From Deltaproteobacteria bacterium (GTDB taxonomy: Bacteria; Myxococcota_A; UBA796; GCA-2862545), in NCBI GenBank assembly GCA_006226595.1, contig SBGP01000058.1, forward strand, positions 1 through 44,809: 44,809 bases of DNA. Reading direction: 5' to 3'. Under the pieces are notes generated by a model that was not told where the DNA came from, searched no databases, and was given only the letters and a program-made list of their open reading frames with translations. Below, piece by piece: positions 1-44,809 of this stretch. The first letter of the stretch is position 1. Every line of letters starts with the position of its first letter. Position numbers and translations under genes: made by a program.

Positions 1-9
1 CTTTCTAGA

Positions 10-86
<77 letters not shown>

Positions 87-98
87 CCAAGCGCCAGC

Positions 99-126
99 TA
101 TGTAACAGCCTGAAGAAGGCGGGCAA
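99..126 (-). promoter_or_regulatory. candidate promoter of the fMet tRNA
   Basis: On the minus strand a TTGCCC hexamer (126-121) is followed after 16 nt by TACATA (104-99), and the mature tRNA begins 12 nt further on. The -35 matches the sigma-70 consensus at 4 of 6 and the -10 at 3 of 6. The position relative to the tRNA is right but the match is modest, so this is only a candidate. Confidence 0.3.
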
Positions 127-143
127 GCGGCTGGCGCGCTCCA

Positions 144-156
144 GGGAGGACCTCCC
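144..156. repeat. short palindrome GGGAGG-A-CCTCCC between rluB and the tRNA
   Basis: The arms are six perfect base pairs around a single central base, too tight a centre to form a full RNA hairpin. It sits in the 114-bp gap between the rluB stop codon and the tRNA. A T-run (minus-strand TTTTTT, 198-193) just after the rluB stop has no convincing GC stem before it. The gap holds nothing else I can recognise. Confidence 0.3.
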
Positions 157-200
157 GGTCAAAGCCGAGGTTGGCGCCGGGCAAGTCCTCCCAAAAAACT

Positions 201-1064
201 TCAGGACCGCTGCTGGCGCTGCTTGCGGTTGCGCGTGGCGCGGGCCTTCGCGCCCAGACGCTGCTTCTTCGGCTTGGCCTTCGCGAAGCCCTTGCGGCTC
301 TTGGGGGCCGCCGCACGCGGGTTGCGTCCCTCGGCCACCTCACGCAGGCGCTGCACCTCATCACTGGTCAGCTGGCGAACCTGGCCGCGCTCCATGCCGC
401 GAATGGTGATGCTGCCAAAGGACTCGCGACGCAGCTTGGCGACCGGGTGGCCGAGCTGGGCGAACATACGGCGGATCAGGCGGTTGCGGCCCTCGGTCAC
501 GGTGACCTCGACCCAGGCGTTGGTGCTGTCGGTGCGCTCGACGACCCGCGCCTTCGCCGGCGTGGTCCGGCCGTCCTCGAGGTACACACCCTGCTCGATG
601 GCCTTGATGTCGGCCTCGTTCGGGGTGCGGTACACCTTGGCGCGGTAGCGGCGCGGCACCATCGTCGACGGGTGCATGAGCTTGTGGGCCAGGTCACCGT
701 CGTTGGTGAGGATGAGCGCGCCCTCGGTGTCGAAGTCCAGGCGACCGACCGGCTCAACGCGGAACGGCAGCTCCTCGGCGAGCTCGAGCACGCTCTTACG
801 GCCCTCGGGGTCGTGGCGGCTGGTGATGTAGCCGCGGGGCTTGTAGAGGATGTAGTAGACGTTCGGCGGCACTTCCGGCAGCGGCTGGCCATCGACGCGG
901 ATGTGGTCTTCGCTGGGATCGACGAAGGTCGCGGGGCTGCTCACGACCTCGCCGTTGACCACGATGCGGCCCTCTTCGATCATGCGCTCGGCTTCGCGGC
1001 GCGAGGCAAGCCCACGGGCGGCGAGCACCTTGGCCAGACGGATCTCTTCACGGTCGTACGACAT
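201..1064 (-). CDS. rluB: 23S rRNA pseudouridine synthase, RluB/RsuA family
   Basis: The 287-aa protein opens with an S4 RNA-binding domain (about residues 8-55, with the pattern LASRREAERMIEEGRIVVNG) and continues with an RsuA/RluB catalytic domain. The motif GRLDFDTEGAL carries the family's catalytic aspartate, and GRNRLIRRMFAQLGHPV is the usual downstream signature. RluB isomerises a single uridine in 23S rRNA. The last 55 residues form a Lys/Arg-rich, disordered-looking tail, common in high-GC homologues and likely an extra rRNA contact. A GGAGG site sits 5 nt before the ATG. It follows scpB after a 112-bp gap; the scpA-scpB-rluB order is a widespread conserved cluster. RluB versus RluE/F or RsuA cannot be settled by eye, but the context favours RluB. 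Confidence 0.93.
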   Translation of the reverse strand: MSYDREEIRLAKVLAARGLASRREAERMIEEGRIVVNGEVVSSPATFVDPSEDHIRVDGQPLPEVPPNVYYILYKPRGYITSRHDPEGRKSVLELAEELPFRVEPVGRLDFDTEGALILTNDGDLAHKLMHPSTMVPRRYRAKVYRTPNEADIKAIEQGVYLEDGRTTPAKARVVERTDSTNAWVEVTVTEGRNRLIRRMFAQLGHPVAKLRRESFGSITIRGMERGQVRQLTSDEVQRLREVAEGRNPRAAAPKSRKGFAKAKPKKQRLGAKARATRNRKQRQQRS

Positions 1065-1176
1065 GGGTCCTCCAGATGGCGTCTCCCGACGCGGTCCGGG
1101 TTTCTATCTGCGCGGGCCTTCGTGACCTGCGGCGGACGCCGGTTATCGCGAAGCCCTCGAGCGCGCCACCTGGACC

Positions 1177-1731
1177 TCAGTCCTCTTCGAGCTCTTCCCG
1201 CTCACGAAGCGTCGGCAGGTCGCGCAGATCGGAGAGCGCAAACAGCTCGAGGAACGCCCGGGTCGTCGCGTACATCAGCGGGCGTCCCGGCTCGTCCTTG
1301 CGCCCGGCAGCACGGAGCAGGCCGCGCCCGAGCAGGGTGCGGAGCACGCCGCCGGAGTCGACGCCGCGAAGCTCGTCGATCTCGGAGCGCGTGACCGGCT
1401 GACGGTACGCCACCACCGCAAGGACTTCGAGCGCGGCGCGCGACAGGCGAGCGGGCCGCTGATCGAGCAACTTGAGGATGGCGTCGGCATGCTCGGGACG
1501 CGTGCGGAACTGCCATCCTCCGGCGATCTCGGCGAGCTCGACACCCCGGTCCTCGCAGGCGCGGGACAGCGCGGAGAGCCCGGCGCGAACCGTGGCGAGC
1601 TCTACGTCGAGCACCTCGGCGAGCTGCTTCTCGGTGACCGGCGCGCCGCTCGCGAAGAGCAGCGCTTCGAGCGCGGCGATCAGCCCGTCCGGAGGCTCGT
1701 TGCCCGGAAACGGCAGGATGTTGTCGCTCAT
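1177..1731 (-). CDS. scpB: segregation and condensation protein ScpB
   Basis: The 184-aa protein has the ScpB layout of two winged-helix domains: LIAALEALLFASGAPVTEKQ near the N terminus and RPARLSRAALEVLAVVAYRQ followed by VTRSEIDELRGVDSG in the middle. ScpB dimers bind ScpA and, with SMC, form the bacterial condensin that compacts and segregates origins. The ATG overlaps the scpA stop as ATGA (1731-1728), so the two are translationally coupled in the usual order. The C terminus is acidic (EELEED), a common ending. SMC itself is not in the window. Confidence 0.95.
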   Translation of the reverse strand: MSDNILPFPGNEPPDGLIAALEALLFASGAPVTEKQLAEVLDVELATVRAGLSALSRACEDRGVELAEIAGGWQFRTRPEHADAILKLLDQRPARLSRAALEVLAVVAYRQPVTRSEIDELRGVDSGGVLRTLLGRGLLRAAGRKDEPGRPLMYATTRAFLELFALSDLRDLPTLREREELEED

Positions 1732-2513
1732 GCCGTCGCGGCCTCGACGCGCCCCATGACCCGCGACAGATCGACGTCCGCGCTGACCTTGCCCTCGACC
1801 TGTACCGGCCCGAGATGCTCGTCCTGCTCAAGCCCGACCCAGCCGAGGCGGACCATCTCGAGCACGGCCACGAAGGTGAGGATGCGCTCGCGACGCGTCG
1901 GAAGCACCGAGAGCAGCGCGCTGAGCTCTCCGCGGCCGCCCGAGAGCGTGCCGAGCACGAACCGACAGGCCTCTTCGAGCGAGAGCGTTCGGGTATCCAC
2001 GCTGTACTCGGGCTCTGGCTCGGCCTCTCGGGTGATCAGCTCGTAGTACAGGTCGAGCAGCCCGAAGGCATCGATGCCGGCCTCGACCGGCCGCTGCTCG
2101 CCCTCCACCTCGGTGGGGTCGCGCACGAACACGTCGCGACCGACGCGGGGGCGCGTGTCGAGCTCGTCGGCCGCCTCGCGGTACTGCGCGTACTCGCGGA
2201 GTCGGCGCGCCAGCGCCTCACGCGGGTCCTCCCCCTCCTCTTCTTCCTCTTCGTGCAGCGTGGGCTTGCGAGGGAGCAGCTCGAGGCTCTTGAGCCACAC
2301 CAGGGTGGCGGCCATGACCAGGTACTCGCCGGCGACCCCGAGGTGCAGGTCCCGCATCTTGTCGAGGTAGGCCAGATAGGCATCGGCGACGCGGGCCACG
2401 GGCAGCGCGCGCAGGTCGACCCCTTCCCGCCGGACCAGGTACAGCAGCAAGTCGAGAGGCCCGTCGAAGACCTCGGTCTGGACGAGCCATTCGGGTTGGG
2501 CGGGCGCCGACAT
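1728..2513 (-). CDS. scpA: segregation and condensation protein ScpA (kleisin)
   Basis: This 261-aa protein carries the ScpA signature FDGPLDLLLYLVRREGVDL at residues 17-35, which is the N-terminal kleisin segment that contacts the SMC neck. A charged, Glu-rich central region (around residues 95-105) precedes a C-terminal winged helix (LPTRRERILTFVAVLEMVRL) that would bind the SMC head. ScpA bridges the SMC heads and recruits ScpB. Its start codon shares one base with the stop of the upstream universal stress gene (TGATG) and its stop overlaps scpB, so all three are probably read from one transcript. Confidence 0.95.
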   Translation of the reverse strand: MSAPAQPEWLVQTEVFDGPLDLLLYLVRREGVDLRALPVARVADAYLAYLDKMRDLHLGVAGEYLVMAATLVWLKSLELLPRKPTLHEEEEEEGEDPREALARRLREYAQYREAADELDTRPRVGRDVFVRDPTEVEGEQRPVEAGIDAFGLLDLYYELITREAEPEPEYSVDTRTLSLEEACRFVLGTLSGGRGELSALLSVLPTRRERILTFVAVLEMVRLGWVGLEQDEHLGPVQVEGKVSADVDLSRVMGRVEAATA

Positions 2514-3346
2514 CAGTGAGCGATGAGCACCATGGTGCCCCCGGCGAGCGCCAGGTACTCCGACGTCGAGCCGAAGAAGAAGTCCTTGAGGGTCGACATG
2601 CCGCGGAAGCCCAGCGCGAGCAGGTCAGCGCCCGTTTCCTCGACCGCGCGCTTCATGCCGTCGCGCACGTTGCTGTCGAGGATCACGTGCTTGCGCACGA
2701 TGCAGCCGGTGAGTCCTTCCTCGACCTGATCGAGGACCTCGGCCCCGGCCCCGGTCGGGGTGACGAAGACCGCGTGGACGGTGATTCCCGAGCCATCGAA
2801 GATGCGGCGCACCGCGCTCAGCGCATGGCGCGCACCCTCCGAGCCGTCGTAGCCAATCGCCACTTCGTTCACCACCGATGCCTCCGGCGGCACGAGCAGC
2901 AGCGGCACGGGGCAGCTCTCGACGATGGTGCCGGCCGTGCCGCCGCCCTGACCCGGGAAGCGCTGCTCGGTCTCGCCCTTGAAGCCCATGATCACGAGAT
3001 CCGACGCGTCAGCATGATGAAGCAGCCGCTCGGCGACCGCGCCATGCTCGAGGATGGTGCGCGTCTCGATGCCCGCTGTCTCGGCGTCGACCTTGAACGT
3101 ACCGAGGATGCGTCGGCCGTGCGCCGCCGCCGCCTCTTCGACGTCTTCGGACACCACCGCGGGCTCGAACCCGAGCCGACCCGGCAGATCCTTCAAGAAG
3201 TTCCCCGAGGCCGTCACCACGTTCACGACGTGGAGTCCGGTCAGCGCGGAGTCCTTGAGCTTGGTCTGGAGATCGAGGGCTACGTTGGAGGCCGCAGAGG
3301 ACCACTGGGAGCCATCGAGAGCGAGCAGGATCTGTGTCGTCGGCAT
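2513..3346 (-). CDS. tandem-domain universal stress protein (UspA family)
   Basis: The 277-aa protein is two Usp domains in a row. The first starts TQILLALDGSQWSSAASNVA and the second EVAIGYDGSEGARHALSAV. The second ends with GFRGMSTLKDFFFGSTSEYL, a clean G-x2-G-x9-G-S nucleotide-binding signature; the first has the looser GFKGETEQRFPGQGGGTAGT. This suggests an ATP-binding tandem Usp. Such proteins act in the cytoplasm in stress survival, but partners are not predictable from sequence. It begins 27 bp after the amino-acid dehydrogenase stop and its stop overlaps the scpA start by one base. Confidence 0.9.
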   Translation of the reverse strand: MPTTQILLALDGSQWSSAASNVALDLQTKLKDSALTGLHVVNVVTASGNFLKDLPGRLGFEPAVVSEDVEEAAAAHGRRILGTFKVDAETAGIETRTILEHGAVAERLLHHADASDLVIMGFKGETEQRFPGQGGGTAGTIVESCPVPLLLVPPEASVVNEVAIGYDGSEGARHALSAVRRIFDGSGITVHAVFVTPTGAGAEVLDQVEEGLTGCIVRKHVILDSNVRDGMKRAVEETGADLLALGFRGMSTLKDFFFGSTSEYLALAGGTMVLIAH

Positions 3347-3373
3347 GGGCGCAGTCTACCCCGGGGCCGTCCC

Positions 3374-4456
3374 TCAGGGGAGACGCATCCGCTGCAGAGA
3401 CGCGGCGTTGGCGATGCGCTCCTCGGCGAGGGCGTCGGAGGCCGCGAGGGTCGTGATGCCCGCGGAGGTGGCCTTGTTGAGCACGCGCTTCACGGTATCG
3501 AAGATCCCCGCAGCGTCTTCCATGGCCTTCTCGTGCGGCCAGCCGTTGAGCTCGGCGCTCACGGCCATGAGGCCACCGGCGTTGATCACGTAGTCGGGCG
3601 CGTAGGTGATCTGCTGCTCGGTGAGGAGCACGGAGTCGCGCGCCTCGTCCTCGAGCACGTTGTTCGCGCTGCCAGCGATGATCGGCGCGCGGATCGAGCC
3701 GATGTTCCGCTCGTGGACCACGCCACCGATGGCGCACGGAGCGAGCACGTCGCACTCGGTCGCCCAGAAGTCCTTGCCGTCGACGACCTGGCCGCCGAAG
3801 GACTCCATCGCACGCGCGATGTTGCGGTCGTTGACGTCGCTGTAGACCAGCTTGGCGCCCCCCTCGTGGAGGTGACGCGCGAGCTGGAAGCCCACGGAAC
3901 CCACGCCCTGGATGGCGATGGTGCGGCCGCGAACGTCGGAGCTGCCGTACACGACCTCGAGGCAGGCTCGAACGCCCTGGAACACGCCAAACGCGGTGGA
4001 CGGCCCGGGATCCCCGCTACCGCCGATGTGCTTGGACACGCCGGTCACCCACTCCGTCTCGCGACGGATGGTGTTCATGTCGTGCTCGTTCGTGTTCATG
4101 TCCTCGGCGGTGATGTACCGGCCGCCGAGCGACGCGACGTGGCGACCGAACGCCCGCATCATCGCGTCGGTCTTCGTCGCAGGGTCGCCCATGATCACGG
4201 CCTTGCCGCCGCCGAGGTCGAGGCCGGCCACCGCGGCCTTGTAGGTCATGCCGCGGGACAGGCGCAGCACGTCCTTGAGTGCATCGGCTTCGGACCCGTA
4301 GTCGTAGAAACGACAGCCGCCGAGCGCGGGCCCGAGCGTGGTGTCGTGGATCGCGATGATCGCCTTGAGCCCGAGCTCCTTGTTGTGGCAGTACACCACC
4401 TGCTCGTGATCGAGCTCGTGCATCCAGGCGAACGGCTCTGCGACGGTCGAGTCCAT
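3374..4456 (-). CDS. leucine/valine-type amino acid dehydrogenase
   Basis: A 360-aa member of the Glu/Leu/Phe/Val dehydrogenase family. GPALGGCRFYDYG is the substrate-site glycine loop, GLDLGGGKAVI carries the catalytic lysine, and a Rossmann fold (AIQGVGSVGFQLARHL) binds NAD. Length and the motifs HDTTLGPALGG and NAGGLMAVSAEL fit leucine or branched-chain dehydrogenase better than glutamate dehydrogenase. It would reversibly deaminate branched-chain amino acids to 2-oxo acids. I chose the ATG at 4456, preceded by GGAG, over an ATG at 4501 (15 residues longer), which has a poor ribosome site. An inverted repeat lies 53 bp upstream. It probably leads the operon with the stress protein and ScpAB. 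Valine or phenylalanine specificity remains possible. Confidence 0.92.
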   Translation of the reverse strand: MDSTVAEPFAWMHELDHEQVVYCHNKELGLKAIIAIHDTTLGPALGGCRFYDYGSEADALKDVLRLSRGMTYKAAVAGLDLGGGKAVIMGDPATKTDAMMRAFGRHVASLGGRYITAEDMNTNEHDMNTIRRETEWVTGVSKHIGGSGDPGPSTAFGVFQGVRACLEVVYGSSDVRGRTIAIQGVGSVGFQLARHLHEGGAKLVYSDVNDRNIARAMESFGGQVVDGKDFWATECDVLAPCAIGGVVHERNIGSIRAPIIAGSANNVLEDEARDSVLLTEQQITYAPDYVINAGGLMAVSAELNGWPHEKAMEDAAGIFDTVKRVLNKATSAGITTLAASDALAEERIANAASLQRMRLP

Positions 4457-4508
4457 GGGCACTCCATCGCCCCGAGGGGCGCGTCGAAGGGGAAGACGCA
4501 TCCGTATC

Positions 4509-4528
4509 CGATGAATGTGAATTCATCG
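4509..4528. promoter_or_regulatory. inverted repeat upstream of the amino acid dehydrogenase (candidate operator)
   Basis: Two perfect 8-bp arms, CGATGAAT and ATTCATCG, flank the 4-bp spacer GTGA. The site lies 53 bp upstream of the chosen dehydrogenase start in a 118-bp intergenic stretch. It is noticeably AT-rich for this genome. The size and symmetry suit a dimeric transcription factor; I cannot name the factor and no clear -35/-10 pair was found around it. Confidence 0.4.
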
Positions 4529-4574
4529 CTTCTTGACGCCCAATTGATTTCATCCCATGGGTCGTTTCCGCGCG

Positions 4575-5423
4575 TCAGCCGTCCATTGGGTCGAGCGGAC
4601 CGACGAGTCCGTGCCGCAGCCACCGTTCCGGAGCCCCGTCACACACGGCCTCGACCGCGCAGTGACGGCAGGCATCCTCCTTGGCGAAGCGGACGACGTC
4701 GGGGAAGAACAGCAGCGCATCGGCGAGCTGGTGCTCGGCGTCGACGTACCATCGGTTCTGGCTGCGCCACAGCCGCTCGGCACCCCCGAGGACACAGGCG
4801 GGGAGCCCCTTCACGCCGGTCGCCAGCCCCGAGGCATCCAGGACTGGGAGCATCGCGTGGACGGCAGCCGCCGCCTCCGTCGCCGCGGGAGGCACGCCTG
4901 CCGCGCCCCCCGGGAACGGCCAGGTGAGCACGACCCGGCGGGGCTTCGCGCGGATCACGGCCTCGGCCACCGCCTCGGGAGCGTCGAGCACGGCGCGCAC
5001 CAGTGGAATCACGGCGGTCACCGCGACGGTGTCGCTCGGGGCGAGGCGCGATGCCGCGTCCACGTCGGGCAGCCGCACGGCCACGGCGTCCGCGCCCATC
5101 GCTGCAGCGCTCGGCACCTCGTCGGGGCCGGCGTGAACCGTGATCCAGTCCACCCCCCAGCCACGGGCCTCGGCCAGGATCTGTGGCAGCTCCGCCCGAC
5201 TCGCGAGCGCGACGCCAGAGAGGACCAGCGCGGTGCACGGGCGCGTACGCGGTCCCCGCATGCCCACGGTGAAGTGGCGCACGTTGGCGTGGAGTTCCTC
5301 CGGACTCAGGCTGCGCTGCGGGACCGGAGCCCCGGCGGCCACACGACCCGGAAACTGCTGCGTCACACGGATCTGCACCGTCGTCGGCGTCGCCACCGCA
5401 CCCGCGCGGGTGAAGCTCAGCAT
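4575..5423 (-). CDS. radical-SAM-like protein lacking the CX3CX2C cluster motif
   Basis: This 282-aa protein has the shape of a radical SAM enzyme with the active cluster removed. A beta strand (TTVQIRVT, residues 14-21) is followed where CX3CX2C should be by a Cys-free stretch (21-50). Then comes a strand/helix resembling the GGEP region (ALVLSGVALASRAELPQIL, 65-83), TIM-barrel-like repeats, and GVKGLPACVLGG (203-214). The C terminus CRHCAVEAVCDGAPERWLRH (252-271) closely resembles the auxiliary-cluster tail of radical SAM proteins (Cys252, 255, 261). I infer a catalytically altered or structural relative that may keep a C-terminal Fe-S site. The start is the ATG at 5423, overlapping the stop of the upstream 171-aa gene by 7 nt. 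Function unknown. Confidence 0.7.
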   Translation of the reverse strand: MLSFTRAGAVATPTTVQIRVTQQFPGRVAAGAPVPQRSLSPEELHANVRHFTVGMRGPRTRPCTALVLSGVALASRAELPQILAEARGWGVDWITVHAGPDEVPSAAAMGADAVAVRLPDVDAASRLAPSDTVAVTAVIPLVRAVLDAPEAVAEAVIRAKPRRVVLTWPFPGGAAGVPPAATEAAAAVHAMLPVLDASGLATGVKGLPACVLGGAERLWRSQNRWYVDAEHQLADALLFFPDVVRFAKEDACRHCAVEAVCDGAPERWLRHGLVGPLDPMDG

Positions 5424-5932
5424 GCGCCGAAGACCACCGAGGTCGCGCCGTCGAGCTCCCACAGGACCAGGAAGTCCGCGAGCGGCAGGGTGCGCTCCTC
5501 TTCGACGTCGTCGAAGGGTTCGGGATCGAGCAACAGGACCTCGTCCGTCACCCGCTCGACGATCACCCACGTCGGCTGCACCACGTCGTGGTGGCGCTCG
5601 TAGATCCGGCACAGCCATGGCGTGTTGCGCGCGAACTGGTAGCGACGGATGGTCCGCACGGCCTTGTCACGGTCGGCATGCCCCATGCCGCCGTGGACCT
5701 CCTCGCCGTATTGCGCCTGGGCGAACGCGAGCACCGAGCCCGGATCACTGCCGCCGACAGCTGCGCGAACCGCGTCGACGAGCGCGGTGCCACTGGCCTC
5801 GTCGCACACGCCCTGCACGAGCCCTGCGAGGTCCTCGTCCACGGGAAGAGCGGCTCGACGGTGGAGCAACACCATCCACGCTGAGAGGGTCACTGCGAGG
5901 TTGCCATCCTCGCGAAGCGGTCGCGCACTCAT
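5417..5932 (-). CDS. conserved-looking protein of unknown function, partner of the radical-SAM-like gene
   Basis: A 171-aa soluble protein with no signal peptide. The N-terminal half looks helical (LAVTLSAWMVLLHRR; DEDLAGLVQGVCDEASG), the C-terminal half beta-rich (TWVIVERVTDEVLLLDPEPF and the strand-like ending ATSVVFGAC). The segment W-V-I-V-E...D-E-V-L-L-L-D-P faintly recalls the HxVV...LDP portion of papain/C39-like folds, but I do not see a convincing catalytic Cys/His pair, so I assign no function. Three cysteines are present, one being the last residue. The ATG follows a strong GGAGG site. The 7-nt overlap with the downstream radical-SAM-like gene argues that the two products work together. 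Confidence 0.75.
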   Translation of the reverse strand: MSARPLREDGNLAVTLSAWMVLLHRRAALPVDEDLAGLVQGVCDEASGTALVDAVRAAVGGSDPGSVLAFAQAQYGEEVHGGMGHADRDKAVRTIRRYQFARNTPWLCRIYERHHDVVQPTWVIVERVTDEVLLLDPEPFDDVEEERTLPLADFLVLWELDGATSVVFGAC

Positions 5933-5977
5933 CTCGCCTCCTGCGTCCTGCGATGCGGCCGGATTATACGGAGGCCG

Positions 5978-8566
5978 ATGCGCATCCTTCCCCTACTCCT
6001 GCTCGCGTGCACCGGCTCGGAACCGGCCCCACCCGCGATCCCCGACGTTCCGCGCCTGCCGATCGACCAGACCGGCGCCGGCCCGTTGATCCGCCTCGAG
6101 CCGGAGGACGCGGTGCTCGCGCTGCCCGAGGGCGAGAGCGCGGACGTGCAGACAGCGTTCACGCTGACCGACTTCGCGCCCGACGGCGGCTTCGAGGGCT
6201 GCCTGTATGCGGCGGCGCCCTTCGCGATGAGCCGTGCCCAGGAGCGCGCGCTGCCCGATGGCATCGAGGTGCTCGTCGATGGCGAGCCCGTGCCGTATCA
6301 GCCCTGGAGCCACACGCCGGAGAAGGGTTGGCGCATTGCCCACGGGGCCCTGCACCTCACCGGCTTCGCGAAGATCGACAAGGTGGAGCTGAGCTACCCG
6401 AAGCTCGCGCGTCGCGCCGACCGCTACCAGCCGTCGCAGGCCGGTCTCACACCCGAGGCCTTCGTGCGCATGCGCTACCAGGCTGGGGTCGTCACCCGGC
6501 GGGGTCTGCTGCTGCCCGCACCCGCAACCGCCGCATGGCCGTTGACCGCGGCCAAGGGTCAACGCTTCGAAGCCGCCGTCGCACTCGCCGTGCCCCCCGG
6601 CCTCGAGTCCGCCTCCGACGGTGTGACCGCCGTGCTCCGCTTCGTGGAGGGCGACAAGGTCACCGAGCTCGACCGGCGCGAGGTAGAGCCCTCGAGCTGG
6701 CTGGGCAAGCGCCTCGTCGAGCTGGACGTGACCCGCGACGACCCGTTCGTCGATTGGGTGGTGCCCCTCGACAAGATCGCGGGCCGAAGCGGCACCCTCG
6801 AGATCGTCTCCGAAGTACGCGGCAGCGCGGCCCAGGACTACCTGTTCGTCGCGCATCCCGAGGTCGCCTCGACGCCAACGGCGCCACCTCGGCACGTGAT
6901 CGTGATCGGCCTCGACACCACGCGTCCCGACCACATGGGCGCGTACGGCTATCCGCGGCCGACGACCCCCGAACTCGACGCCTTCGCCGAGACCGCCACC
7001 GTGTTCGACGCGGCCTGGACCCCTGCCCCGCGCACGCGCCCGAGCTTCCGATCGGCGACGACGGGCCGCTACCCGCTGACCGCCGTCGGCGCGACGAACA
7101 TCGGCGAGGTCTTCCAGGATCACGGCTTCGCGACCGCGGGCATCGTGGCCAACGTGCACCTCGCACCGCGCTTCGACTTCGACCACGGCTTCGACATGTG
7201 GCGCCTCGACCCGAAGGCCATCGGCGAGGAGCAGGTCGATCAGGCACTCGCGTGGCTCGAGGCCCACCGCCACCGCGACGCCTACCTGTTCCTGCACATG
7301 ATGGACCCGCACCTGTTCTACAAGCCGCCCGGCGAGTTCGCGGACAAGTTCGTCGACCACCCGGACCCGGAGCTCCCGCCGGAGTTCAACCGGTGGACCG
7401 TGTCGCGCATGGAGCGCAGCGGCGAGCTCACCGATCAGCGCAAGGCCCACATCATCGGCCTGTACGACGGCGAGATGGGCTACCTCTCGTCGCAGCTCGG
7501 GCGCTTCTTCGAGAAGCTCGACGCCCTCGGGCCCCAGACGCTGGTCGTCGTCCACTCCGATCACGGCGAAGAGCTGTGGGAACACGGCGGCTTCGAGCAC
7601 AACCACGCGCTGTACGACGACGTGACCCGGGCCGTGCTCATGGTCCGCCCGCCGCACGGCGAGACACCGACGCCGCGCGCCGACGTGCCGGCCACCCTCG
7701 CCGACATCGCACCGACCCTGTACGACTACGTCGGCTTCGAGGACACGCCGGAGACCGACGGCGTCAGCCTCAAGCCCTTCGTCGAGGGCGCCGAGGCCGG
7801 CGAGCTCGCCCACCGCCCCATCGGCACGGCGCACCTGATGTACGAGCGCGAGCAGTGGGGCGTCGTCGTCGATGGCCACAAGTACATCGTGCGCACCGCC
7901 GATGGCGAGGAGGAGCTCTACGACCTCGCCGAGGACCCCGAAGAGAAGAAGAACCTCGCCGGCACCGTCGACATGGCGCCGTACCGCGCCGCGCTGTCCG
8001 CGGCCCATCTCGACATGCCCGTCGGCGAGGGATGGCGGCTCGCGTTCATCCTCACCGAGCCGATGACGGTGAAGCTGCCTGCGCCCGCCATCCGGGCGGG
8101 CCTCTTCGACCCCGAGGCCATGCGCCGGGGTCGAGCGAACCTCGCGTGGGGCGAGAAGCCCGAAGCCACACCGGAGGACGTCGCCAAGGTCTGGCTCTCG
8201 GAGGACGGACGCCGACTGCACATCGAGCCAGCCCGCAAGGGACGCGGCACCGCGTGGGTGATGTTCGACGAGGCGCAGCCGACTCGAAAGGTCGAGATGC
8301 TGCGCAACAGCCGCGTTCAGCGCGTGTTCCACCATGACGACCGCTCGACCTGGGAGACACCCGGGCGCGAGCACGTCATCGTTCGCGCTGGCCCGGTGTT
8401 CGACACGCCCATCGGTGAAGCCGCACGCATCGCCTCGCTCAAGGAGCGCGAAGCCAGCGGCTCGGACCTCGAGATGCTCAACGCCCTCGGCTACATCCAC
8501 GACGAGGGCGACGAGGAAGAGGAGAGCCCGAAGGCCCCGCCGACGCCGGTCACTCCGAAGAAGTGA
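5978..8566 (+). CDS. sulfatase/alkaline-phosphatase-fold lipoprotein
   Basis: An 862-aa protein with a very short lipoprotein signal (MRILPLLLLAC, lipidated Cys11; +2 is Thr, so outer-membrane sorting is expected). Residues 20-300 form a beta-rich domain I do not recognise. The sulfatase fold begins at HVIVIGLDTTRPDHMGAYGY (306-325), which carries a metal-binding Asp, and includes VVVHSDHGEELWEHGGFEH, the second metal cluster. Where sulfatases have the CxPxR formylglycine motif this protein has TRPSF (353-357): no Cys and no Arg. The nucleophile is thus probably Thr353, as in phosphatase- or phosphotransferase-like relatives, and the substrate is unknown. The 200 C-terminal residues end in a disordered Glu/Pro tail. 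Its 3' end overlaps the convergent P-loop gene by 17 bp. Confidence 0.9.
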   Translation: MRILPLLLLACTGSEPAPPAIPDVPRLPIDQTGAGPLIRLEPEDAVLALPEGESADVQTAFTLTDFAPDGGFEGCLYAAAPFAMSRAQERALPDGIEVLVDGEPVPYQPWSHTPEKGWRIAHGALHLTGFAKIDKVELSYPKLARRADRYQPSQAGLTPEAFVRMRYQAGVVTRRGLLLPAPATAAWPLTAAKGQRFEAAVALAVPPGLESASDGVTAVLRFVEGDKVTELDRREVEPSSWLGKRLVELDVTRDDPFVDWVVPLDKIAGRSGTLEIVSEVRGSAAQDYLFVAHPEVASTPTAPPRHVIVIGLDTTRPDHMGAYGYPRPTTPELDAFAETATVFDAAWTPAPRTRPSFRSATTGRYPLTAVGATNIGEVFQDHGFATAGIVANVHLAPRFDFDHGFDMWRLDPKAIGEEQVDQALAWLEAHRHRDAYLFLHMMDPHLFYKPPGEFADKFVDHPDPELPPEFNRWTVSRMERSGELTDQRKAHIIGLYDGEMGYLSSQLGRFFEKLDALGPQTLVVVHSDHGEELWEHGGFEHNHALYDDVTRAVLMVRPPHGETPTPRADVPATLADIAPTLYDYVGFEDTPETDGVSLKPFVEGAEAGELAHRPIGTAHLMYEREQWGVVVDGHKYIVRTADGEEELYDLAEDPEEKKNLAGTVDMAPYRAALSAAHLDMPVGEGWRLAFILTEPMTVKLPAPAIRAGLFDPEAMRRGRANLAWGEKPEATPEDVAKVWLSEDGRRLHIEPARKGRGTAWVMFDEAQPTRKVEMLRNSRVQRVFHHDDRSTWETPGREHVIVRAGPVFDTPIGEAARIASLKEREASGSDLEMLNALGYIHDEGDEEEESPKAPPTPVTPKK

Positions 8567-9143
8567 GGCGGCGCCGAACCTCGGCGTAGGTCCAGGGGTC
8601 GATGCCCGCGAGTCCCCTGCCCGCCTGCATGCCCAGGCCGAGCTCGGCGCACAGGCGCCGCACGGCGCGACGGCGACCGCGCTCTCCTGCCGGGAACCTC
8701 AGCCCCACCACCGCGACATCCTCGGGCTCGACGGCCCCGAGCACTACGTCGAGGGACGGGTCCTCGTCCGACTGCACGACCACCGTGCGCCGACGGCCCT
8801 GAAGCCTCTGTGCGAGGAGATCCGAGAGCGCCGCGACCACTCCGGGACGGCCGCGAAGCCAGCTCGGACCATCGAGGACCAGCGCATCCGTGTGCACGAG
8901 TTCGTCGGCCCAGCGCTTGCGCTTGACCTGGTGCGCCAGCGCGGCCTGAAGCGCGCGCCCGTCCAGCGCGAGGTGCTCGCCGCCGGCAAGGCGGGTGGCA
9001 ACCGAGGTCCGCCCCGATCCCGAAGGCCCGAGCACCCAGACCACGGGGCGCGCCAGCACCCGCGGAAGCGGCCGCGCCCCCAGGAACTCGGCACTCGTCC
9101 CTGTCACCAGCGCAGCCCGCCCGGTGGCAGGCCGCGCGCTCAC
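8550..9143 (-). CDS. small P-loop/AAA+-like protein with degenerate Walker A, coupled to B12-binding gene
   Basis: A 197-aa protein. VVWVLGPSGSGRTSVATRLA contains a P-loop, but the Walker A lysine is Arg45. ALVLDGPSWLRGRP (88-100) is a Walker B-like strand followed by Gly instead of the usual second acid, and TVVVQSDEDPSLD resembles a sensor-1 strand. Spacing of these elements recalls DnaA/Hda-type AAA+ domains, but the similarity is weak. The GTG start at 9143 overlaps the stop of the B12-binding gene as GTGA, fixing the start and implying coupling. The slot after a mutase subunit is often filled by MeaB/ArgK GTPase; this is not MeaB, though a mutase-chaperone role is a possible inference. 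The 3' end overlaps the convergent sulfatase-fold gene. Confidence 0.65.
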   Translation of the reverse strand: MSARPATGRAALVTGTSAEFLGARPLPRVLARPVVWVLGPSGSGRTSVATRLAGGEHLALDGRALQAALAHQVKRKRWADELVHTDALVLDGPSWLRGRPGVVAALSDLLAQRLQGRRRTVVVQSDEDPSLDVVLGAVEPEDVAVVGLRFPAGERGRRRAVRRLCAELGLGMQAGRGLAGIDPWTYAEVRRRLTSSE

Positions 9144-9547
9144 GCGAGCGGGTCCGGCGCGTTCTCTTCGATGAAGGCGACGATCTCGGCGATCGGCGTG
9201 CCCGGATTGAACACCTTGGACACACCCGCCGCGAGCAGGCCCTGCTCGTCGGCAGCGGGGATGATGCCGCCGGCGATGATCAGCACGTCGCCCATGCCCT
9301 CGGCCTTCAGACCCTTGACGACCTCCGGCAGCAGCCGGTTGTGGGCGCCCGAGAGGATCGACAGGCCGACGACCTGCACGTCCTCGTCGACGGCCGTGCG
9401 CACGATCTGGGACGGCGTCTTGTGCAGGCCTGTGTAGATCACCTCCATGCCCGCGTCGCGCAGTCCGCGCGCGACCACCTTGGCCCCACGGTCGTGACCG
9501 TCGAGGCCAGGCTTGGCCACCAGCACTCGCAGGTGGCGGCGGCTCAT
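9140..9547 (-). CDS. cobalamin-binding subunit of an acyl-CoA mutase
   Basis: A 135-aa stand-alone B12 domain of the methylmalonyl-CoA mutase C-terminal type. KPGLDGHDRGAKVVARGLRD holds the DxHxxG motif whose histidine ligates cobalt; GLSILSGAH and IIAGGIIP are the later nucleotide-tail loops. Alone it cannot catalyse: the substrate-binding TIM-barrel subunit is elsewhere in the genome. Together they would isomerise methylmalonyl-, isobutyryl- or a related acyl-CoA. The ATG overlaps the acyl-CoA dehydrogenase stop by 4 nt, and the stop overlaps the P-loop gene start. The context with beta-oxidation enzymes suggests branched-chain or odd-chain acyl-CoA catabolism. Which acyl-CoA is used cannot be told from this subunit. 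Confidence 0.93.
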   Translation of the reverse strand: MSRRHLRVLVAKPGLDGHDRGAKVVARGLRDAGMEVIYTGLHKTPSQIVRTAVDEDVQVVGLSILSGAHNRLLPEVVKGLKAEGMGDVLIIAGGIIPAADEQGLLAAGVSKVFNPGTPIAEIVAFIEENAPDPLA

Positions 9548-10680
9548 CGCAGGGTGTCCTTGGCGATGACGAGGCGCTGGATCTCGGAGGTGCCCTCGTA
9601 CAGCGTGGTGATGCGGGCATCGCGGTACAGGCGCTCGACCTCGTACTCGGCGCTGTAGCCGTAGCCACCGTGGATCTGCACGGCCTCGTAGGCGCAGAAG
9701 TTCGCGACCTCCGACGCCATCAACTTCGCCATCGAGCACTCGGCGGACGCGCGCTTGCCGGCATCCTTGAGCTGGGCGGCACGCCAGGTCAGCAGGCGGG
9801 CAGCCTCGATGCGGGTGCGCATGTCGGCAATCTTCCACTGAATGGCCTGGAGGTTCGCGATCGGCTTGCCGAAGGCGACGCGCTCCTTGGCGTACTCGAC
9901 CGAGAGGTCGAGGCAGCGCTGGGCGATGCCGAGGGCCTGCGCGGCGATGCCGATGCGGCCTCCGTCGAGGGTGGCCATCGCGACCTTGAAGCCCTCGCGC
10001 TCGCCGAGCAGACGGTTCTCGCCGGGAACGCGAAGGTTCTCGAACACGAGCTCGGCGGTAGCGGAGCAGCGGATGCCCATCTTCTCTTCGACCTTGGACA
10101 CCGAGAAGCCCTCGGTCGCCGTGTCGATGATGAACGCGCACACGCCCTTGTGCTTGGACTCGACCTCGAGGTTCGCGTAGGCGACGCACACATCGGCCTG
10201 CGGGCCGTTGGTGATCCACATCTTGGTGCCGTCGAGCACGTAGTCGTCGCCATCGGCGCGCACGCGCGTCTTCTGCGCACCGGCGTCCGAGCCGGTCATC
10301 GGCTCGGTGAGCGCGTAGCAGCCGATCTTCTCGCCGGAGGCCATCGCCGGCAGGTACTTGTGCTTCTGCTCTTCGTTGCCGAAGGCGAGGATCGGGTAGA
10401 TGGCGAGGCTGTTCTGCACGCTCATGATCACGCCGACGCCGGCGTCCGCGTAGCAGATCTCCTCGAGCGCGAGCACGTAGGACATCACGTCGAGGCCGGT
10501 GCCGCCGTACTCGGTGGGCACGAACATGCCGAGGAAGCCCATCTCGCCGAGCTGCTTGACGATGTCGGTCGGGAACTCGTGGCTGCGGTCGCGCTCGGTC
10601 GCGCCGGGGAGGATCTGCTCCCGGGCGAAGTTGCGGGCGAGGTCGCGGATTTCCTGCTGGTCTTCGGTGAGCTCGAACAC
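9544..10680 (-). CDS. acyl-CoA dehydrogenase (short-chain type)
   Basis: A full-length, 378-aa FAD flavoenzyme. CYALTEPMTGSDAG and KMWITNGPQADV are the two standard acyl-CoA dehydrogenase signatures, QIHGGYGYSAEYEVERLYRD is the FAD/ADP site, and YEGTSEIQRL carries the catalytic glutamate in the short-chain position. It would oxidise a short or branched acyl-CoA (butyryl-, isobutyryl- or 2-methylbutyryl-like) to the enoyl-CoA, passing electrons to ETF. The start is a GTG at 10680, after GGGG, 9 bp past the crotonase stop. It is the third gene of the operon that begins with the 3-hydroxyacyl-CoA dehydrogenase. Substrate preference is not settled by sequence alone. Confidence 0.95.
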   Translation of the reverse strand: MFELTEDQQEIRDLARNFAREQILPGATERDRSHEFPTDIVKQLGEMGFLGMFVPTEYGGTGLDVMSYVLALEEICYADAGVGVIMSVQNSLAIYPILAFGNEEQKHKYLPAMASGEKIGCYALTEPMTGSDAGAQKTRVRADGDDYVLDGTKMWITNGPQADVCVAYANLEVESKHKGVCAFIIDTATEGFSVSKVEEKMGIRCSATAELVFENLRVPGENRLLGEREGFKVAMATLDGGRIGIAAQALGIAQRCLDLSVEYAKERVAFGKPIANLQAIQWKIADMRTRIEAARLLTWRAAQLKDAGKRASAECSMAKLMASEVANFCAYEAVQIHGGYGYSAEYEVERLYRDARITTLYEGTSEIQRLVIAKDTLR

Positions 10681-10689
10681 GGTGTTCCC

Positions 10690-11460
10690 CTAGTTTCCGG
10701 TGAAGGCGGCGGCGCGCTTGTCGAGGAAGGCACCCATGCCCTCCTTCTGGTCGGCGGTCGCGAAGCACAGCGCGAACAGGCTGCGCTCGGCGGCGAGGCC
10801 GGTGTCGAGGTCGGCATCCGCGTTCTCGTGGATGGCGCGCTTGACGTAGCGCACGGCGACCGGCCCCTTCTCGGCGATGGTGCGCGCGAGGGCCAGGGCC
10901 TCCTCGACGACATCGCCCTCGACCTTGCGGGCGGCGAGGCCCATGGTCACGGCTTCGTCGGCGTTCACGAAGCGGCCGGACATGCACAGGTCCATCGCGC
11001 GGGTCAGGCCGACGCGACGCACGAGGCGCTGGGTCCCGCCGAAGCCCGGGATGACGCCGAGGTTGACCTCGGGCTGGCCGAACTTGGCCTTGGGACCGGC
11101 GAGCACGATGTCGCAGCTCATGGCGAGCTCGCAGCCACCGCCGAGCGCAAAACCGTTGACGGCGGCGATGATCGGCACTCCGAGCTTCTCGAAGCGGGCG
11201 CCGAGGTCCTGGCCCTTGGCCGCGAAGGCCTCGGCCTGCGCCGGCGTCATGTCCTTCATCGCCGCGATGTCCGCGCCGGCGACGAAGGCCTTGCCCTCGC
11301 CGGTGAGCACGACCGCGCGGAGCTCGTGATCCCGGGACGCCGCGTCGACCGCCGCGTGCAGCGCGTCGAGCACGTCCGCGTTCAGGGCGTTGAGCGCCTG
11401 GGGACGCGTGATCCGCCAGATCGCGACCTGGCCGATGCGATCGATGTCGAGCACGCTCAT
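10690..11460 (-). CDS. enoyl-CoA hydratase (crotonase family)
   Basis: A 256-aa crotonase. The oxyanion-hole motifs are clear: AFVAGADIAAMKDM and AAVNGFALGGGCELAMSCDI. The two catalytic glutamates are expected in GGGCELAMSCD and in the following GQPEVNLGVIPGFGGTQRL segment; both are present. It hydrates trans-2-enoyl-CoA to 3-hydroxyacyl-CoA. The ATG at 11460 shares one base with the stop of the upstream dehydrogenase (TGATG). The reading frame stays open far upstream of this start, antisense to the next gene, but that extension is codon-bias noise. Confidence 0.95.
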   Translation of the reverse strand: MSVLDIDRIGQVAIWRITRPQALNALNADVLDALHAAVDAASRDHELRAVVLTGEGKAFVAGADIAAMKDMTPAQAEAFAAKGQDLGARFEKLGVPIIAAVNGFALGGGCELAMSCDIVLAGPKAKFGQPEVNLGVIPGFGGTQRLVRRVGLTRAMDLCMSGRFVNADEAVTMGLAARKVEGDVVEEALALARTIAEKGPVAVRYVKRAIHENADADLDTGLAAERSLFALCFATADQKEGMGAFLDKRAAAFTGN

Positions 11461-12323
11461 CACTTGTCTCCGTAGTTGTAGAAGCCGCGGCCGGTCTTGC
11501 GACCGAGCCAGCCCGCTTCGACGTACTTGGTGAGCAGCGGACACGGGCGGTACTTGGAGTCGCCGCCCATGCCGTCGTGCAGCACGTGCATGATCGCGAG
11601 GCAGGTGTCGAGACCGATGAAGTCCGCGAGGGTGAGCGGGCCCATGGGCACGTTGGTGCCGAGCTTCATCGCCACGTCGATGTCTTCGACGGAAGCAATG
11701 CCCTCGTACAGCGCGTACACCGCCTCGTTGATGTAGGGCATGAGCACGCGGTTCACGATGAAGCCGGGCATGTCCTTCTGGGCGAGCACGGTGGTCTTGC
11801 CCATCTTCTCGGCGACGGCGTTCACGGTCGCGTAGGTCGCGTCGCTGGTGGCGAGGCCACGGATGATCTCGACGAGCTTCATGACCGGCACGGGGTTCAT
11901 GAAGTGCATGCCGATGACGTCCTCGGGACGGTCGGTGTGCGCGGCGATCGCCGTGATCGAGATCGACGAGGTGTTCGACGCGAGGATGGCGCCGGGAGAC
12001 GCGACCTGGGTCAGGCCCTCGAAGATGCGGAACTTGAGGTCGACGTTCTCGGTGGCCGCCTCGACGATGAGCTGGCACTCGGACAGCGCCTTGCTGTCCT
12101 CCGTGAACGTGAGGCGGGCCAGCGCCGCGTCCGCGTCGGCCGACGAGATGCGCTCCTTCTTCACCTGACGCGCGAGGTTGCCCTCGATGGTCTTGCGGGC
12201 ACGCTCGAGCTGAGCCGCCGAGATGTCCTGGAGCGTGACGTCGAACCCGGCCACGGCAGCCACGTGGGCGATGCCGTTGCCCATCTGGCCCGAACCGACG
12301 ACGCCAAAGCGCGTGATGTCCAT
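11460..12323 (-). CDS. hbd: 3-hydroxybutyryl-CoA dehydrogenase
   Basis: A 287-aa soluble 3-hydroxyacyl-CoA dehydrogenase. [20 protein letters not shown] is the NAD-binding Rossmann loop, [12 protein letters not shown] and [13 protein letters not shown] follow, and [19 protein letters not shown] carries the catalytic histidine. [19 protein letters not shown] marks the C-terminal helical domain. The size matches single-function Hbd/PaaH rather than fused FadB. It interconverts 3-hydroxybutyryl-CoA and acetoacetyl-CoA. I start at the ATG at 12323 because a strong GGGAGG site precedes it. It heads a five-gene minus-strand operon and is divergent from the propeller lipoprotein across a 202-bp region in which I see no firm promoter. 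Confidence 0.95.
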
Positions 12324-12525
12324 TCCGCCTCCCTCTTGTCGCGGGGGCTGGGGGTAACCCAGATCGGGGGTCCGCGGCAGCCGGGACGGTGCAAAGCCCG
12401 CGTTTCGCGCGGCAGTGGAGTCCTGGCGGCTCGCCGCGTGAAGGATCGTGCGGGCCAGCACACAACAGGTGCGAATCGCGGTCCCATGCGATAGGCGCGT
12501 TGGCTCGCGCCCTGGAGTCCCCGCT

Positions 12526-15500
12526 TTGCGCCATCTCACCCCCCTGCTGTTCCTCCTGTCCGGCTGCCTCGTCGAGCGCGGTCTCGGCCCGGACGTCGGT
12601 GCGTGCGCCGACTACCCGGAGGGCAGCTACGCCTACGGCGAGATCGGCATCGGCACCTGCCTCGCCGGCCCCACGGATCTGCAGTTCATCGAGCGCGACG
12701 GCCGCACCTACCTCGCGGTCACCAACAGCGATCCCTTCCGCAGCTACTCGGGGGGCAGCGTGCTGCTCGTCGACTGGGAGAGCATCGACACCTCCCGCGG
12801 GCGCGTGCTCATGGACGAGGTCGATGCGTACGCGCTGGCGACCGACCCCTACCTCGGGCAGATCGGCATCAGCGGCGATCTCCTTCTCGTGCCGAGCAAG
12901 TTCTCCGAGGACTCGCGCACGGTCGTGGACTACGACGACGTGCTCGTGATCGACGCGAGCGACCCCACCGACCCGACGCTGCGGGAGCGCGTCGAGGTGC
13001 GTCAGGACCCTCATCCGATCGCCGTCGATCCGGTGTCGGGCCTCGCCTACGCGGTGAACGTGACCGGTGCGAGCGTGTCCATCCTCGATGCCAGCGGGGA
13101 CGAGGTCGAGGTCGTGCCTGTGTCCGACGGAGCGGCGATTCACCCTGCCCGCTTCTCGGACCTCGATCGCAGCGGTTCCTCCGGCGAGATCGGACTGGCG
13201 TCGGTGATCACCGCGACCTCGGTGCCCGACGAGCAGTACACCTTCACCTGGGTCGACGTCTCCCAGCGCGCGTGGCTGCCTTCTGGCCGCGGTGTAGAGC
13301 TGTGGCAGAGCGGCGGCCAGGACTGGCGGCCGGCAGCGGCCCCCCTCCTGCTCGATCCGGGCGACGAGGGCCTGTTCTCCCAGGTCACCGACGCGACCTT
13401 CGCGACCATCGAGGGCTACCCCTCGCTGCACTTCGCCGACGACGGCACGCTGTTCGCCGTGGTCAGTCCCTACGGACCCGCCGACTTCGAGGTGATCGAC
13501 GTCGCGCCGGCCCTTCAGCGCGGCACGCCCGGCAGCGACGGCGGCTACCTCGGCGGGCCTGCCATCGTCACCTTCCGTGACGTCGGCCAGCTCTTCTTCG
13601 ACGCGCGTGTCGATCGCGACGAGCCTGCGTTCATCGGTCGCGCCTTCATCGGCACGTCCGGCACGTGGGAGCGCACCGACGAGATCATCGCCGAGGCACC
13701 CGAGGGCTTCGAGAGCCTCGAGGACCCCGCGGTACTGGCCGATTCGCAGCTCGACGGCCTGCGCATGTGGGTGTCGATGTGGGACGGCACCACGTGGAGC
13801 ATCGGCCTTACCGAGAGCCAGGACGCGCAGACCTTCTCGCCGGTCGAAGAAGTGCTCAACGTTCCCGGCGAGAGCGCCGCGGCGCCCGTCGTCGGCTGGG
13901 CCAACGGTCGCTATCTCATGGTGCTCACCGTCAGCGAGGGCGACGCGTGGCACTTCGCCACCGCGTGGTCCTGGGACGGCCGTGAGTGGTCGACCCCCGA
14001 GGTGTTCGCAGAATCGGGCGAGACCTTCCAGCTCCGTCGTCCGCCGCGGGCCGCCGTGCATAACGACATCCAGGGATTCTTCCGCACCGAGGGCGACGAC
14101 CTCGGCCTGATCGAGCAGCCCGCCGTGGCCGGCGGCACGTGGACCTCCGCGGGCGCAGGCTTCGCGGTTCGCCCGTCGACGGGCCACGAGCTCGGACTCG
14201 AGGCCTTCGGCACCACCTCGCGACAGGGCCTGGAGCCCGCCACGTACGTCGATGTGAATGGCACGCAGGTGCTGTATGCACTCGCGACCGACGACAGCTC
14301 GCGCACCCGTGTGGTCGCCCTCGAGGACCAGGACGGCCGCTTCGTGGTCCTGTCCCACGACGTGCTCACGGTCCCCGGTGACGTGGACGGTGCGGTGGTC
14401 GTTCCGGCGACCAACGGCTGGAACATGTACTTCGGTCAGCGAGATGCCGAGGGCGTCACCCGCATGCGCCTCGCGCAGAGCGACGACGGTCTCTCGTTCA
14501 CCGAGGTCGCCGGCAACCTGCTCGACGACGGCGAGGAATGGGACGGCTTCGCCCAGGTCCCGCACAGCGTCGATGCCGACGGCCGGTTGTGGTACGCCGG
14601 CTCCGACGGAAGCCGCTTCCGCATCGGCTCCGCGGTCGTCGAGGCGGACGGCTCCCTCACCCGCGAGCCCGGCCCGACCCGCGCCTGGCAGTTCGGCAAC
14701 GGCCTGCCCGGCGAGTTCGACGACACCGGCGTCCGCGACCCGATTGTGTTCGAGTACGACGGCGCGCAGCACATGCTGTACACCGGAACCGACGGCACCA
14801 CCTGGCGGCTCGGCCACGCGGTCTACGACGGGTCGGCGTGGGTTCGCGAAGACCACCCGCTCACCGAGCAGCCGAGCCCCGTGCTCCTTCCGGTACTCCG
14901 CAGCTTCTCGGCGGGAGGCGTGACGCGTCCCGTGCTGCTCTCCGTGGACACCGACCGCGTGTGGATCGCCTACACCGGCAGTGACGGCGTCTCCCCGCGC
15001 ATCGGTCTCGCGACCGGACGCCCCGAGCAGCTCTACGGCGCCCACAACTTCCCGACGGCGGGCGACACCCTCGTGTTCTCCACCGAGCGCGGCGGACCGG
15101 CGGCCGACTTCATCGAGCTCGGCCAGACCACGGACGACTTCGCCACGTCTGGACTCGGCGCCACCAACGCGCGCGTCGATGCGGAGCGCGGCTTCCTGTA
15201 CGTGACCACGCGCCAGAGCCCGCACCTCATCGTCATCGACATCCGCGACGACTCGGGCATCGAGGCCGACGGCAACGTGCACGACATCGAAGCCATCTTC
15301 CGGTACTCGTCGACGGCTGGCGCTCGCGGCTTCCGAGACGCGGCCCCGCGACCGGGAACCGACCTGCTGTACGCCACCGCCTCCGACCCGGACAGCGTCC
15401 TGGTCTACGACCTGTCGCAGCTCGAAGACGACAGCGAGAAGCAGGCGCTCGACCACGCCCTGCTGTGGTCCTTCCCGCTGGCACGCGCACCGCAGTCCGA

Positions 15501-15858
15501 CTCGAACCGACCGCTTCAGGACGAGGACGAGGGTGCCGAGAGCCTGGCGCAGATCACGGGCGCCGGCATGGCCATCAGCCCCGACGGCCGATTGATGCTC
15601 GTCACCCACGCCCGCGGCAACCGCGTGTACGTCTACGACCTGACCCTCGGGCCCTACGGTGAGGAGGTCCGCGCCGTCGACGGCGTCGGCGAGTTCCCAC
15701 ACACGGTTCGCATCAGCCCCGACGGCCGCTTCGCAGTGGTCGCGAACTACGTCGGCGAGGTCAGCGACGAAGGGGCCGAGGGCACCCTCGCGATCATCGA
15801 CCTCGACCCGTCGAGCCCGACCTACCTGCAGGTCGTCACCCGGATGGCGAACCGATGA
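12526..15858 (+). CDS. large multi-propeller outer-membrane lipoprotein
   Basis: A 1110-aa exported protein. The best start is a TTG at 12526 with GGAG 8 nt upstream, giving [14 protein letters not shown] with the lipidated Cys at 14; the frame is open upstream but without a signal sequence. The N-terminal part ([17 protein letters not shown]) and C-terminal part ([52 protein letters not shown]) are YVTN/WD-like blades. The middle (about 350-870) has glycosidase-type blades such as [20 protein letters not shown]. This suggests a second propeller inserted in, or following, the first. It probably binds or processes an extracellular polymer; no catalytic triad is evident. Its stop overlaps the start of the next lipoprotein (ATGA). 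Confidence 0.85.
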
Positions 15859-17720
15859 GCCGCTCCCTTCCCCTGCTTCTCGCTCTCGCCATCGGCTGCA
15901 ACCAGGCCCAGCGCACCCCCGGAGCGTTCGACACGCCCTCGGCGCTGGCCGTGCTCGAAGAGGGCAACGGCACGTTCACCGAGCCGGTGGGCTACGCCGC
16001 GAACCTCGATGGGGGTCGCATCGCCGTGATGGCGCTCACCAGCGAGAGCTTCCTCGCCGACGACCCGGACTCCGTCCTGTCCCGGAGCAGTGGTCTGGCG
16101 ACCGGCGAAGGACGCCGCATCGGCGAGCTGGCCGTGTACGCGCCCGCTGCGGGTGAGGTCACGCTGTTCGCCGCCGACAAGGCCTACGGCACGCTGCTTC
16201 GCGTGCCCCACGTGTCCGGGCTCGATGCCTCCGGGGCGCCGATCGAGACGGACGCGACCATCAGCACCCCGGTGTTCATCGACACCGACGACAGTGGCGA
16301 CTCCCCGACCCTCTCGGACATCGTCGTGTACCAGGGCGCGGCGGCCACCGAGGACTGGGTCGTCCAGTACGACGGCTCGGACTGGTGGATGCAGGGCAGC
16401 CGCAGCGGACGGCTCTCTGTGCCGGTCACGCCGGGCGAGGCCTACACCTGGGACCGCGCCACCGACCTCGACGGCGCGCGCCACAAGCCGCCCGTGTCCT
16501 TCGTGCTCGATGGCACGGCCACCGCCGGTGACGAGTTCCGCTTCTCTACCGACAACGGCCTCACCGAGATCGACGTCGGTGGCACCCCGCTCCACCTCGC
16601 CATGGCTCCCGACATGAGCGCCCTGGCCGTGGTCACCTCGGCGGGCGGTCTCACGCGGCTCAAGCTGGTCGATCCGGCCGACGGCACCGTGTCCACGGTC
16701 GTCGACATGCCCGGGGATGCCAGCCCGGGTCGCCTTGCGTGGAGCCCGAGCGGCACGCTGTACGCCGCGGACAACCTCCGGAGCAGCTTCTGGTCCGTCG
16801 ACGCGAACGGCGCCGCCACCGAGCACGTGCTCCCCTGGCCCGTCATCGACGTCGCGTACCTCGAGTCGACCGCCGGCGAGAACCTCGTGTACCTCGTGCC
16901 GACGGCCGCCACGTCCGTGTGGCTGTACGACCTGGATGCAGGCGAGCTCCGGGATGCAAACGCCTGGATGCCGGGCGTGCAGGGCATTCAGACCCAGGCG
17001 CAGGTCCGCGGCATCGGCGCCATCCACACCCCCTTCACCTGGCCCGAGGAAGACGACGACGGCGTGGCCCTGTCCGGCAAGGCCGTCGCGGTGAGCCTCT
17101 CCAACGGGTACGTGCAGATGGTCGAGGAGAGCACCGGCTGCTTCGTCCGGAGCTTCGGCGGGCCACGCACGCAGGTGGTCAGCCAGATCAGCGGCGGCGA
17201 CATCGAGACGAACTTCGGCAGTGTGCCCGGGGCCGCCGCGATGCAGGGCAACGGCACCAACGGACGCGTCGTGCAGGTGAACCCCTGCGGCGGCATCGCG
17301 TGGGGCGAGACCTGGCGCGTCCGCTACGACCAGGCCCGGCAGGCGTGGACCGTCGAGGGCACGCTGTCCGGCCTTCAGGAAGCCGTCGCTTACGAAGGCG
17401 AGCGCTACGTCTCGGACCGCGGCCAGATCAGCTTCCTCATCCTCTCGGGCTCCACCCCGTCCGTGGACGGCTGGCAGTTCACCTTCCAGGTCCGTGACGG
17501 CCTGCATCGGGCCGATGGCGACAACGACCTCGATGGTCGCGTGGACATCCCCCTCGATCTGCCGGGTCGTCCGATTGGCTACAAGGCGACCCCGCCGGCC
17601 AACCTCACCGAGGAGTGGGAGGAGGGCGTGGACCGTGCGTTCATCCTCGTCGCCGCCGAGTCCGCCGACCTCGTGGGCCGGATCGACGCTCGCTACGGCG
17701 ACGTCGTCCCCTGGTGGTAG
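15855..17720 (+). CDS. beta-propeller lipoprotein coupled to the 1110-aa lipoprotein
   Basis: A 621-aa lipoprotein with signal [15 protein letters not shown] (Cys15, +2 Asn). The body is beta-rich with propeller-like strands: LHLAMAPDMSALAVVTSAGG, GRLAWSPSGTLYAADNLRSS, VIDVAYLESTAGENLVYLV and AVAVSLSNGYVQMVEEST. I recognise no enzyme motif. Near the C terminus DGDNDLDGRVDIPLDL looks like a short calcium-binding loop. The ATG overlaps the previous stop by 4 nt, so the two propeller lipoproteins are probably made in fixed ratio and may form one surface complex. The downstream neighbour is convergent, 31 bp away. Confidence 0.85.
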   Translation: MSRSLPLLLALAIGCNQAQRTPGAFDTPSALAVLEEGNGTFTEPVGYAANLDGGRIAVMALTSESFLADDPDSVLSRSSGLATGEGRRIGELAVYAPAAGEVTLFAADKAYGTLLRVPHVSGLDASGAPIETDATISTPVFIDTDDSGDSPTLSDIVVYQGAAATEDWVVQYDGSDWWMQGSRSGRLSVPVTPGEAYTWDRATDLDGARHKPPVSFVLDGTATAGDEFRFSTDNGLTEIDVGGTPLHLAMAPDMSALAVVTSAGGLTRLKLVDPADGTVSTVVDMPGDASPGRLAWSPSGTLYAADNLRSSFWSVDANGAATEHVLPWPVIDVAYLESTAGENLVYLVPTAATSVWLYDLDAGELRDANAWMPGVQGIQTQAQVRGIGAIHTPFTWPEEDDDGVALSGKAVAVSLSNGYVQMVEESTGCFVRSFGGPRTQVVSQISGGDIETNFGSVPGAAAMQGNGTNGRVVQVNPCGGIAWGETWRVRYDQARQAWTVEGTLSGLQEAVAYEGERYVSDRGQISFLILSGSTPSVDGWQFTFQVRDGLHRADGDNDLDGRVDIPLDLPGRPIGYKATPPANLTEEWEEGVDRAFILVAAESADLVGRIDARYGDVVPWW

Positions 17721-17751
17721 AGACCGTTCCCGGCCTCCGGGCGCACGCGGG

Positions 17752-18246
17752 CTAGATCTCGCGGGCCCGGAGGAACTCTTCGAGCGCGAAGTTCCCGGGC
17801 TCGGCCACCGCCCGCTCCCAGCTCTCGCCCTGACCGACGAGCAGCCCACAGTCCGCGGTCTTCATGATCACGTACTCACCGCTGAACCAGCCCACGACCG
17901 ACTCCCAGCCCGGGTTGTGGCCGACGAGGAGCACGGTCTCGACGTGGTCCGGCACCTCGGGCAGCAGGCGTCGCACCTGGTCGACGCCCGCATGGTAGAG
18001 CTGCCCGGTGAACTGGGTCGGGATCTTGCGCCCGAAGCCGCGGAGGACGCCCTCGACGGTCATCTGCGTCCGCAGGCTGTCACTGGACAGGATGAGGTCG
18101 GGAACCCAGCCTCGATCCCGCAGCGCTTCGCCCACGAGCGGGGCCGTGCGCAGCCCGCGCTCATTGAGCGGCCGGGCGTGATCGGTACCCGCTCCCGAGC
18201 TCCAGCTGCTCTTCGCGTGTCGTAGCACGGCAATGCGTCGCATCAT
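17752..18246 (-). CDS. sixA: phosphohistidine phosphatase SixA-like protein
   Basis: A 164-aa histidine-phosphatase-superfamily protein. RIAVLRHAKSSW gives the RHx nucleophile motif, LILSSDSLRTQMTVEG the second arginine, and VLLVGHNPGWESVVGW the second catalytic His. Length and the RHAKS variant are typical of SixA, which dephosphorylates phosphohistidine in HPt or PTS proteins in the cytoplasm. The start is an ATGATG doublet overlapping the transporter stop, so either Met is possible and coupling is likely. A relation to the transporter is unproved. Confidence 0.88.
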   Translation of the reverse strand: MMRRIAVLRHAKSSWSSGAGTDHARPLNERGLRTAPLVGEALRDRGWVPDLILSSDSLRTQMTVEGVLRGFGRKIPTQFTGQLYHAGVDQVRRLLPEVPDHVETVLLVGHNPGWESVVGWFSGEYVIMKTADCGLLVGQGESWERAVAEPGNFALEEFLRAREI

Positions 18247-20411
18247 CCGACCAGCATTCCTCGGAAGGGCCCGGCGTTGCGCACGAGCAGGGTGTCCGTG
18301 AGTCCATCGAGCATGTCGACGAGCCGCTCGCCGTACACGGCGCCATCCTCCTCCGAGACCACGGAGAGACCGAGGAAGACCAGGCGCGCGCCCACCGATT
18401 GACGGCGGATCACGCTGAGCGCCGACTCGTCCTCGGGCCGCACGATGACGTCGACGTGCGCCTGGATGCGGATGTCGGGGAGCATCAGTGCGAACTCCCG
18501 CTGACGCTTCACCGCCGCCTCCTCGTCCTCGACCACCGACTTGAGCACGATGCGGTTGTTCGCGTACAGCGGGTCCAGGCTGAGCAGGTGGGCGAGCAGC
18601 AGCATCAGATCGCCATTGCTCTCCTTGCCCTTCCACCAGATGAGCAGCGGGCCGTCTTCCCGCGGCTCGCGGTCACCCGGGCGGAAGATCAGGGTGGACT
18701 TGTGCAGGCCGTTGAGCCGGCGCACGAGGCCCATCTGGCGCGACAGGCGCTCCGCCGTCGGCTGCTTCGGCCACCCGAGCAGCACGCTGTTCGAGGCGAG
18801 CCCGGCAAAGCCGTGCGCCTGAGCCACGGTGATGATGCCGGGCGCGAGCTGGGGAACCGCCGCGACCTCGGAGAACGCGAGCACGCCCTCTCGCTCGAGG
18901 ATGGCCTCGTTGCGGCGGAGGAGCACATCGGTGTCCACGTGCTCGTCGATGTCGCCGATACGCAGCGTGGTCACGGTGACGATGCCGCGCTCCTGGGAGA
19001 AGGCACCGGCCAGGCGGACCATGTCCACGTCCCGAGAGAGGTCCTTCGCGAACACCAGCAGGTGCGGGCGCCAGTTGCGCGGGTCGTGGCCCGACTCGCG
19101 GAGCTTGAGCAGCGAGAAGCGCGTCGCGTACTGCCAGAAGCCACTGCGCACGTCGCCCCAGGTGGCCTCGAGCGAGCGACGCGACAGCCACCAGAAGATG
19201 ATGAGCTCGACGACGATGGCGATGCCGCACGCGAGCGGGTTGATGAGCAACATCGCCACGAGGCAGCCGAAGCCGCCGAGCGCGCTGACCCACCACGGCA
19301 CCGGGATGCGCGGACGGAACGAGATGTCGCCGACCAGCCCCTCGAGCGCCGCGACGGCGTTCAGGGCGCCGTAGGTGGTGAGGAAGAACACCGTCACCCA
19401 CTCGGCCACGGCGTTGAGATCGCCGAGGAGCACGGCCACGAAGGCGATGACTGCGGAGAGGTACAGCGCCGCGAGGGGCTCGCCCGTCGCCGGGTCGTTG
19501 CGCCCCAACCACTCGGGCGCGAGGCGGTCGCGCGCGAGTGCCTGCAGGGTGCGAGGCGCACCGAGGATGCTGCCGAAGGCCGACGAGAGCACGGCACCCC
19601 ACAGGCCGAGCATCACAAACAGCGGCACCGCCGCAATCTCGGTCCACACGAGCTCGTTGGCGATCAGCGCCTCGGGCGGCGCACCGTAGGCCAGGAAGAA
19701 CGGCACCGTGAAGTACACGATCGCGCCGACGAACACCGCGGCGAGCGTGCCCCGCGGAATGGACTCCTCCGGCTTGTCGAGGTCACCCGACAGCGACACG
19801 CCTGCGAGCACGCCGGTGACGGCCGGGAAGAACACCGCGAACACCGGCCAGAAGCCGAGCTCGCCGCTGCCGGTGGGCAGCGGCCGCGAGCCCCAGTCCA
19901 CGCCCGCGACCAGGGAGGCCAGCGAGAGGAGGATGAGCCCCATGATCGGCAGCTGGAGCTTGAGCGCGAGCTCGGTGGACCGCGCGGCGACCGAAGCCAC
20001 ACCGACGACGATGACGGCGGCGAGGAAGCTGATCGGCGCCCCGGCCCAGACGATCTTCACCGACTCCGCCAGACCGTAGGCATACAGCGTGAGCGACAGC
20101 GTCTGCGACAGGTACAGCGGGATGCCGATGGCACCGCCGGTCTCGAGCCCCAGCGAGCGCGAGATCAGGAAGTAGGCGCCGCCGACGCCGACGCGCATGT
20201 TCGTGGCCAGCGCACTCATCGACAGCGCGGTGATCGCGGTGATCGCGTTGGCGACGAGCACGATGATCACCGTGCGCGTCATGCCGGCATGCCCCACGAC
20301 CCAGCCGAGGCGCAGATACATGATCACGCCGAGGATCGTGAGGATGGTGGGCGTGAACACGCCAATGAACGTGCCGAGCTTGAGCGGCGCGGGGGTCTCG
20401 CTGGAGTCCAT
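18243..20411 (-). CDS. SLC12-type cation-chloride cotransporter-like APC permease
   Basis: A 722-aa membrane protein. TFIGVFTPTILTILGVIMYL begins the first transmembrane helix, and about 12 helices follow to residue 410. VFFPAVTGVLAGVSLSGDLD and EESIPRGTLAAV match a signature of the SLC12 cation-chloride family rather than ordinary amino-acid permeases. The C-terminal 300 residues are a soluble regulatory domain (HLLVFAKDLSRDVDMVRLA; NRIVLKSVVEDEEAA), as in SLC12 members. It likely symports chloride with Na or K, or an amino acid. I chose ATG 20411 over a TTG 21 nt upstream because the membrane-facing part begins soon after. SixA follows with a 4-nt overlap. Confidence 0.88.
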   Translation of the reverse strand: MDSSETPAPLKLGTFIGVFTPTILTILGVIMYLRLGWVVGHAGMTRTVIIVLVANAITAITALSMSALATNMRVGVGGAYFLISRSLGLETGGAIGIPLYLSQTLSLTLYAYGLAESVKIVWAGAPISFLAAVIVVGVASVAARSTELALKLQLPIMGLILLSLASLVAGVDWGSRPLPTGSGELGFWPVFAVFFPAVTGVLAGVSLSGDLDKPEESIPRGTLAAVFVGAIVYFTVPFFLAYGAPPEALIANELVWTEIAAVPLFVMLGLWGAVLSSAFGSILGAPRTLQALARDRLAPEWLGRNDPATGEPLAALYLSAVIAFVAVLLGDLNAVAEWVTVFFLTTYGALNAVAALEGLVGDISFRPRIPVPWWVSALGGFGCLVAMLLINPLACGIAIVVELIIFWWLSRRSLEATWGDVRSGFWQYATRFSLLKLRESGHDPRNWRPHLLVFAKDLSRDVDMVRLAGAFSQERGIVTVTTLRIGDIDEHVDTDVLLRRNEAILEREGVLAFSEVAAVPQLAPGIITVAQAHGFAGLASNSVLLGWPKQPTAERLSRQMGLVRRLNGLHKSTLIFRPGDREPREDGPLLIWWKGKESNGDLMLLLAHLLSLDPLYANNRIVLKSVVEDEEAAVKRQREFALMLPDIRIQAHVDVIVRPEDESALSVIRRQSVGARLVFLGLSVVSEEDGAVYGERLVDMLDGLTDTLLVRNAGPFRGMLVG

Positions 20412-20456
20412 GGTCTCTCGGGGGGCCGGCAATCTACCGTAGGCGCAAGGGCAAGA

Positions 20457-23237
20457 TCACTCGACGTCTCGGCGTTGCCAGCCGGCCTCGGTAGCCACCA
20501 GCTCGGTGGTTGGCCAGTACTCGAGGTCCAGCCTGAGGGTGGACACGCGCACGGTGCCATCGAGCAGCGTGGTCGTCAGGCGCACGCTCTGGCCGTCCGC
20601 CAACCCTGAGATGGCTTCGAGGAATGCATCGAGATCCGGCGTCGCAACGCCATTCACCTCGGTGATACGGCGCGTCGGCCGCAGTCCATAGCGGGAGCCG
20701 GGGCTGCCGTACCAGAGCCAGGCGACGTACACCCCTTCGGGAACGATGCCCTGCTGGAACCCGACCTCGTGGTGCGGCGCGTGGAGCACGAGCCCGGCCC
20801 AGTTGACGATGCGGTCGACGCCGCGACCGCTCACTTCCTGCGGAGTGAACGTCACCTCGGCTTCTCCGCCATCGCGGAGCACGCGACCGAGGAGTGGCAC
20901 GTCGCACTGCGACCCGAGCTGCTCGATGTCCTCGAAGCGGGCGATCGGTGTCGCGCTGTCCACGCCGAGTCCGATGAGCAGGTCACCATCCGTGATGTGG
21001 CCGCGAGCCGGGGCCCGCCCGTCGACGCGCACGACCTCGAGCACCCGGCGCCAGCGCGGGTCGAGCTCGACCAGGGCGCGGGCCCTGGAGTCCTCCAGCC
21101 CCCGGTCTCGCGCGTCCGCGAGTGACACGGCGCTCAGCTCGGCGCCGAGGGTGCAGCGCGCATCTCCGGGCTCCTCGCCGCGCACGTGCGGGGGGAGGAA
21201 GGTCGTCGGGAGGCCGCGGAAGCGACGCTCGCCCTCCCGCGGGTCGAGGAAGCTGCCCCACAGCGCGAGTGCGCGTCCCTTCTTGTCGACGAGCACGCCG
21301 CCGAGGCTCGGCGCGGAGCTCACCAGGTCGACGCCCACCGCGTTGATGTCGCGGAAGCGCGGGGTGCCACTCGCGCCGAGGGCGATGGGCTGCACGCGCT
21401 CGACCTCGGTCTTGATGCTGCTCACCTGCTGGTGGCGGTCGAGTCCGACCTGCCACACCACGTCGCCGGCATCCACGGCGCGATCGACGAAGGTGACGGC
21501 CTCTACCGGCGTATCGCCGAGCGAGGCGGGGTCGTAGCGAACGATGGCGGTGTTGTGGACGGGATCGAGCCACTCGAGCTGTCCCTGGACCCGCACCGAA
21601 GCCGCGAAGGTCAGCGTGATGTCGCCGAGCGCGACGGGCACGGTGTCCCGGTCGACGAGCACGAGCCCTCTCTCGGCATCGATGACCGTTCCCACGCCCT
21701 GGTAGTTGAAGCTTCGCGTGCCCGCAGTGGAGTACGGCACGTCGAAGTCCACCATCACCAGCGCGCTGGCCACCTTCGCGGCGACCTTGTCAGGAGAGAG
21801 CGGCGGCAGCACCTCGCGTACAGGCGGCGGGGAGGCCTCCGGAGGAGGCGCGGCGTCGGTGCACGGCCACATGCCCGTGGCGTCGTCCCGCACGCAGCGA
21901 CGCATCGGGTACCAGGTGCGGTCCATGACCACGACGTCCACCTCCTCGTGGCGGATGTCCTGGATGGGGTGGCTGCGGACCTGGAACAGCTCCCGGTCGG
22001 CAATTCCTTCGAGTGCTTTCTGAAGGCTGTCGAGATCGGGGGTCGGGCGTCCGTTTACGGCGGTGACCACACGGCCCGCGCCGAGGCCCGCGCGCCCGAA
22101 CATGTATCCGGACACCGCGATGTACACGCCCTCGAGCGGGTGCGCGTGGTTGCGGGCCACCTGGTACGAGAGGTCGTTCACTACCGCGCGCCCGACCTCG
22201 AGGTAGTCATCGGGCGTGACCGCGTGGAGGTCCTCGATGGGCAGGGTCAGGTCCTGTGCGACGCCGCCGCGCTCGAGCGTCAGCGTCACCTCGCCACCGA
22301 CACCGTCGTCGAGGACGGACTCGAGCGGCACGAAGGCGTTCAGCGCCTCGCCGTCGACCGCGAGGAGGATGTCTCCCGACTGCAGCACCCCATCGGCCGC
22401 CGACCCCGGCAGCGTGCGGTCCACGACCAGGGCGCCAGTGCCCTCGGGAAACGCGGAGCGCAGGTTTGCCTCGGCGGACTCGGAGAGGCCGAGGCGTCGA
22501 CACTCGTCGTAGGGCATGTGCCGGAAGGTCGAGAGCAGCGTGCCCCGCGGGACCGGCTTGCCCTCCTGGATCAGCTCGAGGGCCCGCACGACCCGGTCCA
22601 GCGGCAGGTAGAAGCTCGACGCGGCCTCCCGACTACCGCCGGCGTTGAGTCCAATCACCTGCCCGTGGATGTCGACGACCGGGGAGCCGCTCGACCCGCC
22701 AGAGGTGCCGCTCGCGGCCTGCAGGTAGAACGTGTTGAAGTCGTTGTAGGTCTCGGTGCCGTAGTACGGCGCGGACCGATCGAGCCGCGCGATGGTCCCA
22801 TCGAGGATCGAGATCTTTTCGCCTGCATCGTTGCCGATGACACGGATCTCGACGCCCACTCGCGCACCCTCGGGCGCCAGCGGCAGCTCGGGGAGCTCCA
22901 TGAACCGCACGTCGGCGGGGTCGAAGCGGTAGAAGCCGAAGTCGTGCACGGGATCGCGGTAGATCGCCTGTAGATCGAGCTCCTCGTGGTCGAGGAGTAC
23001 GGCCTCGCTGCGTACGGGGCCCGCGTGCACCATGTGGCGGTTGGTGAGCAGGATGCCGCGCTCCCGGTCGACCACGAAGCCCGTGCCGACCGAGTTGCCC
23101 GCCCCTTCGGTGTCGAAGTCGCGAACGGCGGTCACTCGCAGCGCGACCACGCCGGGGACCACTTGATCGAGCGTCTGCTCCCAGTCGGGCGGAGCGGGGG
23201 TCTGGGCGAGCGCGAACGAAAGGATCAGAGCGAGCAT
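20457..23237 (-). CDS. double HtrA-type serine protease with PDZ domains (Nma111/DEG7-like)
   Basis: A 926-aa protein. Start ATG 23237 gives the signal-like MLALILSFALAQTPAPP. Protease domain 1 has an intact triad: His68 (TNRHMV), Asp99 (DPVHDFGFYRF), Ser185 (GGSSGSPVVD). PDZ-like domains follow at about 255-340 and 345-440. Domain 2 (about 485-660) repeats the fold but is degenerate: VDRDTVP for the His, PVHNTAIVRYD for the Asp, and SAPSLGGVLVD without GxSGS. Two more PDZ-like units follow; the last contains GIVPEGVYVAWLWYGSPGSR and TEVNGVATPDLDAFL and ends near YWPTTELV. An active protease followed by a dead copy, with four PDZ units, is the layout of yeast Nma111p and plant DEG7. Predicted role: envelope quality control; exact location unknown. 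Confidence 0.85.
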   Translation of the reverse strand: MLALILSFALAQTPAPPDWEQTLDQVVPGVVALRVTAVRDFDTEGAGNSVGTGFVVDRERGILLTNRHMVHAGPVRSEAVLLDHEELDLQAIYRDPVHDFGFYRFDPADVRFMELPELPLAPEGARVGVEIRVIGNDAGEKISILDGTIARLDRSAPYYGTETYNDFNTFYLQAASGTSGGSSGSPVVDIHGQVIGLNAGGSREAASSFYLPLDRVVRALELIQEGKPVPRGTLLSTFRHMPYDECRRLGLSESAEANLRSAFPEGTGALVVDRTLPGSAADGVLQSGDILLAVDGEALNAFVPLESVLDDGVGGEVTLTLERGGVAQDLTLPIEDLHAVTPDDYLEVGRAVVNDLSYQVARNHAHPLEGVYIAVSGYMFGRAGLGAGRVVTAVNGRPTPDLDSLQKALEGIADRELFQVRSHPIQDIRHEEVDVVVMDRTWYPMRRCVRDDATGMWPCTDAAPPPEASPPPVREVLPPLSPDKVAAKVASALVMVDFDVPYSTAGTRSFNYQGVGTVIDAERGLVLVDRDTVPVALGDITLTFAASVRVQGQLEWLDPVHNTAIVRYDPASLGDTPVEAVTFVDRAVDAGDVVWQVGLDRHQQVSSIKTEVERVQPIALGASGTPRFRDINAVGVDLVSSAPSLGGVLVDKKGRALALWGSFLDPREGERRFRGLPTTFLPPHVRGEEPGDARCTLGAELSAVSLADARDRGLEDSRARALVELDPRWRRVLEVVRVDGRAPARGHITDGDLLIGLGVDSATPIARFEDIEQLGSQCDVPLLGRVLRDGGEAEVTFTPQEVSGRGVDRIVNWAGLVLHAPHHEVGFQQGIVPEGVYVAWLWYGSPGSRYGLRPTRRITEVNGVATPDLDAFLEAISGLADGQSVRLTTTLLDGTVRVSTLRLDLEYWPTTELVATEAGWQRRDVE

Positions 23238-23350
23238 GCAGCCCCGTAACCTCGGCAGCTCGACGGGTCGGCACGGTGAAGAAATGTGCTTGGCGAAAAA
23301 TTTCCTTCGCACCCGGATGCCAATGGGGTAAGACAGCGGTGGAGGTAGCG

Positions 23351-23530
23351 ATGTTCCCCTTCCGAGGTGTCCTCTGGGCCCGTTTCGTCGAAGACGAGTG
23401 CGGCGGTCCGGCCATCGAGTACATGATTCTCGCCTCCCTCATCGCGATGACGATTCTCGTCGGGTTCACGACGATGACCGACAAGGTCGCGAGCACCTAC
23501 TCGACCGTGAGCGCCAGTCTCCCCGGTTGA
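23351..23530 (+). CDS. Flp/TadA-system type IVb pilin subunit
   Basis: A 59-aa prepilin preceded by a perfect GGAGG site. FVEDECGGPAIEYMILASLI contains the Flp hallmark: prepilin cleavage between two glycines would place Glu at +5 and Tyr at +6 of the mature protein, followed by a hydrophobic helix (MILASLIAMTILVGF) and a short polar tail. Mature Flp pilins assemble thin adhesive tad fibres on the cell surface. No tadA, rcpA or tadV prepilin peptidase is in the window, so it depends on a tad locus elsewhere. It is divergent from the double protease across a 113-bp gap. The next plus-strand gene is 165 bp away and probably has its own promoter. Confidence 0.85.
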   Translation: MFPFRGVLWARFVEDECGGPAIEYMILASLIAMTILVGFTTMTDKVASTYSTVSASLPG

Positions 23531-23606
23531 GCGGTCCTTCTCGCCGTGCGCTGCGGCCACCGGTTGGGTAGAGGTGAACAGCAGCGCAAAGCCCGGCACT
23601 TCCCGC

Positions 23607-23627
23607 GTGGATGGCAAGAATCCATCC
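23607..23627. repeat. inverted repeat between pilin and OmpA-like gene
   Basis: Arms TGGATGG and CCATCCA are perfect over 7 bp around a 7-nt spacer. It lies in the 165-bp gap after the pilin stop and 69 bp before the OmpA-like start. It could be a short hairpin ending the pilin message (there is no T-run after it) or an operator for the next gene. I cannot decide which. Confidence 0.35.
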
Positions 23628-23695
23628 AAGGGTCGCGGCACCTCCCCGAATGGGGCATCTTGTACGGGCTGCGGGGCATGGAGAACGGGAGCACG

Positions 23696-25947
23696 ATGAG
23701 TCAGCGGAAGATGCGCAGGGTTGGCGCACCATCCACCCCAGTCCGCGTGGCGTCGGTCCTGTGGTCGCTCTGCCTGCTCCTCCCCGGGAGCGCCGCGGCC
23801 CAGGCCCTGTCCTCGGACATCGAGCTCGTCCACCCCAAGCCCTCTCCGGACGCGCTGCCTGGCATGGAGTCCTCGTCCCGCGAGGAAGCCGGGACCATGC
23901 GCGCCCAGACCACGCTGCAGTTCGAGGACTCGCCGCTGGTGCTGTACAGCGAGGACGGCGAGGTCGGGGCCGTCGTGCACCGACGCATCACCGCGCACCT
24001 GGGCTTTGGCGCGACCCTCGCCAAGCGCTGGCGCATCGGCGGCAGCATCCCCATGCACGGCCAGTGGGGCTCCGAGGTCCCAGAGCTCGCTGCGGACGGC
24101 TTCGGCGTCGGCGACATCCGCGTCAACGGCAGCTACTGGATCGGCCGCAGCGCGATTGGCGACTTCAGCGGCTACCTCGGCTTTGCGCTTCCCTTCGGCC
24201 GCCGTAACGCTTGGATGGGCGATCAAGGCCCACGCACCGAGCTCGGTGTCGCGTACGCCACGGGCGTCGGTGCAACCGCGATTCACGCCAACGTCGGTCT
24301 CGACGCTCGCGCGGCGTGGCACACCGATGCCGGACTGTACGACCGCGGCTCCGCGGTGCTCGTCTCCGGCGGCGCGATGGCCCCCATCGTCGGCGACCTC
24401 GATCTGTACGGTGCTCTGTACACCCGCTGGGGCGGCGGCATCTTCCTCGGGCGACCGGACCTCGTGCTCTCGGCGATGACCGGCGCTCGCTACCGCGCCT
24501 CCGAGCAGTTCGACTTCAACGTCGGCATCGGCCGCGGGTTCACTCCTGGCGTCGGCACCACCGATATTCGCGTGCTCGCGCAGGTGAACTGGCATCGCCC
24601 GCCCCCGCCGGAGATCGAGGAGCCGGACGAGCCCGAGATCATCGTGGTCGTCCAGCCCGACGTGCCCGAGCCCGAGCCCGAGCCCGAGCCCGAACCGGAA
24701 GAGCCGCCGCCGGCCCAGGTGGTCGGCGAGCAGGTCATCGTCACCGCTCCCATCCTGTTCTTCGTCGACACGGCCAAGCTGAAGCCCGAGTCGAAGCCCG
24801 CGATGGAGGCCATTGCGACCCTCATGGCCGACGACCCGCGCATCGGGCACCTGGTCATCGAAGGCCACGCCTCGGCCGAGGGCACCTACGAGTACAACTA
24901 CGACCTGTCCGCCCGACGCGCGCGCGCCATCCACGAGGCCCTCATGGAAGAGGGTGTGCACAAGAGCCGCATCTCGTACCGCGGCATGGGCGAGGTCGAG
25001 CCGATCATGCCCGGCGAGTCCGAGGAGGCGCTCGCGGCCAACCGGCGGGTCGAGTTCCACATCATCAAGCGCCGCGACCCGGGTGACGGTAACTTCGAGC
25101 ACGCCGAGAAGTCGCCGCTGCCGTGGACCGGCGAGATGGTCGACACCCCGCGTCCGAACTGGCCGCAAGAGGTCCTCGACAAGTACGAGGCCGAGCAGGC
25201 CAAGATCCAGAAGGCGCTCGGCCCGGTCATCGAAGACGACGCCGAGGATGCCTTCACGTTCGAGGACCCCGAGATGCAGGGCCCCGTGCGTGTGCAGCTG
25301 CCTCCCGAGGCCCGCGAGCCCAAGCCCGAGCCGGTCACGTCCCCTGCCCCGCAGCCGGCCCCCGCACCGCAGCCCGAGCCGGTCAGCACGCCTGCTCCAC
25401 AGCCCGCTCCGGTCGCCGCCCCTGCCCCGCAGCCCGAGCCGGTCACGGCCCCTGCGCCAAAGCCGGCCCCGGAACCCGCGGTGGCCCCAGAGCCCACGCC
25501 CGTCGCACCGGCGCCCGCGCCGGTCGCCCCCAAGCCCGCACCGGCGAGCGGCGGTCTCGCGCCCACCCATCCCTACGTGATGAAGGTGTACGGCAGCTTC
25601 ATCCCTCTGTTCATGCCGCAGACCGACATGCTGCGCGAGGCGGGGCGTCTGCCGCTCAAGCACTACACGCTCACGGTCGATGCGGTGCTCGATGGCACCG
25701 GGCGGCTGATCTCGGTGCGCGTGGCCCAGTCCAGCGGCGTCGAGGCACTCGATGGCGCGGCCGTGCGGGCCTTCTACCAGGCTCAGCCCTTCGCGGCGCC
25801 GCCGGCGGACGCGATTGCCGCGGATGGGCGCGTGCGTCTGTCGGGCATCCGCTTCGACGTCGAGGGCTCTGACGCGGCCAACCAACCGATTCGCGTGCCC
25901 TCCGGTGACCGCCTCGAAGAAATGCTCAAGGACCAGGGAGGTGCCCA

Positions 25948-25951
<4 letters not shown>
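23696..25951 (+). CDS. outer-membrane beta-barrel / OmpA-C / TonB-C fusion protein
   Basis: A 751-aa exported protein. The start at 23696 follows GGGAG and gives a Sec signal ending near GSAAAQA (residue 36). Residues 65-300 look like an outer-membrane barrel (GSYWIGRSAIGDFSGYLGFA; LYGALYTRWGGGIFLGRPDL). A Glu/Pro hinge (321-339) leads to an OmpA-like peptidoglycan domain at 349-458 (YDLSARRARAIHEALMEEGV; NRRVEFHIIK). There GHASAEGTYEYN replaces the usual GHTDxxGxDxYN, so the canonical DAP-contacting Asp is not conserved. A Pro/Ala-rich spacer (541-617) precedes a TonB C-terminal-like domain (about 625-722). It would link outer membrane, peptidoglycan and possibly another envelope partner. 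Its stop overlaps the TSP3 gene start (GTGA). Confidence 0.85.
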
Positions 25952-27159
<1,208 letters not shown>

Positions 27160-27268
27160 ATTTCGGAGAGTCCCAGACGTAGGCTAGGAAATCGTGACGG
27201 GACGCAACATGACAGCGGCCGGCAAGAGCTGGCGTTACGGTTGTCGAAGGGTGCGAACGGAGAGGACG

Positions 27269-28891
27269 ATGACGCAAATGATGCAACCGAACCGAGGCCA
27301 CTGGGCCCAGGCCTCGCTGCTCGCCATCCTCGTGCTGGCGACCGGCTGTCCGCCGTCGGACACCGGGATCGAGGACATCGACGATCCGGTGCGCGTCAAC
27401 GAACAGGTCGTCGTCGAGCCGAACCTGCTCACCTTCGGGCCCGTGGAGCGGGAGACCAGCGAGTCCCACCCGTTCACGATCCGCAACGAGGGCGACACGC
27501 TCGTCGAGGTCACCTCGATTGGCATCGTCGCCAGCGACGCCTTCGAGCTCGTCGATGCCGGCGGCCCCTTTCAGCTCGAGCCTGGCGAAGAGCGGGACAT
27601 CACCGTCCGCTACAACGCGGCGAACCTCGTCGACGAGGGCCGCGTCTCCGTGTCCCTGCTCGGCACCGAGTTCACCGAGACCGTCGAGCTGGTCGGCGAG
27701 ACGCTGATTCCGGTGCTTCAGGTCGACCCGGTCGACCTCGGCAGCACCAAGCTCACCTGCCCGGCCCTCGAGCAGCCGCTCGTGATCCGCAACGTCGGCT
27801 CGGCGCCCGCCGAGGTCTCGTCCGTCCTCCTCGCCGCGGCCCCCGCTGGCTGGGTGAGCGACCCGCAGACCCCGCTGACGATTCAGCCGGGCGCATTCAT
27901 CCAGCTGCCGATCACCATGGCTACGGACATGGCGATGGTCGCTGACGGCGCGGCCAGTGTCTCGGCCGACGACCCGGGCTCCCCGCACCAGGTCTCTGTG
28001 GTTGGCGAGGTCAGCGCTGGACAGGACATCGTCGTCGACCTGTTCGAGCAGCCCGAAGAGCCCGGTGGCATCGACATCCTGTTCACCATCGACCAGTCCT
28101 GCTCGATGGAACACGACATCCAGCAGCTCTCCGCGGCGATGGGCTCCATGGTTGCCGAGCTCGCGAGCTTCGAGGCCGACTGGCAGGCCGCCGTCGTGCC
28201 GTTCTTCCAGGGCTGCCACGCCGGCGCCTACTTCACCCGCGACACGCCGAACCTCGAGACCGAGTTCGCGGCTGCTGCCCTGCAGATCGGCAACCCCGGT
28301 GCGGACGACACCGAGCGCGGCCTCGAGATGGCCCGCGACGCCGTGCTCGCTGCGAACGGAGGCTGCAACGCGGGCATGCTGCGACCCGACGCGAAGCTGG
28401 CCGTGATCAGCGTGTCTGACGAGCGCGACCAGTCCGCACCGTACGACCGCGGCGTCCCGGACGACTTCAGCCACTGGACCACCTATGTGAACGAAGTCAA
28501 CGCCGTGGTGCCCGGCACCACCTTCCACGGCATCGTCGGCGCTCCCGACCTCCCGCTGTGGGACTTCAACGAGCAGGGCGAGACCTGTGCCGAGCGCGGC
28601 GAGGGCTACGCCCAGGCCATCTCGGCCACGGGTGGTCTGCGCCTCGACGTCTGCGAGTCCGAGTGGACCGGCCACACCGCTGCCCTCGGCGAGGCGATCG
28701 GCGAGGCTGCGGCTGGCATCCGCTGGCACCTCACCCACGAGCCCATCGCCGAGACCATCACCGTGACCGTCGACGGCGTCGAGTCCACCGACTGGACCTT
28801 CGACCCGGAGAGCGGCGACATCGTGTTCGGCACGCCGCCGGCGCCGGGCAGCCAGATCGCGGTGAGCTACACCGACGCCGAGAGCTGCTAG
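27269..28891 (+). CDS. choice-of-anchor D / von Willebrand factor A lipoprotein
   Basis: A 540-aa lipoprotein. The ATG at 27269 follows AGAGG; the signal ends ...LLAILVLATGC with Cys27 lipidated. Residues 50-250 contain two immunoglobulin-like choice-of-anchor D (ASH-type) domains, seen as ESHPFTIRNEGDTLVEVTSI and LVIRNVGSAPAEVSSVLL. The vWA domain starts at 268: DILFTIDQSCSM provides the DxSxS metal-ion adhesion motif (275-279), and VISVSDERDQS likely supplies the distal Asp. GTTFHGIVGAPDLPLWDFNE and TITVTVDGVESTDWTFDPES complete the C-terminal part. It probably mediates divalent-cation-dependent adhesion on the cell surface. Its TAG stop overlaps the CTA of the convergent small lipoprotein (CTAG, 28888-28891). 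Confidence 0.88.
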   Translation: MTQMMQPNRGHWAQASLLAILVLATGCPPSDTGIEDIDDPVRVNEQVVVEPNLLTFGPVERETSESHPFTIRNEGDTLVEVTSIGIVASDAFELVDAGGPFQLEPGEERDITVRYNAANLVDEGRVSVSLLGTEFTETVELVGETLIPVLQVDPVDLGSTKLTCPALEQPLVIRNVGSAPAEVSSVLLAAAPAGWVSDPQTPLTIQPGAFIQLPITMATDMAMVADGAASVSADDPGSPHQVSVVGEVSAGQDIVVDLFEQPEEPGGIDILFTIDQSCSMEHDIQQLSAAMGSMVAELASFEADWQAAVVPFFQGCHAGAYFTRDTPNLETEFAAAALQIGNPGADDTERGLEMARDAVLAANGGCNAGMLRPDAKLAVISVSDERDQSAPYDRGVPDDFSHWTTYVNEVNAVVPGTTFHGIVGAPDLPLWDFNEQGETCAERGEGYAQAISATGGLRLDVCESEWTGHTAALGEAIGEAAAGIRWHLTHEPIAETITVTVDGVESTDWTFDPESGDIVFGTPPAPGSQIAVSYTDAESC

Positions 28892-29196
28892 CGGGTTCCA
28901 CGGCGCTCCACGGTCCACGAACCGCCTGTGAGCGCCCTCTCCGCGAGTGCCTCGGGCGCGTAGCCCGTCACCACGTGGGGCACGGTCTCGGAGACGTCCA
29001 CGACGTCGACGGGCACCTGCGCGGGACCGTGGAGCGTGACCGTGGATCCGAGCTCCGGGACCCAGGACAGCTCGAAGCTCAGCGTGCGCGCCCCCGGGGG
29101 TGGCGGCACGTCGTAGGCCTCGGTGGGAGTGACGACCTCGGCGCCCGGAACCGCGGGCGAAGAACAGGCGAAAACCAGCCACAGCAGCAGATGCAC
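28888..29196 (-). CDS. small lipoprotein of unknown function
   Basis: A 102-aa exported peptide. I take GTG 29196 as the start, because GGAGG lies just upstream and it gives MHLLLWLVFACSS, a minimal lipoprotein signal with Cys at 11. The mature part is beta-rich (LSFELSWVPELGSTVTLHGP; QVPVDVVDVSETVPHVVTGY), plausibly one immunoglobulin-like domain. No enzyme motif is visible. It lies between two plus-strand lipoprotein genes, its stop codon sharing CTAG with that of the vWA gene and its start being 100 bp from the peptide-binding protein start. An in-frame upstream start would add 9 residues but spoil the signal. Confidence 0.7.
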   Translation of the reverse strand: MHLLLWLVFACSSPAVPGAEVVTPTEAYDVPPPPGARTLSFELSWVPELGSTVTLHGPAQVPVDVVDVSETVPHVVTGYAPEALAERALTGGSWTVERRGTR

Positions 29197-29296
29197 GAGC
29201 CCTCCTCCGCCTCGGTAACGCAACCCTTCGCCCCCTGGACAGTCAACCCTCGGTCACTCGCTTGACGCGCGGCCCTCAACCGGCTCCCATGCACCT

Positions 29297-31528
29297 ATGC
29301 GTACTCTCACTCCGCTGCTCCTGATGCTCGTCGCCTGCGCTGGCGGCGACCGCTTCGGCCTCTCCCGCGCGAACCAGCCGGCCAACGAGCTCGTGTACAA
29401 CAACGCGACCGAGCCGGAGACCATCGACCCGGGCCAGGCGACGGGCCACCCGGACTCGCGCATCATCGGCGAGATCTTCGACGGACTCACCGAGTACGAC
29501 CCGGTGGACCTCACCGCGCGGCCGTCCATCGCGACGCACTGGGACGTGCACCCCGACGGTCGCGGCTACACCTTCCACCTGCGCGACAACGCCGTGTGGT
29601 CGGACGGCGTACCGGTCACCGCCGACGACTTCCTGTACAGCTGGGAGCGCGTGCTCAACCCCGTCCACGCCGCACGCTTCTCGTCGATGCTTTACGCCGT
29701 CCACAACGCCCAGCTCTACAACACCGGTCGGATCGGGCGCCTCACCGCGGAGCGCGAAGGCTTCGCCTCGGGCACCCCGATGGAGCTGCTCACGAGCAAC
29801 GCGTGGCGCCTGGACGCGGAGACCCCCGTCACCGGCGCGGACGGCGCAGTGGTCGCGACCCTTCCCGAGGGCCAGCTCGTCGTGGGAACGATCGAGGGCG
29901 ACCAGCTCGCGATTCGCTTCGGCGTCGAGTGCTCGCTCGACGACCTCGCGGCGCTGCTCGACTGTGACCCGGTGGCCCAGCAAGGCCGCATTCCGCGCAG
30001 TGCCGCGAGCGATGCCCTCCCGCGGCTCGATGCCCGCGTGGTCACCCGAACCGCCACACTCACCGGGCGAGGCGGCGCCCTCGCCGAGCTCGAGAAGGGA
30101 GATCTGGTCACCGTGCTCTCGTGGGCGGACGCAGACCCGTGGGTGTTGTACGCGACCGACAGCCAGTACGGCAGCGTGCCCGCCGACGCCCTCGCCGACC
30201 CGCGCGCGGCACACGTGAAGTACGAGGTGCGTCCCCTCCCCGAGCCGAACTGGGGCGGCGCCCTGGCCGAGCCGGAGGACACCGCCGTCCCGCCCGACGC
30301 GCCCCCGGGCGGCGCGCCGCTGGAGGGCCAGGCGCCCGATGCGGAGGACCTGTCGACGGCCTGGGTCGGGCTCGGCGACCTCCGCCTCGAGTCGTCCCTG
30401 CTCGGCCTCAAGGTCCACGACCCCCACACCTTCGAGGTTCGCCTCGGCGGGGTGGCCCCCTACTTCCTGCAGCAGACGAGCCACACCACGCTCCGCGCCG
30501 TGCCGCGTCAGGCGGTAGAGGTTCACGGTCCCCGGTGGACGCGCGTCGAGAACATCGTCACCAACGGGCCGTTCCTGCTCAAGGAGCACAAGATGCGCGA
30601 CAAGTTCGTGCTCGAGCGGAACCCGGACTGGTGGGGAACCGGCGAACTGTCGCTCGACCGCATCACCGCGTACTCGGTGGACAATCTCCACACGTCCGCG
30701 AACCTGTACAAGGCCGGCTACACCGACTTCGTCGTCGCGAACGACCTGCCGACCGAGTTCATCCCCCTGCTCAAGACGAAGACGGACTTCCACACGGCTC
30801 CGGCCCTGTCCGTGTACCTGTACCGCCTGAACACCAACGAGCCGCCGCTGGACGATGCCCGCGTGCGACGCGCCCTCGCCATGGCGATTCGCCGGGACGA
30901 CGTCGTGAGCATCCTCAAGGCGGGGCAGGTCCCCGCGAACCACATCGTGCCGCCCGGTCTTCCCGGCTACGAGGGCATGCCGGGCCCGGACTTCGACCCC
31001 GAGGCCGCACGCGCGCTGCTCGCCGAGGCCGGCTACCCCGACGGCGAGGGCTTCCCCGAGATCAGCATCGTCTACAACACCTCGGAGTCGCACAAGCTCG
31101 TCGCCGCGGTGGTGCAGGCGAACTGGAAGGAGCACCTCGGCATCGACGTGAAGCTCCGCAACCAGGAGTGGAAGACCTACCTCAAGACGGTCCAGAACAT
31201 GGACTTCGACGTCGCTCGCGGCGGATGGATCGGCGACTACCTCGACCCGAACACCTTCCTCGATCTGTGGGTCGAGAACGGCGGCAACAACAACACGGGG
31301 TGGACCAACCCGGAGTTCGACCGCCTGATCGAGGCCGCCGGCAAGGAGCCCGACCCCGAGGAGCGCATGCGCAAGCTCGCCGAGGCCGAGGCCATCCTCA
31401 ACGAGGAGATGCCGTTCATTCCGATGTACTGGTACGTGTGGGCCGAGCTGCAGCAGCCGGACGTAAAGGGCCTGCACCCGAACCTGATGGACCAGCACCC
31501 ACTCCGTTGGGTGAGCCTCGACCGGTGA
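29297..31528 (+). CDS. peptide/oligopeptide ABC-type substrate-binding lipoprotein (OppA family) with insertion
   Basis: A 743-aa lipoprotein (MRTLTPLLLMLVAC, Cys14). ETIDPGQATGHPDSRIIGEI and TFHLRDNAVWSDGVPVTADD are the family-5 solute-binding signature; TNGPFLLKEH, VRRALAMAIRRDDVV and FDVARGGWIGDYLDPNTFLD continue it to the end. Typical OppA is about 540 aa. The extra length is a roughly 210-residue insertion (146-360) between NAQLYNTGRIG and the strand LLGLKVHDPHTFEVRL. The insert contains SH3-like strand patterns (AELEKGDLVTVLSWADADPW; YGSVPADALA) and a Pro-rich linker. No permease or ATPase gene is adjacent. It likely captures peptides at the outer-membrane or periplasmic surface. Confidence 0.92.
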   Translation: MRTLTPLLLMLVACAGGDRFGLSRANQPANELVYNNATEPETIDPGQATGHPDSRIIGEIFDGLTEYDPVDLTARPSIATHWDVHPDGRGYTFHLRDNAVWSDGVPVTADDFLYSWERVLNPVHAARFSSMLYAVHNAQLYNTGRIGRLTAEREGFASGTPMELLTSNAWRLDAETPVTGADGAVVATLPEGQLVVGTIEGDQLAIRFGVECSLDDLAALLDCDPVAQQGRIPRSAASDALPRLDARVVTRTATLTGRGGALAELEKGDLVTVLSWADADPWVLYATDSQYGSVPADALADPRAAHVKYEVRPLPEPNWGGALAEPEDTAVPPDAPPGGAPLEGQAPDAEDLSTAWVGLGDLRLESSLLGLKVHDPHTFEVRLGGVAPYFLQQTSHTTLRAVPRQAVEVHGPRWTRVENIVTNGPFLLKEHKMRDKFVLERNPDWWGTGELSLDRITAYSVDNLHTSANLYKAGYTDFVVANDLPTEFIPLLKTKTDFHTAPALSVYLYRLNTNEPPLDDARVRRALAMAIRRDDVVSILKAGQVPANHIVPPGLPGYEGMPGPDFDPEAARALLAEAGYPDGEGFPEISIVYNTSESHKLVAAVVQANWKEHLGIDVKLRNQEWKTYLKTVQNMDFDVARGGWIGDYLDPNTFLDLWVENGGNNNTGWTNPEFDRLIEAAGKEPDPEERMRKLAEAEAILNEEMPFIPMYWYVWAELQQPDVKGLHPNLMDQHPLRWVSLDR

Positions 31529-31575
31529 GCCACGGGCCACCTCGGGCGGTTAGCATGGGGCCCGCGAGGTCTGCG

Positions 31576-32739
31576 ATGCGCCTGTTCCTTCCCCTTCTTC
31601 TCGTCGGTTGCGCCGGCGAGTTCGCCTTCGAGGCCCCCACCATCGAGGGCCTGCGTCAGGTCGTGCCCGGCGAGGGCACACCGCCGGAGGCCGAGGTGAT
31701 GGACGCGAACAACAACCTCGACCTCGCCCAGCACGACGGTCGCTGGTTCCTCGCGTGGCGCACCGCGCCGAGTCACTTCGCGAGCGACCAGGTGCTGATG
31801 CACGTTGCGTCCAGCGACGACCGGCAGACCTGGACCTGGGAGACGACCATCTCGCTGCAGACGGACGTGCGCGAGCCGCAGCTCGTGTCGTGGGACGGCG
31901 AGCTCACGCTGTACTTCGCGGTGCTCGGCACGAGCCTCACCGACTTCGAGCCTCAGGGGACGCAGAAGGTGCGGCGACTCGGACCGGGCGAGTGGACGAC
32001 GCCCGAGGCCTCCGAGTTCCCGGACACCTTCATCCCGTGGCGCATCAAGCCCATGGATGGACGGCTGCACCTGCTCGGCTACGCCGGTGGCGAGAACGTC
32101 TACGACTTCGCGAATCGCGAGCCGATCGAGGTGAGCTGGCTGGTCAGCGACGATGCCGAGACCTGGGAGCCCGCGGTGGCCGGCCAGCCCGTGGTCCTCT
32201 CGGGTGGCGTGTCCGAGACCGACATGGTGCGCCTCGACGACGGGACACTCATCGCGGTGGCCCGTAACGAGGCCGGCGACGAGGATGGCTTCGGGAGCAA
32301 GATCTGCCGCGCCGAAGCGGACGATCTCGGCACGTGGACCTGCGTGTCCGACCCGAAGAAGTACGACAGTCCCCTGCTCTTCCGACACGGCGACGACGTG
32401 TGGCTCATCGGCCGGCGCAACCTCACGGACACCGGCCACTACGACCTGATGCAGGCCGAGGGCGACAACGAGGACCGCTACCTCGCGTACCAGTGGGACT
32501 ACTGGCACAACCCCAAGCGCTGCGCGCTGTGGGCCGTCGACCCGGAGACGCTCACCGTGCATCACGCCGCGGACCTGCCCTCTCGCGGAGACACCTGCTT
32601 TCCAGAGATGGTCGAGCTCACCGAGGACGAGTTCCTCGTCTACAACTACAGCTCGCCGGTCGACGGCCCGGACCTCGACTGGCTCGACGGTCAGACGGGC
32701 GTGACCCACATCTACGAGCAGAGGCTGGTCTTTCCATGA
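31576..32739 (+). CDS. sialidase/glycosidase-like beta-propeller lipoprotein
   Basis: A 387-aa lipoprotein with signal MRLFLPLLLVGC (Cys12). An ATG 21 nt upstream is possible, but the GAGG site favours 31576. Asp-box-like blades recur: VMHVASSDDRQTWTWETT spelled in the sequence as LMHVASSDDRQTWTWETT, EVSWLVSDDAETWEPAVAG, and strands such as MDGRLHLLGYAGG. The fold is like a sialidase or GH43-type propeller, but the Arg triad of true sialidases is not evident by eye, so a binding role is as likely as catalysis. It begins 47 bp after the peptide-binding protein and its stop overlaps the asparaginase start (ATGA), which argues for one transcript. TDTGHYDLMQAEGDNEDRYL lies near residue 295. Confidence 0.83.
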   Translation: MRLFLPLLLVGCAGEFAFEAPTIEGLRQVVPGEGTPPEAEVMDANNNLDLAQHDGRWFLAWRTAPSHFASDQVLMHVASSDDRQTWTWETTISLQTDVREPQLVSWDGELTLYFAVLGTSLTDFEPQGTQKVRRLGPGEWTTPEASEFPDTFIPWRIKPMDGRLHLLGYAGGENVYDFANREPIEVSWLVSDDAETWEPAVAGQPVVLSGGVSETDMVRLDDGTLIAVARNEAGDEDGFGSKICRAEADDLGTWTCVSDPKKYDSPLLFRHGDDVWLIGRRNLTDTGHYDLMQAEGDNEDRYLAYQWDYWHNPKRCALWAVDPETLTVHHAADLPSRGDTCFPEMVELTEDEFLVYNYSSPVDGPDLDWLDGQTGVTHIYEQRLVFP

Positions 32740-33779
32740 AGCGCCGCAAGGTGTGCATCCTCCACGTCGGAGGCACCATCGCCATGGTGTGGTCCGAGCA
32801 GGGCTACGTGCCCCGCGCGGGCTACGTCGAGGAGTACCTCCGGGCGATGGAGGAGCTCTCGCGTCCCGATCTGCCCGACTGGGAGCTGGTTCGCCTCGAT
32901 CCGCTCAAGGACTCCGCGGACTTCACTCCCGAGGACTGGGTGCGCATCGCGCGCGCCGTGCGGGACCGGGCCGACGACTACGACGGCTTCGTCATCCTCC
33001 ACGGCACCGACACGATGGCCTACACCGCCTCCGCGCTGTCGTACCTGCTGGTCGGCATCCAGAAGCCGATCATCCTCACCGGCGCCCAGCTGCCGCTCTC
33101 CGAGGTGCGTAGCGACGGGCGCGAGCACCTGATCACCTCGCTGATCCTCGCCGGCACCGTGCACGTCCCGGAGGTGTGCATCTACTTCGGTGCGCGACTG
33201 CTTCGCGGAAACCGCGCGCAGAAGGTCCACAACGCGAGCTTCATCGCGTTTGACTCTGGGAACTACCCGCCGCTGGCCACGGTGGGCGTGAACATCGCCG
33301 TGCGCAACCGGCTGATCCGCACGCCGAAGGAGCGCCCGGTCGGCCTGACGAACCTCGAGCGCCGTCCCGAGGTCGTCGCGATGCAGGTGTTTCCAGGCAT
33401 GACCGAGCGCGGCTTGCGCCGGGTGCTCGAGGAGCCCGTGGAGGGCGTGGTCCTCGAGACCTACGGCGCCGGCACCTTTCCAGCGTCGAACAAGCGCCTG
33501 ATCCGAGCCATCGAGGAGGCCATCCAGCGTGGCGTGGTCATCGTCAACTGCAGCCAGTGCCACTCGGGCCAGGTCCAGCAGGAGCTGTACGGCACGGGTG
33601 CGGCCCTCGCCCGGGCGGGCGTGGTCTCCGGCCACGACATGACCCCGGAGGCCGCACTCACCAAGCTGTACTGCTTGCTCGCGTCGGGTGCGACGCCCGA
33701 GGAGACTCGCCGCCGCATGGTCGAAGACATCGCCGGCGAGATCACCCTGGAGCAGACGGTCCCTGCGCCCCCGCTGTAG
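32736..33779 (+). CDS. ansA: L-asparaginase, type I-like
   Basis: A 347-aa cytoplasmic asparaginase with no signal peptide. ILHVGGTIAMVWSEQGYVP holds the first catalytic threonine (Thr14) and GFVILHGTDTMAYTASALSY the second motif (Thr91-Asp92). A conserved Lys follows in the segment near RGNRAQKVHNAS. LETYGAGTFPASNKRLIRAI matches the C-terminal domain of AnsA. It hydrolyses L-asparagine to aspartate and ammonia. The ATG at 32736 overlaps the lipoprotein stop by 4 nt. Position after a peptide-binding protein fits amino-acid or peptide scavenging. The convergent ppa gene begins 12 bp beyond the stop. Confidence 0.92.
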   Translation: MKRRKVCILHVGGTIAMVWSEQGYVPRAGYVEEYLRAMEELSRPDLPDWELVRLDPLKDSADFTPEDWVRIARAVRDRADDYDGFVILHGTDTMAYTASALSYLLVGIQKPIILTGAQLPLSEVRSDGREHLITSLILAGTVHVPEVCIYFGARLLRGNRAQKVHNASFIAFDSGNYPPLATVGVNIAVRNRLIRTPKERPVGLTNLERRPEVVAMQVFPGMTERGLRRVLEEPVEGVVLETYGAGTFPASNKRLIRAIEEAIQRGVVIVNCSQCHSGQVQQELYGTGAALARAGVVSGHDMTPEAALTKLYCLLASGATPEETRRRMVEDIAGEITLEQTVPAPPL

Positions 33780-33791
33780 AGCGCGCGACGA

Positions 33792-34343
33792 CTACCAGCC
33801 GCGCAGTCGCTGCTCTTCGCGGCGGTAGAACTCGAAGGACTCGATCACGGCCTCGAGCGCGGCCTTCGCGCCCTTGATGCCCTCGACCGTGACCTCCTTG
33901 TGCTCCAGCGCCTTGTAGTCCTCGAAGAAGCGCTGGATCTCGCGGAAGATGTGCTTCGGCAGCTGCGAGATGTCGGTGTAGTCGCAGAAGGCCGGGTCGG
34001 TGACGTGCACCGCGATGATCTTGTCGTCGGGCTGGCCCTCGTCGACCATGCGCATCACGCCGATCGCGCGGGCCTCGAGGATGGTCAGCGGCACGACCGG
34101 CAGGTTGCCGAGCACCAGCACGTCGAGCGGATCGCCGTCGCCGCAGTAGCTGCGGGGCAGAAAGCCGTAGTTCGCGGGGTAGTGCACGGCGCTGTAGAGC
34201 ACGCGGTCGGCGCGAAGGAGCCCGGTGGGCTTGTCGAGCTCGTACTTGACCTTGGAGCCGCGCGGGATCTCGATGACCACGTTGAACGCGGTGGCCGCCC
34301 GGTCGGGGTTGTTCGGAAGGTCGTGCCAGGGATGGGCAGGCAT
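33792..34343 (-). CDS. ppa: inorganic pyrophosphatase, family I
   Basis: A 183-aa soluble enzyme of family I length. [18 protein letters not shown] opens the core, [20 protein letters not shown] holds the metal-binding acid cluster (DGDPLDVLV signature), and [19 protein letters not shown] supplies the next group of aspartates. It hydrolyses pyrophosphate released by polymerases and synthetases. AGGAG lies upstream of the ATG, 20 bp past the nrnA stop, so it is probably the last gene of the helicase-nrnA-ppa operon; hydrolysing PPi would help drive nucleotide turnover. Confidence 0.96.
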
Positions 34344-34363
34344 GGAGTCTCCTCGTCGATGCC

Positions 34364-35380
34364 CTAGCTATCGGCCTCGCCAGCCGAGGCCAGGGCCATG
34401 CTCGTTTCGGCTGCACCCAAACAGCGTGCCAGCTTCGCCACGAGTCGTTCCTCGAGCTCGGCGAGCGTGCAGTCGACGACCGCACCCGCTGCCTTCGCGT
34501 GTCCCCCGCCGCTGGGGACGAGCTCGGCGGCGAGCGCCGCGACGTCGAGGCTTCCAGCGCTGCGAAGGCTTGCCTTGACCCGGGTGGCCCGACGCTCGAT
34601 GAGCAGCGCACCGACCTCCACGCCCTTCACGTGGACCAGTGCATCGACGACGCCCTCGAGGTCGCCAGGACGCAGCTTCCGGCGCTTGGCCATCGCGAGC
34701 GGCACGCGGCCGACGAGGACCTGGCCGTCGCAGTAGCTGGTCGCGTCGGCGATCACGTCGCCGAGCAGCCGCAACGCAGAGAGCCGTCGCTCCATGAGCA
34801 CCTTGAGGGCGATGTCGGCATGGTCGACGCCCGCTTCGAGCAGTGCCGCGGCCATGCGGTGCGTACTCGGCCGCGTGTTCGAGTAGCGAAAGCCGCCGGT
34901 ATCGAAGATGGCGCCGACGTACAGCATCGTCGCGAGGTCCGCGTCCAGGGGCAGCTCGGCGGCCTGCATGGCCTCGAACAGCATCTCGCAGGTCGAGACC
35001 GCGCCGCCATCCACCCAGAAGTGCGTGTAGCCATCCTCGGTCGTCGACGCGTGATGGTCGATGATCGCCCGCACCTCGGCCGCCTCGAAGGCCGCCTCGA
35101 CCTGGGGAGCGAGCCGGTGGCGGTCGCCATCGAGCACGACGACCGCGTCGTAGCCGGGCTCGACGCGCGAGTCCGGCACGATGCCCTCTGCGTTCGGCAA
35201 GAAGGCGTAGCGCTGGGGCAAGACCGCTGCGACGTCGGCGTCTCCACCGAGCGTGCGCAGCCAGTGTTGCAGGGCCAGGCAGGCACCGAGGCTGTCGCCA
35301 TCGGGACCCACCGGGCCAGAGAGCAGGACCCGCCGCCCCTCGAGTGCAGCGAGCAGCGAGACGGGACCTTGCTCGGGCAT
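34364..35380 (-). CDS. nrnA: DHH-family phosphoesterase, NrnA-like
   Basis: A 338-aa DHH/DHHA1 protein. [20 protein letters not shown] and [12 protein letters not shown] provide early metal-binding Asp residues, [20 protein letters not shown] is the DHH motif, and [19 protein letters not shown] is the DHHA1 substrate-binding GGGH loop. NrnA-type proteins degrade 2-5 nt RNA to mononucleotides and can also dephosphorylate pAp. The start overlaps the helicase stop by one base (TGATG), suggesting that helicase-freed RNA fragments are finished by this enzyme. A RecJ-like DNase is less likely at this length. A c-di-nucleotide phosphodiesterase (GdpP-like) is excluded by the lack of membrane or GGDEF parts. 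Confidence 0.9.
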
Positions 35381-37092
35381 CAGCCCTCGCTCAGCAGCGC
35401 GTCGAGGTCGCTGCCGCCAGAGGACTTGGCCTCGGGCGCCGAGCCACCGCTGTCCTCGTTGGACGACTTCTTCCGGCGGCGACGCTTGCGCTTCGGCTTG
35501 TCGTCGGAGCCGCCGCCCGCACCCTCGGAGAGCAGCGCGTCGAGGTCGTCGGTGCTGGCGCGGCTCTCGCGGCGCCCGCCGTCGTCGTCATCATCGCGGC
35601 GACGGCCACGGCCACGCTTCTGTCCACCGGTCGAGCTCTTGCGGCCGCCCTTCTTGCGGGACGCCTTCTCTTCGCGGTGCTGGCGACGCTCCTCTTCCTC
35701 GGCCTCGAGGTCGATCCCGGCGGCCAGCGCTACCCGACGGCGGTTCCACTGGAAGAACGCGCGCAGGGATGCCGCGAGGAGGGCCTCGCCATCGTCCCGC
35801 TCGAGCAGGGCGCGCACGGTCGGCAGGTAGGACTCGAAGACCATCGTGCCCATCGCGTTCTTGATCGTGCGGGCCTGGCGGTCGACGCGCGCGCGGATCG
35901 CGGTCTCGGCGTCGGGGAGCTCGCGAGTCTCGAACTCGACCTTCTTGTCGCGCTCGAGGACCCGGCGGGTGTTGAGGTCGGCGCCGCCAACGAGGCTGAT
36001 CGCCGTACCCTTCTTGCCGATGCGGCCGGTACGACCGATGCGGTGCATGTACACGGCGGGGTCGGGCGGAAGCGCGTAGTTCACGACGTGGGTGAGGTCC
36101 GAGATGTCGATGCCACGGGAGGCGACATCGGTGGCGACGAGGAAGCGAACCTCGCCGGCCTTCACCCGGTTCATCACGCGGGTGCGCTGCTTCTGCGGCA
36201 GCTCCCCGCTGATCAGCTGGGCATCGAGGCCCTGCCGGTCGAGGTAGCTGGCGACGGTCGCCGCGTCCTCACGGGTGTTGCAGAAGATGATGGCCGCATC
36301 GGGATCCTCGACGTCGAGGATGTAGAGGAGCGTGCGCACCTTGTGCTGCTGCGGATCGGTCGTGTAGAGGATGTGCTCGATGCCCTCGACGTGATCGCCG
36401 TCGGTGGACAGACGGATCTCGATCGGATCCTTCAGGTACTGGGCGCACAGCCGCTCGGTCTCCTTCGAGATCGTCGCGGAGAACAGCAGCACCTGGCGGC
36501 CGTCCTGGGTGGCGCCGAGGATCGAGGTCACGTCCTCGTAGAAGCCCATCGACAGCATCTCGTCCGCCTCGTCGAGGCAGGCCATGTCGACCTTGGACGC
36601 GTCGAGGTGCTTGCGACGGATGTGGTCGAGCACGCGACCGGGGGTGCCGACGATCAGGCTCGCACCGGCCTCGAGGGCCGCGATCTGCGGGTTGATCGGC
36701 ACGCCGCCGACCAGCGTAGCCACGCCGATGCCGCGGTGGCGGGCCATCGACTCGGCCTCTTCGGCGATCTGCTGAGCGAGCTCGCGGGTCGGAGCGAGCA
36801 CGATGGCGCGGGGGCCACGCTCACCAGCAGGAATGCGCTCGATGAGCGGAATCACGAACGCCGCGGTCTTGCCGGTGCCGGTCTTCGCGCGGACCAGCAG
36901 GTCCTTGCCCGCGAGCGCGGGGTCGATGGTCTCGGCCTGGACGGGCGTCGCCGTCTTGTAGCCGTGGTCGTGGATGCCCTTGAGCAGCTCGGCCGAGATC
37001 GGGAAGTCCGCGAACTCGCGGTCGGACACGTAGTCGGAGCCCTGGGGCACGTGGGCCTCGGCATCTGCCGAAGCGTTCTCTTCTTGGGTCAT
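35380..37092 (-). CDS. DEAD-box ATP-dependent RNA helicase
   Basis: A 570-aa helicase. The Q motif (TPVQAETIDP), motif I (AKTGTGKT), Ia (PTRELA), Ib (TPGR), II (DEAD in CLDEADEMLSMGF), III (SAT), and the C-terminal HRIGRTGRIG are all intact, so ATPase and unwinding activity are expected. After about residue 375 a helical segment precedes a disordered, charged tail (450-570) holding Lys/Arg and Asp runs. The tail twice carries the 8-residue word DLDALLSEG, once internally and once at the very C terminus, a possible partner-binding motif. The tail could tether RNase E-like or NrnA partners. It starts the helicase-nrnA-ppa operon; no firm promoter is seen in the 189-bp leader. Confidence 0.95.
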   Translation of the reverse strand: MTQEENASADAEAHVPQGSDYVSDREFADFPISAELLKGIHDHGYKTATPVQAETIDPALAGKDLLVRAKTGTGKTAAFVIPLIERIPAGERGPRAIVLAPTRELAQQIAEEAESMARHRGIGVATLVGGVPINPQIAALEAGASLIVGTPGRVLDHIRRKHLDASKVDMACLDEADEMLSMGFYEDVTSILGATQDGRQVLLFSATISKETERLCAQYLKDPIEIRLSTDGDHVEGIEHILYTTDPQQHKVRTLLYILDVEDPDAAIIFCNTREDAATVASYLDRQGLDAQLISGELPQKQRTRVMNRVKAGEVRFLVATDVASRGIDISDLTHVVNYALPPDPAVYMHRIGRTGRIGKKGTAISLVGGADLNTRRVLERDKKVEFETRELPDAETAIRARVDRQARTIKNAMGTMVFESYLPTVRALLERDDGEALLAASLRAFFQWNRRRVALAAGIDLEAEEEERRQHREEKASRKKGGRKSSTGGQKRGRGRRRDDDDDGGRRESRASTDDLDALLSEGAGGGSDDKPKRKRRRRKKSSNEDSGGSAPEAKSSGGSDLDALLSEG

Positions 37093-37227
37093 GGTTCCTC
37101 TGGGGAGGCCCGGGCATCCATGGAGCGCCCGGGTTCGGGAAGCCGCGGCGGCGACAGGTAGGTCGCGGCACGCAGCGGGGCCCTTCGGCTGATCCCGAAA
37201 AGCCCATGTCAGGGGCCCCTTCCTATC

Positions 37228-37256
37228 GGCTTTGCGGGCTGTCGGCGAGCAAAGCC
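37228..37256. repeat. hairpin between MBL gene and helicase gene
   Basis: GGCTTTGC (37228-37235) and GCAAAGCC (37249-37256) form an 8-bp stem with a 13-nt loop. It lies 26 bp past the stop of the metallo-beta-lactamase gene (minus strand), where a terminator would fall, but no T-run follows on that strand. The rest of the 189-bp gap shows nothing else I can identify. Confidence 0.35.
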
Positions 37257-37281
37257 CGCTGTTCCCGTGCTTGTCGCGCCC

Positions 37282-38136
37282 TCAGACCCGCAGTGTGCCG
37301 AAGAATGGCAGCAGCGCATGGTCGCAGCCCGCTCGCTCGATCTCGCCGAGGAAACCGGGAATGTCGACGCCCGGGATCAGGTACGGTTCTTCTTCGATGG
37401 GCGTCGTGAACAGGTCCCAGTGGCACGGTACGACCACCTTCGGCCGCGTGAGCTCGATGGCGCGCGCCGTGTACCACGGCCGCCACACACGCCCGATGGC
37501 GCACAGGCAGAGCACGTCGCACTCGACACCCTGCAGCTCCTGATCGATGAAGTCCGCGGAGTCGATGTGGAGCACGCGAACGCCGCCGAGCTCCACGAGC
37601 CAGTTGAGGACGAGGCCGTGCCGGAAGGCGCCTACCTTCGCAGGCCAGGCGAACGGACGTGGAATGTCTCCCGGCATGCCCACGCGGTCGAAGAACACGC
37701 GGCCGTGGCGGCTCGGCAGTCCTCGGACCGAACCCGGTCCGCTGGCGATGTCCTCCTTGCCCGTCGTCTGCACGAGCTGGCGTTCCGGCAGCCCGTAGCT
37801 TCGCCCGACGTTGCACACCGACGGCGAGCCGATGAGCCGCGCCCCGGTCTGTTCGCAGAGCACCGGCGCGTCGAGCACGTGGTCGTGGTGGGCATGTCCC
37901 ACCAGCACGTCATCCGCCTTGGGGACGTACTTGTGGATCCGCTCGGCATCCGGAACCAGCGGACGGAACAGCGTGTCGCGGAGACCAGGCCGCGAGATGT
38001 ACGGGTCGACGACGACGGTGTGTCCCTCGGCCTCGAAGACGAAGCCCGCAGTGCCCAGGTAGGTCATCGACAGCCTGGCGTCGTGTGGCCCGGGATCGCG
38101 GTGGTACAGCGTGGGGTCGAGCTTCTCGCGGAGCAT
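37282..38136 (-). CDS. MBL-fold metal-dependent hydrolase
   Basis: A 284-aa metallo-beta-lactamase-fold protein. DDVLVGHAHHDHVLDAPVLC supplies the HxHxDH zinc motif, MTYLGTAGFVFEAEGHTVVV precedes it, and VVPCHWDLFTTPIEEEPYLI provides a later His. It lacks a signal peptide. The layout resembles UlaG/RNase Z-like and other small-molecule hydrolases (MBL, YcjY type); the substrate cannot be named. The ATG at 38136 is chosen over one 42 nt upstream because GAGG precedes it. It is divergent from the epimerase gene across 173 bp. Confidence 0.85.
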   Translation of the reverse strand: MLREKLDPTLYHRDPGPHDARLSMTYLGTAGFVFEAEGHTVVVDPYISRPGLRDTLFRPLVPDAERIHKYVPKADDVLVGHAHHDHVLDAPVLCEQTGARLIGSPSVCNVGRSYGLPERQLVQTTGKEDIASGPGSVRGLPSRHGRVFFDRVGMPGDIPRPFAWPAKVGAFRHGLVLNWLVELGGVRVLHIDSADFIDQELQGVECDVLCLCAIGRVWRPWYTARAIELTRPKVVVPCHWDLFTTPIEEEPYLIPGVDIPGFLGEIERAGCDHALLPFFGTLRV

Positions 38137-38263
38137 GGGGCCTCGGGGACCCGGCCAGAATACCCGAACAGGCGTCACGCTTCCGGAAAAGGTGAGCCGA
38201 GCACCCCCACCGTCGAAAGGACAGGATCTGCTGCCATTCCGGCTGACTGGTCGGTTTTCGCAC

Positions 38264-38292
38264 TTGACCGGAGCGCGGTCCGGCTGTATTTC
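38264..38292 (+). promoter_or_regulatory. candidate sigma-70 promoter for the TIGR01777-type gene
   Basis: TTGACC (38264-38269, 5 of 6 matches) and TATTTC (38287-38292, 3 of 6 matches) are spaced exactly 17 nt. They lie 18 nt before the GTG at 38310. A GACCG...CGGTC short symmetry (arms 5 bp) overlaps the -35. The spacing is ideal and the -10 is weak, so confidence is moderate. Confidence 0.4.
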
Positions 38293-38309
38293 CTCCGACC
38301 AGCCCTGCT

Positions 38310-39248
38310 GTGTCCCGTGGAGGAAGTCTGTCCAAGCGCGTCGCCATCACCGGTGGAACCGGCATGATCGGCTCCTGGCTCGTGCGAGCCCTGGAGGCCC
38401 GAGGCGACACGGCGCTGGTGCTCACGCGACAGGATCCCCGCAACGATTGCCAGGTCCAGTGGGACCCCAAGCGCGGCGTCCAGGACAAGGAGCGGCTAGA
38501 GGGACTCGATGCGGTGATTCACCTCACCGGCGCCCCCATTGCCGCCCGCCCGTGGACGAAGGCCCGTCGCGACGAGCTGTGGTCCAGCCGGGTCGACGCG
38601 ACCGCCGTGCTGCTCGACTCGCTCGCCGAGCTTCGCGACCCGCCGAAGGCCTACGTCGGCGCCGGCGGTCTCGGGTTCTACGGCGACCGCGGCGACCAGG
38701 TGCTCACCGAGGACGACGGCCCCGGTACCGGCTTTCTCTCCGAGCTCGCGCAGGGCTGGGAAGAGGCGCACTTCAAGGCCCGCGACCTCGGCTGTCGCAC
38801 CAGCGTGATGCGCAAGAGCATCGTGCTCAGCCCCTCCGGCGGCGCGTTTCCGCTGATGGTGCGCCCATTCTCGATTGGCTTCGGCGGCTGGCTCGGCGAC
38901 GGCCGCCAGTACATGCCGTGGGTCAGCATCCGCGACACGGTGCAGGGCTACCTCCTCGGCGTCGACCACCCCGAGCTCGAGGGCCCGGTGAACCTCACGG
39001 TCCCCTCGCCCGCGATCAACAAAGAGTGGAGCAAAGCCCTCGGCAAGGCGCTGCACCGTCCGGTGCTCACGCACGCGCCGAAGTGGGCCCTGCGCGGCGC
39101 CCTCGGTGAGCTCGCCGAAGACCTGTTCCTCGCCAGCGTTCGCGCCGAGCCTGGGAAGCTGCTCACGCTTGGCTACGAGTTCATCGACGCCGACGCCGAG
39201 AGCGCGTTCACGTGGCTCGTCGACGCCTACAACAAGGGCGAGTGGTAG
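38310..39248 (+). CDS. TIGR01777-family NAD-dependent epimerase/SDR (YfcH-like)
   Basis: A protein of up to 312 aa. KRVAITGGTGMIGSWLVRAL is the NAD-binding Rossmann motif, VIHLTGAPIAARPW the family's second signature, and VMRKSIVLSPSGGAFPLMV plus PWVSIRDTVQGYLLGV the substrate half. Homologues are called YfcH or epimerase-family proteins; their substrates are not known. Two starts are possible: GTG at 38310 with a weak site, or CTG at 38328 directly after GGAGGAAGT, which would give a protein starting MSKRVAITGG, the more usual N terminus. I list the longer form. It is convergent with the LOG gene, 67 bp apart. Confidence 0.85.
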   Translation: MSRGGSLSKRVAITGGTGMIGSWLVRALEARGDTALVLTRQDPRNDCQVQWDPKRGVQDKERLEGLDAVIHLTGAPIAARPWTKARRDELWSSRVDATAVLLDSLAELRDPPKAYVGAGGLGFYGDRGDQVLTEDDGPGTGFLSELAQGWEEAHFKARDLGCRTSVMRKSIVLSPSGGAFPLMVRPFSIGFGGWLGDGRQYMPWVSIRDTVQGYLLGVDHPELEGPVNLTVPSPAINKEWSKALGKALHRPVLTHAPKWALRGALGELAEDLFLASVRAEPGKLLTLGYEFIDADAESAFTWLVDAYNKGEW

Positions 39249-39315
39249 CGCTCCACGCGCCGTCCACTCGCCCCACGTCGCGGAGCTCAGGGCCCCGCAC
39301 TCGCGTCACCGTCGC

Positions 39316-40128
39316 CTAGCCCTCGGCCGCCTCGAGCTCGGCGGTCAGGTACTCGAAGGCCTCGTCGACGTTGCTGACGATCTTGAACAGGTTCACGTCG
39401 CCAGGGCTGATGGTGCCGAAGTCGGCCATCGCCTCGAGGTTGAAGATCGTCTCGAAGTACTCGGCGCCGTAGAGCACGATCGGGAGGGGCTTCGTGATCT
39501 TTCCGGTCTGCACGAGGGTCAGCGTCTCGAACAGCTCGTCCATGGTGCCGAAGCCACCCGGGAAGATCACGAGGGCCTTGCACAGGTACAGGAACCAGAG
39601 CTTGCGGGTGAAGAAGTAGTGGAACTCGAACGCGAGCTCGGGGGTGACCCACTTGTTCACGCCGGCCTCGAAGGGCAGCGAGATGCCGAGACCCACCGAA
39701 CGACCGCCGTCGATGTCGGCGGCACCGCGGTTGGCGGCCTCCATGATGCCGGGACCGCCACCACTGCAGATGTAGTAGCTGCGCTTGGTCTTGCGCAAGA
39801 TCGACCACTCGGTGAGCTTCGCCGCGAGCTGGCGCGCGTCCCGGTAGTACTTGGAGAGCGCCTCACGACGCTGCGCGTCCTCGAAGGCGCGCTTCAGGGC
39901 GGCATCCTCGGGAGCCGCCTCGTGCGCGGCCTTGGCGGCGGTCAGGTGGCGCCGCGCCTCTCCGGGCGGCTTGATGCGTGCGGAGCCGAAGAACACGATC
40001 GTGTTGTGCACGCCCTGACGCGCCAGGCGCTGACGGGGCTCCTCGTACTCGCACATGATGCGGATCGTGCGCGCGGCGGGCGAGTTCAGGAAGTCGAGGT
40101 TCTTGTAGGCCTTGGGCGGCTGCTGCAT
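39316..40128 (-). CDS. LOG-family protein (TIGR00730/lysine-decarboxylase-like)
   Basis: A 270-aa Rossmann-type protein. TIVFFGSARIKPP begins the fold, YYICSGGGPGIMEAANRGAA is the nucleotide loop, and VIFPGGFGTMDELFE carries the PGGxGTxxE motif that gives LOG-type proteins phosphoribohydrolase activity on cytokinin-like nucleoside monophosphates. Despite older names it is not a lysine decarboxylase. The extra N terminus (about 50 residues of charged helices) is typical of the longer bacterial group. I use ATG 40128, 5 nt after GGAG, rather than the GTG 6 nt upstream. Bacterial substrates are uncertain. Confidence 0.9.
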   Translation of the reverse strand: MQQPPKAYKNLDFLNSPAARTIRIMCEYEEPRQRLARQGVHNTIVFFGSARIKPPGEARRHLTAAKAAHEAAPEDAALKRAFEDAQRREALSKYYRDARQLAAKLTEWSILRKTKRSYYICSGGGPGIMEAANRGAADIDGGRSVGLGISLPFEAGVNKWVTPELAFEFHYFFTRKLWFLYLCKALVIFPGGFGTMDELFETLTLVQTGKITKPLPIVLYGAEYFETIFNLEAMADFGTISPGDVNLFKIVSNVDEAFEYLTAELEAAEG

Positions 40129-40270
40129 GGTCACTCCGTAGGGCCGCCGGCATCATCATCACCAGCAGCGGGCCGAACACCATAGCCACCACGGCGAGCG
40201 CCGTCACCTCGCCGTCACAGATGGCGGGTGCACCGAGCACGCCCCTGCAGCGCCGGGAGGCGCGGCGCGA

Positions 40271-40846
40271 CTAGCTCGCCGGCTCGACCGGCGGGCGGTC
40301 GGATGCAAGCTCCTGCCCGGGGAGTGCCGCGATCGGCGCCTCGCGCAGGCGCATGGTCATCGCGACGAAACGCTCGCGACCGACACCACCCTTCGCGGGA
40401 CGCTCCGGCAGCTCGGCCATCGTCTCGAAGCCGACCTCGGAGTACAGCTTGTGGGCGCGACGGTTGTCGGCCGAGACCATGAGGGTGACGGCGCGAATCC
40501 CGCGGGCCGCGAGGCGTTCGAGCACGCCGTGCAGGAAACGGTGGCCCAGACCCTTGCCGCGCCAGCCCGGACGAATGCCCATGGACAGGAGGTGGACCTC
40601 GTTCGGGCGGTCCCAGGTACGCATGCAGGCGCAGGTACCGATCACGATGTCGTCGGCCTTGAGCAGGAACACGCGTCCCGACAGGAAGAAGGCCGCGGCC
40701 GTGTACCGCGAGAACGTGGACTCGGTGAACGTCTGCAGATCGATTTCGACGAGCGTCTGGACGAGGTGTTCGTCGACGCGGTCGACTTCCTCCACGCTGA
40801 TGTCGTACGAGCGTCCCGATGCCGTAGCAATCTGGAACTTCTGCAT
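40271..40846 (-). CDS. GNAT-family N-acetyltransferase
   Basis: A 191-aa protein. VHLLSMGIRPGWRGKGLGHR holds the acetyl-CoA pyrophosphate loop (RxxGxG form RGKGLG) and AVTLMVSADNRRAHKLYSEV the following strand and helix; FETMAELPERP ends the fold. It should acetylate an amine on a small molecule or protein; the target cannot be named. The ATG at 40846 follows GGGGG; the frame stays open upstream but through the promoter. A near-consensus promoter and two inverted repeats lie in the 180-bp divergent region shared with the aminopeptidase gene. The 136-bp gap downstream, before the LOG gene, shows nothing I recognise. Confidence 0.88.
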   Translation of the reverse strand: MQKFQIATASGRSYDISVEEVDRVDEHLVQTLVEIDLQTFTESTFSRYTAAAFFLSGRVFLLKADDIVIGTCACMRTWDRPNEVHLLSMGIRPGWRGKGLGHRFLHGVLERLAARGIRAVTLMVSADNRRAHKLYSEVGFETMAELPERPAKGGVGRERFVAMTMRLREAPIAALPGQELASDRPPVEPAS

Positions 40847-40870
40847 AAAACCCCCAGTTATCCCGACATG

Positions 40871-40899
40871 ACAGTAGGACTGCGGCCGCTCTCTGTCAA
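40871..40899 (-). promoter_or_regulatory. promoter of the GNAT gene
   Basis: On the minus strand a perfect TTGACA (40899-40894) is followed after exactly 17 nt by TACTGT (40876-40871), which keeps the key A2 and T6 of the -10. The start codon is 25 nt further downstream. This is the clearest sigma-70-like promoter in the window. Confidence 0.6.
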
Positions 40900-40907
40900 C
40901 GACAGAG
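40891..40907. promoter_or_regulatory. inverted repeat overlapping the GNAT -35 (candidate operator)
   Basis: Arms CTCTGTC and GACAGAG match perfectly over 7 bp with the spacer AAC. The left arm and centre contain the TTGACA hexamer, so a bound repressor would block RNA polymerase. Confidence 0.45.
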
Positions 40908-40939
40908 CCCCTTCCATCCGCGCGGATCCGCACGGCTGG

Positions 40940-40958
40940 CTGCAACCGTGCGTTGCAG
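40940..40958. promoter_or_regulatory. inverted repeat upstream of the aminopeptidase gene (candidate operator)
   Basis: Arms CTGCAAC and GTTGCAG match perfectly over 7 bp around the spacer CGTGC. It lies 69 bp upstream of the Xaa-Pro aminopeptidase ATG and 33 bp from the operator-like site at the GNAT promoter. No -35/-10 pair is clear for the plus-strand gene. Confidence 0.4.
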
Positions 40959-41026
40959 ACAAGAATCCGGGCGCGATCGGGATGAACCACCCGCGCGCGG
41001 CGTTAGATCCCTCTTCCGGAGACCCC

Positions 41027-42352
41027 ATGATCCAGCCTGACTTCGCCGCCCACCGTGCCGCCCTGCTCGCCGCCCTGCCCAAGGACGAGGCAGTCTTCCT
41101 CGTTGGAACGCCGCATCACCTGCGCAATGGCGACGCCGAGTACCGCTACCGGCCGAGCTCCGACATCTTCTGGCTCACCGGCTGGCCCGATCCCGAAGTC
41201 GCCGTGCTCATCCGTCACGGCGAAGCCCCGGTGACGCTGTTCGTCCAGGAGAAGGACCGCGAGCGCGAGGTATGGACCGGGTACCGCCCGGGGCCCGAGG
41301 GTGCCGTCGAGGACTACGGCGCGGACCAGGCCTTCGAGTTCGCCGACCTGCCGGCCAAGCTGCCCGATCTGCTGCTCGGGATCCGTGCGGTGCACTACGC
41401 CTTCGCGCAGGACGCGGACATGGACGAGCTGTTCATGGGCTGCATCGGCCGGGCTCGCCGCAAGGCGCGCAAGGAGGGCAACCTCACTCCCGAGACCTTC
41501 CACGACCCCTCCCGGCTGCTCCACGAGCTGCGGCTCGTGAAGACGCCTGACGAGATCGCGATGCTCGAAGAAGCCGCGCGCATCACCGCCCTCGCCCACA
41601 CCGAGGCCATGCGCGTCGCCGCCCCCGGCGTGAACGAGCACGAGATCGACGCGCTCATCGACTACACCTTCCGTCGGCACGGCGGAAAGGGCGCGGGCTA
41701 CACGAACATCGTCGCCGGCGGCGCGAATGCCTGCATCCTCCACTACATCGTCAACGACCAGCCGCTGCACGATGGCGACCTGCTGCTCATCGACGCGGGC
41801 TGCGAGTACGGCTTCTACACCGCTGACGTGACCCGGACCTTCCCGGTCAGCGGCCGGTTCACCGAGGCCCAGCGCGAAGTCTACGAGTGGGTCCTCAAGG
41901 CCCAGTACGCCGCCATCGAAGAGGCCCGTGCCGGCCGCCCCTACCCGGCGATGCACGAGGCGGCCTGTCGCGTGCTCACCCAGGCCCTCATCGCCCTCGA
42001 CGTCCTCGAAGGCCCGCTCGACGAGCTCGTCGACGAGGAGGCGTTCAAGCCCTGGTACATGCACGGCACCGGTCACTGGCTCGGCATGGACGTGCACGAC
42101 GTGGGCGCCTACGCCCGCGATGGCCTCCCCCGCATGCTCGCCCCCGGCATGGTCGTCACGGTCGAGCCCGGCCTGTACTTCGCCGAAGATGACGAGGACG
42201 TCCCGGAGCGCCTGCGCGGCATTGGCATCCGCATCGAGGACGACATCCTCGTCACCGATGGCGAGCCTCGCAACCTGACCGCGGCGATCCCGAAGACGGT
42301 GGCCGAGGTCGAGGCAGCCTGCGGTGGCGCCCCGTCCACCGCCGTGGCCTGA
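41027..42352 (+). CDS. pepP: Xaa-Pro aminopeptidase (M24B)
   Basis: A 441-aa aminopeptidase P. An N-terminal creatinase-like domain (RYRPSSDIFWLTGWPDPEVA) is followed by the pita-bread metallopeptidase fold. All five dinuclear-metal ligands can be seen: Asp in LLLIDAGCEYG, Asp in FYTADVTRTFP, His in HGTGHWLGMDVHDVG, Glu in VTVEPGLYFAEDD and Glu in GIRIEDDIL. It removes N-terminal residues preceding proline, most often Mn-dependent, in the cytoplasm. The ATG follows CCGGAG with proper spacing. It would complement the peptide uptake and asparaginase functions seen earlier in the window. Confidence 0.95.
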   Translation: MIQPDFAAHRAALLAALPKDEAVFLVGTPHHLRNGDAEYRYRPSSDIFWLTGWPDPEVAVLIRHGEAPVTLFVQEKDREREVWTGYRPGPEGAVEDYGADQAFEFADLPAKLPDLLLGIRAVHYAFAQDADMDELFMGCIGRARRKARKEGNLTPETFHDPSRLLHELRLVKTPDEIAMLEEAARITALAHTEAMRVAAPGVNEHEIDALIDYTFRRHGGKGAGYTNIVAGGANACILHYIVNDQPLHDGDLLLIDAGCEYGFYTADVTRTFPVSGRFTEAQREVYEWVLKAQYAAIEEARAGRPYPAMHEAACRVLTQALIALDVLEGPLDELVDEEAFKPWYMHGTGHWLGMDVHDVGAYARDGLPRMLAPGMVVTVEPGLYFAEDDEDVPERLRGIGIRIEDDILVTDGEPRNLTAAIPKTVAEVEAACGGAPSTAVA

Positions 42353-42402
42353 GCGACGACCGTCCCCTGCTGGTTCGTATCGCCGCGGGCATCGGCGGCG
42401 CG

Positions 42403-42957
42403 ATGGCCGCGGTGTGCTTCGGAGCCACGGCCCTGTGCTTTGGACTACGCCAAGGCGTGAGCGCCGCCGCCCCGGGCTTCCTCGACAGCATCGGCCTCGG
42501 CTGGCTCGAGCTGGTGCCGGCCCCCACGGTCGACGCAGACACGACGACCCACGACTGCGAGCTCTCGTGGGTCCGCGACGGGCTGAGCTCGTTGTCCTAC
42601 ACCATCTCGTGCACGGCCGAGGGCGAGGACATCGAGCTCTCGGAGCTCCACCTCGCGGTGATGGATGCCTCCGCATGGACCTCCGGTGCGTGGGAGCGCG
42701 ACCGGACCCAGGTCTACACCTACGAAGAGCAGTGGCCAATGGACGAGGATGTGGTGCGCATCGAGGCCGGCCGCACCTGGACCTATGACGGCAACATGGC
42801 GGCAGGCATGGCCGACTGGCTCGGCGGAGAGCCTCGGGCGGTGCTGTGGACCGCCGACGTCCGGCACCCCGAGCGAGACCCGGACGATGCCGAACGTCTG
42901 TGCCGCAAGCCCGGCGAGTGCCGCATCGCGCTGACGAGCGTCGAGCCTCCTCGCTGA
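42403..42957 (+). CDS. small membrane-anchored or exported protein of unknown function
   Basis: At least 184 aa. From the ATG at 42403 the protein begins in a hydrophobic stretch (MAAVCFGATALCFGLR). The reading frame continues upstream to possible CTG starts at 42367/42370, which would add LVRIAAGIGGA and lengthen it to a proper membrane segment; I cannot choose. The mature part has two cysteines bracketing a beta hairpin (HDCELSWVRDGLSSLSYTIS then C) and two near the C terminus (LCRKPGECR), so disulfides are likely. ERDPDDAERLCRKPGECRIA ends the protein. It starts about 50 bp after pepP. No family recognised. Confidence 0.6.
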   Translation: MAAVCFGATALCFGLRQGVSAAAPGFLDSIGLGWLELVPAPTVDADTTTHDCELSWVRDGLSSLSYTISCTAEGEDIELSELHLAVMDASAWTSGAWERDRTQVYTYEEQWPMDEDVVRIEAGRTWTYDGNMAAGMADWLGGEPRAVLWTADVRHPERDPDDAERLCRKPGECRIALTSVEPPR

Positions 42958-43007
42958 GCGCCCACGAACAGCGTTCTCGCGAAGCTACACCCACTTGTCA
43001 CCTGGAC

Positions 43008-43031
43008 TTCATCCGTTCATCCGGATAGACG
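43008..43031. promoter_or_regulatory. tandem 8-mer and imperfect palindrome upstream of ahcY
   Basis: TTCATCCG occurs twice in tandem (43008-43023). Overlapping it, ATCCGGAT (43019-43026) is a perfect 8-bp palindrome whose symmetry extends as CGT...ACG at 43014-43031. It ends 25 bp before the ahcY ATG. It could be a regulator site; ArsR-type SahR is known to control SAM-cycle genes in Proteobacteria, but I cannot match its motif here. The rest of the 99-bp leader shows only AGGAGG (43047-43052). Confidence 0.3.
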
Positions 43032-43056
43032 AATCCTCCAAAGCCCAGGAGGCTCC

Positions 43057-44622
<1,566 letters not shown>

Positions 44623-44624
44623 CA

Positions 44625-44709
44625 GCGGTCGCAGTCGCTCCGGGCCGAAATCGGGAGTGTCCCACGATGCTCGTGGGGTAGCCGATTTCGGCCCTTCGCT
44701 GGCGACCGC
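44625..44709. repeat. nested three-tier inverted repeat downstream of ahcY
   Basis: Three perfect stems are nested: GCGGTCGC / GCGACCGC (44625-44632 with 44702-44709, 8 bp); GGGCCGAAATCGG / CCGATTTCGGCCC (44642-44654 with 44682-44694, 13 bp); CCCACGA / TCGTGGG (44661-44667 with 44671-44677, 7 bp, TGC loop). It begins 3 nt after the ahcY stop. It could be a strong transcription end without a T-run, an mRNA-stabilising structure, or a REP-like element. Confidence 0.75.
44682..44705 (+). repeat. direct repeat, copy 1 (right arm of the nested hairpin)
   Basis: A 24-nt segment of form CCGATTTCGGCC...GGCGA, shared at 23 of 24 positions with 44786-44809. It coincides with the right arm of the 13-bp stem plus the next 11 nt. 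Confidence 0.8.
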
Positions 44710-44785
44710 GACCCGCGGTTCCGCGGCCTGGTTGGGCCACGCGACGCCGTCGTTCGAGAGAGCGGCGGCGTTGCTGCTGAGGGGA

Positions 44786-44809
44786 CCGGTTTCGGCCCTT
44801 CGCTGGCGA
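44786..44809 (+). repeat. direct repeat, copy 2, cut by the window edge
   Basis: Identical to 44682-44705 except for A to G at the fourth base. No matching left arm is found in the intervening 80 nt, so only the right half of the structure is present here. The copy runs to the last base of the window and may continue. Between the copies, 44710-44785 is GC-rich and holds no gene I can see. Confidence 0.8.

Follow-up and report, generated by a model that had tools for sequence, protein, structure and literature searches.

A pseudo-radical-SAM protein family with a lost SAM cluster and an invariant C-terminal four-cysteine site

Background

A 282-aa protein with the look of a radical SAM barrel and no cysteines for the SAM-binding cluster raises three questions: whether it truly descends from radical SAM proteins, whether it is still a functional protein, and whether it works with the 171-aa protein encoded next to it. 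The gene lies in a contig of 44,809 nt (the window), taken from a 7.2-Mb draft genome. The larger protein, here P1, is encoded at 4575–5423 on the reverse strand, with the barrel at approximately residues 14–212 and a C-terminal metal-site tail at approximately 205–264. The 171-aa protein, P2, is encoded directly upstream on the same strand (5417–5932). Both open frames and their 7-nt overlap (5417–5423, in ATGCTGA), as described in an earlier note on this DNA, were confirmed. An alternative upstream ATG extends the P1 frame to 347 aa; the 282-aa start is where the members of the P1 family begin.

What the auxiliary Fe-S clusters do in radical SAM enzymes has been called largely enigmatic (PMC10470005), and a family that carries such a site alone, maintained across an order by selection, would allow the site's own role to be studied without radical chemistry.

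Results

Descent from radical SAM proteins

Neither P1 nor P2 was named by any family in Pfam or NCBIfam, and single-sequence searches of Pfam, NCBIfam and PDB with P1 returned nothing useful. A profile was built from 28 P1 members. Against PDB it gave weak matches to unrelated folds (best E 0.0013, a region of CMP-KDO synthetase); across the phylum it recovered canonical CX3CX2C proteins, with E-values down to 3e-16 per genome. The motif was present in 18/18 canonical proteins extracted, and all three that were scanned matched PF04055 at 2e-18 or better. The profile matched the canonical proteins with E-values of 4e-18 to 7e-11, and reversed-sequence controls did not match it. Profile-profile comparison with hhalign against 15 canonical proteins gave a probability of 99.4% (E=2.4e-21) over 242 columns with all four C-terminal cysteines aligned, whereas the profile of the unrelated P2, used as a control, reached 0.1%. 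Among NCBIfam families, HxsC4 was hit by the largest number of members (NF038332; 11/28, best E 5e-6), followed by HxsC (TIGR03977); the members fell far under the cut-offs of HxsC and HxsC4 (500 and 268 bits).

The structure of P1 was modelled with AlphaFold2 from 5 sequences (mean pLDDT 68, barrel mostly 80–95) and showed strands alternating with helices, as in a partial barrel of the radical SAM type. Structural comparison with VIA-align placed radical SAM proteins in all of the best 18 rows (Z 13.2 to 10.8; viperin, SkfB, PqqE, SuiB and NifB first) and other TIM barrels lower, at Z 10.7 and below. Ranked solely by Foldseek E-value, radical SAM entries tied with homocitrate synthase and other TIM barrels, so the structural check favoured radical SAM by one measure and left the folds unseparated by the other, and it is the sequence evidence that decides the question of descent. 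P1 does derive from radical SAM proteins, as the earlier note had proposed, on the agreement of profile-profile homology, profile searches, NCBIfam matches and fold comparison. The ancestor would have been a small member of the HxsC4/HxsC-like group of radical SAM proteins, its C-terminal site being twitch-like, and the descent would have occurred once.

Loss of the SAM cluster and of the GGEP motif

In the combined alignment the canonical cluster loop ACNNNCVHC aligned without gaps to QFPGRVAAG of P1. Each of the three cysteines can thus be followed by column, and in the family they became mostly F/Y24, V/I28 and G31. In the P1 of the window the CX3CX2C positions are F24, V28 and G31, and none of the 40 P1 sequences covering the region has a cysteine at any of the three; two members carry unrelated cysteines nearby. 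The absence of the cluster cysteines, first noticed in this single protein, is thus a property of the family. The loop that replaced them (residues 20–36, 5316–5366, reverse strand), delimited by this gapless alignment and its column counts, is itself well conserved as Y/F-P-G-R-V/I-x-A-G-A-P, or in extended form PGRVxAGAPxPxR. At the GGEP position the family has SGVxx (SGVALA in the window) in place of the motif; this degenerate region and the GLPAC segment (residues 206–210) are both present as first described. A protein of this kind would not cleave SAM.

The retained four-cysteine site

C210, C252, C255 and C261 were identical in 41/41 P1 homologues and aligned with the invariant C232, C279, C282 and C288 of the canonical set. 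Three of them lie in CX2CX5CDG (residues 252–263, 4635–4670, reverse strand), a putative metal site that aligns with the canonical CX2CX5CEG. C210, a candidate for the fourth ligand, belongs to KGLPAC (residues 205–210, 4794–4811, reverse strand; K205, G206, C210) and aligns with the invariant cysteine of (I/V)PxC in the canonical proteins. The earlier description of an auxiliary-like tail therefore stood as to its retention, and its count of three cysteines was one short, the fourth being that of GLPAC. The SPASM pattern CX2CX5CX3C was not found: P1 has CX2CX5CDG, with P265 and no cysteine at the +4 position. In twitch domains the barrel is extended at its C-terminus, and this extension holds a single auxiliary cluster (PMC10470005). 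On its motifs, the P1 site is assigned as a twitch-like single auxiliary-cluster site with four conserved ligand candidates, and it most likely holds a [4Fe-4S] cluster.

Newly conserved residues and a putative pocket

Conservation in P1 is not restricted to what was inherited. An almost invariant new segment, NRWYVDAEH, occupies residues 223–231 (4731–4757, reverse strand), with N223, R224 and D228 identical in 41/41 sequences, as are R253 and G206; Q17, R19, R59 and H97 were identical in all 40 sequences reaching their region. The form NRWYVDADHQ and an N-terminus of M-x-x-W/F-T-x-x-G-A-V are likewise new conserved features of the family.

TIM barrels carry their active sites at the C-terminal ends of the strands. 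Of 18 barrel positions conserved at ≥95%, eight lay within 2 residues of strand C-ends (p=0.005, post hoc test) and one at the N-ends. Polar residues are conserved at the barrel mouth, which favours a ligand pocket rather than a mere scaffold. The former SAM/substrate end of the barrel would have been rebuilt with the conserved Q17, R19, R59, S69, H97 and K205, with R27 and N223/R224/D228 elsewhere; the model has pLDDT <50 across the tail (residues 214–268), which covers both the metal-site geometry and the placement of N223–D228. Such a pocket would probably bind a small, likely anionic ligand beside the metal site.

Distribution and selection

By profile search P1 was present in 54/63 genomes of its own order, and in 26/27 of the good ones; single-sequence search found it in 51/58 relatives. 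It is nearly always single-copy in the 63 genomes, each of the double matches in G035, G050 and G057 consisting of separate parts of the protein on separate contigs. Eight other genomes of the class, and the remainder of the phylum as sampled, gave no full-length match of comparable strength. Pairs at 74–94% identity gave dN/dS of 0.12–0.25, that is, purifying selection. In the tree P1 formed one clade (support 100/100) on a long stem, so that a single loss of the cluster is enough as an explanation. P1 is not a decaying copy.

Total loss of P1 was considered for one genome (G017) and rejected, as a highly diverged homologue was found near its dehydrogenase gene (L173:3245-4114, reverse strand). 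Most of the barrel of this very eroded protein has diverged; it retains GPPAC and the cysteines of CX2CX5C.

P2 and its association with P1

P2 was found directly upstream of P1 in 14/16 loci of the host's own family (spacing -7 to 20 nt in 13 of them and 347 nt in the other). Outside that family it was near P1 in G047 and G054, both of a second family; in G028 the distance is 2.9 kb. In most other families P1 has no adjacent P2, which lies elsewhere or was not found. P1 was present and P2 not found in G002 and G019, and G018 has a natural P1-minus locus (L174:4600-5400) in which P2 is followed after ~94 bp by the dehydrogenase gene. Within the sampled phylum both proteins were confined to the same order. 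Since P2 is elsewhere or not found in many genomes, and each gene occurs without the other in the genomes named, the pair is a frequent arrangement and not an obligate unit. The dedicated partnership suggested for P2 is thus borne out only in part: it fits the host's own family and is not kept across most other families of the order. Where adjacent, the two are probably co-translated; P2 would be an accessory to P1 in this family and dispensable elsewhere.

The P2 model had a mean pLDDT of 54.7, and Foldseek returned no match under E 1.5. A by-eye impression of a cysteine-peptidase-like domain was dropped, with no sequence match in Pfam, NCBIfam or PDB and a poor model.

Gene neighbourhood

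Downstream of P1, the gene most constantly present by synteny is a Glu/Leu/Phe/Val dehydrogenase gene (3374–4501, reverse strand; PF02812/PF00208). The neighbours are mostly housekeeping genes that differ between families, and the neighbourhood was considered uninformative as a clue to function.

On the other side, a divergent sulfatase-fold gene (5978–8566, forward strand; PF00884) is a recurrent neighbour of P2 and P1. It starts 45 bp from the P2 start (5933–5977 lying between), and this divergent layout turns up in several of the order's families, which suggests a shared control region. Its product has a putative lipoprotein start (LLLLAC) and, at the nucleophile position of C/S-x-P-x-R, a threonine (TRPSFR) that is conserved in relatives; judged by this motif it is probably no formylglycine sulfatase and perhaps a Thr-nucleophile transferase. 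That P1 might be the maturase (anSME) of the divergent sulfatase was rejected as a main reading on three grounds: this threonine is present in the neighbouring sulfatase-fold proteins, no anSME model was among the listed matches of P1, and many P1 loci have no sulfatase.

Elsewhere in the order, many radical SAM genes (HxsC4-like and others) lie close together on single contigs (G035:C63, G002:C16, G011:C48, G027:C489 and G004:C93), which are possibly large biosynthetic clusters.

Discussion

The cluster cysteines have been lost, but the four-cysteine site and a new putative pocket are kept, so P1 probably does a different job from its relatives. We consider it an ancient pseudo-radical-SAM protein that has kept one Fe-S-like site, rebuilt the end of the barrel for a ligand and taken a non-radical role, with a probability of roughly 0.6. 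Its role, in some core process, would be that of a non-radical enzyme, sensor or Fe-S binding protein. A more specific version is offered tentatively, at well below even odds: an order-wide core protein in which the radical SAM barrel was turned into a novel type of Fe-S-dependent, SAM-independent enzyme or sensor, the new loop replacing the radical-generating cluster and the auxiliary cluster alone being functional.

The nature of the metal bears on this most directly. Four invariant cysteines fit zinc as well as Fe-S and no Fe-S assembly or redox gene adjoins P1, and it is conceivable, if unlikely, that the cysteines hold a structural zinc in a redox-silent ligand-binding or regulatory protein. 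Against this, the canonical radical SAM relatives have cysteines at the aligned positions, and in twitch/SPASM proteins C-terminal sites of this kind carry auxiliary clusters (PMC10470005). An Fe-S site could also serve another enzyme: PapB was proposed to pass electrons between molecules by way of an auxiliary cluster (PMC10470005) and the host genome has 26 radical SAM matches, among which P1 might find a true radical SAM enzyme encoded elsewhere, as its electron-transfer or allosteric partner acting via the auxiliary cluster only. We regard this as rather improbable, given that no radical SAM gene is conserved next to P1 and that the new barrel-mouth residues suggest a ligand of its own.

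An obligate two-component complex, with P2 supplying the missing function, would fit the near-constant, mostly tight spacing in the host's own family, the proximity in G047, G054 and G028 and the confinement of both genes to one order; it is nonetheless very unlikely, with P2 elsewhere or missing in most other families, P1 without P2 in two genomes and P2 kept directly before the dehydrogenase gene in G018, where P1 is absent. Least probable by far is that P1 is a radical SAM pseudogene in decay. Every SAM-binding motif is indeed gone, but the order-wide conservation, the low dN/dS, the residues invariant in 41/41 sequences and the newly conserved loop already contradict such decay.

Comparison with known systems

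P1 is best read as a pseudo-radical-SAM family new to Pfam and NCBIfam, and would be a well-documented radical SAM pseudoenzyme of traceable origin. A search of open literature, in which most subscription journals are absent, turned up no paper describing radical SAM pseudoenzymes; the sole precedent found is a family name, TIGR04347. By that name alone, the pseudo-SAM/SPASM family (the name suggests haloarchaea) is related to radical SAM proteins and has no SAM cluster; it had no match at E≤1 in the 28 P1 members, and P1, unlike a family named SPASM, lacks the fourth cysteine of CX2CX5CX3C. The predicted barrel aligns with the structures of viperin, SkfB, PqqE and NifB (Z 13.2 to 10.8), although at only 8–13% identity, and all four have the SAM cluster that P1 lacks. 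With twitch-domain radical SAM enzymes P1 shares one C-terminal auxiliary-cluster site, putative in P1, and differs from them in having no SAM-binding cluster. Closest are HxsC4 and HxsC (NF038332, TIGR03977): the barrel is of common origin and the HxsC4-like relatives aligned here have the same (I/L)PxC followed by CX2CX5C(D/E)G, whereas P1 is without CX3CX2C and GGEP.
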